Part shown: positions 1 through 64,000 of the stretch, one piece after another
How the letters are laid out: each line of letters begins with the position of its first letter
Numbering within the stretch: position 1 is the stretch's first letter
Source of the DNA: Acidobacteriaceae bacterium
GTDB taxonomy: Bacteria > Acidobacteriota > Terriglobia > Terriglobales > Acidobacteriaceae
Assembly: GCA_025355385.1 (NCBI GenBank)
Contig: JANXZS010000083.1
Span: forward strand, 1-64,000
Length of the DNA: 64,000 bases
Reading direction: 5' to 3'
Notes under the pieces: generated by a model
Databases searched by the model: none
Told to the model about the DNA's origin: nothing
The model's input: only the letters and a program-made list of their open reading frames with translations
Position numbers and translations under genes: made by a program

Positions 1-2106
1 GGTCGATCGTCCACGGGCCACGTTGTCGCTTGCCCCGATGCGCGTGTAGATGCGGTCCACCAGCCCCAGGCGCACTCGCTCCGCCGGAACGAAGCAGCCC
101 ATTTGCGCCATGATCACCAGTAGCGCGGCCTGTCTTAGATATGTCGATTTGCCGCCCATGTTCGGCCCCGTAATCAGCAGCAGGCTGGGACCGTTTGTGT
201 CGAGATATAAATCGTTGGGGATGAAGCGGCCTTCGCCGCCCGTCTCCATCAGTCGCTCCACGACCGGATGCCGTACGCCAATTGCTTCGAAGATCAAGTC
301 CTCTTCAATCTTCGGGCGAACGTAGTGATGCAGAGCAGCCAGGTGCGCGAAATTGGCTAGTAGATCCACCTCGGCCACAATCGCGCTCGCGCGGCGGATG
401 CGGCTGGCTGCCACAAGGACGGTGGCCCGAAGGTCAGCGAAGAGACGCTTTTCAATCTCGATGGCACGTTCGTGGGCGGTGAGGACGCGTACCTCGTAGT
501 CCTTTAACTCAGGCGTGGTGAATCGCTCGGCGTTCACCAGCGTCTGTTTCCTCTCATAGTCAGCGGGGACGCTGGAGAGATTCGATTTGGTGATTTCGAT
601 GTAGTAGCCGAAGACAGAGTTGAAGCGAACTTTCAAGGAATGTATCCCGGTTCGCTTGCGCTCGCGCTCTTCAATGGCTGCGATGGATTGCCTGCCGCTT
701 TTGCTGACAGTCCGCAGCGAATCAAGCTCGGCGTCCACTCCCTCCGCGATCACGCCGCCCTCCACGAGCGTCAGTGGCGGTTCCGGCAACAGGGTGCCTG
801 CAATTTTTGCGCAGAGATCTTCTAGTGTGTCCAGCCGATCGAGGCAGTCGCGCCACTTGGTGGCGGTCAGGGGCATGAGGGCCAGTTTTACTAGCGGAAG
901 GCGAGCCAGGGAGTGTGCCAACGCCAGCAGATCACGCGGGCCTGCACTATCCAGCGAGATGCGCGCCAGCAGCCGCTCCAGATCGAGAATGCCGGCCAGC
1001 GTACGCCGCACCTCTTCGCGGCGCACCAGATCCGGATGTATTTCGCCTACTGCTTCATACCTGCGCTCGATCTGGTGGCGGTCCAGCAGTGGTCGCAGAA
1101 TGGAGGCTCGCAGAAGCCGCTTTCCCATCGGCGTCTGGCAACAGTCGAGGGTGTGAAACAGCGTCGTCTCTGGCGAGGAGTCGGAGAAGAGCGTGTCGAT
1201 CAACTCCAAATTGCGCGCGGTTACCTGATCTAGTTGCAGAAACTCCGATCGTTCGTAGAACCGGATGCTGTCAATGTGCCCAGCGTCAAGTTGCTGTGTG
1301 CTGCGCACGTAGTGCAGCACGGCTCCAGCAGCAGCTGCTGCAGTTGCGTGCCCTGTCAGTCCAAATCCATCGAGCGAATGCGTTCCCAGCTGCCGTTCTA
1401 GCAGAGGAATGGCGTACTCTGCGGAAAAAACCCAGTCGTCGAGCTTCGTCTTGGTGGGGATGCGCTCCAGCCCTCGCGTCTCCTCGCGGTCCATGGGGTC
1501 GAGCAGCGGCTGGTTTGAACTAAGCAAGAGCTCGCTGGGCTGCACCTTGGTCAGCTCATCTATCGCCAGAGCCATCGCGTTTGCCCCGGTAAACTCAGCC
1601 GCGCGGAAGTCGCCGGTCGATAGGTCCAGTAGAGCAACGGCAGCGGTCTGTCCATCGGAGTGCAGCGCGCCTAGGAAATTATTGAGGTCCGCCCCTAGAG
1701 CAGGATCGATGGCCGTGCCCGGAGTAAGGACGCGCGTCACTTCGCGCCGGACGATCTTCTTAGTCAGCTTCGGATCTTCCATCTGCTCGCAAATTGCGAC
1801 GCGGTAGCCCTTGCGGAGGAGACGGGAAATGTAGGCTTCCGCAGCGTGGTAGGGAACTCCGCACATGGGCACGGATCGCTCGCGGTCGCGAGCAGTCAAA
1901 GTGATCTGTAATTCCCGGGAAGCAGTTTGTGCGTCGTCGAAAAAAAGCTCGTAGAAGTCGCCCATGCGGAAAAAGAGCAGGGCATCGGGATTCAGCCCCT
2001 TGGCGCCCATATACTGTCGCATAAACGGCGTGAGTACGGGGGGAGATGGGGGCTCGGCGGAGGTGGAAGGCTCACTTGAAGCCGGGGGTAAATTTTCTTC
2101 AGGCAC
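1..2106 (-). CDS. mutS: DNA mismatch repair protein MutS (C-terminal end cut off by window)
   Basis: MutS recognises mismatches in newly replicated DNA and recruits MutL. The window holds residues 1 to about 702. The mismatch-binding domain I follows a Pro/Ser/Glu-rich leader and has the expected DALLFFRMGDFYELF motif; connector, lever and clamp regions follow. The Walker A loop TGPNMGGKSTYLRQ lies near residue 640, so the rest of the ATPase domain and the dimerisation tail lie outside the window. I chose the GTG at 2106; the next in-frame start, ATG at 2022, would remove the leader but leave domain I intact. Neither has a strong ribosome-binding site. The gene lies downstream of a small membrane-protein gene on the same strand. 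Identity is certain; the start is not. Confidence 0.97.
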   Translation of the reverse strand, partial: MPEENLPPASSEPSTSAEPPSPPVLTPFMRQYMGAKGLNPDALLFFRMGDFYELFFDDAQTASRELQITLTARDRERSVPMCGVPYHAAEAYISRLLRKGYRVAICEQMEDPKLTKKIVRREVTRVLTPGTAIDPALGADLNNFLGALHSDGQTAAVALLDLSTGDFRAAEFTGANAMALAIDELTKVQPSELLLSSNQPLLDPMDREETRGLERIPTKTKLDDWVFSAEYAIPLLERQLGTHSLDGFGLTGHATAAAAAGAVLHYVRSTQQLDAGHIDSIRFYERSEFLQLDQVTARNLELIDTLFSDSSPETTLFHTLDCCQTPMGKRLLRASILRPLLDRHQIERRYEAVGEIHPDLVRREEVRRTLAGILDLERLLARISLDSAGPRDLLALAHSLARLPLVKLALMPLTATKWRDCLDRLDTLEDLCAKIAGTLLPEPPLTLVEGGVIAEGVDAELDSLRTVSKSGRQSIAAIEERERKRTGIHSLKVRFNSVFGYYIEITKSNLSSVPADYERKQTLVNAERFTTPELKDYEVRVLTAHERAIEIEKRLFADLRATVLVAASRIRRASAIVAEVDLLANFAHLAALHHYVRPKIEEDLIFEAIGVRHPVVERLMETGGEGRFIPNDLYLDTNGPSLLLITGPNMGGKSTYLRQAALLVIMAQMGCFVPAERVRLGLVDRIYTRIGASDNVARGRST

Positions 2107-2112
2107 GGAGAT

Positions 2113-2140
2113 GCCAGCATACCGCGAACGGCATGCTGGC
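2113..2140. promoter_or_regulatory. Inverted repeat just upstream of mutS start
   Basis: GCCAGCAT and ATGCTGGC form a perfect 8-bp stem around a 12-nt loop, between the stop of the small membrane-protein gene and the mutS start. There is no T-run, so it is not a standard terminator. It could separate the two transcripts or affect mutS translation; function is inferred from position only. Confidence 0.3.
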
Positions 2141-2178
2141 GTGTAGTCCAACTGCTTGATTGCAATATTGGGTTGCTG

Positions 2179-2460
2179 CTAGATTCCTTGGCCGTGTCCT
2201 GAGGGCTCGGCAACCCGGGCGTCGGAGCCGTGCTGTTTGACCATCTTGTTGTAGGTTCCAATAATCAGGAATGGAGCAACCCACTGACCAACGAAAAGCG
2301 CCATATGGTCTTTGCCTTGAGCCTTAAGGGCAAGCGAAGCAATCACGGACGCAAATGCTGCGCCAAGAAAGAAGCTGCTGGGCAACTGCGCGGTATAGCT
2401 CTCCATCAGAGCGGTAACCTGATCTTCCGCGATTTCACCGGAACGAACGCGATGGTCCAT
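2179..2460 (-). CDS. Small two-helix membrane protein, unknown function
   Basis: A 93-aa protein I do not recognise. After a charged N-terminus (about 30 residues, MDHRVRSGEIAEDQV) come two hydrophobic stretches, around residues 32-48 (SSFFLGAAFASVIASLA) and 56-72 (MALFVGQWVAPFLIIG), then a short polar tail. This suggests an inner-membrane hairpin. The start at 2460 has AGGAG eight bases upstream; a TTG six codons earlier sits on that site and is unlikely to be used. The gene reads toward mutS but is separated from it by an inverted repeat. Small hydrophobic proteins of this shape are common in Acidobacteriota; no role can be assigned. Confidence 0.7.
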   Translation of the reverse strand: MDHRVRSGEIAEDQVTALMESYTAQLPSSFFLGAAFASVIASLALKAQGKDHMALFVGQWVAPFLIIGTYNKMVKQHGSDARVAEPSGHGQGI

Positions 2461-2659
2461 ATGTGTATCTCCTGTCAATTGAACGTTAGAAAATCATTGC
2501 CGTATCCCGCATGAACCCTCAGGACCGTACGAGCAGGCTAATAAATTTACTATTTGGGATAGATGCACGTATTGATGGGGGCAACAACAATTAGGTGAAC
2601 AGGAGGGCGCTTTAGTTCGGTAGGATGAAACCAGCCGTCGGCGAACGGGCATGCTGAAC

Positions 2660-2681
2660 GTGATCTAGATCACCGTATACT
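2660..2681. promoter_or_regulatory. CRP/FNR-type operator and -10 element of the hem operon
   Basis: GTGATCTAGATCAC (2660-2673) is a perfect 14-bp palindrome with the GTGA-N6-TCAC layout of CRP/FNR-superfamily sites, and equals the inner core of the ideal E. coli CRP site. A TATACT hexamer follows at 2676-2681, and the first gene of the haem operon starts at 2709. If TATACT is the -10, the dyad overlaps the spacer and would favour repression. The dyad and hexamer are seen directly; regulator and mode are inferred. Confidence 0.55.
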
Positions 2682-2708
2682 GGTGAGTACTCTTCTAAGG
2701 TTGATTAA

Positions 2709-3524
2709 ATGTTTCTGCTTTGGCTCAGGGTCGCTGCGGCGCTATATGGACTGGCAAGTCTAGCTGCCCTGCCAGCAGTGCTGTACGGCCGACCCAGGTG
2801 GAACAGAGTCTGTCTGGGCGCTACCATCGGCGGATTTTTCTTTCACTTCGTTTCTCTGGCGGAAATGTTAAATGCGGCGCATCACTGGACGCCGGTCGGC
2901 ATGCACGAGGTTCAGTCGCTGCTGGCTCTCTTGATTGCCTCCGCCTTCCTCTTAATCGCCCTGCGGTATCGCACGGTCTCCTTCGGGATGTTCGCTCTGC
3001 CGCTGGCGTTTTTGCTGGTCCTCATCCCGGCAATCGGGCCGGACAAATACACCTTTACCTCGCCGCTGATCCGCAATGGGTGGGTCTTTGTACACATTGC
3101 CGCGATTCTCGCCGCGTATGCGGCGCTGATCTTCAGCCTGCTTGCCAGCCTGCTCTACCTGTTGCAGGAGCGTCGCATCAAGAGCAAGCAGAAAGCCGAA
3201 TTCCTGCCCTGGCTTCCACCTCTCGAAACTATCGACCAGATTGCCCATCGCACACTGCTCGTGGGATTCCACGCAATGACGGTGGGCCTGTTGGCTGGGT
3301 CGCTGATTGCTCAATCGAGTGTAGGGTCGGCCTACTTTCGCGATCCCAAGGTGCTTTTGTCATTCGGCATGTGGCTTCTGTTCGTGGTGCTTCTGTTTAT
3401 TCGCAAGAGCAAGGGCTTGCGCGGCCGTCGCGCCGTCTATCTTTCCAGCCTGGTCTTTCTGGTGATGCTCAGCGTTTGGGCTGCCAACCAAGTCAGCTCC
3501 TTTCACAGGTTTACTGCCCCATGA
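2709..3524 (+). CDS. hemX: HemX/CcsA-family cytochrome c assembly membrane protein
   Basis: A 271-aa polytopic membrane protein with about eight hydrophobic segments and a conserved central part (GWVFVHIAAILAAYAALIF) in which a His lies inside a helix, as in HemX/CcsA (HCD) proteins. It is the first gene of a haem biosynthesis operon and its stop overlaps the hemA ATG (ATGA at 3521-3524). HemX homologues next to hemA are known in Bacillus, where HemX affects glutamyl-tRNA reductase levels; other family members act in cytochrome c haem delivery. RBS: CTAAGG before the ATG at 2709. The family is clear; whether it acts on HemA or on cytochrome maturation is open, as a separate Ccm cluster lies at 54-58 kb. 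Confidence 0.85.
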   Translation: MFLLWLRVAAALYGLASLAALPAVLYGRPRWNRVCLGATIGGFFFHFVSLAEMLNAAHHWTPVGMHEVQSLLALLIASAFLLIALRYRTVSFGMFALPLAFLLVLIPAIGPDKYTFTSPLIRNGWVFVHIAAILAAYAALIFSLLASLLYLLQERRIKSKQKAEFLPWLPPLETIDQIAHRTLLVGFHAMTVGLLAGSLIAQSSVGSAYFRDPKVLLSFGMWLLFVVLLFIRKSKGLRGRRAVYLSSLVFLVMLSVWAANQVSSFHRFTAP

Positions 3525-4942
3525 GCACAGGCACCCACCTTGTTTTGCTCGGGGTGAACCACAAGACGGCCCCGATCGAATTGCGCGAGCGACTTGCCAT
3601 CCCTGTCCACCGCCTGGCCGAAGCGACCCGGCAGTTGTTGGACACGGCGGGCGTTTGCGAAGCCATGATCCTCTCCACCTGTAATCGCGTGGAAATCATC
3701 ACCTGCCAGGAATTCGCCGCCGACCTGCTGCATTTTCTGGATCAGTTTCTAGGCATCGATCCGAGCATGTTGCGCCCTCATCTTTACGAGTACCGCGAGC
3801 GGGAAGCGGTCCGCCATCTCTTTCGCGTAGCCGCCAGCCTGGATTCAATGGTTGTAGGCGAACCGCAGATCCTCGGCCAGGTGAAGGAGTCTTATACCGT
3901 TGCGCGCTCGGTGGGTGCAGTGCATGCAAACCTCGAGAAGCTTTTGCAGTGTGCCTTCGCGGTAGCGAAGAAGGTGCGGACAGAGACGCAGATTGGCAGC
4001 TCCTCAATTTCCATCGCATCCGTAGCCGTCGACCTGGCCCAAAAGATTTTTGGCTCGCTCGAAGGCAAAACAGTCTTCCTCGTCGGTGCTGGCAAGATGG
4101 GCGAATTGGCGGCACGGCACCTCCTCCAGCAGGGCGCCGGAGCGATCTTCGTCGCGAACCGCACGCACGAGCGAGCAGTGCGCATTGCGGATACATTTCA
4201 TGGGCGGGCGATCCGCTTCGAAGACCTGCATAAGACGGCAGATCAAGCGGACATTATCATCACGTCCACGGGCGCGGCCCACCCCATCTTCCGCCGCGAG
4301 CATGGGCAGCTCTTCATGCAGAAGCGGCGCAACCGGCCTATGTTCTTCATCGATATTGCCGTGCCCCGGGATGTCGACCCCGAGATGAACCGGATTGAAG
4401 GCATCTTTGTATACGACATCGATGATCTGCAATCGGTGGCGGCTTCGCATTTGGCCGAACGCACCCGTGAGGCGGAAAGCGCCGAGAGCATCGTGGCTGG
4501 GGAGGTGGAACGCTATCATGAGAAGCTGCAAACACTGAACGTGGTGCCCGCCATTGTCGGCATTCAGCAGTCCGCTGAGGAGATTCGACAGATGGAATTG
4601 CGTCGCGCTCACGCGCGGCTTCAGTCGCTCACTGCTGAGCAATTGGCGGCGGTGGAGGCGCTTACCAGGGGCATGATGAACAAGGTGCTTCACCTTCCGT
4701 TGCAGGCCTTGAAAACCGCTGCCCGTGCCGGCGACGTGGCTACCGTAGAAACCATTTGTGGACTGTTCGAGGGGACAGCGACACACGCTGGCGAGCCCCT
4801 GCCATCCACGTTGCAGAAACAGCCAGAGGCTTCCACTGAAGCGGTCTCTGAGACTGCGGCGACCGCAGAGTCTAACGTAGTCAGCGAACAACAGCATGTT
4901 GCGGCGGGCCGAGTTGTGTCGCCGGCAAAGGGGCGGGCGTGA
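3521..4942 (+). CDS. hemA: Glutamyl-tRNA reductase
   Basis: Reduces glutamyl-tRNA(Glu) to glutamate-1-semialdehyde with NADPH, the first committed step of C5-pathway tetrapyrrole synthesis. The 473-aa product begins with LLGVNHKTAPIELRERL; the catalytic Cys is in STCNRVE near residue 52, and the NADPH-binding VGAGKMGELAARHL lies near residue 188. The dimerisation domain follows. After the usual end, about 60 residues of Glu/Ala/Thr/Ser-rich tail (from GTATHAGEP) form a low-complexity extension. The ATG overlaps the hemX stop, and the TGA overlaps the hemC GTG (GTGA), so the genes are probably translationally coupled. Confidence 0.97.
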   Translation: MSTGTHLVLLGVNHKTAPIELRERLAIPVHRLAEATRQLLDTAGVCEAMILSTCNRVEIITCQEFAADLLHFLDQFLGIDPSMLRPHLYEYREREAVRHLFRVAASLDSMVVGEPQILGQVKESYTVARSVGAVHANLEKLLQCAFAVAKKVRTETQIGSSSISIASVAVDLAQKIFGSLEGKTVFLVGAGKMGELAARHLLQQGAGAIFVANRTHERAVRIADTFHGRAIRFEDLHKTADQADIIITSTGAAHPIFRREHGQLFMQKRRNRPMFFIDIAVPRDVDPEMNRIEGIFVYDIDDLQSVAASHLAERTREAESAESIVAGEVERYHEKLQTLNVVPAIVGIQQSAEEIRQMELRRAHARLQSLTAEQLAAVEALTRGMMNKVLHLPLQALKTAARAGDVATVETICGLFEGTATHAGEPLPSTLQKQPEASTEAVSETAATAESNVVSEQQHVAAGRVVSPAKGRA

Positions 4943-5847
4943 TCCGCATCGGATCGCGGGGCTCCCAGCTGGCTTTGTGGCAATCGAACCACATTGCGGA
5001 TGCTTTGCGCGCGGCAGGATATGATGTTTCGATTGAGGTCATCCGCACCACGGGCGATCGTATGCAGAACGTCGCCTTTGCCGAGGTCGGCTCCAAGGGG
5101 ATGTTTACTAAAGAGATCGAGGAAGCGCTCGCCGAGGACAGGATCGATCTGGCGGTGCATAGTCTCAAGGACCTGCCAACTGAGTTGCACACAGACTTTT
5201 TTATTGCCGCCATTCCCCCGCGAGTGGATGCGCGCGATGCCCTTGTCTCGGCAGACTACGCTCGCTTTGCCGATCTTCCGCCGGGGGCGCTGGTAGGCAC
5301 CAGCAGCCTTCGCCGCCAGGCTCAACTGCGGGCGGCGCGGCCTGATCTGCGGTATGTTGAGTTTCGCGGCAACGTGGATACGCGTCTGCGCAAGTTGGGT
5401 GATGGCCAGGTGCAGGCTATCGTCCTGGCGTCGGCGGGCCTGGAGCGACTGGGCAAAACCGAATGGATACGCGAACGTTTTGACCCCGATATCGTCTGCC
5501 CCGCGGCCGGGCAGGGCGCCCTGGCTATCGAGTGCCGCAGCGCCGATGCCACGACGCACAGTTTTGTTCGGTCTCTTGATGACGCGGAAACGCGCTTCGC
5601 GGTGACTGCCGAGCGAGCCGCATTGAACGCCCTTGGCGGTGGTTGCCAGGTGCCAATTGGCGTCTATTGCACGCGAGAGGGAACCGCCTTCCGTCTGCGC
5701 GGGGCAGTGGCGCAGCCCGATGGCAGCCTGGTGCTACGCGCGGAGGCGAAGGGTACGCAGGCCGACGATCTTGGTGCGAGGCTTGCAAAAGACTTGCTGG
5801 CCAAGGGCGCCGCCGAGATCTTGGCCAGCGTGAGCGGAACGCAATGA
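4939..5847 (+). CDS. hemC: Porphobilinogen deaminase (hydroxymethylbilane synthase)
   Basis: Polymerises four porphobilinogens to hydroxymethylbilane in the cytoplasm. The 302-aa protein starts IRIGSRGSQLALWQSNH, the standard N-terminus. It contains VHSLKDLPTEL, the TSSLRRQAQLRA arginine motif and the GGGCQVPIG loop near residue 235, whose Cys carries the dipyrromethane cofactor. The start is GTG overlapping the hemA stop by 4 bases; the stop overlaps the hemD ATG by 3 bases. Length and motifs match the family. Confidence 0.97.
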   Translation: MIRIGSRGSQLALWQSNHIADALRAAGYDVSIEVIRTTGDRMQNVAFAEVGSKGMFTKEIEEALAEDRIDLAVHSLKDLPTELHTDFFIAAIPPRVDARDALVSADYARFADLPPGALVGTSSLRRQAQLRAARPDLRYVEFRGNVDTRLRKLGDGQVQAIVLASAGLERLGKTEWIRERFDPDIVCPAAGQGALAIECRSADATTHSFVRSLDDAETRFAVTAERAALNALGGGCQVPIGVYCTREGTAFRLRGAVAQPDGSLVLRAEAKGTQADDLGARLAKDLLAKGAAEILASVSGTQ

Positions 5848-6638
5848 ATCCGGTACCCGGTCAGCTCGCAGGTAGACGCATCGTTGTTACCCGTGCGCAG
5901 CAACAGGCGGGACGGCTGGCCGAGGCATTGCGGGAGCTAGGTGCAGACGTCATCGAGCTGCCGGTCATTGAAATCGTGCCACCCTCTTCCTACAAACCCC
6001 TCGATGATGCCTTAAGACATCTGGATTTGTATCAGTGGCTGATCGTTACCAGCGCAAATACGGTTCGCGTGCTTGGCGAACGGGCGAAAGCAATCCCAAT
6101 CGACCTGTCTCATCTGAGGCACCTCAAGACGGTTGCCATCGGATCGGCTACGGCTGAAGCCATGCGCGAGCAGGGAATTGCGGTCGATCTGGTTCCTGAA
6201 AAGTACGTGGCGGAATCGGTTGTCGAGGCCCTGACGCAGGCAGCGCCCGGTGCCAGAATTCTGCTAGCGCGGGCAAGGGTTGCCCGCGATGTGATTCCCG
6301 AAGAACTGGCGAGTCTTGGCGCCCAGGTTGATATCGTGGAAGCCTATCAGACAGTAGTTCCTACCGGATCGGATACGCGGGTTCGCGAGCTTTTCGGTGA
6401 TCCTGCGTGTGTGCCAGACGCTGTTACGTTTACCAGTTCCTCCACGGTAAAGAATTTCGTGGCTTTGCTTGAAAAAGCAGGGATGAGGGTGCCACCCGCC
6501 GGAGTGAAGGCTCTGTCCATCGGTCCCGTCACCAGCGCGACGCTGCGCGAGCGCGGCTGGGAGCCTTCGATAGAAGCCGGGCAATTCGACGTTGCCGGGC
6601 TGGTTGAGGCTGCAAAGAGGGCTTTGCCTCCGTCCTAG
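5844..6638 (+). CDS. hemD: Uroporphyrinogen-III synthase
   Basis: Cyclises hydroxymethylbilane with inversion of ring D to give uroporphyrinogen III, the branch point to haem and siroheme. The 264-aa product shows the HemD pattern: RRIVVTRAQQQAGRLAEAL at the start, DLYQWLIVTSANTVRVL, VAIGSATAEAMREQG, and TFTSSSTVKNF in the second domain. It is the last gene of the hemX-hemA-hemC-hemD run; its ATG overlaps the hemC stop. The next gene, nth, is convergent. A separate siroheme operon at 39-42 kb uses this product. Confidence 0.95.
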   Translation: MNPVPGQLAGRRIVVTRAQQQAGRLAEALRELGADVIELPVIEIVPPSSYKPLDDALRHLDLYQWLIVTSANTVRVLGERAKAIPIDLSHLRHLKTVAIGSATAEAMREQGIAVDLVPEKYVAESVVEALTQAAPGARILLARARVARDVIPEELASLGAQVDIVEAYQTVVPTGSDTRVRELFGDPACVPDAVTFTSSSTVKNFVALLEKAGMRVPPAGVKALSIGPVTSATLRERGWEPSIEAGQFDVAGLVEAAKRALPPS

Positions 6639-6715
6639 TGTAGGGCTCGGAAAAGCCACGCCGGGCCGTTGTCGGGTAATGCATAGCAATAGGAAATCCG
6701 CTCTAACTCACTCCT

Positions 6716-7504
6716 TCAGTGCGTGCTCCAGGTCTTGTCTGGGGAGTTGCAGAGAGGTTCCAGAGGGCAGTCAGCGCAGCGCGGCTTGCGGGCAATGCAG
6801 TTCTCCCGTCCATGGTGGATCATCTCGTGGGAGAAGGCGATCCAATGATCCTGCGGGATGGTCTTCATCAGGTCCTGCTCGACTTTTTCGGGAGCGGTAT
6901 TGCGCGTCAGTCCCAGGCGCCTCGACAAGCGCAGCACGTGGGTATCGACGACAACTCCGACGGCCTCTTTGTACGCGACGCCGAGCACTACGTTGGCCGT
7001 TTTGCGAGCTACACCGGGAAGTGTCAACAGGTCTTCCATCTTGCGCGGCACCTCTCCATGAAATGCACTCAGCAGTAGCTTGGCTGCTCCCGAGATGGAC
7101 TTTGCCTTGTTGCGGAAAAACCCCGTCGAGCGAACCTCGGCCTCGATCTCCGGCAGGGCAGCAGCGGCAAAATCCGCGGGTGTCGGGAACTTGCGAAAGA
7201 GCGAGGGAGTGACGATGTTGACGCGGGCATCGGTGCACTGGGCTGAGAGGATTGTTGCCACCAGTAATTCCCATGCGCTGTGATGTTGCAGCGCGCACTT
7301 CGCATGCGGATATGCCTTCGCCAGTATCTTGAGAATTGCCGCAATCCTCTCAGGCGCCAGGTCCGCTTTGAGAGAGGATTTCGATCGCGCCTTTGCGGAC
7401 ACAGCTTTCGCCGGAGCCCGGTCGGCAGTTTTTCTGGTCAGAGTTGCAGCGCGGCTTTTCTTCGCGCCTGTGATTTCAGTCGGTGCTGTCTTGTCGGTTG
7501 GCAT
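6716..7504 (-). CDS. nth: Endonuclease III (DNA glycosylase/AP lyase)
   Basis: A base-excision-repair enzyme that removes oxidised pyrimidines. The 262-aa protein has a basic, Ala/Lys-rich N-terminal extension of about 50 residues, then the HhH-GPD fold. The helix-hairpin-helix is LPGVARKTANVVLG with the catalytic Lys, and the catalytic Asp is in VVVDTHVLRLS. The C-terminal [4Fe-4S] ligands follow C-x6-C-x2-C-x5-C in CIARKPRCADCPLEPLC. I chose the ATG at 7504 because GAGGGAAAGG lies just before it; an ATG five codons upstream overlaps that site. Convergent with hemD and divergent from the DedA gene. Confidence 0.96.
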   Translation of the reverse strand: MPTDKTAPTEITGAKKSRAATLTRKTADRAPAKAVSAKARSKSSLKADLAPERIAAILKILAKAYPHAKCALQHHSAWELLVATILSAQCTDARVNIVTPSLFRKFPTPADFAAAALPEIEAEVRSTGFFRNKAKSISGAAKLLLSAFHGEVPRKMEDLLTLPGVARKTANVVLGVAYKEAVGVVVDTHVLRLSRRLGLTRNTAPEKVEQDLMKTIPQDHWIAFSHEMIHHGRENCIARKPRCADCPLEPLCNSPDKTWSTH

Positions 7505-7608
7505 GCGCCTTTCCCTCATCGATCCAGCCTATCTTTCCGAGCCACGCGGGCGTGGGTAAACCTGGACATGCCTTTCAGGGCATACATGCTCGGCTATACT
7601 CAACGAGG

Positions 7609-8247
7609 ATGACAGAAAAGATCTTAGCCGTTCTGGCCCACTTCATCATTGCGGTGATCTCGGCTGGTGGATATGCCGGTATTGCCCTGCTAATGGCCAT
7701 CGAGTCCGCGTGCGTGCCGCTGCCCTCGGAGATCATCATGCCTTTTTCCGGCTATCTCGTCTTCATGGGGCGCTTCAATCTGGTTTGGGTAGCCACAGCT
7801 GGCGCGATTGGCTGCAACCTGGGTTCCGCTGTTGCGTACTGGATCGGGGCTTATGGTGGAAGGCCGATGGTCGAGCGGTTTGGTCGGTTTGTTCTGCTGG
7901 ACAAACACGATCTGGATCGCACCACGCGTTTCTTTTCAAAATATGGCTCTGTCACAGTTTTTGTTGCCCGGTTGCTACCCGTCGTGCGGACTTTCATCGC
8001 TTTGCCTGCCGGGATTGCGAAAATGCCTCAGCTCCGCTTTCACATCTACACGTTTCTAGGATCGTGGCCATGGTGCTTCGCCCTCGCCTATGCCGGAATG
8101 AAGCTTGGTCAGGGCTGGGAGACGGATCCTCGGTTCAAACTGATTTTTCATCAATTTCACGCGGTGGTAGTCGTCTTCCTGCTGGCCGGCATTGCGTGGT
8201 TCCTTTGGTCTCACCTGAAGGGACGTTCGCGATCGGCCGAAGCATAG
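7609..8247 (+). CDS. DedA-family (SNARE-associated) inner-membrane protein
   Basis: A 212-aa membrane protein of the DedA family, members of which act in lipid-carrier or phospholipid scrambling and membrane homeostasis. Family signatures are seen: ESACVPLPSEIIMPFSGYL near residue 36, GAIGCNLGSAVAYWIGAYGG, FFSKYGSVTVFVARLLPVVR with the conserved Arg, and FIALPAGIAKMP. Membrane segments fill most of its length and the tail is basic (KGRSRSAEA). The start at 7609 follows an ACGAGG purine stretch. Single gene, divergent from nth; substrate unknown. Confidence 0.9.
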   Translation: MTEKILAVLAHFIIAVISAGGYAGIALLMAIESACVPLPSEIIMPFSGYLVFMGRFNLVWVATAGAIGCNLGSAVAYWIGAYGGRPMVERFGRFVLLDKHDLDRTTRFFSKYGSVTVFVARLLPVVRTFIALPAGIAKMPQLRFHIYTFLGSWPWCFALAYAGMKLGQGWETDPRFKLIFHQFHAVVVVFLLAGIAWFLWSHLKGRSRSAEA

Positions 8248-8368
8248 GCGCTTTAACCGACACCATTGCCCTTCTCTATCCGCGATTTGCCATAGTTCCA
8301 CTGCAGGGTTGAATCTAATCCGTCTTCACTTTATAGATTTTGTCAGCAACAGGAAGGATCAGTAAGAA

Positions 8369-9715
8369 ATGTCGATAGTTAAGGATGGTGGTCAAGATAC
8401 CGCTCCCGGTTCGAGGATTCTGCCCGCCACGGGAAAGCTAGGAGTTATGGTCGTCGGTCTGGGAGCCGTCGCGACCACACTGATCGCCGGCGTTGAAGCC
8501 GTTCGCAGAGGCATCGCCAAGCCAATTGGATCCATCACCCAGATGGGCACGATTCGCCTCGGCAAGCGTACCGATTCGTGCACCCCGCTGATCCATGACT
8601 TCGTGCCTTTAGCCAAGCTTGAGGATGTAATCTTCACCGGATGGGACATCTTCGAAGACAATGTGTACGAGGCAGCCAGCAACGCCAAGGTCCTCGACAA
8701 GGACCTGCTGCAGCAGATTAAGCCCTTCCTCGAAACCATCAAACCCCTGCCTGCGGTTTTTGACCAGTACTACGTCAAGCGCCTGCAGGGCACCAATGTC
8801 AAGAAGGGCAAGAACAAGCGTGATCTGGCCGAGCAGGTTCGCGCCGACATTCGCGAATTCAAGAAGACGGTCGATCGCGTCGTCATGATCTGGTGCGGGT
8901 CTACTGAAATCTATCTTCAGCCGCAGGATGTGCACGCCTCTGTCGCGGCCTTCGAGAAGGGGCTGGACGAGAGCGATATCAACATTGCGCCCTCGATGAT
9001 CTACGCATACGCGGCGCTTTCCGAGGGAATTCCTTTCGCGAATGGAGCCCCCAATCTCACCGTCGACCTCCCAGTAATGCTAGAGCTATCCAGGAAGAAT
9101 TCGGCGCCAATCTGTGGCAAGGACTTCAAAACTGGTCAGACCCTGATCAAGACCGTGCTGTCGCCTGCCTTCAAGGCACGTATGCTGGGCGTCAGCGGAT
9201 GGTACTCAACCAACATCCTCGGCAATCGCGACGGAGAGGTTCTGGACGATCCCGAGTCATTTAAAACCAAGGAAGAGTCGAAGCTGGGCGTATTGGACTT
9301 CATTCTTCAACCCGATTTATATCCTGACCTCTACGGCAATATTTATCACAAAGTGCGCATTAACTATTACCCGCCACGTGGTGATAACAAAGAGGGTTGG
9401 GACAACATTGATATCTTCGGATGGCTCGGCTATCCGATGCAGATCAAGGTCGATTTTCTCTGTCGCGACTCCATTCTCGCTGCGCCGATTGCGCTTGATC
9501 TGATCCTATTTATGGATATGGCGAAGCGCACGCCCGAGCTGAAGGATCTGGGTATCCAGGAGTGGTTGAGCTTCTTCTTCAAGTCTCCGATGACGGTGCC
9601 CGGTCTTTATCCCGAACACGATCTGTTTATCCAGTCGATGAAGCTGAAGAATACGCTCCGGTACATCAAGGGTGAGCAGTTGATCACCCACCTGGGGCTG
9701 GAATACTACGATTGA
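8369..9715 (+). CDS. ino1: Inositol-3-phosphate synthase
   Basis: Converts glucose-6-phosphate to 1L-myo-inositol-3-phosphate with catalytic NAD, the entry to inositol lipids or compatible solutes. The 448-aa protein has an N-terminal Rossmann motif (GVMVVGLGAVATTLIAGV, about residues 27-44). Further family motifs are NIAPSMIYAYAALSEGIPFANGAP, cited here only by its start NIAPSMIYAY, and the catalytic-domain stretch GKDFKTGQTLIKTV with its conserved lysines. AGGAAGGATC precedes the ATG. It appears monocistronic, with about 310 bp of non-coding DNA after it. Confidence 0.94.
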   Translation: MSIVKDGGQDTAPGSRILPATGKLGVMVVGLGAVATTLIAGVEAVRRGIAKPIGSITQMGTIRLGKRTDSCTPLIHDFVPLAKLEDVIFTGWDIFEDNVYEAASNAKVLDKDLLQQIKPFLETIKPLPAVFDQYYVKRLQGTNVKKGKNKRDLAEQVRADIREFKKTVDRVVMIWCGSTEIYLQPQDVHASVAAFEKGLDESDINIAPSMIYAYAALSEGIPFANGAPNLTVDLPVMLELSRKNSAPICGKDFKTGQTLIKTVLSPAFKARMLGVSGWYSTNILGNRDGEVLDDPESFKTKEESKLGVLDFILQPDLYPDLYGNIYHKVRINYYPPRGDNKEGWDNIDIFGWLGYPMQIKVDFLCRDSILAAPIALDLILFMDMAKRTPELKDLGIQEWLSFFFKSPMTVPGLYPEHDLFIQSMKLKNTLRYIKGEQLITHLGLEYYD

Positions 9716-10026
9716 CGCTTGCCAGGAAGGGCAAGATCCACAACGGTTGACATTTACAGCAGGCGGCTAGTCGAACAGCTTGCCGTATTCCTTTCGCCCT
9801 TCGGCTCGGTTCGGGGGTGGGCTGACCAGCTCCGAAAAAGTTCCAGATTCCGCGCTGCTTTAGTGTGCCATCCAGAATCAAGGCGGCGGAGACAGACGAT
9901 CGGTGGGCGACCTTCGTTTTTTAGGAGCAGCAAATCGTACGCTCCGGTGAACCTAAAAGCTCGATATGAACGTCCAATGGGTAGGCTATTCCATCAGAGG
10001 CCAGGGTGGCGGTCGAGGTGACGCAG
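9716..10026. other. Intergenic region between ino1 and the M48 protease gene
   Basis: About 310 bp with no convincing gene. A weak CTTGCC/GGCAAG hairpin lies just after the ino1 stop (about 9719-9736) without a T-run. The downstream part presumably holds the protease promoter, but I see no clear -35/-10 pair. Confidence 0.4.
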
Positions 10027-11325
10027 ATGAGTCGACGCATAAGCTGGAGTCAGATTCCCTTACGCATGGCGGTAGTGGCGGGCTTGGTATTGGCTCCGCT
10101 GGCGGGTTGGTCAGCAGGCATTGGCTCGGCATCTCCCCAGACTTCTCCGCAGGCAACGGCAAGCCCATCAGCTACTACGGATGCTCCGCAGAGTACACCC
10201 TCGCCTTCAGCAACTCCGCCCAACGCGCCACAGGGTGTACCCCTCCCGGGGACTTCGAACGATCCCGCACCGGGAACCACCACGGCTCCGGGAGCCACCA
10301 CGAAGCCTCCGCAGGCACCCAGCCAACCAGCAGCATCCGATCCACCGGCTACGAGTTCTGCGCCGAGTTCATCCGCAGCGGGGCAGGCTTCCTCAAAGGT
10401 GAAATCCGGGAGCATTCACGACGTCAATTCCGTGGGCAATCGGGACATCGGCGGCCGCGGTATGGGTAACTGGTATTCGACCGAAAGCGAAATCAAGATG
10501 GGCAAGGGATACGCGATGGAGCTCGAAAAGAGCACTCGCCTGATTACCGATCCTGTCGTGACTGAATACATCAATCGTATTGGGCAGAACCTGGTAAAAA
10601 ACTCCGACGCGAAGGTGCCTTTCACGATCAAGGTCATCGATTCCGACGAGATCAACGCCATGGCGCTGCCCGGCGGCTTCTTCTACGTTAATTCCGGTCT
10701 GGTTCTTGCCGCCGATGAAGAGGCGGAGTTGGCAGGTGTGATGGCGCACGAGATCGCCCACGTCGCGGCGCATCATGCTGCCCGCGAACAGACTCGCTCC
10801 AACTACGCGCAACTAGGGTCGATCCCCCTGATCTTTGTGGGTGGATGGCTGGGCTACGGACTGTACGAGGCGGCCTCGGTCGGCGTGCCGCTGACCTTCC
10901 TTCACTTCTCCCGCGAGTTTGAGTCGCAAGCGGACTATCTGGGAGTCGAATATCTATACCGCGCAGGCTACGATCCTCAGGCCTTCATCTCTTTCTTTGA
11001 GAAGATCCAGAATTTGGAGAAGCAGAAGCCTGGCGCGGTTTCCAAGGCATTTTCCACCCACCCGCAGACTCCCGACCGCATAGCGCACTCGCAGGAGGAG
11101 ATCTCTAAAATTCTGCCATCGCGTGACGAGTACGTGGTGACAACTTCAGAATTCGATGAGGTGAAGGCTAGGCTGGCGCGCATTGAAAACAAGCGCAAGC
11201 TGAACGATACCAAGGATGGAAAGAAGCCGACTTTGCGCCGCGCCAGTTCCACTCCGGACAGCACAAATTCAGATCCCGCACAGCAAGGCGACGACAGGCC
11301 GACCCTGCAACGCCGCGATAATTAG
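10027..11325 (+). CDS. Exported M48-family zinc metalloprotease
   Basis: A 432-aa secreted peptidase of the M48/BepA-like group. The N-terminus has a signal peptide (RMAVVAGLVLAPLAGWSAG) followed by about 90 residues rich in Pro, Ser, Thr and Ala, probably a flexible linker. The catalytic HEIAH lies near residue 241 in a region beginning GVMAHEIAHVAAHHAA; the third zinc ligand is the Glu of SREFESQADYLG near residue 297. This is the outer-membrane quality-control protease pattern, but I see no TPR domain of full BepA type. The ATG at 10027 follows GAGGTGACGCAG. The linker is unusually long for the family. Confidence 0.92.
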   Translation: MSRRISWSQIPLRMAVVAGLVLAPLAGWSAGIGSASPQTSPQATASPSATTDAPQSTPSPSATPPNAPQGVPLPGTSNDPAPGTTTAPGATTKPPQAPSQPAASDPPATSSAPSSSAAGQASSKVKSGSIHDVNSVGNRDIGGRGMGNWYSTESEIKMGKGYAMELEKSTRLITDPVVTEYINRIGQNLVKNSDAKVPFTIKVIDSDEINAMALPGGFFYVNSGLVLAADEEAELAGVMAHEIAHVAAHHAAREQTRSNYAQLGSIPLIFVGGWLGYGLYEAASVGVPLTFLHFSREFESQADYLGVEYLYRAGYDPQAFISFFEKIQNLEKQKPGAVSKAFSTHPQTPDRIAHSQEEISKILPSRDEYVVTTSEFDEVKARLARIENKRKLNDTKDGKKPTLRRASSTPDSTNSDPAQQGDDRPTLQRRDN

Positions 11326-11620
11326 AGCGCTTGCTTGGACGTGATTAGGTTGGGAATAGGGAAGTGGGCATTTTCTAACAGAAGATGCCGCTCCGGGACT
11401 GCCCGAGCATCTAAAAGTGGGCGAAAGCCATTCTTAAGATCGGGTGGCCTTTCTGCCGCCCGAAACCCCACAAGCCATGGATCTAAATCGATTTATCTAA
11501 TCTATTTTATAACCACGTTACAGGATCTCTATGGTGTTGATAATGGGCTGTTTAGGCGTGCTGCGCTGCCGGTGAGTGGGCTTGACTGAGCGCGAAGTTT
11601 GCAGCTTTCCAGTACCATGA
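11326..11620. other. Intergenic region upstream of the DUF5916 gene
   Basis: 295 bp without a recognisable gene. It turns AT-rich near 11490-11520 (ATCTATTTTATAACC), a likely promoter zone for the following gene. The perfect palindrome TGAAAGGCCTTTCA at 11622-11635 overlaps that gene's start. Confidence 0.35.
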
Positions 11621-14038
11621 ATGAAAGGCCTTTCATTGGAGTTTGCTTTGCGGTATCGATCGCTCCTCTTGGGTGTCGCCTGTTCGATTGCTGCGTTCTG
11701 CAGTTGCACAACAACCAGCGCTGCAAATCGAGCGCCGGGCAAACTGGAGACAAGTCTTCCGGCTGACCTGTCCACCGCTCCGCCGGTGATGCCCAATGCC
11801 GTCCCGGAGGCTCCCACGATGAGTGTGCCGGTCCTCTCATCCGCTCCCCGCCTTGAGGACTTTCTTGACACGGACGTCCATTCTCCCGTGTCTCGCAACA
11901 TGCTGAACATCAGCGGATTCGTGCAGCGCTATCCCTTGGATGGAAGGCCCGTATCCGAGGAGACGACTGCTTATGTAGGATCAACGCCGCGCTATCTGTA
12001 TATTGCTTTCGTCTGCAAGGATCGCAACCCCAAGCTAATCCGCGCGCACCTGAAGCGGCACGACTCCATCGGCGACGATGACTTCGTTGAAGTCACGCTC
12101 GACACTTTCCGGGATCGACGGCGTGCATTTGTTTTTCAATCCAACGCGCTCGGTACCCAAGCCGATGCACTCTACAGCGAGCAGACCGGCGCGGACTACT
12201 CGTTCGATACCGTCTGGGATTCCTGGGGCAGGCTGACACCCTCGGGGTACGTGGTGTTGATGAGGATCCCGTTTGCCAGCCTGCGCTTCAGCCAGACTGC
12301 GATGTTGGGTCAACCGCGCATCTGGGGAATCGTTCTGCAGCGCGCGATTTCACACGAAAACGAAAATGCTTTCTGGCCCCAGATCAAACGTGAGATCGCT
12401 GGTCGATTGACGCAGGATGCGCCGATCAGCGGATTTGCCGACGTCCAGCGTGGGCACAACATGCAGATTGAGCCGTATTTCCTGGCGCGCAGCGCTCGCA
12501 CGCTCAACACGGCAGATAGCCAGAACCCCTACTTCAGCAATAAGCACCTGCAAGGCTTCACCGGGCTGGATACCAAAATCGTGTTGCGCGACAGCCTCGT
12601 CCTCGACACGACATACAATCCTGACTTCAGCCAGGTGGATGTTAATGATCCGGCACCTCCCAATCAGCGCTTCCAGCCGTTTTTCCACGAGCAGCGGCCT
12701 TTCTTCCTCGAAAACAGCAGTTACTTCTCTTCGCCCATCAATCTGTACTACACCAATCACATAGTGGCGCCGGAGTTTGGCGAGCGGCTCACAGGGAAGT
12801 TAGGTCCGTGGGCCGCGGGAATTCTGGATGTCGATGATCGCAAACCAGGTCAGGACGCTCCCGCGGGCAGCCCGGAACGCGGCACGCGCGCCCGCTTCGA
12901 CGTGGCGCGCCTAAGTCGCGACCTCGGCCAGCAGTCCAGCGCTGGCATCATCTATGCCGACCACGAGTACCTGAACACGTACAACCGGGCAGGCGGAGTG
13001 GACTACCGCTATCGATTCAAGGAACGCTGGACGATGACCGGACAAGCGATTGCTAGCGGCACGAAAAACTCCGATACCAGCACCCAGAGCGGCCAGTCCT
13101 ACGTGCAGTCGGTGAGCTACTCCGACGCGCACGTCAATTACTGGACTTCATACAACGACACCAGCCCCGGATTCCTGACAAAAACCGGCTTCTTCCGGCG
13201 CCCGGATATACGCGAAGTGAGTGGCGAATTGTTCTATAACTTCCGACCCAATAAGAAGGGCATTCTGTCGCATGGACCGTCGCTTTTCTCCGAGCGAACA
13301 TGGGATCACAGTGGACTCCCCCTCGATCAGTATTCGGATTTCACCTACAACTTTCAAATGACTCACCGCACCTCCCTCTCCCCGTTCGTGGAGGTAGGGG
13401 AGGAACGACTTCGCCCGTCGGATTACGCGGCTTTGCCCGCCGACGTGCAATACCACGAAGATGCAGTTGGGTTGAGCTTTTATACCTCGCCAGTCCAGCA
13501 GCTTGCGGTGGGCTTCACCGGCTATACCGGAAAGGCGGTGAACTATTATCCGGCGGTCAACCAAGGGCCGTCGCCGGTGGATGTGGATTCAACCGACCTT
13601 AGTGTTGAACTGAAGCCAACCGTGGGTCTCGACCTGCAGAGTCGTTATGAATTCGATCACTTTACCGACCCATCTTCCGGCGCCCTTGCTTATGACAGCC
13701 ATCTGCTGGTGACACGATGGAACCTGCAGATGAACAAGGCTTTATCTTTCCGCGTGATCGGCGAGTATCTTTCAACGATCCCGAACGATAAGTTCACCGA
13801 TCTGCCGAATACGAGAGACATTTTCGCTAATGCCTTGTTGAAGTATGAGCCGCACCCCGGCACGGCGGTTTATCTTGGCTACACCACCAACTTCCAGAAC
13901 CTGGACTCGGCCCTCTGCGATCGCGAATCCGATGGGAGGTGCAATCCCAGCGGCGCAATCCTGCCGCGCACCAACACCTCGATGCTCAACGACAGCCGCA
14001 CTCTCTATCTAAAGATGAATTACCTGTTTCGCTTCTAG
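11621..14038 (+). CDS. DUF5916 exported protein: CBM9-like N-domain plus outer-membrane barrel
   Basis: An 805-aa exported protein. A signal peptide (LLLGVACSIAAFCSC) is followed at about residues 100-240 by a CBM9-like fold with YIAFVCKDRNPKLIRAHL and DDFVEVTLDTFRDRRRAFVF. The rest matches the DUF5916 barrel: DTTYNPDFSQVDVNDPAPPN, then NQRFQPFFHEQRPFFLENS, then alternating aromatic strands ending in YLKMNYLFRF with a terminal Phe typical of Bam-assembled proteins. DUF5916 proteins are common in Bacteroidota and Acidobacteriota and have no established substrate. The start at 11621 has no strong RBS; a nearby TTG at 11636 is an alternative. Monocistronic. Confidence 0.85.
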   Translation: MKGLSLEFALRYRSLLLGVACSIAAFCSCTTTSAANRAPGKLETSLPADLSTAPPVMPNAVPEAPTMSVPVLSSAPRLEDFLDTDVHSPVSRNMLNISGFVQRYPLDGRPVSEETTAYVGSTPRYLYIAFVCKDRNPKLIRAHLKRHDSIGDDDFVEVTLDTFRDRRRAFVFQSNALGTQADALYSEQTGADYSFDTVWDSWGRLTPSGYVVLMRIPFASLRFSQTAMLGQPRIWGIVLQRAISHENENAFWPQIKREIAGRLTQDAPISGFADVQRGHNMQIEPYFLARSARTLNTADSQNPYFSNKHLQGFTGLDTKIVLRDSLVLDTTYNPDFSQVDVNDPAPPNQRFQPFFHEQRPFFLENSSYFSSPINLYYTNHIVAPEFGERLTGKLGPWAAGILDVDDRKPGQDAPAGSPERGTRARFDVARLSRDLGQQSSAGIIYADHEYLNTYNRAGGVDYRYRFKERWTMTGQAIASGTKNSDTSTQSGQSYVQSVSYSDAHVNYWTSYNDTSPGFLTKTGFFRRPDIREVSGELFYNFRPNKKGILSHGPSLFSERTWDHSGLPLDQYSDFTYNFQMTHRTSLSPFVEVGEERLRPSDYAALPADVQYHEDAVGLSFYTSPVQQLAVGFTGYTGKAVNYYPAVNQGPSPVDVDSTDLSVELKPTVGLDLQSRYEFDHFTDPSSGALAYDSHLLVTRWNLQMNKALSFRVIGEYLSTIPNDKFTDLPNTRDIFANALLKYEPHPGTAVYLGYTTNFQNLDSALCDRESDGRCNPSGAILPRTNTSMLNDSRTLYLKMNYLFRF

Positions 14039-14158
14039 ATCATTTCCGATGGCGAGGCTGCCGTACGGTAGCGAAACTCCTCTATGATGGTTGGTCATCA
14101 TAAACTCAATCATGCCGCTCTCGCGACTTTTTGTCCCTGGTTGACCGGCGGCTCAAGA

Positions 14159-15667
14159 ATGGAAAAGATACCCATGCAGTGTCTGAAGAATGGGAAGTGC
14201 CTGCTGGTCGTCGCAGTGCTGGTGTCGCTTTCAGCGACCGCTGCTCTGTCCGAAGCGAAGCTGCCGTCGATATACGCCGATCACATGGTGGTGCAGCGGG
14301 ACGTGGCGGTAGTTGTGCGCGGGAGTGCGAACCCGGCGGAAGCTGTCTCTGTGACGTTTCGCGGGGCTACACGGAAGGCTGTTGCTGACCGGTTTGGATT
14401 GTGGGAAGTGGGGTTGCCGTCGGGTGTCGCCGGGGGTCCATTCACCATGGAGGTGACCGCCAGCAACACGGTTACCTTTTCCGACGTCCTGGTGGGCGAT
14501 GTATGGGTGGCTTCGGGACAATCCAACATGGAGTTCCCGATGAGCAAGGTGATCCATGCTGCGGAGGAGTTGAAGACCGCGGACCGTCCCAATATCCGGC
14601 TGTTTCACGTCGATAAGGCTGCATCGCAATATGCGCTGGACGATGTAGCGGCGAAGGCTTGGGTGGCATGCACGCCGGAGACAATTGTGGATTTCTCTGC
14701 GGTGGCCTTCTTCTTCGCCAAGCATATTCAAGACGATCAGAAAGTGCCGTTAGGGTTGATTGAGGCGGATTGGGGAGGAACTCCAGCGGAAGCGTGGACG
14801 AGTGTTCGGGCGCTTTCCGCGGATGCATCGCTGATGCCGGTCTTCTCAGTTTGGGGGAAGATGACCGACGCACAGTCACACCGCATACTGGAATTGGACT
14901 ATGAGAAGCATGCGCGGGAGGCTGCGAAGGCGGAAGGCAAGCCGGATCCGAAGTTTAACTGGCACCCGGACATTCGCTCGTACGCTCCGGGCGAGTTATG
15001 GAACGCGATGATAGCACCGCTCACCCATTTCCCTATTCGCGGCGTGATCTGGTACCAGGGCGAAACGAATTCCGGGGTGGGGCGATCAAGCATCTATAGC
15101 AACCTGTTTCAAGCCATGATCCGGGACTGGCGGCATAGCTGGGGCGTGGGCGATTTCCCGTTCCTCTTCGTCCAGATCTCCAGCTTCCATTCTCCGGAGG
15201 AGAACTGGCCCGAGGCTCGGGACGCACAACGGCGAGCGCTGGCGCTGAAGAATACGGGGATGGTGGTAACGATCGATATTGGCAATCCCGACGATGTACA
15301 TCCAACCAACAAGCAAGATGTGGGTGCTCGACTGGCCTTGGCGGCGCGCGCCATTGCGTACGGAGAGACGCTGCAGTATTCGGGGCCGCTGTATCGGATG
15401 GTCTCTCCTGACGAAGGCGGGCTGCGAGTGTGGTTTGACCACAGCGCGGGTCTGATGGCGAAAGGCGGTGCGGCGAGGGGATTTGAGATTGCGGCTGCCG
15501 ACAGAAAGTTCGTCAGCGCGAAGGCCCGGATCGATGGGCAAGCGGTCATCGTTTCAAGCGAAGCGGTTGCGGAGCCCTTATATGTGCGGTACTCGTGGAG
15601 CGACGTACCTGATGGAAACCTGTATAACGCAGCGGGGCTGCCGGCTTCGCCCTTTGTCTCGGATTAA
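14159..15667 (+). CDS. Sialate O-acetylesterase-like SGNH hydrolase
   Basis: A 502-aa exported esterase of the SGNH/SASA family, which removes acetyl groups from sialic acids or hemicelluloses. A signal peptide (CLLVVAVLVSLSATAALSEA) is followed by LPSIYADHMVVQRDVAV, the usual N-terminal beta-domain. The nucleophile block is VWVASGQSNMEFPM, then GLIEADWGGTPAEAWTS and VIWYQGETNSG. The Asp/His block is IDIGNPDDVHPTNKQDVGAR. I chose the ATG at 14159; an earlier ATG at 14084 lies inside an inverted repeat (ATGATG-N6-CATCAT, 14084-14101). It is convergent with the lycopene-cyclase gene, with repeat copy 1 between them. Confidence 0.9.
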   Translation: MEKIPMQCLKNGKCLLVVAVLVSLSATAALSEAKLPSIYADHMVVQRDVAVVVRGSANPAEAVSVTFRGATRKAVADRFGLWEVGLPSGVAGGPFTMEVTASNTVTFSDVLVGDVWVASGQSNMEFPMSKVIHAAEELKTADRPNIRLFHVDKAASQYALDDVAAKAWVACTPETIVDFSAVAFFFAKHIQDDQKVPLGLIEADWGGTPAEAWTSVRALSADASLMPVFSVWGKMTDAQSHRILELDYEKHAREAAKAEGKPDPKFNWHPDIRSYAPGELWNAMIAPLTHFPIRGVIWYQGETNSGVGRSSIYSNLFQAMIRDWRHSWGVGDFPFLFVQISSFHSPEENWPEARDAQRRALALKNTGMVVTIDIGNPDDVHPTNKQDVGARLALAARAIAYGETLQYSGPLYRMVSPDEGGLRVWFDHSAGLMAKGGAARGFEIAAADRKFVSAKARIDGQAVIVSSEAVAEPLYVRYSWSDVPDGNLYNAAGLPASPFVSD

Positions 15668-15789
15668 GGGACTTTAGTCAGGTAGGTTGAAGCAGGACTG
15701 TCGGAGCAGCTTTGCATTTACAAGAGTCGCGCTTCGCTACTTGCGAATTTCGCAACCAACTCCGCACCCCATGGTACGGCTGTGTTGGC

Positions 15790-15905
15790 TAGAGCAGAAG
15801 CGGGGTTACTCTAAGGTGAGCCACAGCTCTCTGCAGGCATTTACATCAAGAAAATGCCTACATCGCTAACGCTGGATACATCACACTATCCCTGCTTCTG
15901 CTCTA
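15790..15905. repeat. Dispersed palindromic element, copy 1
   Basis: A 116-bp element bounded by TA and near-perfect terminal inverted repeats (TAGAGCAGAAGCGGGG and CCCTGCTTCTGCTCTA). Its centre contains a smaller hairpin (GGCATTT ... AAAATGCC). It is about 90% identical by eye to copy 2. It lies between two convergent genes, and its right end (CTA at 15903-15905) is the stop codon of the leftward lycopene-cyclase gene. It has no coding capacity; MITE- or REP-like behaviour is inferred. Confidence 0.85.
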
Positions 15906-16856
15906 GTGTCCCAGGAATGCATGCTTGGCTGGCCTGCCCGATGCCTGCCATAGCTTCACCACTTCAAACAGAATTGTGGTCGCGTATGTGACGGCGATCC
16001 ACAGGCACACTTCCTCAATGGGAAGACGCGACCACGCACCGATGCGCAATCCGATCATCTGGCGATCCTGAAAATTCCACCAGCCATAGGGCAGGGCCAG
16101 CGTTGCCTCCCACAGAAGACTGATCAACACGACGATAAAGACAGTAAGGCTGAATGCACGCCAGTTGATGAATGGCCTCACCGTGGGCAAAAAGCTTGCG
16201 GAGGGTACCAGCGCAACGGCCACCAGAAATGTGAAGTAACCCGGGTAGCCCGCGGGATACATCGAGAACATTTTTTTGTACACCACTGCGACCGCGATGA
16301 GCAGAACTCCGACGATCATCGACTCAGGATGAAATCGCATTATCCGGGGAATCAATCTGGCCGCGGACGAATAATCGACCACGTTATATGCAGCCATCCA
16401 ATATTCATCCAGCCAGATATAGGTCAGAAGCACGCAGAGAAACCCGGTCAGGTAGAACACATATTCCTCGACGGGTACGGGGCCGCCGAGGGCTGGTGCA
16501 CCCACACCCAGGGTCGCTCCAGCATTACTGAACAGAAAAAAGCGTCGCGCGAAAAAGAAGTCAAGTCCCCAACCAACCGGCACCAGAATTCCGATAGTCC
16601 ACCAGAATGCCTTCTTAGGTACTTTCACTCCCTCGCGCGGGAGAAACCAGAAGCCAATCACCATAATAGGGACGATGAATAGCAGCAGGCTCAACGTGTA
16701 GCCATGCGGTGTTGGATTCGGGCTCGTAAGCTGCAGCGTTCCGGGAGCGCGGACCGTATGCAGTGTGATGGCGGCTGGCACCACGACCATGGCCAGCATG
16801 GCTGCTGCGACCCACGAACTTTTGCGCGGTGACGGAGAACTCCTGAGACCAAGCAT
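15903..16856 (-). CDS. Lycopene-cyclase-domain integral membrane protein
   Basis: A 317-aa polytopic protein built as two tandem lycopene cyclase (CrtYc/CrtYd, CarR-type) repeats. Each carries the diagnostic acidic motif: PVPVEEYVFYLTGFLCVLL near residue 127 and RLPIEEVCLWIAVTYATT near residue 277, the second after the family GWWNFQDRQMIGLRIGAW stretch. Such proteins cyclise lycopene ends to beta-ionone rings in the membrane. No phytoene synthase, desaturase or other carotenoid gene is visible nearby, so the substrate is unconfirmed. GGAGGTCTC precedes the ATG. The stop codon comes from repeat copy 1, so the last residues (about AFLGH) may have been altered by insertion. Confidence 0.8.
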   Translation of the reverse strand: MLGLRSSPSPRKSSWVAAAMLAMVVVPAAITLHTVRAPGTLQLTSPNPTPHGYTLSLLLFIVPIMVIGFWFLPREGVKVPKKAFWWTIGILVPVGWGLDFFFARRFFLFSNAGATLGVGAPALGGPVPVEEYVFYLTGFLCVLLTYIWLDEYWMAAYNVVDYSSAARLIPRIMRFHPESMIVGVLLIAVAVVYKKMFSMYPAGYPGYFTFLVAVALVPSASFLPTVRPFINWRAFSLTVFIVVLISLLWEATLALPYGWWNFQDRQMIGLRIGAWSRLPIEEVCLWIAVTYATTILFEVVKLWQASGRPAKHAFLGH

Positions 16857-16965
16857 GAGACCTCCAAAGAGTTGCGCGCAGTCTACTCAGGTTGCAGCAT
16901 TTCGCCAATGCAAATCTCTGCGATACCGCAGGAGGTGAGAAGTGCTTATGTTCAGCAACCAATAG

Positions 16966-18294
16966 TTACTCGGAATCTTTGATTGAGAAAGACTCGGCGG
17001 CCCGCAGGGCAAGGCCACGCGCAACGGAGGTGAACTCTTCTCCTGTTCGGATGCGAGCCTCGCTGAATCGCGTCTCGAAAATACCACGGACAGACGGGAC
17101 GAACGAACTTCCGCCGGTGAGAAAGACGCGGTCCACTTCGCGCACGTCTACGCCCGAGGCGTGGAAAAGGGAGTCGACGCAATGCTCAAGTGTCCGCAGA
17201 TCGTCTGCGATCCATCCTTCAAACTCGGCACGGGTGACGGCGATGCGAAGGTCCATGCTGCCGTCGCGGAAGCAGAACTCGGCAGCACTCGCGCGCGACA
17301 ACTCCATCTTGACGCGCTGAACGGCCTGGTGAAGCTGGTAGCCTAGATCTTCGTCGATCAGTGTAAGAAGCGCTTCAATCATCTCCGGCTGCAAGGCACG
17401 AACGCGAGCACTCTTGAGAATTTCCATTACGCTGCGAGTACGCAAAAACGAAAGGTAATGCCAGCGTTCGAGATTTGCATAAATCCAGGCTGGCACCGCT
17501 GGCAGAATCTTGTTAAGCGAGCGTGCGAAGGAGTCGGATCCCAGGGCGGGGGAGACAAGTTTGCGGATGATCTTCGAGTCGAAGGCATCCCCCGCCAAGC
17601 CCACACCGCTGCTGCCGAGTAGATCCTTCGGGGCGCGGCCACGGCGGCGTACGCCCGGTCCGACGTTGAGCAGCGAGAAATCGCTGGTGCCTCCCCCGAA
17701 GTCGCCGATCAGGATGAGTTCATCATGGTCGAGGGTGGACTCGTAAGCGTAGGCAGCAGCAACGGGCTCCATCTCGAACTCAACCTTTTCATAACCCGCC
17801 GTCTCGAGTGCCCTACGCAAGCGTGCTACGGCGTAAGTATCATCGTCTTCACTGTCCGCCCCGACGAAGCGCACGGGACGGCCCACCATGGCCTGTCGTA
17901 TGGGCGAGCCGAACTGCCGTTCCGCATGCAGGCGCAGGTCGGCCAGAATGCGTGAGATCAAGGCCTCAACCGTGTAGTGTCGGCCAAAGACTTCCGTACC
18001 GTTGAGGTAGCGGCTGGAGAGGTGCGATTTGAGAGATTGGATGAATCGGCCCTTATCGTCCGCCGCGAGGTACTGATCGATAGCAGCCTGCCCCGTCCAC
18101 GATCGTGTGTGTGCCCTCCCCGCCTTCCTGGTCTGATCCATGTACAGCACAGAGCGAGATGATGAAGTCATCCCTCCGTGAATGGGAAACTCGACCAGTT
18201 CGACACCGGAGTCTCCCTTTATCAGAGCCAGTGAACTGTTCGTCGTTCCGAAGTCGAGACCGATTGCCAGTCCCTGCCTTTGCGCCTGCTGCAT
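16966..18294 (-). CDS. YegD-like Hsp70-family ATPase
   Basis: A 442-aa protein with the Hsp70/actin ATPase fold. Phosphate 1 is GLAIGLDFGTTNSSLALI at the N-terminus, phosphate 2 is LILIGDFGGGTSDFSLLN near residue 195, and the adenosine motif is VDRVFLTGGSSFVPSVRGIF near residue 395. It ends soon after, so the DnaK substrate-binding domain and lid are absent, as in E. coli YegD (about 450 aa), whose role is not well defined. No DnaJ or GrpE partner is nearby. The start follows a weak purine stretch (AGTCAGG). Confidence 0.9.
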   Translation of the reverse strand: MQQAQRQGLAIGLDFGTTNSSLALIKGDSGVELVEFPIHGGMTSSSRSVLYMDQTRKAGRAHTRSWTGQAAIDQYLAADDKGRFIQSLKSHLSSRYLNGTEVFGRHYTVEALISRILADLRLHAERQFGSPIRQAMVGRPVRFVGADSEDDDTYAVARLRRALETAGYEKVEFEMEPVAAAYAYESTLDHDELILIGDFGGGTSDFSLLNVGPGVRRRGRAPKDLLGSSGVGLAGDAFDSKIIRKLVSPALGSDSFARSLNKILPAVPAWIYANLERWHYLSFLRTRSVMEILKSARVRALQPEMIEALLTLIDEDLGYQLHQAVQRVKMELSRASAAEFCFRDGSMDLRIAVTRAEFEGWIADDLRTLEHCVDSLFHASGVDVREVDRVFLTGGSSFVPSVRGIFETRFSEARIRTGEEFTSVARGLALRAAESFSIKDSE

Positions 18295-18347
18295 CCTGAC
18301 TATTATTCAGCATGCGAGCACAATTTGCTGAGGCTCAACGCCGTGGC

Positions 18348-18863
18348 TTAATTGGTGGCCAGCGGCGGGGATGGATCCTGATATTCTTCCCCGGTGTATG
18401 CGCGCGGATCTCCTAACGTCCCTGCTGGTGGAAGATTTCGCAGGTACACAACAATGTGCCACATGTTGTCGTCACTAAGGATTCCACTTGAAGCAGGCAT
18501 GCCTGAGGGAGCTATTCCATGTTCAATAATCCACTTCAATTGCCCATCGCTGTAAAGCTGGACGTCGGCGGAAGTGAGAGACGGGATGGGTGGTGACATC
18601 TTGGCCGCGAATGGAACGCCGGTGTTCTGCCCATCGCGGCCGTGACAAACTACACAATAATATCCAAACACGAGTTTCCCGGCTTCGATGGTGCTCGGTG
18701 TAGGTTTCAAGGAGTTAGCTTGACTATTCCCGCCTATAGTCACGTGATGCTTTGTCCAGCGGATGGTAGCACTCTCGACTCTTCCGGGTTGTCGGGCTTT
18801 GCAGGCAGCGAGGCTCAAACTGGCAAGAGCACAGAGAGTCAGGCAGAGCGGGCGCGACTGCAT
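18348..18863 (-). CDS. Monohaem c-type cytochrome lipoprotein
   Basis: A 171-aa exported cytochrome. The signal peptide ends in a lipobox-like LSLAAC, so it is probably lipid-anchored. Haem is attached at CVVCH within AGKLVFGYYCVVCHGRDG near residue 70. A Met in APSGMPASSG or in the following SDDNMWHIVVYLRNL is the likely axial ligand. The start ATG follows directly on the stop of the cupredoxin gene (TAGATG), so the two are surely co-transcribed and form an electron-transfer pair. The tail after LRNLPPAG is short and polar. Confidence 0.9.
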   Translation of the reverse strand: MQSRPLCLTLCALASLSLAACKARQPGRVESATIRWTKHHVTIGGNSQANSLKPTPSTIEAGKLVFGYYCVVCHGRDGQNTGVPFAAKMSPPIPSLTSADVQLYSDGQLKWIIEHGIAPSGMPASSGILSDDNMWHIVVYLRNLPPAGTLGDPRAYTGEEYQDPSPPLATN

Positions 18864-19226
18864 CTATTTGTCCCTGACGTGAACGACGAAGCGCATGGAT
18901 TCATGACCGCTTCCACAAAAGCTGCCACACATGCCGTCAAAATCGCCGGTCTGGTCCGAGGTAATCGCAACGCTTACAGGATGGCCCTTAGGCATGCTTT
19001 GATGTACATGGAGATGCGGAATGACCAGGCTATGGCTTACATCCTCAGATATAAGTACGAGCGTGATCTTCTCATCCTTGGCAATGGTGATTTCGGACGG
19101 AGAGAACGAAAATTGCCGGGCGCGCACTTCGATGATGCGATTCGTGTCCTGAGTTTTTACATATCCAGCTGTGAAGAGTGCTGCTGGTACCGCGAGGATA
19201 ACGAGCCTTTGCAAGTAGTTGGTCAT
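18864..19226 (-). CDS. Membrane-anchored CuA-type cupredoxin (COX2-like)
   Basis: A 120-aa protein with an N-terminal hydrophobic anchor (LVILAVPAALFTAGYV) and a small cupredoxin domain. The CuA ligand set is visible: His in SEDVSHSLVIP, then CGSFCGSGHESM, which matches the C-x3-C-x3-H-x2-M pattern of cytochrome oxidase subunit II and N2O reductase. Unlike true COX2 it has only one anchor, and no COX1 or other oxidase gene is adjacent. It is followed without a gap by a cytochrome c gene. GGAGGGTTGAT precedes the ATG. Probable role: electron entry or exit in the periplasm; the partner oxidase or reductase is unknown. Confidence 0.85.
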   Translation of the reverse strand: MTNYLQRLVILAVPAALFTAGYVKTQDTNRIIEVRARQFSFSPSEITIAKDEKITLVLISEDVSHSLVIPHLHVHQSMPKGHPVSVAITSDQTGDFDGMCGSFCGSGHESMRFVVHVRDK

Positions 19227-19317
19227 ATCAACCCTCCATGGGCGGGACCCAGCATGTTATGGCGTGATGAACGTGGCCAATTTGTGCTCGTTCATAACGT
19301 TTTCTCCGTCGCATGCA

Positions 19318-19338
19318 GCAGCCCGCGCTTCGGGCTGC
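19318..19338. promoter_or_regulatory. Hairpin upstream of the cupredoxin gene
   Basis: GCAGCCCG and CGGGCTGC form an 8-bp perfect stem with a 5-nt loop, about 90-110 bp upstream of the cupredoxin start. There is no T-run. It may lie in the mRNA leader; role unknown. Confidence 0.25.
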
Positions 19339-19441
19339 ATTCACGGCTCCCTTGCCAGCGTGCAAAAAAGACCATGGGTTGGGCCAAGGTTCAGTCTAGA
19401 GAGCCATACTGGAAGAGATGTCAATCAAGTGTCTTTGCTTT

Positions 19442-19458
19442 GTCACAAAAGTTGTGAC
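19442..19458. promoter_or_regulatory. Perfect operator-like dyad upstream of the cupredoxin-cytochrome pair
   Basis: GTCACAA-AAG-TTGTGAC is a perfect 7+7 palindrome with a 3-bp centre, about 216-232 bp upstream of the cupredoxin ATG. It fits a dimeric regulator site but does not match the CRP order (GTGA-N6-TCAC), being its inverse. The remaining DNA of 19227-19696 shows no gene. Confidence 0.4.
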
Positions 19459-19696
19459 GGCTGCAACACTGACACGCGCAATAGAGCGGGCTTCGGCTTG
19501 GCGTGTGCGAACCTCGCGGCATGCCGCGAATGCCGAACGTCTCCATCTGCGCCGGTCTTAAACGAGTACATACGCCCGCGAGGTTGAGGGCGCAACAGCG
19601 TGTCGTATTCTTTCCTGGAACTGTACAGAGCTATGCAGTGCTCAGGACCTCGTTAGAAAACCTGCGCGGACTGCATCGCAGTGGCAACGAATTCAG

Positions 19697-19812
19697 TAGA
19701 GCAGAAGCAGGGTTACTGTAAGGTGAGGCACAAATCTCTGCAGGCATTTTCATCGAGAAAATGCCTACATCGCTGACGCTAAATCCATCACACCATCCCT
19801 GCTTCTGCTCTA
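19697..19812. repeat. Dispersed palindromic element, copy 2
   Basis: 116 bp with exact terminal inverted repeats (TAGAGCAGAAGCAGGG and CCCTGCTTCTGCTCTA) and the best central hairpin of the three copies (GGCATTTT-N7-AAAATGCC). It lies 26 bp past the 3' end of the leftward GntR/LacI regulator gene. Perfect outer ends suggest it is the youngest or least decayed copy. Confidence 0.88.
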
Positions 19813-19838
19813 GAACGCAAGCTCACGCCAAGCAGTCC

Positions 19839-21008
19839 TCAACGATGGATCGGCCCGAGATCCGAACCGCATGATTTGCGGATGACCAGGTGGGTTTGCA
19901 GCAGAATATCCCGCGCGGGCAGTTCCAGCCTGTCGATTCGCTCTAACATCGTGATCATGGCAATCGCCCCGATTTCCGCGCAATTCTGATGATGCGTCGT
20001 CAATGGAACCGGTAGCAGGCTCGCATACTTTACGTCGTCAATGCCGGCTACGCGTATCTGTTCGGGCACTCGGACTCCGAGGTCAGAGAGCGTTTGCATG
20101 AGCTGGGCCGCGGTGAGATCGTTCGCGCAGACAATTGCTTCCGGTCTGCAAGTTTCAAGAGTCTTCTGTACGAAGGCGGGATCTTCGGGGAATCCGCGAC
20201 GAAGCATATCTTTATCGACGCATACGCCAGCAGCGTACATGGCCTCGCGATAGCCGGCCACGCGAGCATCTACAGTAGCGGCCGATTTCGGCTTGGCGAT
20301 AAATGCAATCCTGCGCACACCTAGCCGCAACAAATGACTGGTGACCATATATCCCGTGCGCCGATTGTCTATGCCCACCAAGTCACACTTGGATCTTTCG
20401 GGATAAGGCTCAAAGCATCGATCCAGCAAAACAATTGGGATGCCGGCGGCGTTGAGTGCCTTTGCAATCCGCGTATTGACAGCGTCCTTTTGGTCGGTAT
20501 ATTCCAACGGGGCAAAGAATACGCCGGAGACCTTTTGTGCGACGTATTGGTGGCATAGTTGTTCCGCTTCATTTTCCTGATGAGCATCCTCATCCATGGT
20601 GTGTCCCCACAGAAGGGAATGAGAGGACGACAATGGGGATCGCATCATCCCTTGACAGATTGGTTCGAAGATCTCGGTTCGCCCCAAGTCCGGAATCAAC
20701 AGGCCGAATACCCGACCAGAGATCGAGGCCCTCGGCAAGACAACGGTTCCCGCTCCCGCGCGCCGGGAAACAATCCCCAGTCGCTGCAACTCATTCATCG
20801 CTCTTGCAATCGTGATTCGGGAGGCATTAAAGCTTTTCCCCAATTCGGCTTCGCTAGGCAAGCGAGCTTGGACCTTATACCTGCCGGATTGGATTTCCCG
20901 GTAGAGCTGCTCAAAGACCAGCCGATGTTTGGGCAAGTCGTGGTCGGGAGATGACACGGTCTTTTTTGTTCGAGCTGGTTTCGTTCCGTCCCGGCCCGTG
21001 GTGTTCAT
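19839..21008 (-). CDS. GntR/LacI-hybrid transcriptional regulator (AraR-like)
   Basis: A 389-aa repressor-type regulator. An N-terminal GntR winged helix-turn-helix (LVFEQLYREIQSGRYK, then LPSEAELGKSFNASRITIAR) is fused to a LacI/periplasmic-binding-like sensor (GRVFGLLIPDLGRTEIF, IVLLDRCFEP, DLVGIDNRRTGYMVTSHLL, PEAIVCANDLTAAQLM, IRVAGIDDVKYASLL). This is the AraR architecture, whose members sense sugars. I chose the ATG at 21008 because AAGGGTTGA precedes it; an upstream in-frame start at 21089 would add 27 residues and cover the putative operator. Divergent from the Oar-like receptor gene, so it probably controls that locus and itself. Confidence 0.92.
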   Translation of the reverse strand: MNTTGRDGTKPARTKKTVSSPDHDLPKHRLVFEQLYREIQSGRYKVQARLPSEAELGKSFNASRITIARAMNELQRLGIVSRRAGAGTVVLPRASISGRVFGLLIPDLGRTEIFEPICQGMMRSPLSSSHSLLWGHTMDEDAHQENEAEQLCHQYVAQKVSGVFFAPLEYTDQKDAVNTRIAKALNAAGIPIVLLDRCFEPYPERSKCDLVGIDNRRTGYMVTSHLLRLGVRRIAFIAKPKSAATVDARVAGYREAMYAAGVCVDKDMLRRGFPEDPAFVQKTLETCRPEAIVCANDLTAAQLMQTLSDLGVRVPEQIRVAGIDDVKYASLLPVPLTTHHQNCAEIGAIAMITMLERIDRLELPARDILLQTHLVIRKSCGSDLGPIHR

Positions 21009-21037
21009 CTGGTCAACCCTTCTTGTCCCGATTTTGA

Positions 21038-21060
21038 TGTCCCGACAAAATGTATAGACA
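21038..21060. promoter_or_regulatory. Paired TGT-N4-ACA half-dyads, candidate operator of the GntR/LacI regulator
   Basis: TGTCCCGACA (21038-21047) and TGTATAGACA (21051-21060) are two imperfect palindromes 13 bp apart, 30-52 bp upstream of the regulator ATG and facing the receptor gene. GntR-family operators commonly have such TGT/ACA ends. Inference from position and symmetry only. Confidence 0.35.
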
Positions 21061-21521
21061 AAAGAGGGAACTGTGAGCTCATTTGCCATCCCGGAAGGTG
21101 GTCTCTTCGTAAATCAGTATATCCATTTACTAGCCGCTTTCGTCTAGGTAATGCTCTCTACACTTCGACCACTGGATGTCATAAGGCAAATGTTATGAAT
21201 GGCTTGAAGAAGAAACTTCCTTAGGGATGCAGTCCGAGGTGCATTATGGCATGTGAGCGGAAATTTAGCAGAATGGGATTGCTATGTAAACGTTATATCA
21301 ATGGCGAAGGAAATCCGTGTGGAATTCATTGACATCCATGCCCCACAACTTTTAATGTTCCGGAGGTAGCACTTAGACCTGGCTTGAGCCGGGCTATCGA
21401 ACAGGCACTTACACAACCAAAGAACTGGAAGTTGTTGTAACCGAGCGAGTTCGCGACGGGACCCAACTACCAGACACGAAGTAGATCTTTAGCACCAACT
21501 CTTTAAGGGGAGGTTCGACGT
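21061..21521. other. Divergent promoter and long leader of the Oar-like receptor gene
   Basis: About 460 bp without a convincing gene. It must hold the receptor promoter. AAGGGGAGG at about 21505 is the receptor's ribosome-binding site. No riboswitch-like structure was recognised by eye. Confidence 0.4.
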
Positions 21522-24500
21522 ATGAAAATTTCAAGGTACAAGGCACTGTTGTTGCTATTGTGCGCTTGCATGTTGATGATCCCGGCCCGTAGCTTCGGCC
21601 AGGCCGTCTTCGGCTCGTTATACGGCACTGTGACCGATAATACCGGTGCCGCCATTCCAAATGCGACAGTTACAGTGACAAACACTAATAAAGGCGCTAG
21701 CGACGTAATTCAAACCAACGGTTCGGGTGAGTATCGCGCAGAGCACCTCATTCCCGATGTCTATAGCGTCAAGGTAGTAGTCAACGGTTTCAAGGGGTCT
21801 GAAACTAAAGGCATTCAGGTTTATGCTGATTCTTCCCTGAAAGTTGATTCGCAACTACAGGTAGGCGGGTCGACGGAGAACGTAGAGGTCAACGCTGATG
21901 CTGTCCCGCTTCTTAAGACGGACCGTGCAGATGTGTCGACCACTTTCACGCAGAAAGAAGTCCAGGATCTACCCATCGGCGATCGCAATTTCACCAACCT
22001 TCAGTTGCTTCTGCCCGGTGCTCAGCAGTTGGGCTGGAGTCACGCTGCCAGCGAAAATCCGCAGGCCAGCAAGCAGATCCAGGTAGACGGCCAAGCCTTT
22101 GGTGGCGTGGCTTTTGAGTTGGACGGTACTGATAATCAGGATCCGATCCTGGGCATCATCGTCATCAACCCGAACATGGACGCACTCTCAGAAACCAAGA
22201 TCACTACGCAGAATTTTGACGCGGAATTCGGTAAGGCTGTTTCGTCCGTCGTGACGGCCCAGACCAAGTCCGGTACTAACAGCTTCCACGGTTCCGTGTT
22301 CGACTACCGTACCAGCGGGGCAAATCTGGCGAGGGATCCGTTCACGCAGGGTCCGCATGATCCCTTCCCCGGCCAATTAAAGAACCAGTTTGGAGCTTCC
22401 CTTGGTGGACCGATCCTAAAGAATCGCCTGTTCTTCTTTGGTGATTATCAAGGACTGCGGCAAAAGGTTGGAACCTCCGCGACCAGCACGGTTCCGACCA
22501 CGCTGCTGACCAACACCTGCCTTGGCTCAACCGTCGGCCCCAGTGGTATTCCGGGTTGCGACTTCAGTGAGTACAAGGGAAACACTGCCTACGGCTCGGG
22601 AATCATTTACCAGAACGATGGCATGTCCGCGCCCAAGGGCACGCCCTATCCCGGGAACGTAATTCCAGCCAGCCAGGTTGCCCCTCAGGCGCTCGCCTTC
22701 CTCAAGCTACTGCAACCATTTACTCCGAACAAGGCTTCGTCGGGCGGGCTGTTCGATGAGTACGCCGCCAGCGGCACCGGTGGTTTTAACAGTGACCAGT
22801 GGGATGTTCGCGGTGATTGGCAGGCCAGGCCGAGTGTGCACGTCTTCGGGCGCTTCAGCCGCTTTACGGATACTCTGGCTGGTAAAACTCTGTTCGGCCC
22901 AGCAGGCGGACTCGGATTCGGCATCGGCGGGTTTGCCGGTACTTCGCTAGGAGCCAACGACAGTGCTGCCCTAGGTACGGACATCGCTGTGAACTCAAGC
23001 CTGATCACCGATGTTCGTCTCGGCTACTACCGCTACAACATCAAGACCTCGAAGTACGATAATGGAATTGACTTTGCGACGCAGCTGGGAATACCCGGGT
23101 TAAACACCAGTGCTATCACTAGTGGCGCGCCCGCCTTCCAGATTGACATGAACACCCAGAACGGAAGCTTCGGCTCTGGGCTGAACATCAACCGCTGCAA
23201 CTGTGGTCTCACTGAAAAGGAAGACCAGGGGCAGATCGTAAACAACTGGACCAAAATCCTCGGAAACCATGCGATCAAATTTGGTGCGGATATTCGTTAC
23301 GCCCGCAACCTGCGCGTGCCTAGCGACTCCAACCGTGCCGGTCAACTTGAGTTCCAGGGCGGCCAGACTTCCAATCCATCCCTGGGTTCGGCGGGCGGTC
23401 TTGGCTTCGCTTCTTTCGTCCTAGGTCAAGTCAACAATTTCTCGCGCTATGTAAGCGTCTCAACCAACGCAAAGGAGTTTCAAAAGCGTGACTTCTTTTA
23501 CGGGCAAGACACTTGGCGTGTAACTCCAAACCTCACCGTGAATCTGGGCTTACGCTACGAACTGTATTTCCCCGAGTCGGTAAACGGTAACGGCAATGGC
23601 GCGTTGATGGATCTGAACACTGGGTACCTTCACGTGGCAGGAGTCGGCAGCGTCCCGCGCAACATGGGATGGGGCAAGGCAACCAATGCTTACAATCCTC
23701 GTATAGGCGTGGCCTATCAGATGGACTCCAAGACTGTCATCCGCTCCGGATATGGCAGAAGTTTCGATTTGGGAGTCTTCGGTTCCATCTTCGGCCATGT
23801 AGTCACGCAGAACCTGCCGGTATTGGCTAATCAGTCAATCATTGGCTCGGGCGATGCAACCACTTATGCGTTCAGCCTGGCTTCGGGTCCGAATGCTTAC
23901 GTGTTCCCGGCGGTCCCTTCCAACGGTCTGCTGCCTGCTCCCGGGTATGCCGTGAATGTGAAGTCGCGGCCGAACAGCCTTCGTCTTCCAACCATCGATG
24001 CGTGGAATTTGTCCATTCAGCGCGCTGTAACTCCAACCCTTACGGTCACCATGGCATACGTCGCGAACAAGGGAACCCATACCCTGAGCGCCGGAGACGG
24101 TAACAACACCAACCCCAATGAGTCAGCTCTGGTACTTCCCGCGCAGTACAGCGTTGTGGGAGCCCCGCTGCACTGGGATCCGAATGTTTCCGGCGATGCA
24201 ATCTATTCCGCAGCGTTCCCCCAGTACACGGGTATCGCCCCGGATGGCGGCACCAAGACCAGCAAGTATCTGCAGCGCTACTACGGTGGCTCTCTAGCGG
24301 CTTGCAAAGACCCCAACTACGTCACCCCTGCCGGTGTTGCGCCGGGAATGTGCGGCTGGAATCAAGGCGTCTCCTACTACGGGGATAACCAAAACTCTGA
24401 GTTCAACGCACTGCAATTGACGGCGGCCAAGCAATTCACCAAGGGCTTGTCCTTCACAGCCAACTATTCGTGGCAGCGTGGCTACGACTTCAACAGCTCT

Positions 24501-25142
24501 TACTCCACCTGGGACAGAAGGGCAACGAGGGGTCGTAACAACGACATCCGCGAACAGCAGTTTGTGATGTACGGCGTGTATCAGCTACCGTTTGGACGCA
24601 ACAAGATGTTGATGGCAAATACTTCACGCCTTGTCGACTCCATCATTGGTGGCTGGCAAATATCCCCGGTTATCAATGTGTCCAGCGGCTTACCCTTCAC
24701 CCTCGGCTACAACGAGTGCAACGCATCGGTGGGCGGTACCTCTGCTCCTTGCTATCCCAATGGCGACCCTGGTGGCTTGAAGACCAGCCTTTCTGGATTC
24801 CATCCTGACAGTAAGAGCCGGACTTTCTTCCAACCCGTCAGCGATAACATTCAGACCCATCCCGCATTTGGCTTTTCTGCAGCTGGGCTGGATCAGATTG
24901 GAAATTCGGGCCGCAATAACAAATTTGGCCCGAGCTTCTTTAACGCTGACATGTCCTTGCAGAAGAACATTCCGATCCACGAACAGTTGCTGGCTCAGTT
25001 CAGGGTCGACGCCTTCAACGCTTTTAACCACATCAATCCAGGTAACCCGGGCGGTAATATTGAGAGCGAAGGCACGATCACCGGTCTTGCACCCGGGACT
25101 ACAGCGCGCTTCCTGCAGTTCTCCTTGCGCGTGCAGTTCTAA
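21522..25142 (+). CDS. Oar-like TonB-dependent receptor
   Basis: A 1206-aa outer-membrane transporter. A signal peptide (ALLLLLCACMLMIPARSFGQA) leads into a carboxypeptidase-regulatory-like Ig domain (about residues 29-110: FGSLYGTVTDNTGAAIPNAT). A plug follows (QVDGQAFGGVAFELDGTDNQ, ITTQNFDAEFGKAVSSVV, TKSGTNSFHGSVFDY), then a large barrel with strands such as FFFGDYQGLRQK and IKFGADIRYARNLR. It ends in FLQFSLRVQF with a terminal Phe. Such receptors are very numerous in Terriglobia and are thought to import plant glycan fragments, but substrates are mostly unknown. Strong RBS. A 14-bp-stem terminator follows the gene. Confidence 0.95.
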   Translation: MKISRYKALLLLLCACMLMIPARSFGQAVFGSLYGTVTDNTGAAIPNATVTVTNTNKGASDVIQTNGSGEYRAEHLIPDVYSVKVVVNGFKGSETKGIQVYADSSLKVDSQLQVGGSTENVEVNADAVPLLKTDRADVSTTFTQKEVQDLPIGDRNFTNLQLLLPGAQQLGWSHAASENPQASKQIQVDGQAFGGVAFELDGTDNQDPILGIIVINPNMDALSETKITTQNFDAEFGKAVSSVVTAQTKSGTNSFHGSVFDYRTSGANLARDPFTQGPHDPFPGQLKNQFGASLGGPILKNRLFFFGDYQGLRQKVGTSATSTVPTTLLTNTCLGSTVGPSGIPGCDFSEYKGNTAYGSGIIYQNDGMSAPKGTPYPGNVIPASQVAPQALAFLKLLQPFTPNKASSGGLFDEYAASGTGGFNSDQWDVRGDWQARPSVHVFGRFSRFTDTLAGKTLFGPAGGLGFGIGGFAGTSLGANDSAALGTDIAVNSSLITDVRLGYYRYNIKTSKYDNGIDFATQLGIPGLNTSAITSGAPAFQIDMNTQNGSFGSGLNINRCNCGLTEKEDQGQIVNNWTKILGNHAIKFGADIRYARNLRVPSDSNRAGQLEFQGGQTSNPSLGSAGGLGFASFVLGQVNNFSRYVSVSTNAKEFQKRDFFYGQDTWRVTPNLTVNLGLRYELYFPESVNGNGNGALMDLNTGYLHVAGVGSVPRNMGWGKATNAYNPRIGVAYQMDSKTVIRSGYGRSFDLGVFGSIFGHVVTQNLPVLANQSIIGSGDATTYAFSLASGPNAYVFPAVPSNGLLPAPGYAVNVKSRPNSLRLPTIDAWNLSIQRAVTPTLTVTMAYVANKGTHTLSAGDGNNTNPNESALVLPAQYSVVGAPLHWDPNVSGDAIYSAAFPQYTGIAPDGGTKTSKYLQRYYGGSLAACKDPNYVTPAGVAPGMCGWNQGVSYYGDNQNSEFNALQLTAAKQFTKGLSFTANYSWQRGYDFNSSYSTWDRRATRGRNNDIREQQFVMYGVYQLPFGRNKMLMANTSRLVDSIIGGWQISPVINVSSGLPFTLGYNECNASVGGTSAPCYPNGDPGGLKTSLSGFHPDSKSRTFFQPVSDNIQTHPAFGFSAAGLDQIGNSGRNNKFGPSFFNADMSLQKNIPIHEQLLAQFRVDAFNAFNHINPGNPGGNIESEGTITGLAPGTTARFLQFSLRVQF

Positions 25143-25161
25143 GCGCAATTGAACCCTTACC

Positions 25162-25195
25162 AGAGCGAGGGGAGCATTTGCTCCCCTCGCTCTTT
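25162..25195 (+). terminator. Rho-independent terminator after the receptor gene
   Basis: AGAGCGAGGGGAGC and its exact complement form a 14-bp stem around ATTT, followed by TTTT. It lies 20 bp past the receptor stop and should insulate the receptor from the GH130-TPR pair. Confidence 0.93.
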
Positions 25196-25289
25196 TCATG
25201 CCAGTCCGCAGAAGATGGAATTGTCTCTGTGTTCTTACGCATTCGTTGCCCACAGTTGTTTGAATTGTTAGCAAGAGGCGCCGGTAACT

Positions 25290-26444
25290 ATGTCTCGTAT
25301 AGCTTGGAAGGTAACTTTCTCGGGAGTGCTGGTCGCCGCACTCTTCGTCGCGACCGCACCCGCAACGCAGAACCCTGGGCCCACTGGTTGGGATCTCGGT
25401 CCATTCTCAAGGCCAGCGCAGGGCAATCCAGTAATGTCTCCGCAACCGCGTAGCCTGTTCAGCGACCCCATCCGTAAGGCGCCGGTGCACTGGGAGGCGT
25501 TGCATACGTTCAATCCGGGCGCGATTGCCCGCCAGGACAGAGTTTACGTTCTGTACCGCGCGGAAGACGACACTGGCGAGCACGCAATCGGCGGGCACAC
25601 GTCGCGCCTTGGCCTTGCCGAGAGCTCTGACGGGATTCATTTCAAGCGCCGGTCAGCTCCGGCCTTCTTTCCTGCTGAGGATAGACAGAAGCAGCGGGAA
25701 TGGCCCGGCGGAGTTGAGGATCCCCGCGTGGTTGAAGGCGAAAATGGAACGTACGTGCTGACGTACACGCAGTGGAATCGCGTGACCTACTCTATCGGAA
25801 TCGCAAGCTCAAAAGACTTGCTCCACTGGAACAAATATGGGCCGGCGTTTCTTTCCGCGGTCGGCGGAAAATACGCAAATCTAAAATATAAGTCCGGTGG
25901 CATTGTCACTACCTTGTCTGATGGCCGCCTGAAGGCCGCGAAGATTCACGGCAAATACTGGATGTACTGGGGTGAAGGCGAAGTCCACTTAGCCACCTCT
26001 CAGGACCTGCTGCATTGGACACCGGTGCAAGATGAATCTGGCGAATTGCTGGTCGTCCTTAGCAGAAGGCCCGGTCATTTTGACAGCGGCTTCCCCGAAG
26101 TGGGTCCCCCGCCGGTGTTGACCAAGAACGGAATCGTCGTTGTCTACAACGGCAAGAATGACCCGGATGCAGGGGATCCGGCCCTGGGCACCAATGCCTA
26201 TGCAGCGGGACAGGCCCTGTTCAGTGGCGATGAACCGGCAAAGCTTCTCGCACGGGCTGACGCTCCCTTCCTCAAGCCGGAGTTACCGTACGAGAAGACT
26301 GGTCAGTACGTGGCCGGAACCACCTTTGCCGAAGGCCTGGTTGCGTTCGATGGAAAGTGGTTTCTCTACTACGGATGCGCGGATTCCATGGTGGGAGTGG
26401 CCGTGGCGGGGATGGAGAACCAGGTCAAGGGAGGGGCAAAATGA
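25290..26444 (+). CDS. Exported GH130-family beta-mannoside phosphorylase/hydrolase
   Basis: A 384-aa five-bladed beta-propeller glycosidase of family GH130, acting on beta-mannosides. Family blocks are ALHTFNPGAIARQDRVYVLY, SRLGLAESSDGIHFKRR, WPGGVEDPRVVEGENGTYVL with the catalytic Asp, and KIHGKYWMYWGEGEVHLATS. The N-terminus is a signal peptide (FSGVLVAALFVATAPATQ). An exported form argues for hydrolysis or transglycosylation rather than a cytoplasmic phosphorylase, but I cannot tell which from sequence alone. The stop overlaps the next ATG (ATGA), coupling it to a TPR protein. Context with receptor and AraR-like regulator suggests mannan-type glycan use. Confidence 0.88.
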   Translation: MSRIAWKVTFSGVLVAALFVATAPATQNPGPTGWDLGPFSRPAQGNPVMSPQPRSLFSDPIRKAPVHWEALHTFNPGAIARQDRVYVLYRAEDDTGEHAIGGHTSRLGLAESSDGIHFKRRSAPAFFPAEDRQKQREWPGGVEDPRVVEGENGTYVLTYTQWNRVTYSIGIASSKDLLHWNKYGPAFLSAVGGKYANLKYKSGGIVTTLSDGRLKAAKIHGKYWMYWGEGEVHLATSQDLLHWTPVQDESGELLVVLSRRPGHFDSGFPEVGPPPVLTKNGIVVVYNGKNDPDAGDPALGTNAYAAGQALFSGDEPAKLLARADAPFLKPELPYEKTGQYVAGTTFAEGLVAFDGKWFLYYGCADSMVGVAVAGMENQVKGGAK

Positions 26445-27529
26445 CCCGTAGCGATGGCCGTAAGAAGACAGGGAAGCGGAGTTTCCCTACAACATTTGCC
26501 TGGCTGTTCGCGGCGCTCTTCTGCGTGACGGCGACCAGTATGCGTGGTCAGCAGCAGCAGGTTTCCAGTAGTGAAGCGCCGGGCGGCGCTGATCTGGCTA
26601 CCCTGCGCGCCCTCATCGATAAGGGTCATGCGGCGGAGGCGCTCAAGCAGCTAGAGGTGCTGGCCACACGGAAGCCGGAACCGGCTGGCGTGGAGCGCCT
26701 GCGTGGTGTCGCCTTCTACGCGCAGAATAACTTCGCCGAGGCTGACCATGCCCTTGCAACCGCTCTGCAGCAGAACGGAAAGGACGTCGAGGCGGCAGCG
26801 ATGCGCGGCCTTACACTCTTCCGGCTGGGTAAATCCGTCGACGCCATCCCGATCCTGGAGGGTCTGCATGATGGTGCGCCTTATAGCAAGGTCGATCCCA
26901 GCTACGTGCTTGCCCTGTGTTATATCGACGTTCGCCGCTACGACGATGCCCGGCACGCATTCGCACGCCAATACGGATTTGAGCCGGATTCGGCTGCGGC
27001 CTACCAGTTAGCGGGGCGCATGCTTCTGCGTCGAGAGGCGTTGACGCCAGCACAGGAGTTTGCAAAAAAGGCCGTTGAATTGAATCCCCATCTGCCGCTT
27101 ACCCATTTACTCCTGGGAGAGGTAGCACTCGCGAGTCAGCACCTCGATGAGGCAGTGACTGAATTCGAGGAAGAACGCGCCCTCAATCCCTTGTTAGGCG
27201 CAATCTATGACCGCTTGGGGGATGCTTACACGCGCTCTGGGAACTATCAGAAAGCGCAGCAAGCGTTACAGCAGGCCATTCTACTCGAACCTAACTCGAC
27301 TGGACCCTTCATACTCATTGGAAAAGTACTGCTCAAGCGGCAAGATGCGGTTAGTGCGGCCGTCTATCTGGAACGAGCAGTCCGAATGGACCCAACCAAC
27401 TACATGACCCATAGCCTGCTAGGCCAAGCCTACCGCATGATGGGCCGCACCGAGGAAGCTGCTCAAGAAGCCGCGACGGGACAGAAGCTGCAATCAGCAG
27501 GAAAGTCCGTGCAGGATCCCACGCAATAG
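26441..27529 (+). CDS. Exported TPR-repeat protein
   Basis: A 362-aa protein with a signal-type N-terminus (FAWLFAALFCVTATSMRG) followed by about eight tetratricopeptide units across the rest (for example AVELNPHLPLTHLLLGEVAL, GAIYDRLGDAYTRSGNYQKA and TGPFILIGKVLLKRQDAVSA). TPR arrays mediate protein contacts; no enzyme domain is seen. The start overlaps the GH130 stop and has AAGGGAGGGGC before it, so the two are one unit. Ends convergent with the CRTAC1-type A gene. Confidence 0.88.
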   Translation: MTRSDGRKKTGKRSFPTTFAWLFAALFCVTATSMRGQQQQVSSSEAPGGADLATLRALIDKGHAAEALKQLEVLATRKPEPAGVERLRGVAFYAQNNFAEADHALATALQQNGKDVEAAAMRGLTLFRLGKSVDAIPILEGLHDGAPYSKVDPSYVLALCYIDVRRYDDARHAFARQYGFEPDSAAAYQLAGRMLLRREALTPAQEFAKKAVELNPHLPLTHLLLGEVALASQHLDEAVTEFEEERALNPLLGAIYDRLGDAYTRSGNYQKAQQALQQAILLEPNSTGPFILIGKVLLKRQDAVSAAVYLERAVRMDPTNYMTHSLLGQAYRMMGRTEEAAQEAATGQKLQSAGKSVQDPTQ

Positions 27530-27574
27530 CAATCCCTCACTGTCCTCGTCGGCGGCCAGGCCCAGTCAAGAAGG

Positions 27575-29341
27575 TCAGGTTGCGGCGTGTCCCTTGCCTT
27601 CGACTATTTCGCTAATCCTGTCGACTGTGGGACCGTCAAACAATTCCACTTTCCCGTTAGGCCACCGCACCTCAATGTTCTTCAGTTTGGTCTCAGCGCC
27701 CAGTCCAAAATGAAGGCGAAGATCATTACTGGAGTTGTAGCTGGAGCCGCTGCGGACCTCGTCGACCCATTTTCGTTTTTCACCCTGCACTGTGACCCGC
27801 GCGCCAATGCCATCACGATTGGATACCGTGCCAATTAACGACAGCCCGATCCAGTGGTTCTGGTTGCTGGCGATATTGACCAGCAGCATGGGTAGATCGT
27901 CGATGTTATTGAAGATGGCTTCGAGTCGGCCGTCATTCCACAAATCCGCAATAGCAAGACCGCGCCCAGGCGCAGGAGTTTGCAAACCCGGCCCCGATGT
28001 CTTGGAAATGTCGCGGAACTTCCCATTGCCCAGGTTCAAATACAGGAAGCGCGGCTCACGATACTGGCCGCCCAGCTTTGCCGTGTCCACTTCGGGATAA
28101 ACATGTCCGTTGGAGACGATCAGATCGGGCCACCCGTCGTTATCTATGTCCGCAAACATACATCCCCAACCCACGGTCTCGCTATTGGTTCCCAGCCCAG
28201 AGGGAAAGGTCATATCCGTAAAGGTGCCGTCGCCATTGCTGTGATAGAGAGTCGCAGTATCGTCAGAAAAATTTGTCTTGAAGAGATCGATGCTTCCGTC
28301 GCCGTCATAGTCAGCGGCAGTTGAGCCCATGCCCGCCTGTTCGCGGCCATCCTCATTGAATGCGACGCCAACGTCGGATGCCGTATCCGTGAACGTTCCA
28401 TTGTGATTATTGTGGTAGAGAATTGCTGGAGTGGAGTCACAGGCCACGAATAAGTCGGGCCAGCCGTCCCTGTCATAATCCAGCGTGGTGACTGAGAAGC
28501 AGTAGTGGCCGCTGGTCTTCTCGATGCCGCTACTCTTGCTGACGTCTTCGAATTTTCCCTTCCCGATGTTGTGGTAAAGGATATTTGGTGCACTCTGTAG
28601 CCCTCGTGGGCCACACATCACGGCAGTTCCCTTCCACATGCAGGTAGCGTCCCGGCCGGGCTCTGGGGGATTCGTGCTATCGAAGTGCACATAATTCGCG
28701 AGGACAAGGTCCAGTTTGCCGTCGCGGTCATAATCGACAAACGCGCAACCCGTGCCCCACTCTTTGCCGCTGCCCGCTACGCCGGCCGACTCCGCCACCT
28801 CGCGAAAGGTGCCGTCCGCCTGGTTGTGAAACAAGCGATTCTTGCCATAGCCGGTGATGTAGATATCATCGTAGCCGTCATTGTCGTAGTCTCCGACGCA
28901 ACCTCCCTGGCCCCACCCACTCGATGTCAGTCCCGCTTTCTCAGTGACATCGGTAAATGTTCCGTCATGGTTGTTGTGAAACAGATGACTGGTGGGCAGG
29001 GACTTCACGGGCGCTGGCCTGCCAGGGAGAGATGTGCCATTTATCAAAAGAATATCTGGCCATCCGTCACGGTCGTAGTCCAGGATAACAACTCCGCTTC
29101 CCGTTGTTTCGATTATGTAGCGCTTTGAGTCCGGCTCGCCATTTACGTTGCGGACAGCGATGCCCGCCTGGGGGGCCACGTCGACCAACCAAGCAGGCGG
29201 CTTGTGATCGCTGCTTGTCGCGTAGATTCCTTTACCAATTGCTGCTGCCTTTTGCCCCAGCAGGGAAGGCAACGCAAGCAAGCCGTACACCATAAGCGGC
29301 AGCGTCACAACTATGCGGACAAGTTGAGATCTAACGCGCAT
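27575..29341 (-). CDS. Exported FG-GAP/ASPIC-UnbV protein A (CRTAC1 type)
   Basis: A 588-aa extracellular beta-propeller-like protein. After a signal peptide (RIVVTLPLMVYGLLALPSLL) come seven or more FG-GAP/VCBS units with calcium-type loops such as DYDRDGWPDI, DYDNDGYDDI and DIDNDGWPDL, mostly separated by HNNxDGTFTD. The C-terminal ASPIC/UnbV domain is seen in NRDGIGARVTVQGEKRKWVD and SSNDLRLHFGLG. CRTAC1-type proteins are frequent in Acidobacteriota and Planctomycetota, with no settled function; calcium-dependent binding is inferred from the loops. The ATG at 29341 lies 4 bases past the stop of gene B, with GCGAAGTAGG before it, so it is coupled to B and is probably its duplicate. Confidence 0.88.
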   Translation of the reverse strand: MRVRSQLVRIVVTLPLMVYGLLALPSLLGQKAAAIGKGIYATSSDHKPPAWLVDVAPQAGIAVRNVNGEPDSKRYIIETTGSGVVILDYDRDGWPDILLINGTSLPGRPAPVKSLPTSHLFHNNHDGTFTDVTEKAGLTSSGWGQGGCVGDYDNDGYDDIYITGYGKNRLFHNQADGTFREVAESAGVAGSGKEWGTGCAFVDYDRDGKLDLVLANYVHFDSTNPPEPGRDATCMWKGTAVMCGPRGLQSAPNILYHNIGKGKFEDVSKSSGIEKTSGHYCFSVTTLDYDRDGWPDLFVACDSTPAILYHNNHNGTFTDTASDVGVAFNEDGREQAGMGSTAADYDGDGSIDLFKTNFSDDTATLYHSNGDGTFTDMTFPSGLGTNSETVGWGCMFADIDNDGWPDLIVSNGHVYPEVDTAKLGGQYREPRFLYLNLGNGKFRDISKTSGPGLQTPAPGRGLAIADLWNDGRLEAIFNNIDDLPMLLVNIASNQNHWIGLSLIGTVSNRDGIGARVTVQGEKRKWVDEVRSGSSYNSSNDLRLHFGLGAETKLKNIEVRWPNGKVELFDGPTVDRISEIVEGKGHAAT

Positions 29342-29345
29342 TGGC

Positions 29346-31205
29346 CTACTTCGCACTCGCAATTCCGCGCAGCGCATCTGACTTTAAAATCTTGCCGCCC
29401 TCCTGAATGACATACAGGTGGTTTGCGGCAAGACTATGCAGTGTGTCTGTTTGCCCCGACGGCCAACGAATTTCGACGTCTGCTTTTTTCGCGGCATCCA
29501 GTCCGAAGTGAATGCGCAAATCGTTCTGTGAGTAGTAGCTTCCGCCGCTACGGACCTCTTCAATTTGCACAATCGACTTCTTGCTATCGGGTAACTGTCC
29601 CGTCACTTTGATCTTTGCTCCAATACCCGTCCGGTTCGACTTCGTCCCAACGGTTCGAATCTTGATCCAACTGCGGTTCATTGAAGAGTCGCAGCGCAGG
29701 AGTTGCGGATAGGCATTCACGCAATTCACAACAATGTCCACGTCGCCGTCATTGTCAAAATCGCCGAACGCGCAGCCTCGTGCAGGCGAAGGTTCATTGA
29801 TTCCTGCACCGCCAAGGGTAGTTACGTCTTCAAACTGCCCATTGCGCAAATTGCGATACAGGTACTTGTGCTGTGCGTAGGGTGCGTCGACCAGCGTGCC
29901 ATCCACCTCGGGATATACGTGCCCGTTCGACATCAGGATGTCGAGCCAGCCGTCGTTATCCATGTCGAAGAAGCCTACGCCCCATCCCAGTAGCCGTGTA
30001 TTCATGCCCATTCCGGCGAGATAAGTGTGATCTTCAAACGTCCCGTCGCCGAGATTCTGGTACAGCGAATCCGTGTCGCCGGCGAAATTAGTTTTGACGA
30101 TATCGGGTAATCCATCGCGATTGAAGTCGCCAATCGATACACCCATGCCGGCCTGCGGGCGCCCGTCCGGCGAGTAAGCTACACCTGCCTCGATGGCCAT
30201 GTCTTTGAAGGTGCCGTTCTTTTGGTTCATGTACAACGTCGCTGCAGTCGAATCATTCGCAACATAGATGTCCGGCCAGCCATCGTTGTCCAGGTCAGCC
30301 ACGGCAACACTTAATCCATAGGTGCCGATCGTGTCCCACATCCCGCTCTTCTGTGACACATCGGAGAATGTTCCGTCGCCATTGTTGTGATAAAGAATGT
30401 TCTGCGCGCCCTGCAAGCCCGGAGGTCCACACGCCACCTGGATGCCTTTGTAGGTGCAGCCCGCCGCCTCGGGGATAGGAGCGGTTTTAATGTCGAAGTC
30501 GATGTAGTTGGCTACAAACAAATCCAGGTGACCGTCGCGGTCATAGTCCAGAAAGGCGCAACCCGAGTTCCAGTGAGTTCGCGATTGCAGCAGCCCGGCT
30601 TTCTCAGTTACATCGGTGAAGGTTCCGTCGCCATTGTTGCGATACAGTGCATTCTGGCCGTAGTAGCTGATGAAAAGATCATCCCAGCCATCGTTGTTAT
30701 AGTCTCCAACACAGCAGGCCTGGCCCCACCCCGCGTGGGCTAGCCCCGCCTTCACGGTCACGTCTGTAAAAGTACCGTCTCGGTTGTTCTTGAAGAGATG
30801 AGATACCGGCTCCTGACCCTTTTGAAAGCCGTCGATTCGAGACCCGTTCACCAGGAATATATCCAGCCAGTCATCGTGGTCGTAATCGTAGAAAGCAACG
30901 CCGCATCCCGTAGTTTCCAGCAGGTATTTGTTTCTGTGTTCGCCGCCGAAGATCGTCTTAACATTCAGTCCGGATTGTTTTGCGACGTCCACGAAGCTGA
31001 CGCCTAGTGGTGTGCCTGCTACGGGCGATGGAAGTGCCTTTGGAGCGGAGCGGGGTTTGGCGTCGTAGGTAGGGCGAGATCCTATCTGTTGCCCCACGGT
31101 CTGGCCCATCTGCGGGGGCATTGCCAGCGCGAATACGTCTTCCAGTGAGAGGACCAACGCCGTGCTTGAAAGCGAACGCAGAAACCCGCGGCGACTCCAG
31201 ATCAA
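29346..31205 (-). CDS. Tat-exported FG-GAP/ASPIC-UnbV protein B (CRTAC1 type)
   Basis: A 619-aa relative of gene A with the same order of domains: ETTGCGVAFYDYDHDDWLDI, repeated HNNGDGTFxDV blocks, and a terminal ASPIC/UnbV module (NRTGIGAKIKVTGQLPDSKK, then QNDLRIHFGLD). The N-terminus MIWSRRGFLRSLSSTALVL carries a twin-arginine motif (SRRGFLRS), so it should be exported folded by Tat, unlike A, C and D. That suggests cofactor or metal loading in the cytoplasm, though none is known for this family. It is the first gene of the B-A pair. Confidence 0.87.
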   Translation of the reverse strand: MIWSRRGFLRSLSSTALVLSLEDVFALAMPPQMGQTVGQQIGSRPTYDAKPRSAPKALPSPVAGTPLGVSFVDVAKQSGLNVKTIFGGEHRNKYLLETTGCGVAFYDYDHDDWLDIFLVNGSRIDGFQKGQEPVSHLFKNNRDGTFTDVTVKAGLAHAGWGQACCVGDYNNDGWDDLFISYYGQNALYRNNGDGTFTDVTEKAGLLQSRTHWNSGCAFLDYDRDGHLDLFVANYIDFDIKTAPIPEAAGCTYKGIQVACGPPGLQGAQNILYHNNGDGTFSDVSQKSGMWDTIGTYGLSVAVADLDNDGWPDIYVANDSTAATLYMNQKNGTFKDMAIEAGVAYSPDGRPQAGMGVSIGDFNRDGLPDIVKTNFAGDTDSLYQNLGDGTFEDHTYLAGMGMNTRLLGWGVGFFDMDNDGWLDILMSNGHVYPEVDGTLVDAPYAQHKYLYRNLRNGQFEDVTTLGGAGINEPSPARGCAFGDFDNDGDVDIVVNCVNAYPQLLRCDSSMNRSWIKIRTVGTKSNRTGIGAKIKVTGQLPDSKKSIVQIEEVRSGGSYYSQNDLRIHFGLDAAKKADVEIRWPSGQTDTLHSLAANHLYVIQEGGKILKSDALRGIASAK

Positions 31206-31344
31206 AGTACCTACTCTCCGACTACAAGGGTATAGCCAACACTAGCTACGAATACTTTGTGAGTATATTGGACACGAATGACTCCTACAATCTGCTGTAG
31301 CAAACTTACCCAAGCGGCTTCCACCGCATCGCAATGTCGCCTTT

Positions 31345-33105
31345 TTAAGGCGTCTTGGCCTCGGGATCAAGCGTGTCCGCCTTGCTTCTTTCTACGGCTG
31401 CATCGGCACCCTTGCCTTGCAACTGCAAAATCATGGCGAGTTCGCGATGCACTGCCGCGTTGTTGGGATCGGCCGTTACCGCTGTCTGCAGTTGCTGGAA
31501 CGCCTCTGCTAGTTGTCCGCGTTGCCGCAGCAACTTGCCGCTCTCCAGCGCAAAGGACGCCCTTTGATGTGCGACGGCGACACGGCTCAGGTTCGCCGCA
31601 ATTTTCCGCTCGGCTGCCGCCGCCGCCGGGTCACCCTGCTGGGCAAGAATAGCCGCCAGGGTGATGTGCGGACTTGGCTGGTTGGGAAGAAGTTCGATAG
31701 CATGATGGATAGCGTCGATGGCCTTCGTTGGTTCCTCCATCTGCTTGTATACGCTGCCCAGGGTAGACCATGCATCTCCGTTATCCGGTCGCAGCGCCAG
31801 TGCCTTCTGCAGTTCCCGCGCCGAATCGTCAAACTTGCCCATCTGCATGTAGAGGATGCCCAGGGTGTAGGGCGGATCGGGGAGGCTCGGGTCTTCGCTT
31901 GCAGCAAGCTCAAACTCCGGAATAGCCTCAGGAATTTTGTCTTTCAGCTTCAACGCCAATCCCAAGTCGTAGTGCAGCTGGGGACTGTCTGGGTTGATGG
32001 CCAGGCCTGCTTTGAAATTCAGGATTGCACCATCCAGATCGCTCTGCTGCAGCGCCGCCACGCCCATGTTCTGGCGAAGGATGGCATCCTTCGGGCTTAA
32101 GCGCAGCGCATGCTGATAGATAGGAAGTGCGTCTTTAGCTTTCCCCGACTGTACCAGCGCAAGCCCCAGATTGGTTAAGACGGCCGCGTCTTCCGCTCGT
32201 GCCGCAGCGACTTGTTGCAACAAAAGCAGGGCCTCCGGAATGTCGCCGCGACTCTGAAGTACAAGCGCGAGATGATACTTCGCGTCGATTGATTTCTTAT
32301 TCAATTCAGAAGCATGACGGAGCCGTAGCACTGCCTGATCATCCTGCCCGACGGACTGCAACGCTTTCCCCAGTTGCAGATTGGCGTCGAAATCGTCCGG
32401 GCCCAGAGTAGTCGCAGCGGAAAGCTGCGCTATCGCTTCCTGGAGCTTTCCCTCGACCATGAACAGCGATCCCAGATGCACGCGGAACGGAACAGAATTC
32501 TCATCCCCTGCGACGGCTTTTGTAAATTCGCTTTCCGACTCGGCAAAGCGCATCTGCTCCGCGAGTATCGTGCCGAGGTTGTCGCGTAAGACGGCGTTGT
32601 CTGGAGCCGCATCGAGCGCGCTTCTCAGCTTGGTTTCCGCTCCTGGAGTATCTCCGGTGCCGTCCAACGCTCGTGCATAGGTGGCCAGATCGTCGGGCGA
32701 AAGGGTTACGTTGGCCGCCTCAAGTGCGCGGAACAATTCTGCGGATTGGGGATAAGAGTTCTGTCTGCAATATGCGGTGGCAAGGTTGATGGCAGCGGCG
32801 TTGTCTTTGGGATCAAATTTGCGGGCCTTCTCCAACTCCGCAATGGCCCCGGCAGTGTCGCCTTCCGCCAGCAGAACAGCACCCAGTGCGCTGTGGCCTG
32901 CAGCAACCTTTGGAGCGAGACGGATTACTTTGGAGAACTCCGCATGCGCCTTCGCGAGATCATTGCGTGACATCGCAGCAGTGCCTGCGCGGAACGCCGC
33001 GTCGGCGGATTGCATAGCGGGAGTGTGTAGCGGGTCAGCGCTCTGCGCCAGCACACACGGCGTGGCCAGTCCCACCACCAGCGAGATCCATATGAGCCTG
33101 TTCAT
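31345..33105 (-). CDS. Large exported TPR-repeat protein
   Basis: A 586-aa protein with signal peptide MNRLIWISLVVGLATPCVLA and roughly sixteen TPR units filling the rest (examples: AGHSALGAVLLAEGDTAGAI, DANLQLGKALQSVGQDDQAV, QLHYDLGLALKLKDKIPEAI). No other domain is seen. It lies between FG-GAP genes B and C on the same strand, with 119-139 bp gaps, so it may be a scaffold for them. The stop codon sits inside a small CGCCTT-TTT-AAGGCG hairpin. Confidence 0.87.
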   Translation of the reverse strand: MNRLIWISLVVGLATPCVLAQSADPLHTPAMQSADAAFRAGTAAMSRNDLAKAHAEFSKVIRLAPKVAAGHSALGAVLLAEGDTAGAIAELEKARKFDPKDNAAAINLATAYCRQNSYPQSAELFRALEAANVTLSPDDLATYARALDGTGDTPGAETKLRSALDAAPDNAVLRDNLGTILAEQMRFAESESEFTKAVAGDENSVPFRVHLGSLFMVEGKLQEAIAQLSAATTLGPDDFDANLQLGKALQSVGQDDQAVLRLRHASELNKKSIDAKYHLALVLQSRGDIPEALLLLQQVAAARAEDAAVLTNLGLALVQSGKAKDALPIYQHALRLSPKDAILRQNMGVAALQQSDLDGAILNFKAGLAINPDSPQLHYDLGLALKLKDKIPEAIPEFELAASEDPSLPDPPYTLGILYMQMGKFDDSARELQKALALRPDNGDAWSTLGSVYKQMEEPTKAIDAIHHAIELLPNQPSPHITLAAILAQQGDPAAAAAERKIAANLSRVAVAHQRASFALESGKLLRQRGQLAEAFQQLQTAVTADPNNAAVHRELAMILQLQGKGADAAVERSKADTLDPEAKTP

Positions 33106-33224
33106 GCAATGCGATTGTATAGTTTGCCCGCGGCCTTCGCTTCGATTTGACTATCGTCTGATGAGGCCTGGAGTTGATTTGGCGAGAAGACGCGGCCAAG
33201 CCTACACCCGCCCACGTGGCTCTC

Positions 33225-35504
33225 TCAAGGATGCATATCCATCATTGGCATCGACATGGGCTTTGCGCCTATCAATGCAGGTTTCAAAGTGACCGGTCGC
33301 AGTTGCTTTTCGCCCTCCCGCAGACGAAACATGCGGTCGACGGCAACGCCGTGAAACGTCTGCGTCATCTTGCTGCCCGGCCACATCACCTCAATCTCTT
33401 CCACCGTCGTGGCTTTGCCCACTCCAATATGCTGCCGCAGGGGATTGCCGCCGAAGCTCGAACCATAGCCCACGGTGCGATAGATCTCGCGCTTACCTGC
33501 AGGCCCATCCACAGTGAGACGAATGCGCGCTCCAAATGCGGCTCGATTGGTCTTCACGCCTTCCAGCTCCAGCGTGATCCAATGATTGCCGTGCCCCGGA
33601 TTGCGATACAGCACACTCTGATAGGTATCCCCGGGAAACGCACCGCCCATCTTTTCGAAGATGTCCTCGTTGCCGTTATTTTCAAGGTCGCCAAAGGCAA
33701 TCCCATGACCCTTCTGCAGATGGCCAAAGCCGCCCGAAGTAGTTACGTCCTGAAAACTCTTTCCATCGTTATTGCGGAACATCCTGTTGGGCAGCAAAGC
33801 CTGGTAGGAGGGCTCACCGGTTCCCAGGTACACATCCAGCCATCCATCGTTATCCAGGTCGCCGAAGCCTGCTCCCATAACCAGGATGGCCCTGTCCAGA
33901 TGCATGGTCTTGCTCACATCCGTGAAGGTGCCATCGCGATTGTTTCGATAAAGCCGGGGCAGTTCCGCATGGAATGGTTTGCCGGTTTCGAAGGCGCCTA
34001 CATCATGCATAGAACTCGCCGAATAGCCAGCCACGAAGATGTCGGGCCATCCATCGTTATCAAAGTCGAAGAACCACGTCGCGAAGGTCTCCATCTGCTG
34101 GGCCACTCCGGCCTGGTCGGTCACATCAGAGAACTTCCACTGCTCAGGCTGCGGATGCTTCGCATCCCTCGGGCCATCGTTGCGGAAGAGATGATTGCGG
34201 CCGCCCTTCACCGAAACATATAGATCAGGCCTTCCATCGTTGTTGAAGTCGCCCCACGCAACACCCTTCACAAACCCCATGTCAGCTAGGTGGTTTGGGA
34301 CTGCTACTTCGTTGAAGGTGCCATCGCCGTTGTTGTGGAAGAGCTGCGAAGGATGCGGATCGCCAGGCGTGGATTCGTGCCCCACATACACGTCGAGCCA
34401 GCCATCGTTGTCGAAGTCCGCCCATGCCGCGGTCTGCGTAGGATGCATCGACATCAATCCTGCACTCTCGGTTACGTCGTCAAACGTGCCGTTCCCGTTG
34501 TTGCGCAGCAACGACATGGGGTAGTCGCCGAACTTGCCCCACCATCCGCCGCGCAGAACCAGCACGTCAGGGTGGCCGTCATTGTTATAGTCCGTCAGTA
34601 CCAGGTTCAGTCCGCCGAGTTCGTCCGCAAGACCGGCCTCGCGACTACGGTCGGTAAAAGTTCCATCCCCGTTGTTATGGAAGAAGTGCAGGGGATCGAG
34701 CGGACCTGAAGAAGACACCATCAGATCCAGCAGTCCATCCCCGTCGAAGTCCTCCATCAGAACGCCCCCCGAGTGGCCGGTGTCAGCAAGGCCTGCAGAG
34801 GGTGCTGCGTCGACAAAGTCGCCGAGGTCATACTCTGAATCAAAAAGCGTCCCGGAGATGAGCCACTTCTGCGGCACATCTTGAGGGTATTTTCCGAGTT
34901 GCATGTAAGCCACGTTCAGCAACCAGCGGGACTCGGAATCTCCGGGGAATTGCGCAAGCAGTGCAGTCAACTCGCGCACCGCGCCCTCTGCTCCTCGCGG
35001 TAATTTGTGGACGGCTGAGGCCCGAAGCGGAAATACGCAGGACTTCTGCCCATGAAAGTGTAAGCAGTTTTCCTGCTCTCCAAGCCTCATGTAGGAGATG
35101 GCCAGCACTTCCCGCAGGTGGCGATCAAACTCCGGCGGCGTGGTGGCGGACTTGTCCCTGATGATTCCGCGCAGTTCTTCGAGAGTCCTGATCGCACCCT
35201 CGCTGTCTCCAGCGCGCAGCAGCTCATTGGCCAGTTCCTGGCGGACGATCAGCTCATCTTTCAGCGCCAATCGCGTTGTGAGCAGCCCATTATAGTATTC
35301 CGCCCGCGTTGCCGGCTTGTTGGGATCCGCTTTCCAGTCGTTTTCGCTATAGATTTTCCTGAGCAGAAGTCCCATCGTCTTCGCGCCTGCTGACTCATAG
35401 TACGGAGTCTTGGCGTCCTGCGAGAGCACAGATCCTGCCGCCGCCAGGGCGAACGCAGCAAGCAGAGGCGCAACGCGTCGAAGGGACCAAGGGGGAGTGC
35501 CCAT
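33225..35504 (-). CDS. FG-GAP/ASPIC-UnbV protein C with N-terminal TPR-like region (CRTAC1 type)
   Basis: A 759-aa exported protein. The signal peptide (RRVAPLLAAFALAAAGSVLS) is followed by an alpha-helical, TPR-like region to about residue 220, which contains a Cys/His cluster (CLHFHGQKSCVF) and ends with SRWLLNVAYMQLGKYPQDVP. Then come FG-GAP units (DFDGDGLLDL, DYNNDGHPDV, DFNNDGRPDL, DLDNDGWLDV) and an ASPIC/UnbV module (NRAAFGARIRLTVDGPAGK). The last 15 residues are Met-rich (KPMSMPMMDMHP), resembling copper-binding tails; that is speculative. I chose the ATG at 35504 over a TTG three codons earlier. Divergent from gene D. Confidence 0.87.
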   Translation of the reverse strand: MGTPPWSLRRVAPLLAAFALAAAGSVLSQDAKTPYYESAGAKTMGLLLRKIYSENDWKADPNKPATRAEYYNGLLTTRLALKDELIVRQELANELLRAGDSEGAIRTLEELRGIIRDKSATTPPEFDRHLREVLAISYMRLGEQENCLHFHGQKSCVFPLRASAVHKLPRGAEGAVRELTALLAQFPGDSESRWLLNVAYMQLGKYPQDVPQKWLISGTLFDSEYDLGDFVDAAPSAGLADTGHSGGVLMEDFDGDGLLDLMVSSSGPLDPLHFFHNNGDGTFTDRSREAGLADELGGLNLVLTDYNNDGHPDVLVLRGGWWGKFGDYPMSLLRNNGNGTFDDVTESAGLMSMHPTQTAAWADFDNDGWLDVYVGHESTPGDPHPSQLFHNNGDGTFNEVAVPNHLADMGFVKGVAWGDFNNDGRPDLYVSVKGGRNHLFRNDGPRDAKHPQPEQWKFSDVTDQAGVAQQMETFATWFFDFDNDGWPDIFVAGYSASSMHDVGAFETGKPFHAELPRLYRNNRDGTFTDVSKTMHLDRAILVMGAGFGDLDNDGWLDVYLGTGEPSYQALLPNRMFRNNDGKSFQDVTTSGGFGHLQKGHGIAFGDLENNGNEDIFEKMGGAFPGDTYQSVLYRNPGHGNHWITLELEGVKTNRAAFGARIRLTVDGPAGKREIYRTVGYGSSFGGNPLRQHIGVGKATTVEEIEVMWPGSKMTQTFHGVAVDRMFRLREGEKQLRPVTLKPALIGAKPMSMPMMDMHP

Positions 35505-35674
35505 AACTAGCAATCTAGCATCCGGCGAGGATGTCGTCGGCGTTGGGATTGACTTTATGAATCGTCGCTATCTGGCGGGGTTGATAAAGGCACAGGCCAC
35601 ACCCTACACTTCTTAGAGAGGACGCCGTCGCCCCCCTTGCCGAACCCTGTGATTTTCTTATTGAGTGCAATATT

Positions 35675-37492
35675 TTGCCTGTAAACCTGGAGTTCGTTGT
35701 CTGCTGCCCCAGTAGAATTCGCCGGGTGGCCGCCGCCGTCCTGCTTCTCACCACGATGAATGCTGGGGGCTTGTGCGCGGCTGGTGCTCAGACTGGCGCG
35801 TCCAGTACGGCCACGGCGCGGTCCGGGCCAGCACCCATGCCACCGGCAGAGGGGGTGAATGGCAACTTCACCGACATCACCGCGAAATCCGGTGTTCACT
35901 TTCGCAACATGTCCACGCATACTGCAAAAAAGTACCTGATCGAGACCATGGGGTCTGGCGTGGCGTTGTTTGACTACGACAATGACGGTCTGCTGGACAT
36001 CTACTTTGTAAACGTCGCCCCACTCAAAGACCCCACTCCTAAAGGCACGATTCCGCAAAAGTCTGGCCCTGAGTATTGGAACCGTCTCTACCACCAGAAG
36101 AAAGACGGCACCTTTGAAGATGTGACCGAGAAAGCCGGATTGCAGGGTGCGGGTTACGGGCAGGGCGTGGCGGTGGCCGACTATGACAACGATGGCTATG
36201 AAGATCTCTACGTTACCTCTGCCGTAGGCCCGAATCATCTTTACCACAACAATGGCAATGGGACATTTACCGATGTCACCGAATCCTCGGGTACTGGGGG
36301 CCCGGGTATCTGGTCTTCGAGCGCCGCCTGGGCAGATCTCGACGGCGATGGCTTGCTCGACCTGATTGTCACCCGCTATATGAAGTGGGATTTCGATGAC
36401 GTTTGGTGCGGCGAGCACCGCGAGGGATTTCGTGGCTACTGCCACCCGGATATCTTCGAAGCGGCGGCGCCACTCGTCTTCCACAACGACGGCCACGGAC
36501 ACTTTACCGAGGTAGCGAAGAAAATCGGGCTCGACGTGCCCGGCAAGGGTCTGGGCATTGCTATAGCGGACTATGACCGCGACGGCCACCCTGACGTCCT
36601 CATCGCCAACGACGCCATGGTTGAGCATCTCTACCACAACAAGGGCGACGGCACCTTTGAAGAAGTTGGCCTGCTGTCGGAGATTGCCGTGGATGGCGAT
36701 GGGCGAACCTACTCCGGGATGGGCGCGGACTTCTCCGACTACAACAATGACGGATGGCCTGACATCGTTATCACCGATCTGGCCAACCAGAAGTATGCCC
36801 TCTACCTGAATAACGGCGATGGCAGCTTTACCTACGCCAGCCACACCAGCGGGATCGGAAGTATGACCCTGCTGCACTCCGGCTGGGGAATCAGCTTTAT
36901 GGATTATGACAACGATGGGTGGAAAGATCTCATGATCGTCCAGTCCCACGTCATGGACAACATTGAATTAAGCTTCCCCCAGCTGCGCTATCCCGAGGCC
37001 ATGCTGCTGGCACGCAATACCGGTAAAGGCTTCAGCAATGTTTCTGCCAGTTCGGGCGACGTTTTCAAACACACCTGGGTCAGTCGCGGACTCGCTGTCG
37101 GCGACATCGACAATGATGGTCGCCTTGACGCCGTCATCAGCACCAACGACGGGCCTGCTTATGTCATCCACAACGACACACAGACCAAAAACCATTGGCT
37201 GCTCCTCGACCTGGTTGGCCACAAGAGCAACCGCGACGCCATCGGCGCACAGATCAAGCTGACCACACCCCACGGCAGCCAGTACGTTACCGTCTCAACG
37301 ACGGGCAGCTATCAATCTTCAAAAGACAAGCGCGCGCATTTCGGAATGGGTTCCGACCTAGTGGCGCAATCGATTGAGATTCGCTGGCCCAGTGGCATCG
37401 TGCAAGTGCTGAAAGACGTCAAGGCTGACCAGATTCTGAAAGTAGACGAGCCCTCGCAGCCTCCAGCGCCCGCTGGCGTACAAAAGCCCTGA
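35675..37492 (+). CDS. FG-GAP/ASPIC-UnbV protein D (CRTAC1 type)
   Basis: A 605-aa exported member of the same family, transcribed away from gene C. FG-GAP loops include LFDYDNDGLLDI, DYDNDGYEDL, DLDGDGLLDL, DYDRDGHPDV and MDYDNDGWKDL; the ASPIC/UnbV end has NRDAIGAQIKLTTPHGSQ and SKDKRAHFGMG. The start is uncertain: TTG at 35675 gives a basic n-region (SRIRR) before the hydrophobic AAAVLLL, while GTG at 35726 gives a shorter leader without charges. Neither has a good RBS. The gap of about 170 bp to gene C should hold both promoters. Confidence 0.86.
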   Translation: MPVNLEFVVCCPSRIRRVAAAVLLLTTMNAGGLCAAGAQTGASSTATARSGPAPMPPAEGVNGNFTDITAKSGVHFRNMSTHTAKKYLIETMGSGVALFDYDNDGLLDIYFVNVAPLKDPTPKGTIPQKSGPEYWNRLYHQKKDGTFEDVTEKAGLQGAGYGQGVAVADYDNDGYEDLYVTSAVGPNHLYHNNGNGTFTDVTESSGTGGPGIWSSSAAWADLDGDGLLDLIVTRYMKWDFDDVWCGEHREGFRGYCHPDIFEAAAPLVFHNDGHGHFTEVAKKIGLDVPGKGLGIAIADYDRDGHPDVLIANDAMVEHLYHNKGDGTFEEVGLLSEIAVDGDGRTYSGMGADFSDYNNDGWPDIVITDLANQKYALYLNNGDGSFTYASHTSGIGSMTLLHSGWGISFMDYDNDGWKDLMIVQSHVMDNIELSFPQLRYPEAMLLARNTGKGFSNVSASSGDVFKHTWVSRGLAVGDIDNDGRLDAVISTNDGPAYVIHNDTQTKNHWLLLDLVGHKSNRDAIGAQIKLTTPHGSQYVTVSTTGSYQSSKDKRAHFGMGSDLVAQSIEIRWPSGIVQVLKDVKADQILKVDEPSQPPAPAGVQKP

Positions 37493-37822
37493 GCTTGAAA
37501 AACTGCTGCAGCGGAGACTCGAGCTTCTCCATGCGCGCCACATAGGTGGGAATGTTGCGCGACGATAGATCATTTTGCCTATAAGTTGTAAACCGGAGAA
37601 GTGAGGGATGGCGTATCTTTTCCGCTAATAAAAGCTGCCTATTGCCATTCTAAAAAGTACACAGCAACAGGGAAAATGATCGAGTCTGCGGTTGAGTGCG
37701 GATTGGTGGCGGGTGTCGATCCGGGGGCGTTCAGTGTCACGCCGCTTCGATTCAGAAAAGCGCACGGAAGCGGCTCGAGGAGATGCAAACAAACGGGAAA
37801 TTACCTCAAGCCGCGCAGGTTT
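37493..37822. other. Intergenic region between convergent genes
   Basis: 330 bp between the ends of CRTAC1-type gene D and an exported protein gene. No gene, hairpin or repeat was recognised; a leftward open frame without a start codon crosses 37500-37650 and is listed among rejected items. Confidence 0.4.
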
Positions 37823-38722
37823 CTAAGACTCCCCACCGGTGAGAGTAATGTGATTCACTATTCGCTGGATCAGCACGATGCGTATGCTGAAGTGCTTCGC
37901 TACATCGGGCAGAAACTCGGTTACGATGTTGTCAATAGGCGATGAAGCGATAGCGATTGCGGAGCTCACAGCCGTTGGCCCTGCCCCCTGCTTACGTCCC
38001 GGAACGTAAACATTCGCGAGTGTGATCGCCGCCGGAACACCAATCAGCTCGGCATAGTTAAGCATGTGATCTCCCTGGTCGCTCCGCGTCCAGATCGGAT
38101 GCACGAGCGCGTTTGCAATGCGCCGGGGAATTGAGGCTTTCGGCATCCTGTAGTAGCGCGGATCCTGCCCAGTCAGCGCAGGGACCAAAAAAGTGACAAA
38201 GAAGGCGCTAGTCATGTCCTCCGTCAGCAGCGTGCCGGAATTCTTCGCCCACCCCTTCATGCCGGGTCCATAAGCGGTGTCGGGATTGCTGCCAATGGTG
38301 ATTGCGGCACTGGCGCCGATGGTGATCAGGTTGAATGGATCCACCACGTTGCTCGCGGCTATGCGCAGCTTATCCTTCCGGGTCAGTGGCCCAGTGGCGG
38401 GCGGTTTCCCCAGGGGATAGAACAGGTCGAATTTGTGAGCACACTGAACGCCTGCAGTTTGCCGGGCAGAGGTCCCCGGTGGCGCCCCTGAAGATCCACT
38501 CGCTGGCGACGGAGGCGTAGAACAGCCCTTGTCCGGCGTGACCAGATGCGTATCCGGAGCGGCGGCCGCAACTTGAGGCAGGGGTGCATTCGGCAGCGCA
38601 GCAAACCCGTTGGGCTCAAAAACATCCTGCGCAGGCAGCCATGGGGCCACGCCTGTAAACGACACCAGAAAGGTTACCTTAAAGAACCAATTTCGCAGGG
38701 CGCTTTGGAGTGTGGGCCTCAC
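37823..38722 (-). CDS. Conserved exported acidobacterial protein, unknown function
   Basis: A 299-aa protein. A signal-type N-terminus (FFKVTFLVSFTGVAPWLPA) is followed by a Pro/Ala/Ser-rich stretch to about residue 95, then a folded part with several hydrophobic segments. Recognisable blocks are VDPFNLITIGASAAITIGS, LVPALTGQDPRYYRMP and IPRRIANALVHPIWTRSDQG. The DPRYY-R-ANAL-HP pattern recurs, from memory, in exported proteins annotated hypothetical in Acidobacteriota; no function is known. The start is GTG at 38722 with GAGGATAGAT before it. Divergent from the nirA operon. Confidence 0.75.
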   Translation of the reverse strand: MRPTLQSALRNWFFKVTFLVSFTGVAPWLPAQDVFEPNGFAALPNAPLPQVAAAAPDTHLVTPDKGCSTPPSPASGSSGAPPGTSARQTAGVQCAHKFDLFYPLGKPPATGPLTRKDKLRIAASNVVDPFNLITIGASAAITIGSNPDTAYGPGMKGWAKNSGTLLTEDMTSAFFVTFLVPALTGQDPRYYRMPKASIPRRIANALVHPIWTRSDQGDHMLNYAELIGVPAAITLANVYVPGRKQGAGPTAVSSAIAIASSPIDNIVTEFLPDVAKHFSIRIVLIQRIVNHITLTGGES

Positions 38723-39095
38723 ATCTATCCTCGAGCTTGCTCAAAGCCAACAGTTTAAAAATGCAGGGAAATCTCATGATACAACCTGCGACGCAGAAAC
38801 ACGGCGGGCGGCATATGTTCCCCTCCACCATTATTTGTAGCGTGCGAACGCAGCAAAGGTTGCGTCCCATATTTCCTTGTCTTCTATGGGCTGAGCGGGG
38901 TTGTCGCTCCTGCAGCATAGCGTTCCCAGGCCCCCTTGCAAGCCTTCTTGACTAAGGATTGGCACCCTCGTACACTTTCGAAATGGGTTCTCTCCGAGTG
39001 ATTCCGGCCATGTTCTGTAGCATGTGTATGCACATGCTGAGCCGGTGTATTCTTCGTTGAGCCTCGTACCGAGATAGAATCCGAGAGTCCAAACG
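38723..39095. other. Divergent promoter region and nirA leader, with a perfect dyad
   Basis: About 370 bp with no convincing gene. AGCATGTG-TATG-CACATGCT (39019-39038) is a perfect 8+8 inverted repeat. A small CTCG-TAC-CGAG hairpin follows at about 39064-39074. With the hairpin at 39096 this gives a structured leader before nirA. Confidence 0.45.
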
Positions 39096-39141
39096 AAGCC
39101 CGCGCTACAGCCACAAGCTGATAGCGCGGGCTTTCTATTTT
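39096..39141 (+). promoter_or_regulatory. Attenuator-like terminator hairpin in the nirA leader
   Basis: AAGCCCGCGCTA and TAGCGCGGGCTT form a perfect 12-bp stem with a 14-nt loop, followed by TTCTATTTT, ending only a few bases before the GAGGGAGAG ribosome-binding site of nirA. The nearest upstream rightward gene ended 1.6 kb earlier and the adjacent gene is divergent. A terminator at this site therefore suggests conditional termination of the siroheme operon. Confidence 0.65.
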
Positions 39142-39151
39142 GAGGGAGAGC

Positions 39152-40849
39152 ATGGCCACAGACATTCCGGTAAAAGAATCGAAAACGCAGAAGATGGAGC
39201 GGCTGAAGCGCGAAAAGAATCCCTGGGAGGCATTCGAGGAGATACGCGCCTTCGCTCGGGAAGGCCGCGCCAGCGTGCTGCCGGAGTGGGCCAATACCTA
39301 CTTCAAGTGGTGGGGTGTCTATACGCAGGGCGATGGCGTGGGTGCCGTCGGCGGGGTGGGCGGAGAGGGCAAGGCCACCGAATATTTCATGATGCGTATC
39401 GGCATACCCAATGGCTTGCTGACTTCAGCGCAGCTTCGCGTCATTGGTGGTCTAACCAAGCAGTACGCGCGCAATTTGGCAGACATAACGGTTCGTCAGA
39501 ATATCCAGCTGCACTGGCTGACGATTGAATCGTTGCCCGCCATCGTAGAGGCTCTGACCGCAATCGGACTCTCGCCCAAGGGTGCCTGCGGAGACGTCGT
39601 CCGCAACGTCACAGGTTGTCCTTTGGCCGGAATTGCGGCCGATGAACTCGTCGATGCCTCGCCCCTGGCCGTCGAAGCAGCCCGGATGCTCACCGCCAAT
39701 CCCGAGTTTTACAATCTGCCCCGCAAATTCAAGGTGTCCATCACCGGCTGCCCGGTATGGTGCTCCTATCCGGAGATCAACGACATTGGCCTGACGGCAG
39801 TTCGCCGCGGCGCGGAGGTGGGCTACGCGATCCGCATCGGCGGCGGCCTTTCGAAAGAGCCGCACCTCGCGGTCAAACTGAATGCTTTTGTCCGCCCCGA
39901 TCAAGCCATCGCGGTTATACACGGGGTCACCGAGATCTTCCGCAGGCAGCAGGGGCTGCGCGAAAGCCGCGACCGCGCCCGCCTCAAGTATCTCTTCCTC
40001 AAGGAGGGCTGGACACCGGAAAGCTTCCTCTCCGAACTGGAATCGCAGATAGGCTTCCGTCTTGATTCCGCCGTGGATGAGCAGGTCCCAGACGATATTT
40101 ACCGTGACCATGTCGGCATACACGCACAGAAGCAGCCGGGGCTGAGCTACGTTGGCGCCTCCGTCCTGGGAGGCAGGCTGAGCGGCGATCAACTTAAACA
40201 AGCCGCCGATCTCGCCGCGCGTTTTGGCTCGGGCCAACTGCGCGCCACTGTAATGCAGAACTTCGTCATCGTGAACGTACCCAACGCGCGCACCAGCGAA
40301 CTTGTGCGCGAGCTGAACCACGTTGGCTTGCGGGTTGAGGCGAGCAACTTTTTCCGTGGCTCCGTCGCCTGCACTGGCACGGAGTTCTGCAAGCTCGCTA
40401 TCACCGAGACGAAGGGCTTTAGTCGGTGGTTAGTCGAGGAGCTGGAAGAGAGGCTGCCCGGTTTCGACCAGCAACTCAAACTGCACGTTACCGGATGCCC
40501 CAACAGTTGCGGTCAGCATTGGATTGCGGATATTGGCCTTGAGGGCAAGAAGATCAAGCACGAGGGCAAGCTCACCGATGCTTACTACTTCTGCGTAGGA
40601 GGGGCTGTGGGCGAGCATGCGGGGATCGCGCGTCCACTGGGCTTTCGTTGCCCTGCAGTGTTGGTGCCGGAAGCCATCGAGCGCTTGCTGCGAGGGTATC
40701 TGCGCGAGCGGCGCCCGGAAGAAAATCTGCGCGGCTACTTCGCCCGGTACTCCGATGAGGATCTGCGCGTGCAAGTTGCCGGGGCAGTGGTCGAAGCAGC
40801 GGAGCGCGATGTGCCCGCCGGTCGCGTGCCGCACGGAGCAGCGGAATGA
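39152..40849 (+). CDS. nirA: Siroheme-dependent nitrite/sulfite reductase
   Basis: A 565-aa cytoplasmic six-electron reductase of the ferredoxin nitrite/sulfite reductase family. Two half-repeats are visible; the first holds TGCPLAG (near residue 154) and TGCPVWCSYPE (near 199). The second holds the siroheme/[4Fe-4S] ligands as ACTGTEFCKLA (near 406) and TGCPNSCGQHW (near 448). The motif order fits either nitrite (NirA) or sulfite reduction; no nitrate or sulfate assimilation gene is adjacent to decide. The start at 39152 has GAGGGAGAG before it. Its stop overlaps the next ATG, and the two following genes make siroheme, its cofactor. Confidence 0.9.
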   Translation: MATDIPVKESKTQKMERLKREKNPWEAFEEIRAFAREGRASVLPEWANTYFKWWGVYTQGDGVGAVGGVGGEGKATEYFMMRIGIPNGLLTSAQLRVIGGLTKQYARNLADITVRQNIQLHWLTIESLPAIVEALTAIGLSPKGACGDVVRNVTGCPLAGIAADELVDASPLAVEAARMLTANPEFYNLPRKFKVSITGCPVWCSYPEINDIGLTAVRRGAEVGYAIRIGGGLSKEPHLAVKLNAFVRPDQAIAVIHGVTEIFRRQQGLRESRDRARLKYLFLKEGWTPESFLSELESQIGFRLDSAVDEQVPDDIYRDHVGIHAQKQPGLSYVGASVLGGRLSGDQLKQAADLAARFGSGQLRATVMQNFVIVNVPNARTSELVRELNHVGLRVEASNFFRGSVACTGTEFCKLAITETKGFSRWLVEELEERLPGFDQQLKLHVTGCPNSCGQHWIADIGLEGKKIKHEGKLTDAYYFCVGGAVGEHAGIARPLGFRCPAVLVPEAIERLLRGYLRERRPEENLRGYFARYSDEDLRVQVAGAVVEAAERDVPAGRVPHGAAE

Positions 40850-41475
40850 ATCTTCTTCCTGTCTTTCTCAAGCTGACATCGCGGCACTGCGTGGTCATCG
40901 GCGCTGGGGTGATCGCGCTGGATAAAATCCACAGTCTGCTTGGAGCCGAGGCCCATGTGCAGGTCGTCGCGCCCGAGGCATTACCAGAAATAGAGGGGCT
41001 GGCCACAGCCGGTAAGATTACGTGGCAGCGTCGCGCATTTGATCTCAACGACGTCGAAGGGGCCTTCCTGGTCATCGCCGCCACCAACACCGCGGCGGTC
41101 AATCAAGCGGTGTATCGCACGGCAGTAGAGCGCGGCATCCTTTGCAACGCGGTTGACGATCCACCGCATTGTGACTTTTATTTTGGATCAGTCGTACGGC
41201 GCGGCGATCTGCAGATTGCCATCTCGACTGCGGGTGAAAGTCCCGCGCTGGCCCAGCGACTACGGCGCGAGATCCATGAGCAATTGCCTGAAGATCTCGG
41301 CCCATGGCTCGCCAACCTGGGCAAATTGCGACGGGATGTGATGGCTGCTTATCCCGCTGGGGAAGAACGTAAGTTGCTGCTGCACCAGCTTGCGCAGCGC
41401 TCGGTCTGCGACTTGGCTACATGCCCTTCCCGCCAGCTTGCCTTCGCGCCAGCACGTTCGGAGGTGGCAGGATGA
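40846..41475 (+). CDS. Precorrin-2 dehydrogenase/sirohydrochlorin ferrochelatase
   Basis: A 209-aa protein equal to the N-terminal half of CysG (Met8p type), which oxidises precorrin-2 and inserts iron in the last steps of siroheme synthesis. Seen: MNLLPVFLKLTSRHCVVIGA, then GAGVIALDKIHSLLG (NAD site), FLVIAATNTAAVNQAVYRTA, ILCNAVDDPPHCDFYFGSVV and IAISTAGESPALAQRLRREI. The ATG overlaps the nirA stop by 4 bases and its own stop overlaps the next ATG. The dinucleotide loop reads GAGVIA rather than the usual GGG-VA form, a small departure. Confidence 0.92.
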   Translation: MNLLPVFLKLTSRHCVVIGAGVIALDKIHSLLGAEAHVQVVAPEALPEIEGLATAGKITWQRRAFDLNDVEGAFLVIAATNTAAVNQAVYRTAVERGILCNAVDDPPHCDFYFGSVVRRGDLQIAISTAGESPALAQRLRREIHEQLPEDLGPWLANLGKLRRDVMAAYPAGEERKLLLHQLAQRSVCDLATCPSRQLAFAPARSEVAG

Positions 41476-42272
41476 ACGCCGGGGAGAAGGGAACTGTCTA
41501 CCTGGTTGGTGCCGGTCCCGGCGATCCCGAGCTGCTTACCGTGAAAGCCTCGCGTCTGCTTGCATCCTGCGACGTGGTGCTGCACGACGATTTGGTGCCC
41601 GCCGCGGTCCTTGCGGTTGCCAATCCACGCGCCTGGATTCTCAACGTTGGCAAGCGCTGCGGCATGAAGGGCGTGACCCAGGAGGAGATCAACTTTGTGA
41701 TGATCGATCAGGCGCGCAAGGGCCAGTGCGTTGTCCGCTTGAAGATTGGCGACCCTCTCATTTTTGGGCGTGCCGCGGAAGAGATGGATGCACTGCGCGC
41801 GGCCGGAGTAATTTGCGAAGTAATCCCCGGCATCACTGCAGCATTTGCCGCCGCCGCCGCAATCCAGTGCTCGCTAACCGACCGGCGGTGGGCATCGTCC
41901 GTCCTTTTCTCCACCGGCCATCACGCAAGCGAGTCCGAGCCGCTTGCACCCAGAACTCGCGATGCCACCCGAGTCGTCTACATGCCCGGGCGCGACCTCG
42001 CGCTCATCGCTTCCCAGTGGCGGGGAGAAGGGTTGCCGGACTCGCTGCCCTGCATCGTGGTCAGTCGCGCGGCACAGCCGGATCAACAGGCTCAACGCAC
42101 CACGTTGCGCGAACTCGCAAGCATCGAGCCGGGGCCTACTCCCGTGCTTGTTCTTGCTGGTGAGACACTGGCCAACGCCGTGTTGCCCATCCCTCGAGAG
42201 ATTGTGTTTACTGCCGCATTGCCTAACGAGATTGTCGCGCACTATCTACCCTTGTTCGGACAGCAACCCTGA
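41472..42272 (+). CDS. cobA: Uroporphyrinogen-III C-methyltransferase
   Basis: Methylates uroporphyrinogen III at C2 and C7 with SAM to give precorrin-2, the first step of the siroheme branch. The 266-aa protein has VYLVGAGPGDPELLTVKASR, VVLHDDLV, RLKIGDPLIFGRAAEEMDAL, EVIPGITAAFAAAA and the late MPGRDLALIA block, all typical of SUMT. It is the third gene of the nirA operon; GAGGTGGCAGG precedes the ATG, which overlaps the previous stop. Split CysG functions on separate genes are common. A hairpin follows the stop. Confidence 0.94.
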   Translation: MNAGEKGTVYLVGAGPGDPELLTVKASRLLASCDVVLHDDLVPAAVLAVANPRAWILNVGKRCGMKGVTQEEINFVMIDQARKGQCVVRLKIGDPLIFGRAAEEMDALRAAGVICEVIPGITAAFAAAAAIQCSLTDRRWASSVLFSTGHHASESEPLAPRTRDATRVVYMPGRDLALIASQWRGEGLPDSLPCIVVSRAAQPDQQAQRTTLRELASIEPGPTPVLVLAGETLANAVLPIPREIVFTAALPNEIVAHYLPLFGQQP

Positions 42273-42302
42273 TTTGCGCAGGACATCTGTTTGCAATGGT
42301 AA

Positions 42303-42333
42303 AGGCCTCTCGACGCGAGAGGCCTCTCCTTTG
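42303..42333. terminator. Hairpin between convergent cobA and Ala/Lys-rich gene
   Basis: AGGCCTCTCG-ACG-CGAGAGGCCT is a perfect 10-bp stem with a 3-nt loop, followed on the plus strand by CTCCTTTGTT. The T-tract is weak; it may end transcripts from both sides. Confidence 0.7.
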
Positions 42334-42354
42334 TTCAAAACCGACCGCCAGAGG

Positions 42355-42927
42355 TTATTTTTCCGCGCGCGCCCCCGCCTTTTGGGCGTCGGCCTCGGTC
42401 ATGAATTCACCGTTCTTGGTGGCACCGTAATAGCGATCGTCGCTCTTGTGATAGACCTTGGTGTTTTTGTTCACCCACACCATGCCTTTAGCCTTCGCGT
42501 CAGCAATCTGCGCGGGGGTAGCGGTTGCCGCAACTGGCTTTGCCGAAGCCTTGCTCGCCTTGGGAGCCGAAGCGGCGGCCGGGGATGAAGCCGCGGCCGA
42601 GGTCGGAGTAGAAGAGGCGGCAGGAGCAGCGCTCTTCTCCGCCTCCGCCTTTGCGGCCTTCTTCTCCGCCCTGGTCATTTTTGCAGGCGCTGAAGCCTCA
42701 GTCGAAGATGCAGGAGCAGCCGCAGCAGGCGCACCGCTCTTCACGGCTTCCGCCTTCGCTGCCTTCTTCTCAGCCCTGGCGGCCTTCTTCTCTTCCTTGG
42801 TCATTGGTGCTGTAGCAGGAGTGGCCTGCGTGGCCGTGGATGTGGCTTGATAGGCTAGTGCGGGGTTTGAAAGGACCAGGCCGCCAAACATCGTAGCTAG
42901 CCCCAGAATCGCGGTGAACTTCTTCAT
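42355..42927 (-). CDS. Exported Ala/Lys-rich protein with a short conserved C-terminal module
   Basis: A 190-aa protein. Signal peptide (FTAILGLATMFGGLVLSNPA), then about 105 residues of low complexity with repeated KKAAKAEA and Ala/Ser/Pro stretches, possibly helical and extended. The end is a compact module: VWVNKNTKVYHKSDDRYYGA then TKNGEFMTEADAQKAGAR. From memory this last module (VWVN...VYH...YYG.T..G.YMTE..A...G.R) recurs at the C-termini of many small exported proteins in Acidobacteriota; its function is unknown. Convergent with cobA. A dyad AGTAAA-TTG-TTTACT lies about 100 bp upstream. Confidence 0.78.
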   Translation of the reverse strand: MKKFTAILGLATMFGGLVLSNPALAYQATSTATQATPATAPMTKEEKKAARAEKKAAKAEAVKSGAPAAAAPASSTEASAPAKMTRAEKKAAKAEAEKSAAPAASSTPTSAAASSPAAASAPKASKASAKPVAATATPAQIADAKAKGMVWVNKNTKVYHKSDDRYYGATKNGEFMTEADAQKAGARAEK

Positions 42928-43168
42928 CGAATTCCTCCATGGTGTGTTAGCGGTCGTATCTTAAGTCAGCAAGTCGATCAATCGATGCTACTTAAGTAGA
43001 ACGCATTAACCGAACAGCTAACAGTAAATTGTTTACTTCGTTCATCAAATGAAAGTCAATCAGAAACCGTGGGTGAATCTATCGCTCCTGGCTAAAGATG
43101 ACTGTGACACATGCCCGCATGTTATAAGGCTGGCCCGGCACTCTGTAGTAATTTTCAGACGAAACCAC
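42928..43168. other. Upstream region of the Ala/Lys-rich gene
   Basis: About 240 bp without a supported gene. It contains the perfect dyad AGTAAA-TTG-TTTACT at 43023-43037, an operator-like site about 100 bp upstream of the leftward start at 42927. Confidence 0.35.
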
Positions 43169-43207
43169 AAGAAAAGGGTCCGTCACTTTGACAGACCCTT
43201 TTCTTTT
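43169..43207 (-). terminator. Terminator downstream of ppdK
   Basis: AAGAAAAGGGTC pairs with GACCCTTTTCTT, and an inner TCA/TGA extends the stem. Read leftward it ends in a CCCTTTTCTTG tract, about 80 bp past the ppdK stop, so it probably ends the ppdK transcript; it is nearly symmetric and could act both ways. Confidence 0.8.
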
Positions 43208-43288
43208 GGCAATGTCTCGTTTGGATAGACATGTTTCCCCTGCCCAGCCGGAGATTCGATCCACCGACTGAGCCGAAGATTCTGCAGA

Positions 43289-46036
43289 TTAGCGTGTTCC
43301 TCCCAGCGCATGCGGGTTGAAGGCGCGGTTTTCTTCCACGGCAGCCTGTGCAGCAGCGAGCCGGGCGGTCAGCAGGCGATAAGGGGAACAGGAGACGTAG
43401 TTCAAGCCGATCTTGTGGCAGAACTTGACTGACTCCGGCTCACCACCATGCTCGCCGCAGATTCCCACCTTGATATTCGGGCGGGAGGCGCGACCCTTGG
43501 CCACGGCACCACTTACAAGCTGGCCAACGCCGTCCTGATCGAGCACGGCAAAGGGATCCTGCTTGAAGATTCCAGCCTTCATGTATGCCGGCAGGAACTT
43601 GTTGATGTCGTCACGCGAAATGCCGAAGGTCGTCTGCGTCAGGTCGTTGGTCCCGAAGCTGAAGAACTCCGCTTCTTTGGCAATCTGGTCGGCTACCAGC
43701 GCGGCGCGCGGCAACTCGATCATCGTGCCAACCAGGTAATCCACCCGGATGCCCTTGTCGGCGAAGACTTCCTCGGCAACGCGGCGGATGATGGCAGATT
43801 GATGCCTCATCTCCTCAACCGTGCTGATGAGAGGAATCATGATTTCAGGATTCACTTCCTGGCCGGTCTTCTTGACGCAAACCGCCGCCTCGAAGATGGC
43901 GCGTGCCTGCATCTCGGTGATCTCCGGAAAGGCAATGCCCAAGCGGCAGCCACGAAGACCCAGCATGGGATTGGTCTCGTGCAGTTCTTCCACGCGGCGC
44001 AGAAGCAGGTGAAGCTCTTTCAGCTTGAACGAGCGCGGCTTGGTGATTTCCAGCTTGGCGATCTGGACCAGGAGGTCTTCGCGCTTAGGCAGGAACTCAT
44101 GCAGCGGAGGATCCAGCAGCCGAACCGTGACCGGCAGGCCGTGCATCGTTTTGAACAATCCCAGGAAGTCCGCTCTCTGCATCGGGAGCAGCTTCTTGAG
44201 CGCCAGCAGGCGATCTTTTTCGTTATCCGCCAGAATCATCGCCTGCATCAGCGGCAGACGGTCTTCGGCGAAGAACATGTGCTCGGTGCGGCAGAGCCCG
44301 ATGCCTTCGGCACCGAACATGACTGCCTGGCGCGCGTCGCGAGGAATGTCGGCGTTGGCGCGGATGCGCAGCTTGCGCAGCGGATCTACCCAAGCCATGA
44401 ACTTGACCAGATCTGGATCGTCGGGCGAAGCCGGGAGCGTCTTCAACCTGCCGCCGATCACGCGGCCAGTGGTGCCATCGAGCGAAATCCAGTCACCTTC
44501 CTTGAAGCATTTGCCATGGACGCGCATCTCGCCTTTCTTCTCCTTCACCTCGATGTCGCCCGCTCCAGCTACGCAGCACTTGCCCATGCCGCGCGTAACC
44601 ACCGCGGCGTGCGATGTCATGCCGCCTCGAGAAGTCAAAATGCCGGCTGCTACTTCCATCCCCGCGATATCTTCCGGGGTGGTCTCGCCGCGCACCAGGA
44701 TGATCGAGCTCATCTGGCCACTGTTGGTGTACTTAACCGCATCTTCCGCGGTAAAGACGATCTGGCCCACGGCCGCGCCTGGCGATGCCGGCAGGCCGGT
44801 GGCTAGGACGTCTACGGCAACACCCTTTTCATCCAGCCGGGGAACCAGGAAGTCATATAACTGGTTCGGTTCGACGCGGAAGATGGCTTCTTCTTCGGTA
44901 ATCAGGTTTTCGCGGACCATGTCGATGGCGATGCGCACAGCGGCCAGGCCAGTACGCTTTCCATTGCGCGTTTGCAGCATATAGAGGTGACCATCCTGGA
45001 TGGTGAACTCAAAGTCCTGCAAGTCGCGATAGTGCTTTTCCATCTTCCATGTCAGGCTGCGAAGCTGGTCGTACACGTGCGGCATCAGCCGCTGCAGTTC
45101 GCTGATCGGCATCGGCGTACGTACGCCGGAGACCACATCCTCGCCCTGCGCGTTCATCAGGAATTCGCCGAAAAACTCGCGCTCGCCCGTCGCTGGGTTC
45201 CGCGTAAAGCCGACGCCCGTACCGCTTGAATCCCCCAGGTTGCCGAACACCATCGCCTGGATGTTCACGGCTGTCCCCAACATGTCGTCAATGTGATTAA
45301 TGCGGCGGTAGGTCTTCGCACGCTCGTTGGTCCAGGAGTTGAAGACTGCATCGCGCGCCATCACAAGCTGCTCGTGGGGATCTTGCGGGAAGTCTTTCCT
45401 AGTGTGTTTCTGGATCAACTTTCTGTACTCTACGATGATCTCTTTCAGCGCTTCGGCTGTCAGTTCGGTGTCGAGCGTGGCATGCTTCTTTTTCTTCATG
45501 CCGTCGAAGATCGTTTCAAACTCATGCTTCTTGATGCCAAGCACAACGTCGCCAAACATCTGGATCAGGCGGCGATAGGAGTCATATGCAAAGCGGGGAT
45601 TGCTCGTCTTTTTAGCCAGGGCCTCAACCGATTTGTCGTTGAGTCCGAGATTCAAAATCGTGTCCATCATGCCTGGCATGGAAAACTTTGCGCCTGAGCG
45701 CACTGAAACCAGCAGGGGATTCTCGCCCTCGCCCAGCTTCTGGCCCTGCAGCTTCTCAAGCCGCAACAGAGCTTTATTCATCTGCTCATCGACATCGGGG
45801 CTCAACCCGCCCTTCATGTACTCGCGACATGCATCCGTCTGGATCGTGAATCCCGGAGGTACAGGTAGGCCGACGTTGGTCATCTCCGCCAGTCCGGCAC
45901 CCTTTCCGCCCAGCACGTCCTTCATTTTTCCGTTGCCCTCTGCTGACCCTCCGCCGAAGAAATACGCATACTGCGTCTTCAATTGCGAAGGGCTGGCTAC
46001 AGCTACGACTGATTCTTCCACCGTCATCACGCTCAT
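43289..46036 (-). CDS. ppdK: Pyruvate phosphate dikinase
   Basis: A 915-aa enzyme interconverting pyruvate + ATP + Pi and PEP + AMP + PPi. The N-terminal ATP-grasp domain has VLGGKGAGLAEMTNVGLPVP and SVRSGAKFSMPGMMDTILNL. The phosphohistidine domain has ILTSRGGMTSHAAVVTRGMG with the catalytic His, and the PEP/pyruvate barrel has FFSFGTNDLTQTTFGISRDD and CGEHGGEPESVKF, with the catalytic Cys near the end. I chose the ATG at 46036 because GGAGG lies seven bases before it, within a slightly longer open frame. It appears monocistronic; a terminator lies about 80 bp downstream. Confidence 0.97.
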   Translation of the reverse strand: MSVMTVEESVVAVASPSQLKTQYAYFFGGGSAEGNGKMKDVLGGKGAGLAEMTNVGLPVPPGFTIQTDACREYMKGGLSPDVDEQMNKALLRLEKLQGQKLGEGENPLLVSVRSGAKFSMPGMMDTILNLGLNDKSVEALAKKTSNPRFAYDSYRRLIQMFGDVVLGIKKHEFETIFDGMKKKKHATLDTELTAEALKEIIVEYRKLIQKHTRKDFPQDPHEQLVMARDAVFNSWTNERAKTYRRINHIDDMLGTAVNIQAMVFGNLGDSSGTGVGFTRNPATGEREFFGEFLMNAQGEDVVSGVRTPMPISELQRLMPHVYDQLRSLTWKMEKHYRDLQDFEFTIQDGHLYMLQTRNGKRTGLAAVRIAIDMVRENLITEEEAIFRVEPNQLYDFLVPRLDEKGVAVDVLATGLPASPGAAVGQIVFTAEDAVKYTNSGQMSSIILVRGETTPEDIAGMEVAAGILTSRGGMTSHAAVVTRGMGKCCVAGAGDIEVKEKKGEMRVHGKCFKEGDWISLDGTTGRVIGGRLKTLPASPDDPDLVKFMAWVDPLRKLRIRANADIPRDARQAVMFGAEGIGLCRTEHMFFAEDRLPLMQAMILADNEKDRLLALKKLLPMQRADFLGLFKTMHGLPVTVRLLDPPLHEFLPKREDLLVQIAKLEITKPRSFKLKELHLLLRRVEELHETNPMLGLRGCRLGIAFPEITEMQARAIFEAAVCVKKTGQEVNPEIMIPLISTVEEMRHQSAIIRRVAEEVFADKGIRVDYLVGTMIELPRAALVADQIAKEAEFFSFGTNDLTQTTFGISRDDINKFLPAYMKAGIFKQDPFAVLDQDGVGQLVSGAVAKGRASRPNIKVGICGEHGGEPESVKFCHKIGLNYVSCSPYRLLTARLAAAQAAVEENRAFNPHALGGTR

Positions 46037-46458
46037 TCGGAACCTCCGTTCCAACTGCTACTTCTGCTCTAGTCGAACAACATGCCTCTAGGCAATTTCC
46101 TGAAAAAATCTCGATTGGCCGCGATTGTTAGCCTTGGACCTAGCAACAGTATGTGTCGGCTGTCACTGACATGAGTATGTGGCGATTGTTTTTCTTTGGG
46201 TGTCCAATGGGTGTGTCCTTGCTTCTGCACTAACTGCCCCGGCCAGTTTTTTGGATCGAGAGCAATCCTACTCCAGATGTATCTGAAATAGCCGGGCGTG
46301 GCGCTACCTTTCAGCGTCGGGGCTAGCGCTGGGGAACGACGTATGAACTCTTAGGTTTTAGTGGGGAGTCTTGTAGAGGGCGCGACAAAGGTTGCTATGG
46401 CCGGTCGGGGGAGCAGACCGGCGCAGACGTCAGAATCTACTGCTTAGACGCGATTGGG
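46037..46458. other. Intergenic region between ppdK and the STAS gene
   Basis: About 420 bp with no gene seen. CTTCTGCTCTAG at 46061-46072 matches the outer 12 bases of the dispersed palindromic element and may be a decayed end. A CCGGTC/GACCGG hairpin (46401-46421) lies about 40 bp past the STAS stop. Confidence 0.4.
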
Positions 46459-46779
46459 TTACGCATCCTTGCAGAGCAGCACGGAGTCAAGCCCGAGTAC
46501 CGTGAGAATCTCCCGGGTGTGCTGCGTGGGGTTAATCAAAGATAAGGTTGTACCAGACTGTTCCGCCACCTGTCGCAGCGTCATCAGGGATCCAACCCCG
46601 CCGGCGTCGATGACTTCGACAGCCGACATATCCAGAATCACGCAGAACGTTCGCAGCACCGCGAGCACCGTAGCGATCAGTTCTGCCTCACTACCGCGGA
46701 TCAGCCTGGGCGGACATTCCAGTAGCCTCGCACCAGCGAGCGATGCCTGCAGGCAGTCAGTTGGGAATTGAGTGGCCAT
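46459..46779 (-). CDS. STAS-domain protein (anti-sigma factor antagonist-like)
   Basis: A 106-aa single STAS domain, the fold of SpoIIAA/RsbV antagonists that bind anti-sigma kinases. The core is FCVILDMSAVEVIDAGGVGS then LMTLRQVAEQSG. At the position of the phosphoacceptor Ser of SpoIIAA (D-S-S-G), this protein reads D-A-G-G, so it probably cannot be phosphorylated there. AAGGAGACCACACAT precedes the ATG. No anti-sigma or sigma gene is adjacent; the SpoIIE-type phosphatase at 49.4 kb is the nearest possible partner. Function remains open. Confidence 0.85.
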   Translation of the reverse strand: MATQFPTDCLQASLAGARLLECPPRLIRGSEAELIATVLAVLRTFCVILDMSAVEVIDAGGVGSLMTLRQVAEQSGTTLSLINPTQHTREILTVLGLDSVLLCKDA

Positions 46780-46903
46780 ATGTGTGGTCTCCTTGGTGCT
46801 TTTGCCTCAAATATTAGACGTCGCAGGCGCTTCGAAGACTCGCCTTTTTGCATCACAAGAGGGTCGTCAACGGTTATCGAATGCTGAATACTGATACGCA
46901 AAG

Positions 46904-48067
46904 ATGCCCGCCCCGGTTTCCATCTCGCAACACTTAACATCCCTTTCACATGAAGCGGGATTCAGTGCCGCTGGCATTGCCGCCGTCCCGGCTCCCGGAT
47001 CGATCGAGCACGAGAGAGAGGTGCTGCGCTGCGAGGAGTGGATTGCCAGCGGAGCCTCCGGCGAGATGGAGTACCTCCAGCGCCGCAACGAGGATGGAAA
47101 TCTCCTGCGATCCTCGTTACGGCATGTATTTCCCTGGGCGCGTTCCGTTGTCGTATGTGTGACGAACTACAATACAGGTGCGCCGCGATCCATTGACCCT
47201 GCGCGGGACGAACAGGCATGGATCGCCAAATATGCGTGGACCAGCCGTCGCGAGCCCAATGGAAGCACCGTTCCCAGCGACTATCACCGCGTGCTTCTTA
47301 GGCGTCTGCGGCTAGTCGAAGCCGGCATGCAGGCTTTTCGCGGGCCATTCGAATCGCGCTGCTTTGTGGATACTGGTCCGGTTGTGGAGCGCCTCTTCGC
47401 CCGCCACGCTGGTGTCGGCTGGACCGCGAAAAACACCTGCACGATCAATGAGAAACTTGGCTCCTGGCTGTTTCTTGCCGTGATCGTTACTTCGCTCGAA
47501 CTGGGAGAGCCTGAGCGCGCCTCGCTTACAGAAGATCGCTGTGGGAGTTGCCGCCGCTGCATCGAGGCCTGTCCTACCAATGCGCTAGCGACGCCCTACC
47601 AGATGGATGCCAGCCTCTGCATCGCCTATCTCACCATCGAAAAGCGTGGTGACATCCCGGTGGACCTGCGATCCAGGATGGGTCGACAGGTATTCGGCTG
47701 TGATATTTGTCAGGATGTGTGTCCGTGGAATCGCAAGGCGCCCATATCCACCGATGACCAGCTGGCTCCGCGCCGTGAACTCATCAACCCAGCGCTTGAC
47801 TGGCTTGGCGCGATGGGCGAAGAGGACTTCAATCGCACGTTCAATGGTTCCCCTGTGCGGCGAACGAAGTTCAGCGGGCTCAGACGCAATATCGCCATCG
47901 CAATGGGCAACAGCGGATTGCGTCAGTTTCTGCCCCGTCTCGAGCAGTGGTCTGAGGGTCAAGACACGGTCATAGCGGAAGCGGCCAGGTGGGGAGTTGC
48001 TCAGATTCAAGGCGGCATTGTGGCGGCACACGGAGATTTCCCTCAGCCGCTGACGAAGAAGCAGTGA
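46904..48067 (+). CDS. queG: Epoxyqueuosine reductase
   Basis: A 387-aa cobalamin- and iron-sulfur-dependent enzyme that reduces epoxyqueuosine to queuosine in tRNA. Two ferredoxin-like [4Fe-4S] motifs are seen: CGSCRRCIEACPTNAL near residue 208 and CDICQDVCPWN near residue 266. The N-terminal part has FPWARSVVVCVTNY and VDTGPVVERLFARHAGVGW, the cobalamin-binding core. Length is typical. Single gene, divergent from the STAS gene; its end overlaps nothing and a cold-shock remnant follows. Confidence 0.95.
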   Translation: MPAPVSISQHLTSLSHEAGFSAAGIAAVPAPGSIEHEREVLRCEEWIASGASGEMEYLQRRNEDGNLLRSSLRHVFPWARSVVVCVTNYNTGAPRSIDPARDEQAWIAKYAWTSRREPNGSTVPSDYHRVLLRRLRLVEAGMQAFRGPFESRCFVDTGPVVERLFARHAGVGWTAKNTCTINEKLGSWLFLAVIVTSLELGEPERASLTEDRCGSCRRCIEACPTNALATPYQMDASLCIAYLTIEKRGDIPVDLRSRMGRQVFGCDICQDVCPWNRKAPISTDDQLAPRRELINPALDWLGAMGEEDFNRTFNGSPVRRTKFSGLRRNIAIAMGNSGLRQFLPRLEQWSEGQDTVIAEAARWGVAQIQGGIVAAHGDFPQPLTKKQ

Positions 48068-48149
48068 ATCCTCATTCGCGTGTCTTTAGGCTGGACACTG
48101 CCGCGGGGCTGAATGCGGGGCCGTTGTAACGAACCGAGAAGCCTCAAGC

Positions 48150-48248
48150 TTATGCGCTGCGGGTGACGTTGGACGCATTCAGGCCCTTAGGTCCCTGCTG
48201 GCACTCGAACTCGACTCCTTCCCCCTCGTTCAAAGTCTTGTAACCGTT
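48150..48248 (-). pseudogene. C-terminal remnant of a cold-shock protein gene
   Basis: The leftward frame reads NGYKTLNEGEGVEFECQQGP then KGLNASNVTRSA before TAA. This matches the last half of CspA-family proteins (GYKTLNEGQ-VEFE--QGPKG-QA-NV). A stop codon lies just upstream (TAG at 48249-48251) and the following DNA encodes no beginning, so the RNA-binding KGFGFI half is missing. A small, directly visible gene remnant; the sense of the loss event is unknown. Confidence 0.85.
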
Positions 48249-48306
48249 CTAACATGAATGGGCCATTGCGCGCCGCCGTGGATCGACTGATAACATTAGG
48301 GAAATC

Positions 48307-49263
48307 ATGCAAATACCATCCGTTCGCCGCCCTGCTGATGCGGATGAGCGGGTTCTCCCTTCCGCACACCCCCCGATTCACCCCGCCGCTGACGCCGGCA
48401 TCTGGGGCCAGGTTGTCGCGCTGGTGCGCTACCTTGCCCAGAGTGAGGTGCACACTTATGCCTTCAGCGTGGCGGCTTGCGCGCTGCTCTCGCTTTTTCC
48501 CTTCATCGTAATGATGTACACCCTGGCCCAATACGTCTTTCGCTCGCAGGGCATGTGGCGTGTTATCGGCGGCATGATTCGGTTCTTCCTGCCCACCACG
48601 CATTCCGACCAGGTATTTGTCGTCAAAAATATGGAGTTGGTCGTCAGCGGGCACCACCATATCGCCCTCATTTCCATCATTACGCTCTTCATCTCCTGCA
48701 CCGGGATCTTTCTTCCCCTGGAAGTGGCCCTGAATCAGGTGTGGGGCGTGGCTAGGAGTCGCTCGTACCTGATGAATCAAGTGGTCGCGCTGGGCCTGGC
48801 CGCGCTTATGGTCATCCTGGCAACCATTGTGGCCATCCTCAATGCCACGCAGCGGTCCGTGCTGGGACTTCTCTTCTTCGGCCATACGGAAAATATCGTG
48901 TTTCGCGTCGCCTCGCTCTCGCTGCTTGAGGTCACAACCGTTCTCGCCAGCATCGCCATGTTCTTCTTTACCTACTGGCTGCTGCCCAACCGCAAAATCC
49001 CCGCGCGCGCCGTGCTCCCTACTGCAATTACCACGGGCCTCATATGGGAGTCTTGCAAATACGCCTATATCTCCGCCCTGCCGCATCTCGATCTGCGCGC
49101 AGCCTACGGCCCCTTTGAAACTTCGGTTGGACTGATGATATGGGCGTACGTCTCCGGCCTTCTGCTGCTGGGTGGGGCACATTATTCCGCATCCCGCTAC
49201 ACGCGCAGGCTGGCGCGCGAGGCGGAGCTCGAAGAAGAGGCCCGCGAGGCACTAGCCTGTTGA
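48307..49263 (+). CDS. YihY/BrkB-family inner-membrane protein
   Basis: A 318-aa polytopic protein. Family blocks are HTYAFSVAACALLSLFPFIV near residue 50, ALISIITLFISCTGIFLPLE and LPNRKIPARAVLPTAITTG, then AYGPFETSVGLMIWAYVSGL near residue 270. YihY homologues were once called ribonuclease BN in error; their true role is unclear. About six membrane segments follow an N-terminal cytoplasmic stretch. The start at 48307 lacks a strong RBS. Single gene after the cold-shock remnant. Confidence 0.9.
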   Translation: MQIPSVRRPADADERVLPSAHPPIHPAADAGIWGQVVALVRYLAQSEVHTYAFSVAACALLSLFPFIVMMYTLAQYVFRSQGMWRVIGGMIRFFLPTTHSDQVFVVKNMELVVSGHHHIALISIITLFISCTGIFLPLEVALNQVWGVARSRSYLMNQVVALGLAALMVILATIVAILNATQRSVLGLLFFGHTENIVFRVASLSLLEVTTVLASIAMFFFTYWLLPNRKIPARAVLPTAITTGLIWESCKYAYISALPHLDLRAAYGPFETSVGLMIWAYVSGLLLLGGAHYSASRYTRRLAREAELEEEAREALAC

Positions 49264-49446
49264 TCGGCCGCGCTCGCAGGTAGGGGGTCTGCCAATTCCC
49301 CTTTTAATGCCATCGGATTGTTTTCTCCACTCTGCACGCCAAGGTATCGCCGACCACGGAGGCAATCCCGTCGCCGAACACGGCCATCCGGAACCCCTTC
49401 ACGCTACGTTACTTGAGCCTCAAAATGCGCTAAACTCAGCCAAGCC

Positions 49447-51603
49447 ATGGCCAGTGTTCTCACCTCGATAGAAGCCAGAATCTACCGTTTCTTCCACCGG
49501 CAGCCCCCTCGTGGCAGACTCCATCGCATTGGCTTCTGGCTATTGATCGTCTATGTCGTCTTGATGGCTGCAGCTTACCTCCCCGGGGCAGCAGGAAGCA
49601 TTTCACGCGGATCGAAGGGCTGGACGCTCTCCTGCCTGGCGCTCATTTACCTGTGGCTTGGCGCGAGGCGGCTCTTCCGCAATGTGTTGTGGAAGGTTCG
49701 TAACCGGCTTATTGTCACCTACCTGCTAATGGCCCTTGCGCCTGTGGTTTTGTTCGCGATCCTTGCGCTGGCATCTGCGTATGTGTTCTCCGGCGAATTT
49801 GCCATCTTCGCCGTCACTTCGCAGATCCATAGTGAACTGGCGCATCTTGAGTCGGAGAACCAGGCCCTGGCCGCTCACATCAGCCAAGTGCTCGAAGACA
49901 ATCCAAAGGCCAAATTCGTGACGTTGCCGGGGAGGGATGTGAAGGACAAGAGACACCCCGGCTTTGAAGTGGCCGCCTTCCGCAATGGCATTCGAGTGCC
50001 GCTGGATTCGGTTGCCGGCGGCCGGCGATCCCTGGAACTTCCCGTTTGGGCGTCCGATGGTTTTAGCGGCATTGTGGCGGACAATGGCAGGCTCTATCTC
50101 CGTGCCTTTAATTCGCACAGCGTCGGCGACCGCCAGACGATGATGATCACCAGCGTGCCGCTCAGTAAAGAAAGCGCCGATCAGATTGCTACCGGCCTTG
50201 GCATGGTGACTATTCTTCCTTCGTTCAATCTGGACGAAGAGGACGCAGGTCGTGGCCCCTTGGGTACCGGCAAACGCCCCGGTGCCCGGATCAATGGAGC
50301 GGATATGGCCAGTGCAAGTTCAGCGCCTGGCAGCGTTACGGGCGGCAAGCTTCCACGACCTGAGCATTTCTATGATCTGTCCATCGATTTTTTCGCTCCC
50401 CTGGCCATCTCCGACTGGCAGACAGGCAAGCCGCATTTCATCGGCATCCTGGTTAATTCGCAACCTTCTCTGCTCTATCGCCGATTGGTCATCACGTCCC
50501 TGAAGGGGCAAAGTATTTTCCAAACGCTCCTCATTGGCCTGGCGATTTTCTTTGGCCTGCTGGAACTGATTGCCTTCATCATGGCGGTGCGTTTGAATCG
50601 GACCATCACCCAGTCCGTCCATGATCTTTACGAAGCCACGCGTGAGGTCGATAACGGCAACTTTACCCACCGCATTCCTGTCCGGCGCAAGGATCAGCTT
50701 GCCGCACTCAGCGGCTCCTTCAACTCCATGACCTCTTCGCTGGAGGGATTGCTGCAGGAGCAGCGAGAAAAAGAACGTCTGCAGAACGAACTGGATATCG
50801 CACAGGAGGTGCAGGCCAACCTGTTCCCCCGTGACGACATCTCCCTGCCCAGCCTGGAGTTGCACGGCATCTGCCGTCCCGCACGAACGGTCAGCGGGGA
50901 TTACTACGATTTTCTCCTTTTTGGGAAGGCAGGACTGGGCCTGGCACTTGGCGACATCAGCGGTAAGGGTATTTCAGCCGCGCTATTGATGGCGACTCTC
51001 CACTCCGCGGTGCGCGCGTATCGCTTTGCCGGTGAGGAACTCGTCTATGAAGGCATGCAGGCTTTCAATACTCCGCGGGCGTCTAGCGTGGATAAGGCCA
51101 GGGGCGCTGAAGAGATCGATTGCGGGGAGTGGTTTGAGTCGCCGGGTAAGATACTGGCCCTGTTGAATCGCCATCTCTATCGCAGCACGCAGCCGGAGAA
51201 ATACGCGACTTTGTTCCTGGCACACTATCAGACTGAGGGCAGCCGGCTGACTTACTCAAATGGCGGACAGCTCCCGCCGCTGCTGCTTCGCCGGGACGAT
51301 TCCGTAGTGCGGCTGGATTGCGGCGGTACGGTCGTGGGGCTGATGGACGGCATGAGTTATGAGCAGGGTACTGTGCAGATGAAGCGCGGCGACATCCTCG
51401 TAGCCTACAGCGATGGCGTGACCGAGCCTGAGAATGACTTTGGTGATTTTGGCGAGGACAGGCTGCTCGATATTGTGCGCAGGAACCGCTACCTGCCGCT
51501 GCCCGTCATTTGCGAACAGGTTATGCAGGCATTGCGGGACTGGATCGGCGCGCAGGAACAACCGGATGACATTACGCTGGTTCTTGCCAGGCAGGTTTCG
51601 TAG
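49447..51603 (+). CDS. Membrane PP2C/SpoIIE-type phosphatase with HAMP domain
   Basis: A 718-aa Ser/Thr phosphatase of the RsbU/SpoIIE group. Membrane segments lie near residues 27-46, 58-76 and 90-115; an extracytoplasmic part extends to about 350; a further helix (TLLIGLAIFFGLLELIAFIM) leads into a HAMP domain (ATREVDNGNFTHRIPVRRKD) and a short coiled coil (EKERLQNELDIAQEVQANLF). The PP2C core has the metal-binding Asp motifs SGDYYDF, LGDISGKG, AYSDGVTEPEN and QPDDITLV. It should dephosphorylate an anti-sigma antagonist, but the STAS protein at 46.5 kb lacks the Ser. Repeat copy 3 follows the stop. Confidence 0.93.
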   Translation: MASVLTSIEARIYRFFHRQPPRGRLHRIGFWLLIVYVVLMAAAYLPGAAGSISRGSKGWTLSCLALIYLWLGARRLFRNVLWKVRNRLIVTYLLMALAPVVLFAILALASAYVFSGEFAIFAVTSQIHSELAHLESENQALAAHISQVLEDNPKAKFVTLPGRDVKDKRHPGFEVAAFRNGIRVPLDSVAGGRRSLELPVWASDGFSGIVADNGRLYLRAFNSHSVGDRQTMMITSVPLSKESADQIATGLGMVTILPSFNLDEEDAGRGPLGTGKRPGARINGADMASASSAPGSVTGGKLPRPEHFYDLSIDFFAPLAISDWQTGKPHFIGILVNSQPSLLYRRLVITSLKGQSIFQTLLIGLAIFFGLLELIAFIMAVRLNRTITQSVHDLYEATREVDNGNFTHRIPVRRKDQLAALSGSFNSMTSSLEGLLQEQREKERLQNELDIAQEVQANLFPRDDISLPSLELHGICRPARTVSGDYYDFLLFGKAGLGLALGDISGKGISAALLMATLHSAVRAYRFAGEELVYEGMQAFNTPRASSVDKARGAEEIDCGEWFESPGKILALLNRHLYRSTQPEKYATLFLAHYQTEGSRLTYSNGGQLPPLLLRRDDSVVRLDCGGTVVGLMDGMSYEQGTVQMKRGDILVAYSDGVTEPENDFGDFGEDRLLDIVRRNRYLPLPVICEQVMQALRDWIGAQEQPDDITLVLARQVS

Positions 51604-51639
51604 GAACTCAAGTTAGCGACTCAGCGAAAACCAGCGCGC

Positions 51640-51756
51640 TAGATCGGAAGCAGGGTTACTGTACGAAAAGCCATAGATCTCTGCAGGCAATTATCATCAA
51701 GAAAATGCCTACATTGCTTACGCTGGATACATCATACGATCCCTGCTTCTGCTCTC
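51640..51756. repeat. Dispersed palindromic element, copy 3
   Basis: 117 bp, about 85% like the other copies by eye. The left end is decayed (TAGATCGGAAGCAGGG) while the right end (CCCTGCTTCTGCTCT) is exact. The centre reads GGCAATTATCATCAAG then AAAATGCC. It lies between the ends of the convergent phosphatase and YVTN genes. Confidence 0.85.
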
Positions 51757-51817
51757 AGGTGTGCCCCGGATTAGCTACAGGGATCGATAATTTGCCAGCC
51801 CCTCTGGCCGGCAGCTT

Positions 51818-52969
51818 TTAGCGCAGATTGAATGCCTTCACCGCGATCGCGTTGGGATGATTCCCCGCGGGCAGCATGGTGAAGAGTGAACCTACGATGG
51901 GCACGCCCTTAGGTGAATAGCTGAGGGTGCGAACCACGGATACATCGCCCGAGCGCGCATTGACCGCGAACAGCAGATGGCCTGCAGCGGAGAAGGCGAG
52001 CGCATCCGGGCCGCCACCAACATGCACTGTGTTGATCAGCTTGCCTTCGTCCACACTGTAGACGCCGATTGTGTCGGCGTTGAAATTGCTGATCCACAGG
52101 GTTGTGTTGTCCGCGCTGACAAGACCGCGCGCTGGATGAGCGCCAACGGTATATGCCCCGCCCACTTCGTTCGAGGAAGTAAGAATCTCGGAAATAGTAT
52201 CGCTCTCGAAGTTGGAGGCGAAGACCTCGCCGCCGTCCGGCTTGAGCGCGAGGTCGACCGGCGTCCGGCCCACGTCGAGAAGGGTGAGCAGGCGGTCGCC
52301 TTTCCCTGCATAAATTCCCGTATTACGAGCCAGCGCGATCACCATGACCTGATGACCTGCCGAGCAGGTGATGAAGGCCTTGGATGAATCCGGCAGGATC
52401 GCGATTGTAGTGGCGCCGGGACAGCCCTCAAATACGCGCCGAACCTTGAGGCCGTGAGGATCGACCACGGTTACGCTGTTTCCGCCTCGATTGCTCACTA
52501 CCAGGGAGTTGCCGTCGGGGGAAATGCGAGCCAGGCCTGGAGATTCGCCTGTTCCTATTACAGCGATCTCTCGGCGTGCAGATAAATCAATTACTGAAAC
52601 ATTGTTGGAGCCGGCATTTGCGACATAACCGCGTTCTCCTGACGCATCCACGTCGAGGAAATATGGAGCGCGATGTACCGGGATGGTCGCGGCAACACTA
52701 TTGTTCTCCGCATTGATGACGCTGATGCTGCCGCTGCCGGAATTGACCACGTAGACTTCGTTTCGGCGCGGATTGGCCGCCACTCCAGAAGGTTGCGCAC
52801 CCACCGCAATCAGGCGGTCCTGGCGGAGGTTCACCAGGTCCAGCACAGTAACGGTGGCACTGCCGCCATTGGTGACGTAAGCGTATTCGCGGTAGTTGGC
52901 GGGATACTGTGGAAAGTCGTGGCGCCTGCAACCCGCGATTACGAGGATCATGGGTAGTGCAGGCAGCAC
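51818..52969 (-). CDS. YVTN beta-propeller lipoprotein
   Basis: A 383-aa exported protein made of YVTN/NHL-like beta-propeller blades: YAYVTNGGSATVTVLDLVNL, EVYVVNSGSGSISVINAENN, GYVANAGSNNVSVIDL and FVISCSAGH-like blades follow to the end. The N-terminus MLPALPMILVIAGC ends in a lipobox (VIAGC), so it is probably lipid-anchored. Start is GTG at 52969, or ATG at 52951. It is the last gene of the leftward run after the DAHP synthase gene, 49 bp apart. Binding partner unknown. Confidence 0.85.
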   Translation of the reverse strand: MLPALPMILVIAGCRRHDFPQYPANYREYAYVTNGGSATVTVLDLVNLRQDRLIAVGAQPSGVAANPRRNEVYVVNSGSGSISVINAENNSVAATIPVHRAPYFLDVDASGERGYVANAGSNNVSVIDLSARREIAVIGTGESPGLARISPDGNSLVVSNRGGNSVTVVDPHGLKVRRVFEGCPGATTIAILPDSSKAFITCSAGHQVMVIALARNTGIYAGKGDRLLTLLDVGRTPVDLALKPDGGEVFASNFESDTISEILTSSNEVGGAYTVGAHPARGLVSADNTTLWISNFNADTIGVYSVDEGKLINTVHVGGGPDALAFSAAGHLLFAVNARSGDVSVVRTLSYSPKGVPIVGSLFTMLPAGNHPNAIAVKAFNLR

Positions 52970-53018
52970 ACCGAAGAGGCGGCGAAATACTCCGCGTCTA
53001 GTCGTGGATTGGAGGGCC

Positions 53019-54107
<1,089 letters not shown>

Positions 54108-54221
54108 TTCGTACCATCCTTGAATGCTCAAGTGTACTGGCTGGCTACTCGCCGGGCAATTGGCGGTGCGGATAGAGCCACGCCAGTTGGCGTATTTCTT
54201 CTTCCTATTTCCCCTGGGTCG

Positions 54222-54356
54222 CTACTTCTCTGGATACGCGGGCGTGCGCTGTTCGTCTTTGCGTACAGCAGCCCACTTCATGCCCACCCAGCCGAGGTAT
54301 CCAAGCTGAATGACCCAGGTAATCACATACGCGATCACTAGATGCCGATGAGCCAT
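54222..54356 (-). CDS. ccmD: CcmD-like small membrane protein
   Basis: A 44-aa protein found by reading the strand directly: MAHRHLVIAYVITWVIQLGY then LGWVGMKWAAVRKDEQ and a short tail ending in PEK. One membrane helix is followed by a basic cytoplasmic face, the CcmD layout, and it lies directly after ccmC (10 bases) with GAGGAG before its ATG. CcmD helps release holo-CcmE from the CcmABC complex in System I. Sequence conservation in CcmD is low, so the call rests on position, length and topology. Confidence 0.8.
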   Translation of the reverse strand: MAHRHLVIAYVITWVIQLGYLGWVGMKWAAVRKDEQRTPAYPEK

Positions 54357-54366
54357 GGGATTCTCC

Positions 54367-55083
54367 TCAAAGTGCTACTTCCAGGCTGCTTTCAAGGGCG
54401 CGCAAAGCGGCGTGCTGCTCCACCCGCTGCCTGCGGCGTTCGACTGCGTAGCGGACAACCATGATCAGGATGCCCCACGCGAGCCATGCCAGAACATTCC
54501 ACCACAACGCGGTGGCCATGCTGGGCGCGAGGCCGGAGCCGTCCCCGCCACCAATCACCGGCGCGGGATGCTGCGTGCGCCACCAGCGCGTCGACATATA
54601 CACGATCGGCACATCCACATAGCCGAAGATAGCCAGCACGGCAGCCAACGTCTGCATCTGGGGTCCAGCGGCAAAGCGGCGCAGCAACAGGTAGCTTACG
54701 TATACCAGCCAGAGGACCATGGTCGTTGTCAGGCGGGCATCCCACGTCCACCAGATTCCCCAAACGGGGCGCGCCCACAGGGGACCGGTAATCAGCACCA
54801 CGGTGCAGAAGACCACCCCCACTTCAGCGCTGGCGAGCGCCAGGGCGTCGGCAGCCAGGGCGCGAGAGGGATGGTTCCGCCGGGTAGCCAGATAGATAAT
54901 GGAGCCAACAAAGCTGGCGAAGAAGAAGAGGAACGAGACCATCGCCGAGGGCACGTGGTAGTAGAAGATGCGCTGGACGTCTCCCATGGTCGCTTCGGTG
55001 GGAGCGACATAGATGGCCTGGTAGAAGCCGTAACCAAGCAAACCCAGCGTCAACAGGATCAAGAATCCGCGTAGCAGCTTCAT
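54367..55083 (-). CDS. ccmC: Haem exporter protein CcmC
   Basis: A 238-aa membrane protein that delivers haem to CcmE in System I cytochrome c maturation. It has six hydrophobic segments and the family's tryptophan-rich motif WGIWWTWDARLTT near residue 120. His residues flank this motif (YYHVPSAM before it and the later RWWRTQHPAP), as expected for haem binding. The ATG at 55083 has GGGGAT before it; upstream in-frame starts lack an RBS. Between it and ccmB lies a 12-bp-stem inverted repeat; ccmD follows. Confidence 0.95.
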   Translation of the reverse strand: MKLLRGFLILLTLGLLGYGFYQAIYVAPTEATMGDVQRIFYYHVPSAMVSFLFFFASFVGSIIYLATRRNHPSRALAADALALASAEVGVVFCTVVLITGPLWARPVWGIWWTWDARLTTTMVLWLVYVSYLLLRRFAAGPQMQTLAAVLAIFGYVDVPIVYMSTRWWRTQHPAPVIGGGDGSGLAPSMATALWWNVLAWLAWGILIMVVRYAVERRRQRVEQHAALRALESSLEVAL

Positions 55084-55125
55084 GCGCTTATCCCCATGCA
55101 AGAAGTCTACCGCCCTCGGCGTGTC

Positions 55126-55155
55126 TGTTGTATGCGATTTCACTCGCATACAACA
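55126..55155. promoter_or_regulatory. Perfect 12-bp inverted repeat between ccmB and ccmC
   Basis: TGTTGTATGCGA and TCGCATACAACA pair exactly around TTTCAC. There is no T-run on either strand, so it is not a classical terminator. It could set the amount of ccmC relative to ccmAB by RNA processing, or be an operator. Seen directly; role inferred. Confidence 0.6.
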
Positions 55156-55216
55156 CAAATCGAGCCACGGTTGGATGACACGGACACGAACATATTGCGC
55201 GTGCCGGGGGTTGGAG

Positions 55217-55903
55217 CTACTCCGCGTGCAGAATGGTCTCAAAAAGCAACAGGCAGATGGTGGTAAAGATCACGTCGTATCCGGCCAACATTTTGATCCA
55301 CAGATCCGGGTCCGACTCTCCGGTGAGGATGGCAGTGGAGGCCTGGACCATGGCCAGCATGGCAGGGATAAAAATAGGGAACAGGATGAGCGGCAACAGC
55401 AATTCGCGGTTGCGAGTGCGGATGGAGAGCGCCGCGAAGAACGTTCCGTTTACCACCAGCGCCCAGGTGCCGAGCGGGAGTACGAGGGCGAGGAGCCATC
55501 CCTGACCCAGGGCGCGCAGGTTGTAGAACATGATGAACAATGGAGCGAGCAGCAACTGCACTACGCTCACGAACAGGAAGTTAGCGATCACCTTGCCGAG
55601 GAAGAGCGAAGCTGCCGGGGCGGGAGTCATGCGCTGCGCGTCCAACACCTGGTGCCGTAGTTCGCGGGCCCAGGCTTGATTCAGCGCCGTGACCGATGCA
55701 AACAGTGTCGCCACACAGAGGATGCCACCAGCGATCTGTCGCGAAACGGAGATGGTTGGATCGAAGGCCAGGCTGAAGAGAACCACCACCAGCAGGGCGA
55801 AGAACAGCATGGAATTGATGGCATCCTTCGACCTCCACTCGATGCGCAGGTCTTTTGCCAGATGTGTCCATAGGTAGGTCGATTTCAGAGAAGGCCGCTT
55901 CAA
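55217..55903 (-). CDS. ccmB: Haem exporter membrane subunit CcmB
   Basis: A 228-aa integral membrane protein, permease partner of CcmA. Family blocks are HLAKDLRIEWRSKDAINSML at the start, SVTALNQAWARELRHQVLDA in the first loop, and PLILFPIFIPAMLAMVQAST near residue 180. About six membrane segments. Its ATG overlaps the end of the ybaK gene by 4 bases, so ccmA, ybaK and ccmB are one unit. A 133-bp gap with a strong hairpin leads to ccmC. Confidence 0.94.
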   Translation of the reverse strand: MKRPSLKSTYLWTHLAKDLRIEWRSKDAINSMLFFALLVVVLFSLAFDPTISVSRQIAGGILCVATLFASVTALNQAWARELRHQVLDAQRMTPAPAASLFLGKVIANFLFVSVVQLLLAPLFIMFYNLRALGQGWLLALVLPLGTWALVVNGTFFAALSIRTRNRELLLPLILFPIFIPAMLAMVQASTAILTGESDPDLWIKMLAGYDVIFTTICLLLFETILHAE

Positions 55904-56382
55904 TCGGACGCCCCTTCTTTGGTGAGCGCTGCCAGGGTCGCGCCTGCCGCGCGGAGGTAATCGGCGGGCGCAAGTAGCAGTTGGGTGCCGCGCACTCCAG
56001 CCGAGACGGCAATCGTATCAAACAACTCAATCGTCTCATCGACGAAGACGGGATAAGCCTTCTTCGCGCCGAAGACGGTGACGCCGCCGCGGATATACCC
56101 GGTCAGGTGTTGCACATCTTTTAGTGGGACCATTTCGGTCTTGCGCGCTCCGGCTGCCTTGGCGAGCTTTTTCAGGTCGAGTTCGGCATCTCCGGGAATG
56201 ACGGCGAAGAAGTGGGCGCCAGCGCCGGAAGCGGTCAGGAGCGTTTTGAAGACCCGCTCCGGCGGAAGGCCGACTTTTCTGGCGACGGCAATGGCTGAGA
56301 GATCGTCGGGGTCGACCTCATAATCGCGAAGCTCATACGGGATGTGCATCGACTCAAGCAGGCGGGCTGCGTTGGTCTTCAC
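55900..56382 (-). CDS. ybaK: Cys-tRNA(Pro)/Ala-type deacylase, YbaK/EbsC family
   Basis: A 160-aa trans-editing enzyme hydrolysing mischarged Cys-tRNA(Pro). Seen: MKTNAARLLESMHIPYELRD, RVFKTLLTASG with the catalytic Lys, then FFAVIPGDAELDLKKLAKA, TGYIRGGVTVFGAKKAYPVF and a C-terminal RGTQLLLAPADYLRAAGATL. Length and blocks are typical. It overlaps both ccmA (4 bases) and ccmB (4 bases), so it is a housekeeping gene embedded in a cytochrome maturation operon. A functional link (both use Cys chemistry) is not evident from sequence. Confidence 0.93.
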   Translation of the reverse strand: MKTNAARLLESMHIPYELRDYEVDPDDLSAIAVARKVGLPPERVFKTLLTASGAGAHFFAVIPGDAELDLKKLAKAAGARKTEMVPLKDVQHLTGYIRGGVTVFGAKKAYPVFVDETIELFDTIAVSAGVRGTQLLLAPADYLRAAGATLAALTKEGASD

Positions 56383-57059
56383 TGCTGCTCCTTCGCCATC
56401 AGCCGGGGGCCCGCTACGGTGGAGACTAGGCGGCCAGCCTCGAGGGTGAGAAAGTAGTCGGCGAGCGGCTCTGCGAGTTCGCGCTGGTGGGTTGTCAGAA
56501 GGATGGTTCGTCGCTCGCCGCGAAACTGTCCTAGCAGGGAAATCATCTGCCGTGCGCTGCCCATGTCCATGTTGGAAAAGGGCTCGTCGAGCAACAGTAG
56601 CTCCGGCTGTGAGATCAGTACGCGGGCGAGGGAAGTACGTTGACGCATCCCCTGTGAGTATTGGCCAACGGGCCGCTCCAATGCGGGGTCGAGTCCTACG
56701 GAGCGCAGAGCGTCTGCCGGATCCAGACAGCGCTGTTCACGGTACAGGTGTGCAAAGTAGGCAAGGTTTTCGCTGGCCGACAATTCGTCGTAGAGCATGG
56801 CAGCATGGCTCATATAGCCGATGCGGCCTCGCTGCGACTGCGGTGTATCGCCGGCACCCGGCCCTGAAAATACGAAGACTTTGCCGTAGCTGGGCTGGAG
56901 CAGGCCGGCGAGGATGCGCAGAAGGGTGGACTTGCCGGCTCCGTTTTCGCCCAGGAGAACGTAGCAGCGGCCGGTCTCAAACTCGGTCGAGATCTGGCGC
57001 AGTGCGGCGAATGTGCCGAAGAGTCGGGAGACATTCTCCAGACGAGCGATGGATGGCAT
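56379..57059 (-). CDS. ccmA: Haem exporter ATP-binding subunit CcmA
   Basis: A 226-aa ABC ATPase. Walker A is GENGAGKSTLLRIL near residue 38, the signature is YSQGMRQRTSLARVL near residue 133, Walker B is LLLLDEPFSN, and the switch His is in ILLTTHQRELAEPLA. The short size and the neighbours CcmB and CcmC fit CcmA, which drives release of holo-CcmE. It overlaps ybaK by 4 bases and lies 180 bp past ccmE. Confidence 0.94.
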   Translation of the reverse strand: MPSIARLENVSRLFGTFAALRQISTEFETGRCYVLLGENGAGKSTLLRILAGLLQPSYGKVFVFSGPGAGDTPQSQRGRIGYMSHAAMLYDELSASENLAYFAHLYREQRCLDPADALRSVGLDPALERPVGQYSQGMRQRTSLARVLISQPELLLLDEPFSNMDMGSARQMISLLGQFRGERRTILLTTHQRELAEPLADYFLTLEAGRLVSTVAGPRLMAKEQQ

Positions 57060-57239
57060 TTCTGCGAGTATACGGAGAAGATGGCGGACCGCGAAACGTG
57101 GTTTAGAGGCGACGCCTGGTAGAGGCTAGAGCCTTGGCGTCCCAGGTGGATCCGAGGGAGTCGAGGCCGGTCTGGCTTCCTGGCAAAAAAAACAGCGAAA
57201 TTTCCTGTACTCCCTCACGACATATAAAGAGGGGTTGCC

Positions 57240-57695
57240 TTACATTGTCGCGGTTCCGGACGACGCAGGAGCGGTGGATTGCATACCTGGTTTCGCGCCG
57301 GGTGCGGGGGCGTATTTTGACGCACACTTGGCCTGTAGCTGGGTGGCATGAAACACGCCATCGCGGCCGTAAGTGCCCACGGCGAGCGCCTGTGCGTTGT
57401 CCTTGAATGTGTCCGGAGGCGGCTCGACGCCTTTGTAGGAGACGCGAACGGTCTTGTCGTTTTCAAGCAGAACAAAGGTCGCGTTAGTGCCGCTGCGTTC
57501 GATCGAGCCTGGAGCCACATTCCCGGCGACGCGTAAGTGGCGTGTGTACGCCTTGTCACCAAGCCCCTGAAGCTCCTGGATGGTGACGTAATAGCTCTTG
57601 TTGGCCTGAACGCCGGTCACTGCCAAATAGCTGATCGTCGCCAGGATGACGACGACTGCGGCAGCGATGCGAATGCCGTGTGCCTTGTTTTGCAT
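57240..57695 (-). CDS. ccmE: CcmE haem chaperone, CxxxY type
   Basis: A 151-aa periplasmic protein with one N-terminal anchor (IRIAAAVVVILATISYLAV) and the OB-like CcmE fold (TIQELQGLGDKAYTRHLRVA, then NATFVLLENDKTVRVSYKGV and AVGTYGRDGVFHATQLQAKC). In E. coli CcmE haem binds a His within H-x3-Y; here it reads AKCASKYAP, that is C-x3-Y. The CxxxY form is known from Desulfovibrio and archaea. The tail is Pro/Ala/Ser-rich. I chose the ATG at 57695 over an earlier ATG at 57752; RBS weak (GGTGAG). First full gene of the ccm run. Confidence 0.92.
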   Translation of the reverse strand: MQNKAHGIRIAAAVVVILATISYLAVTGVQANKSYYVTIQELQGLGDKAYTRHLRVAGNVAPGSIERSGTNATFVLLENDKTVRVSYKGVEPPPDTFKDNAQALAVGTYGRDGVFHATQLQAKCASKYAPAPGAKPGMQSTAPASSGTATM

Positions 57696-57773
57696 AGAAG
57701 AACTCACCAACTCCAGTTTATGGAGTTGGCGCCTTGCGGTCAAGGATAGCATTGCAAAGGCATAAAGGGACCC

Positions 57774-57860
57774 TTAGTTTGTCGGGTCATGGGTTACTGC
57801 GTAGGCCGCCGGGCAGACCACCATTGCGAGAAAAGCCAAGACACACAGAAAATAATGCAT
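57774..57860 (-). CDS. 28-codon signal-peptide-like microprotein
   Basis: MHYFLCVLAFLAMVVCPAAY followed by AVTHDPTN and TAA. The ATG has a perfect GGAGG 6 bases upstream. The sequence is a hydrophobic core with a plausible cleavage site (AYA). It lies 79 bp before the ccmE start on the same strand. It could be a leader peptide, a membrane microprotein, or a chance ORF; the strong RBS is the main argument for translation. Confidence 0.5.
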   Translation of the reverse strand: MHYFLCVLAFLAMVVCPAAYAVTHDPTN

Positions 57861-59694
<1,834 letters not shown>

Positions 59695-59746
59695 GCGGAG
59701 CAGAAGCGCTAGGCACGCCCTCACCTCTACCCGCCGAAATGATAGA

Positions 59747-59775
59747 AACGCTCCCGGAAGGGGGCGTTCTGTTTT
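59747..59775 (+). terminator. Terminator after thiC
   Basis: AACGCTCCC-GGAA-GGGGGCGTT (nine pairs including one G-T) followed by CTGTTTT, 53 bp past the thiC stop. Confidence 0.75.
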
Positions 59776-59854
59776 GGCGGAAAGGAAGATGTTTGGAAGG
59801 GAACCAGATGGGTTGGCGAGCGAGGAGCGTCATCGCTGCGCTTCAACTGCTGCA

Positions 59855-59880
59855 ATTGCCCCCGCTTCCGCGAGGGCAAT
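59855..59880 (-). terminator. Hairpin after the bacilliredoxin gene
   Basis: Read leftward, ATTGCCCTCGC-GGAA-GCGGGGGCAAT forms an 11-bp stem with one mismatch, 11 bp past the stop. The T-tract is weak, so termination is probable but not certain. Confidence 0.5.
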
Positions 59881-59890
59881 CTTGCAGCTG

Positions 59891-60316
59891 CTATGCGGTG
59901 GTCTTGGCGCAGAATTCGTTGAAGGCTCTGGCCAGTTCCTCGGCAATCGCCGGTGCGGTGCTGACTTCTATCGAGGAACGCTGCATCAGGTATACAAGCT
60001 TTCCGTCGCGCAGGAGGGCAATCGCCGGGGAAGTGGGCGGGTTGCCATCGAAATAGGAGCGTGCACGTTCAGTTGCATCGCGATCCTGGCCGGCGAAGAC
60101 CGCGATCGACTGATCTGGAACCACGGCGTTTTGCAATGCGAGGCGGACGCCGGGGCGCATCTTGCCTGCAGCGCAGCCACAGATTGAGTTGACAACGAGC
60201 ATCGTCGTGCCCGGTTGCGCGAGCGCTTTGTCCACGTCTAGGGCCGTGCGCGCCTCCTTAATCCCGGCGCGAGTCAGTTCCTCGCGCATTGGAATCAACA
60301 TTATTTCTGGATACAT
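59891..60316 (-). CDS. Bacilliredoxin (BrxA/BrxB, YphP/YqiW family)
   Basis: A 141-aa thioredoxin-fold protein; Bacillus BrxA/BrxB remove bacillithiol from mixed disulfides. Seen: MYPEIMLIPMREELTRAGI, the active site VVNSICGCAAGKMRPG with the CGC motif near residue 46, and TSPAIALLRDGKLVYLMQRS. GGAGGAGAAACAA precedes the ATG. Acidobacteria are among taxa reported to make bacillithiol; no bsh gene is visible here. Divergent from murB. Confidence 0.93.
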   Translation of the reverse strand: MYPEIMLIPMREELTRAGIKEARTALDVDKALAQPGTTMLVVNSICGCAAGKMRPGVRLALQNAVVPDQSIAVFAGQDRDATERARSYFDGNPPTSPAIALLRDGKLVYLMQRSSIEVSTAPAIAEELARAFNEFCAKTTA

Positions 60317-60406
60317 TTGTTTCTCCTCCGGCTTAAAGCTATCAACCTATTCCTATTGTAAGACGCATCGGCTTCCCCGGGGACGCAAGGTGTACGCTTC
60401 TACAAA

Positions 60407-61432
60407 ATGCAATTGAGTGAACATGTAACGTTAGCCCCCTATACCACCTTCGGCATTGGTGGCCCGGCGCGATGGTTTGGAGAGGCGGCTACAGAATCGG
60501 ACATTCTGGCAGGCGTGGCCTTCGCACAAGAGCGTGGTCTGCCCCTGTTTGTGATGGGCGGCGGCAGCAATCTGCTGGTCTCTGACGCCGGCTTTCCTGG
60601 CCTTGTGCTCCGTATCGGACTGAAAGGCATTGAGAGGCACGAGGAGGGTATCTTCGCGGTCGCTGCTGGAGAAGACTGGGACTGCTTCGTCTCCGAAACA
60701 GTCGCGGGAGAGTATGCCGGTCTTGAGTGTCTGGCCGGAATTCCCGGCAGCGTGGGTGGCACTCCGGTGCAGAACGTGGGAGCCTACGGGCAAGAGGTTT
60801 CACAGACTATCGTAGGGGTCCGAGCACTTGATCTCCACTCGGGAGCGTTCGTCGACCTCCCGGCCTCGACTTGCGGATTTGCCTACCGACGCAGTATTTT
60901 CAACGGAGCGGAGCGCGGCCGATACATTGTGAGCAGAGTAATGTACAAGCTCAGAAGATACTTAGAACCATTGATTTCCTATTCAGACCTGAAGCGATAC
61001 TTTCAAGATTGGGCATCGCTTCCCACCCTCACAGATGTAGCCGTGGCGGTGCGGGAGATTCGCCGAAGCAAGGGCATGCTTTTGGTCGACGGCGATCCGG
61101 ATTGCGCCAGTGCTGGGAGTTTCTTCAAAAACCCCGTCGTGCCCGATGCGGTCCTGGCTAGGGTGGCAGCGCACAGTCAGGGGCCTGTTCCGCGCTATGA
61201 CGCAGGGCCGGGCCTAAATAAGATTCCGGCGGCCTGGCTGCTGGAACACGCGGGCTTTTCCAAGGGTTACGCTCGCGCTCGGGCCGGGATCTCCAGCCGA
61301 CATACACTCGCGCTCATCAACCGAGGGGGCGCCAGTGCAGCCGAGGTGCTCGCGCTCCGAGATGAGATCGTGGACAGAGTTCAGTCACGGTACGGGATTC
61401 GCCTCGAGCCTGAGCCAGTATTCGTCGGCTAG
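60407..61432 (+). CDS. murB: UDP-N-acetylenolpyruvoylglucosamine reductase
   Basis: Reduces UDP-GlcNAc-enolpyruvate to UDP-MurNAc with FAD and NADPH, the second step of peptidoglycan precursor synthesis. The 341-aa protein is of the long type I kind: FGIGGPARWF, GGGSNLLVSDAGFPGLVLRI, LAGIPGSVGGTPVQNVGAYG, FAYRRSIF with the catalytic Arg, DCASAGSFFKNPVV with the catalytic Ser, and EPEPVFVG with the catalytic Glu at the end. It stands alone rather than in a division/cell-wall cluster. Confidence 0.96.
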   Translation: MQLSEHVTLAPYTTFGIGGPARWFGEAATESDILAGVAFAQERGLPLFVMGGGSNLLVSDAGFPGLVLRIGLKGIERHEEGIFAVAAGEDWDCFVSETVAGEYAGLECLAGIPGSVGGTPVQNVGAYGQEVSQTIVGVRALDLHSGAFVDLPASTCGFAYRRSIFNGAERGRYIVSRVMYKLRRYLEPLISYSDLKRYFQDWASLPTLTDVAVAVREIRRSKGMLLVDGDPDCASAGSFFKNPVVPDAVLARVAAHSQGPVPRYDAGPGLNKIPAAWLLEHAGFSKGYARARAGISSRHTLALINRGGASAAEVLALRDEIVDRVQSRYGIRLEPEPVFVG

Positions 61433-61494
61433 AAAGAAGGCAAAGTAAAACTTCAAGAATACGTCATAAAATATAAAAAATTTTCGTGTTAAGT

Positions 61495-62241
61495 CTATGT
61501 ACTAGCTCGCAGGTGACGTAGTAGACTTGCGCGCTCCTCGACCAGCACTTCGTCAGCAGGACCTTGGGCTACTACCTGTCCCTCCCGCATTACAATGACT
61601 TCGGCAGCCGTTTGAAAGGCCTCAGCCAAGTCATGCGAGACATAGAACGCCGGAATCTTTCGCTCCTGGAGCCATCCAGCAAGCCGGGGCAAAATGCGCT
61701 CTTTCGACATTGCATCCAGCGCGGAGAAGGGCTCATCCAGCAGAACCATTCCGGGCTCCGGCGCCAAGGCTCGGGCGAGTGCTACGCGCTGTTGCTCTCC
61801 GCCAGATAGTTGGGCAGGTCTGCGGTTGGCTAACGAATCCGCGTGCAGGAGATGGAGCATCGCTTCGATCCGTCGATGGCGCTCAACGAGTGGTAGTTTG
61901 CGGAGGCCGAAAGCCACATTTTCAGCGACATCCATGTGCTGAAAGAGTGCTGGCTGCTGTGTCACAAAGCCAATACTACGCAGGCCCGGCGGCACGAAGA
62001 CGCCCTGCGCAGTATCGACCAGGGTGCGGTCGCGGAAGCTGACGGAACCGCGATCCGGTCTCAGTAGACCTGCGAGCAGTCGCAGAACGCTGGTCTTGCC
62101 AGCTCCGGAAGGCCCGAAGAGGACCGTCCAAGGTGCCCAGAGACTGAAATTGGCGTTGAGCGAAAAACTGCCAAGACGGCTCTCCAGCCGTGTAGTCAAA
62201 AAGGGCTGATGCCCATTCGCAATCTTGCTCTGGTCAGACAT
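61495..62241 (-). CDS. modC: Molybdate ABC transporter ATP-binding protein ModC (no Mop domain)
   Basis: A 248-aa ABC ATPase. Walker A is FGPSGAGKTSVLRLL, the signature is LSGGEQQRVALARAL, Walker B is MVLLDEPFSALD, and the switch is YVSHDLAEAF. Typical ModC is about 350 aa with a C-terminal molybdate-binding Mop/TOBE domain, which is absent here. It overlaps modB by 8 bases. Just downstream lies a short AT-rich stretch (61440-61494) before the convergent murB. Confidence 0.9.
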   Translation of the reverse strand: MSDQSKIANGHQPFLTTRLESRLGSFSLNANFSLWAPWTVLFGPSGAGKTSVLRLLAGLLRPDRGSVSFRDRTLVDTAQGVFVPPGLRSIGFVTQQPALFQHMDVAENVAFGLRKLPLVERHRRIEAMLHLLHADSLANRRPAQLSGGEQQRVALARALAPEPGMVLLDEPFSALDAMSKERILPRLAGWLQERKIPAFYVSHDLAEAFQTAAEVIVMREGQVVAQGPADEVLVEERASLLRHLRAST

Positions 62242-62893
62242 TGGTGGCCCCGGGCCGCCAATAAAGCAGCAACAACGCAGCGAAAGAGAAGGCTAGGAGC
62301 ACGAGTGCGGTGCGATTGGCCTGTGCGTAGGCGAACTCCTGAACCTGATCGAAGATCGAAATTGACAAGGTGCGCGTGGACCCGGGTATGTCTCCGCCTA
62401 TCATCAACACCACTCCGAACTCACCGACCGTGTGGGTGAAAGCCAGAACCGCGGAGGCCAGCACCGAGCGGCGCGCCAGCGGAAGCAGGATATGCAGCAA
62501 AAGTCGGATCGGGCCCGCTCCCAACAGCACCGCCGCGTCGAGGACCGCGTGATCGATGGCGGCAAAGCCGGACGTCATAGGTTGCAAGGCGAAGGGAAGA
62601 CTGTAGAGGACCGAGCCTATGACCAATCCTGTAAAGGAGAAAGTGAGTTGGTGTCCGGACAACGCTTCATAACTGCGTCCAAAGGCGGTGCGTGGCCCCA
62701 GTAGCACCAGCAGGTAGAAACCGAGAACGGTTGGCGGCAGTAGGAGAGGCAGGCCAGCGAGCGCTTCAATCATGGGCTTCCATCGCGCACGGCTCAACAG
62801 GAGCCAGCAGGCCAGCGGAGTGGCGACGACAAGAAGAACGAGGGTGGTGATTGTGGCGAGCTTCAACGTGAGCCAAAGGGCTTGAAAATCCAT
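62234..62893 (-). CDS. modB: Molybdate ABC transporter permease ModB
   Basis: A 219-aa inner-membrane permease with about five or six hydrophobic segments. The EAA loop that contacts ModC is DAAVLLGAGPIRLLLHILLP, and the following FTHTVGEFGVVLMIGGDIPG is typical of ModB/CysT-type permeases. It starts 4 bases after the modA stop and overlaps modC by 8 bases, so the three are one operon. Confidence 0.95.
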   Translation of the reverse strand: MDFQALWLTLKLATITTLVLLVVATPLACWLLLSRARWKPMIEALAGLPLLLPPTVLGFYLLVLLGPRTAFGRSYEALSGHQLTFSFTGLVIGSVLYSLPFALQPMTSGFAAIDHAVLDAAVLLGAGPIRLLLHILLPLARRSVLASAVLAFTHTVGEFGVVLMIGGDIPGSTRTLSISIFDQVQEFAYAQANRTALVLLAFSFAALLLLYWRPGATNV

Positions 62894-62897
62894 TAGG

Positions 62898-63665
62898 CTA
62901 TCTCACCGGCTTCAGGCCGCGCTGCGCCAACTGACTGGCGACGGCGGGCGAGAGCAAATAGTCGAGGAAGCGATGAGCCGCATCGCGCTGTGTGGACTTC
63001 CGCAAAAGGATGGCGCCCTGCACAATGGGCGGATAAGAACTGGTCGGCATTTCAAAATAGCTTCCTGAGCTGCGCAGTCGATCAGTTAGCGCCGAGGTGA
63101 GCGAGAGGAGGCCCGCGTCGGCATTCCCAGAGTCGGCGAATTGTGCAGCCTGAGAGATGTTTTCCGCCGTCACAAGCCTGGTTTTGAGTTGGTCGGCGAG
63201 TTTGAGGCTGGTGAGCGAGGCCATCGCGGCTCTTCCATAGGGGGCGTGCAGCGGATTGGCGATTGCAAGTCTCTTTAGTCGCGGATCCTTGAGCGTTGCC
63301 AGAGATGGTTGAGGGAAGGAGGAATCTTTGCGCGTCCACAGGACGAGCGTTCCCTGGGCATATGGCACCGGAGTTTTGGAGTCCGCCAGTCCATCTGCGA
63401 TCAGCTTCTGCGGGAACGATAGATCAGCAGAGAGAAAGAGATCGAAGGGTGCGCCGTTCTCAATTTGCGCGGCCAGAGTGGATGAAGACTGGTAGGAAAT
63501 TTCGATGCGAATAGCAGTGCGATGCTGATAAGTGGTGATCAGGCTCGGCAGCACGGGTTGCAGGTCAGCCGCCGCCGCAATACGCAGCGGCGGCTGGGCG
63601 TGAAGCACGGCCACGAGCGGCAGGACCAGTATGATCGAAAGTGCAATCTTCAGAGCTCTCCACAT
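62898..63665 (-). CDS. modA: Molybdate-binding protein ModA
   Basis: A 255-aa periplasmic substrate-binding protein. Signal peptide KIALSIILVLPLVAVLHA; mature motifs LRIAAAADLQPVLPSLITTY, ISYQSSSTLAAQIENGAPFD and FLSADLSFPQKLIADG, then VPYAQGTLVLWTRKD and GNADAGLLSLTSAL. I chose the ATG at 63665 because it places the signal peptide at the N-terminus; an earlier in-frame start would add 48 non-homologous residues. Divergent from thrC. Confidence 0.95.
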   Translation of the reverse strand: MWRALKIALSIILVLPLVAVLHAQPPLRIAAAADLQPVLPSLITTYQHRTAIRIEISYQSSSTLAAQIENGAPFDLFLSADLSFPQKLIADGLADSKTPVPYAQGTLVLWTRKDSSFPQPSLATLKDPRLKRLAIANPLHAPYGRAAMASLTSLKLADQLKTRLVTAENISQAAQFADSGNADAGLLSLTSALTDRLRSSGSYFEMPTSSYPPIVQGAILLRKSTQRDAAHRFLDYLLSPAVASQLAQRGLKPVR

Positions 63666-63807
63666 AGTCTTCGCTACACCCGCCCCACATCCGCGTCGTG
63701 TGCTGGCGCGGCGACTACCAGCATAACTGCATGACCGTATGCCCCGAAATGCGCTGGGGCAATTTCCGTTCGTCATCCGCCGGATTGCTGCTAGGCTAGC
63801 CATATCC

Positions 63808-64000
63808 ATGACTGAGAGTATCTATCAACTGCGTTGCATTGGTTGCGCCAGCATCGTTGCCCGGGACCAGATGCCCAGTAACTTTCGCTGTCCCCTGTGC
63901 GGGGAGCTATACGAGGTGGAGTATCCCGGATGGAGCAGGGGAGCGAGCCCGACCGAGACCAAATCGTGGATGCCCAATGCGAGCGCTTTGCGCTGGCTGT
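63808..64000 (+). CDS. thrC: Threonine synthase, N-terminal part (cut off by window)
   Basis: Sixty-four codons are present. The zinc-ribbon-like N-terminus reads QLRCIGCASIVARDQMPSNF then RCPLCGELYEVEYPGW, with the C-x2-C pairs typical of one threonine synthase group, followed by LRWL where the family has a Trp-rich stretch. The PLP lysine and the rest lie beyond the window. The start ATG at 63808 has no strong RBS. The call rests on the first 64 residues. Confidence 0.75.
   Translation, partial: MTESIYQLRCIGCASIVARDQMPSNFRCPLCGELYEVEYPGWSRGASPTETKSWMPNASALRWL

Follow-up and report, generated by a model that had tools for sequence, protein, structure and literature searches.

A predicted cysteine-responsive transcription attenuator, built on a putative leaderless short ORF and an intrinsic terminator, precedes nirA and siroheme genes in Acidobacteriota

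The 64,000-nucleotide stretch of DNA analysed here (the window) carries, in front of nirA and the siroheme genes, a leader that we read, with a probability of roughly 0.87, as a cysteine-responsive, ribosome-mediated transcription attenuator. The Cys-rich peptide that it encodes points to a translating ribosome as the most likely sensor, following the logic of the trp leader, rather than to a ligand-binding aptamer, and to charged tRNA-Cys as the signal. The short ORF, a promoter match next to its start codon, an intrinsic terminator, and alternative pairings together with their conservation were computed from the window and its relatives (Table 1).

Table 1. Features of the nirA leader and operon in the window
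Feature	Position	Strand	Details
Sigma70-like promoter (consensus match)	38948..38976	+	-35 TTGACT 38948-53, 17-nt spacer, -10 TACACT 38971-76
Leader ORF MGSLRVIPAMFCSMCMHMLSRCILR, ending in a stop codon	38983..39060	+	25 codons; Cys codons at 39016, 39025, 39046; unannotated
Protector (1:2) hairpin	39004..39045	+	39004-08/39041-45, apical stem 39019-26/39031-38
Antiterminator (2:3)	39036..39111	+	39036-47 with 39099-111, 39052-58 with 39092-98; leader stop codon enclosed
Intrinsic terminator (3:4)	39095..39141	+	stem 39095-39134, -30.1 kcal/mol, T-rich tract to 39141
nirA ribosome-binding site	39142..39148	+	GAGGGAG, read from sequence
nirA, NirA-family siroheme-dependent reductase, probably sulfite reductase	39152..40849	+	
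Siroheme synthase N-terminal domain protein (precorrin-2 dehydrogenase)	40846..41475	+	
Uroporphyrinogen-III C-methyltransferase	41472..42272	+	start 41421 or 41472

All three hairpins listed in the earlier note were recovered: a perfect 8+8 hairpin (AGCATGTG/CACATGCT, 100% complementary), a small CTCG/CGAG hairpin at 39063-66/39070-73, and a 12-bp stem (39096-107/39122-133) followed by TTCTATTTT. The last of these is, as had been proposed, a strong intrinsic terminator directly 5' of the nirA ribosome-binding site, and the upstream gene (37823-38722, - strand) is indeed divergent from the nirA operon. The CTCG/CGAG hairpin is a minor piece of the spacer. The earlier note lacked the basal stem of the protector hairpin and both helices of the antiterminator, as well as the leader ORF, within which the 8+8 hairpin lies. 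Folding of the 171-nt leader (38990-39160) yielded -71.4 kcal/mol, compared to -50.2 kcal/mol for dinucleotide shuffles (z = -5.2), and none of 200 shuffles was as good. The divergent gene encodes a 299-aa protein that matched no NCBIfam or Pfam family. Upstream of it, positions 33225-37492 of the window encode two large proteins on opposite strands with repeated D-x-D-x-DG segments that look FG-GAP/VCBS-like by eye.

The promoter agrees with the consensus at 9 of 12 positions, and the start site predicted from this match lies upstream of all hairpins; a start downstream of the hairpin had been named in the earlier note as speaking against a structured leader. The ATG of the leader ORF follows the -10 box by about 6–7 nt. 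Transcription from this promoter would therefore begin on the AUG or right next to it, which makes the ORF probably leaderless. When the 64-kb window was scanned for ATG-initiated short ORFs that have a promoter next to the start and a terminator behind them, this ORF was the sole match. By itself it is a weak example, with only three Cys codons and four internal Met codons, i.e. more Met than Cys; the leader of the sister species has one Cys more.

We collected regions upstream of nirA orthologues from the same family and order and from a set of named genomes, mostly Acidobacteriaceae and other Terriglobia but with orthologues also from Rokubacteria, Methylomirabilota, Gemmatimonadota and Armatimonadota. 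In most acidobacterial leaders, the same position is taken by a Cys-rich short ORF with 3–10 Cys codons and a terminator behind it (for example MNNFSNLRRMCMCPCCCCACVCSGVGRSLT, MALCPMPVMCCACCCALRRTCG and MSGSQNFRQMCRCTCCCCCCCCAFVSSDARGLLT, each closed by a stop codon), and most leaders carry a like promoter at an equal distance from the leader ATG. Of 98 upstream regions from the family, 62% had a short ORF that combines four or more Cys with a promoter next to its start, against 0.2% of shuffles; lowering the limit to three Cys gave 71% and 0.4%. No recognisable Cys ORF was found in a minority of the acidobacterial relatives. The cultured Terracidiphilus gabretensis (L157) has a leader of the window's type. 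Among 20 orthologues from other phyla, a set picked after the leader results had been seen, none had a Cys short ORF with promoter; this control omits three leader carriers (L150, L162 and L219) as well as three loci whose upstream sequence was short. As we count them, 3 of 26 named-genome loci labelled as other phyla carry a Cys leader. L150, L162 and L219 are nirA orthologues with an acidobacterial-type Cys leader in bins assigned to Opitutia, Verrucomicrobia and Betaproteobacteria, respectively, which could be explained by mis-binning or horizontal transfer.

For further analysis, 89 leaders were chosen by the presence of at least 3 Cys codons. The -10 box lies 5–15 nt before the ATG in 76 of them, mostly at 6–7 nt, and their Cys codons are TGT:TGC = 329:160, compared to 13:43 in the window genes. 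A terminator-like hairpin follows the ORF in 88 of the 89 leaders, at a median of 29 nt beyond the stop codon, and 84% of the leaders have a terminator of -14 kcal/mol or lower, compared to 0.7% of shuffles. These data bear on the possibility that the Cys ORF acts by translational attenuation, in which stalling would make the nirA ribosome-binding site more or less accessible and the hairpin would not serve mainly as a terminator. Such a mode would fit the leaderless poly-Cys short ORFs of M. smegmatis, which are reported to act on translation; it would also fit a terminator that ends just before the ribosome-binding site, and a full-length fold that pairs 39006-16 with 39147-57, including the nirA start. 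However, the stable stem with its T-tract recurs in nearly every leader, and the distance between terminator and nirA start varies widely among relatives, so that we regard translational attenuation as unlikely.

Transcription attenuation would require a structure that competes with the terminator, and the antiterminator is predicted to be mutually exclusive with it and to overlap the leader ORF. Energies were calculated by taking the ribosome footprint as approximately 16 nt from the P-site. In this model, with a ribosome stalled at Cys12, the RNA left free up to the 5' arm of the terminator folds into the antiterminator at -24.7 kcal/mol, and with the ribosome at the stop codon the terminator alone remains. 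The antiterminator had a z of -2.10 in the window leader and -3.18 in that of the sister species; over the leaders, the mean z against dinucleotide shuffles was -1.68 for the antiterminator region and -1.86 for the ORF. In the stalled state modelled for all leaders, 58% of the bases in the terminator 5' arm paired with the ORF, compared to 25% when the upstream part was shuffled (Wilcoxon P = 1e-15). When the last 12 codons were tested as a simple duplex with the 5' arm of the terminator, significance was modest (mean z -0.97; P≤0.05 in 25% of leaders; swap test P = 4e-6), as such a test leaves the inner helix out of account; tests on the full fold were stronger. A 7-bp match (39015-21/39104-10) was also considered as antiterminator and dropped, since it lies on the first Cys codon and would be masked by the stalled ribosome.

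Conservation of the pairing was visible in several ways. One large leader type displays four segments, GCCAG, CTGGC, GCCAG and CTGGC, in this order, most clearly in L073, L011 and L083. In 27 leaders of this type, covariation was seen between the bases next to segments 2 and 3 (permutation P = 0.004, with shared ancestry ignored). A gap-free column test of the antiterminator pairs let little covariation be read, because the CUGGC/GCCAG core is mostly invariant. In the first hairpin, the U-A pair 39023-39034 of the window is C-G in the sister species (L002), a change that recodes both amino acids, Met to Thr and Met to Val; at this pair, to judge from the two sequences, the RNA structure takes precedence over the peptide. 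The lack of covariation among relatives that the earlier note had held out as an argument against the leader was thus not what we found: pairing is kept, with a compensatory change.

We propose the following course of events, of which the start site, the translation and stalling, and the cysteine response are predictions. RNA synthesis from the promoter would begin at or beside the AUG of the Cys-rich ORF. With ample Cys-tRNA, the ribosome would get to the stop codon at 39058-60, where it would cover the inner antiterminator helix and the adjoining outer strand; the terminator would then form, and transcription would stop before nirA. If Cys-tRNA runs short, the ribosome would stall at Cys12 or Cys15 and mask the 5' arm of the protector hairpin, so that 39036-39058 would be free to pair with 39092-39111. 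As this pairing takes the 5' arm of the terminator, nirA and the siroheme genes would be transcribed. If the leader is not translated at all, protector hairpin and terminator would together hold the operon off.

The earlier note had left the choice between an attenuator and a riboswitch and recognised no known class. The covariance-model search that it suggested was run with Rfam 15, and no family reached the gathering threshold in the leader; relaxed to E≤5, it returned only Leu_leader and Trp_leader, both far below threshold. A long structured leader with a terminator as expression platform could also be a riboswitch that binds SAM, siroheme or some other sulfur metabolite, and downstream sulfur and siroheme genes are typical riboswitch targets. 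Against this, there is no Rfam match, the structured part is a coding frame in which the Cys codons are kept while most other sequence changes, and a conserved aptamer-like core was not seen across the leaders. We therefore retain the attenuator and consider a riboswitch very unlikely; nor is the absence of a known class supported, as a Cys-rich leader peptide fits the trp-leader logic.

With the RNA switch unchanged, peptide or ribosome might instead sense a cue other than tRNA-Cys, such as thiol redox or methionine plus cysteine. The four Met codons amid the Cys codons of the window leader would agree with this, and redox has been proposed as an alternative for the mycobacterial ORFs (PMC4633059). 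In the 89 leaders, however, Cys makes up 22.6% of the residues, a value made high by construction through the choice of leaders with three or more Cys, and non-initial Met 5.5%; what is kept across leaders is the number of Cys codons and not one peptide sequence, and a different cue is accordingly highly improbable. That a non-functional ORF stands by chance before an ordinary terminator is scarcely credible: the window ORF with its few Cys codons might suggest it, as might promoter-less Cys ORFs this strong in approximately 10% of shuffled regions, but it is contradicted by conservation and by the shuffle tests of fold, ORF, terminator and antiterminator.

The genes behind the leader bear on the nature of the signal. 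The closest solved relative of the window nirA product is M. tuberculosis NirA, a sulfite reductase, and from this similarity the product named 'nirA' is probably a sulfite reductase as well; the predicted function of the operon would be to make sulfide for cysteine. In the related genomes G005, G006, G007, G010, G012, G014 and G015, nirA is closely followed by a PF01507 (cysH-like) gene. The signal would then be sulfur (cysteine) and not nitrogen, given the siroheme genes cotranscribed with nirA and the cysH gene that closely follows it in several relatives.

The regulon in the window's genome was sampled via PF01507 loci and the promoter pattern; cysN and the receptor-like gene were named by eye. 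On contig C151, a cysD-cysN-cysH locus has a Cys-rich ORF (MASTLTLRLCRMNRSCCTCNSMRICRRGCEHG, then stop) with start-adjacent promoter and terminator, and a further Cys leader (MKPSATITCCICLTTCSVMWRRGPTIV, then stop) precedes the receptor-like gene that lies divergently next to this locus. This locus (L118, G000:C151) thus contains two divergent Cys-rich ORFs with terminators, both predicted to be leaderless, with starts at 1161 (-) and 2632 (+). The strict promoter-ATG pattern had 11 matches in the genome, two of which are Cys leaders. Taken together, the Cys leaders on C151, the cysH context and these 2 of 11 matches support a cysteine signal and a small regulon. Between the first leader with its terminator and the receptor-like gene lies another poly-Cys ORF, with CCCSCC before its stop codon, in L118 (G000:C151 near 41962-41982) and in L116 (G001:C9 near 250608-250628); in a pattern search of the relatives, this second ORF at the receptor locus was found within the window's genus only. 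A similar Cys run occurs at G000:C49 (L236).

The mechanism as such is known, and here it would very probably operate in a new bacterial phylum and in an unusual form, a leaderless ORF with an intrinsic terminator. The finding extends the range of poly-Cys leader ORFs beyond actinobacteria and alphaproteobacteria, implies that such ORFs can act through an intrinsic terminator, and points to a probable sulfite reductase behind the name 'nirA' in these bacteria. We see roughly an even chance that the sulfate-to-cysteine pathway of Acidobacteriota is run by a regulon of leaderless poly-Cys attenuators (nirA-siroheme, cysD-cysN-cysH and the receptor-like gene) each with an intrinsic terminator at its end, rather than by a CysB-type regulator or an S-box riboswitch. 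A leaderless attenuator also poses the question of how RNA polymerase and a ribosome that loads on a 5'-terminal AUG stay synchronised.

The enterobacterial trp, his and leu leaders likewise encode a peptide rich in the regulated amino acid and use alternative 1:2, 2:3 and 3:4 pairings that lead to an intrinsic terminator. Enterobacterial amino-acid leaders use a Shine-Dalgarno site, whereas the ORF described here is predicted to be leaderless, and its antiterminator starts inside the ORF and encloses the stop codon. Leaderless genes were predicted to account for approximately 13% of the genes in three Acidobacteria genomes (PMC3160421). In the open-access literature searched, we found no leaderless poly-Cys ORF with intrinsic terminator and antiterminator in Acidobacteriota. 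The uORFC-8-2 motif before cysS in Rhodobacterales combines a uORF with tandem Cys codons and a terminator, and ribosome-mediated transcription attenuation was proposed for it (PMC8632094). In contrast to the acidobacterial leaders with their 3–10 Cys codons, mostly UGU, it belongs to a cysteinyl-tRNA synthetase gene in another lineage and usually has two Cys codons, mostly UGC (PMC8632094). Cys leader peptides of Mycobacterium were first predicted, without terminators, by Seliverstov et al. (2005, PMC1262725), and the ORFs were later found to be leaderless (Shell et al. 2015, PMC4633059); as polycysteine attenuators (Canestrari et al. 2020, as cited in PMC9031893, PMC13236596 and PMC9094748), they are reported to act on translation. 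As is predicted for the acidobacterial system, the mycobacterial one places a leaderless short ORF with Cys runs before genes of cysteine or sulfur metabolism and makes the speed of the ribosome cysteine-dependent, and the acidobacterial system may share its ancestry with the mycobacterial one or may have originated independently. The mycobacterial leaders have no obvious terminator and are described as translational, whereas nearly every acidobacterial leader analysed further here has an intrinsic terminator, joined by a predicted antiterminator. The leader thus works partly like the mycobacterial leaderless polycysteine attenuators and, because of its terminators, is not classed as one of them.
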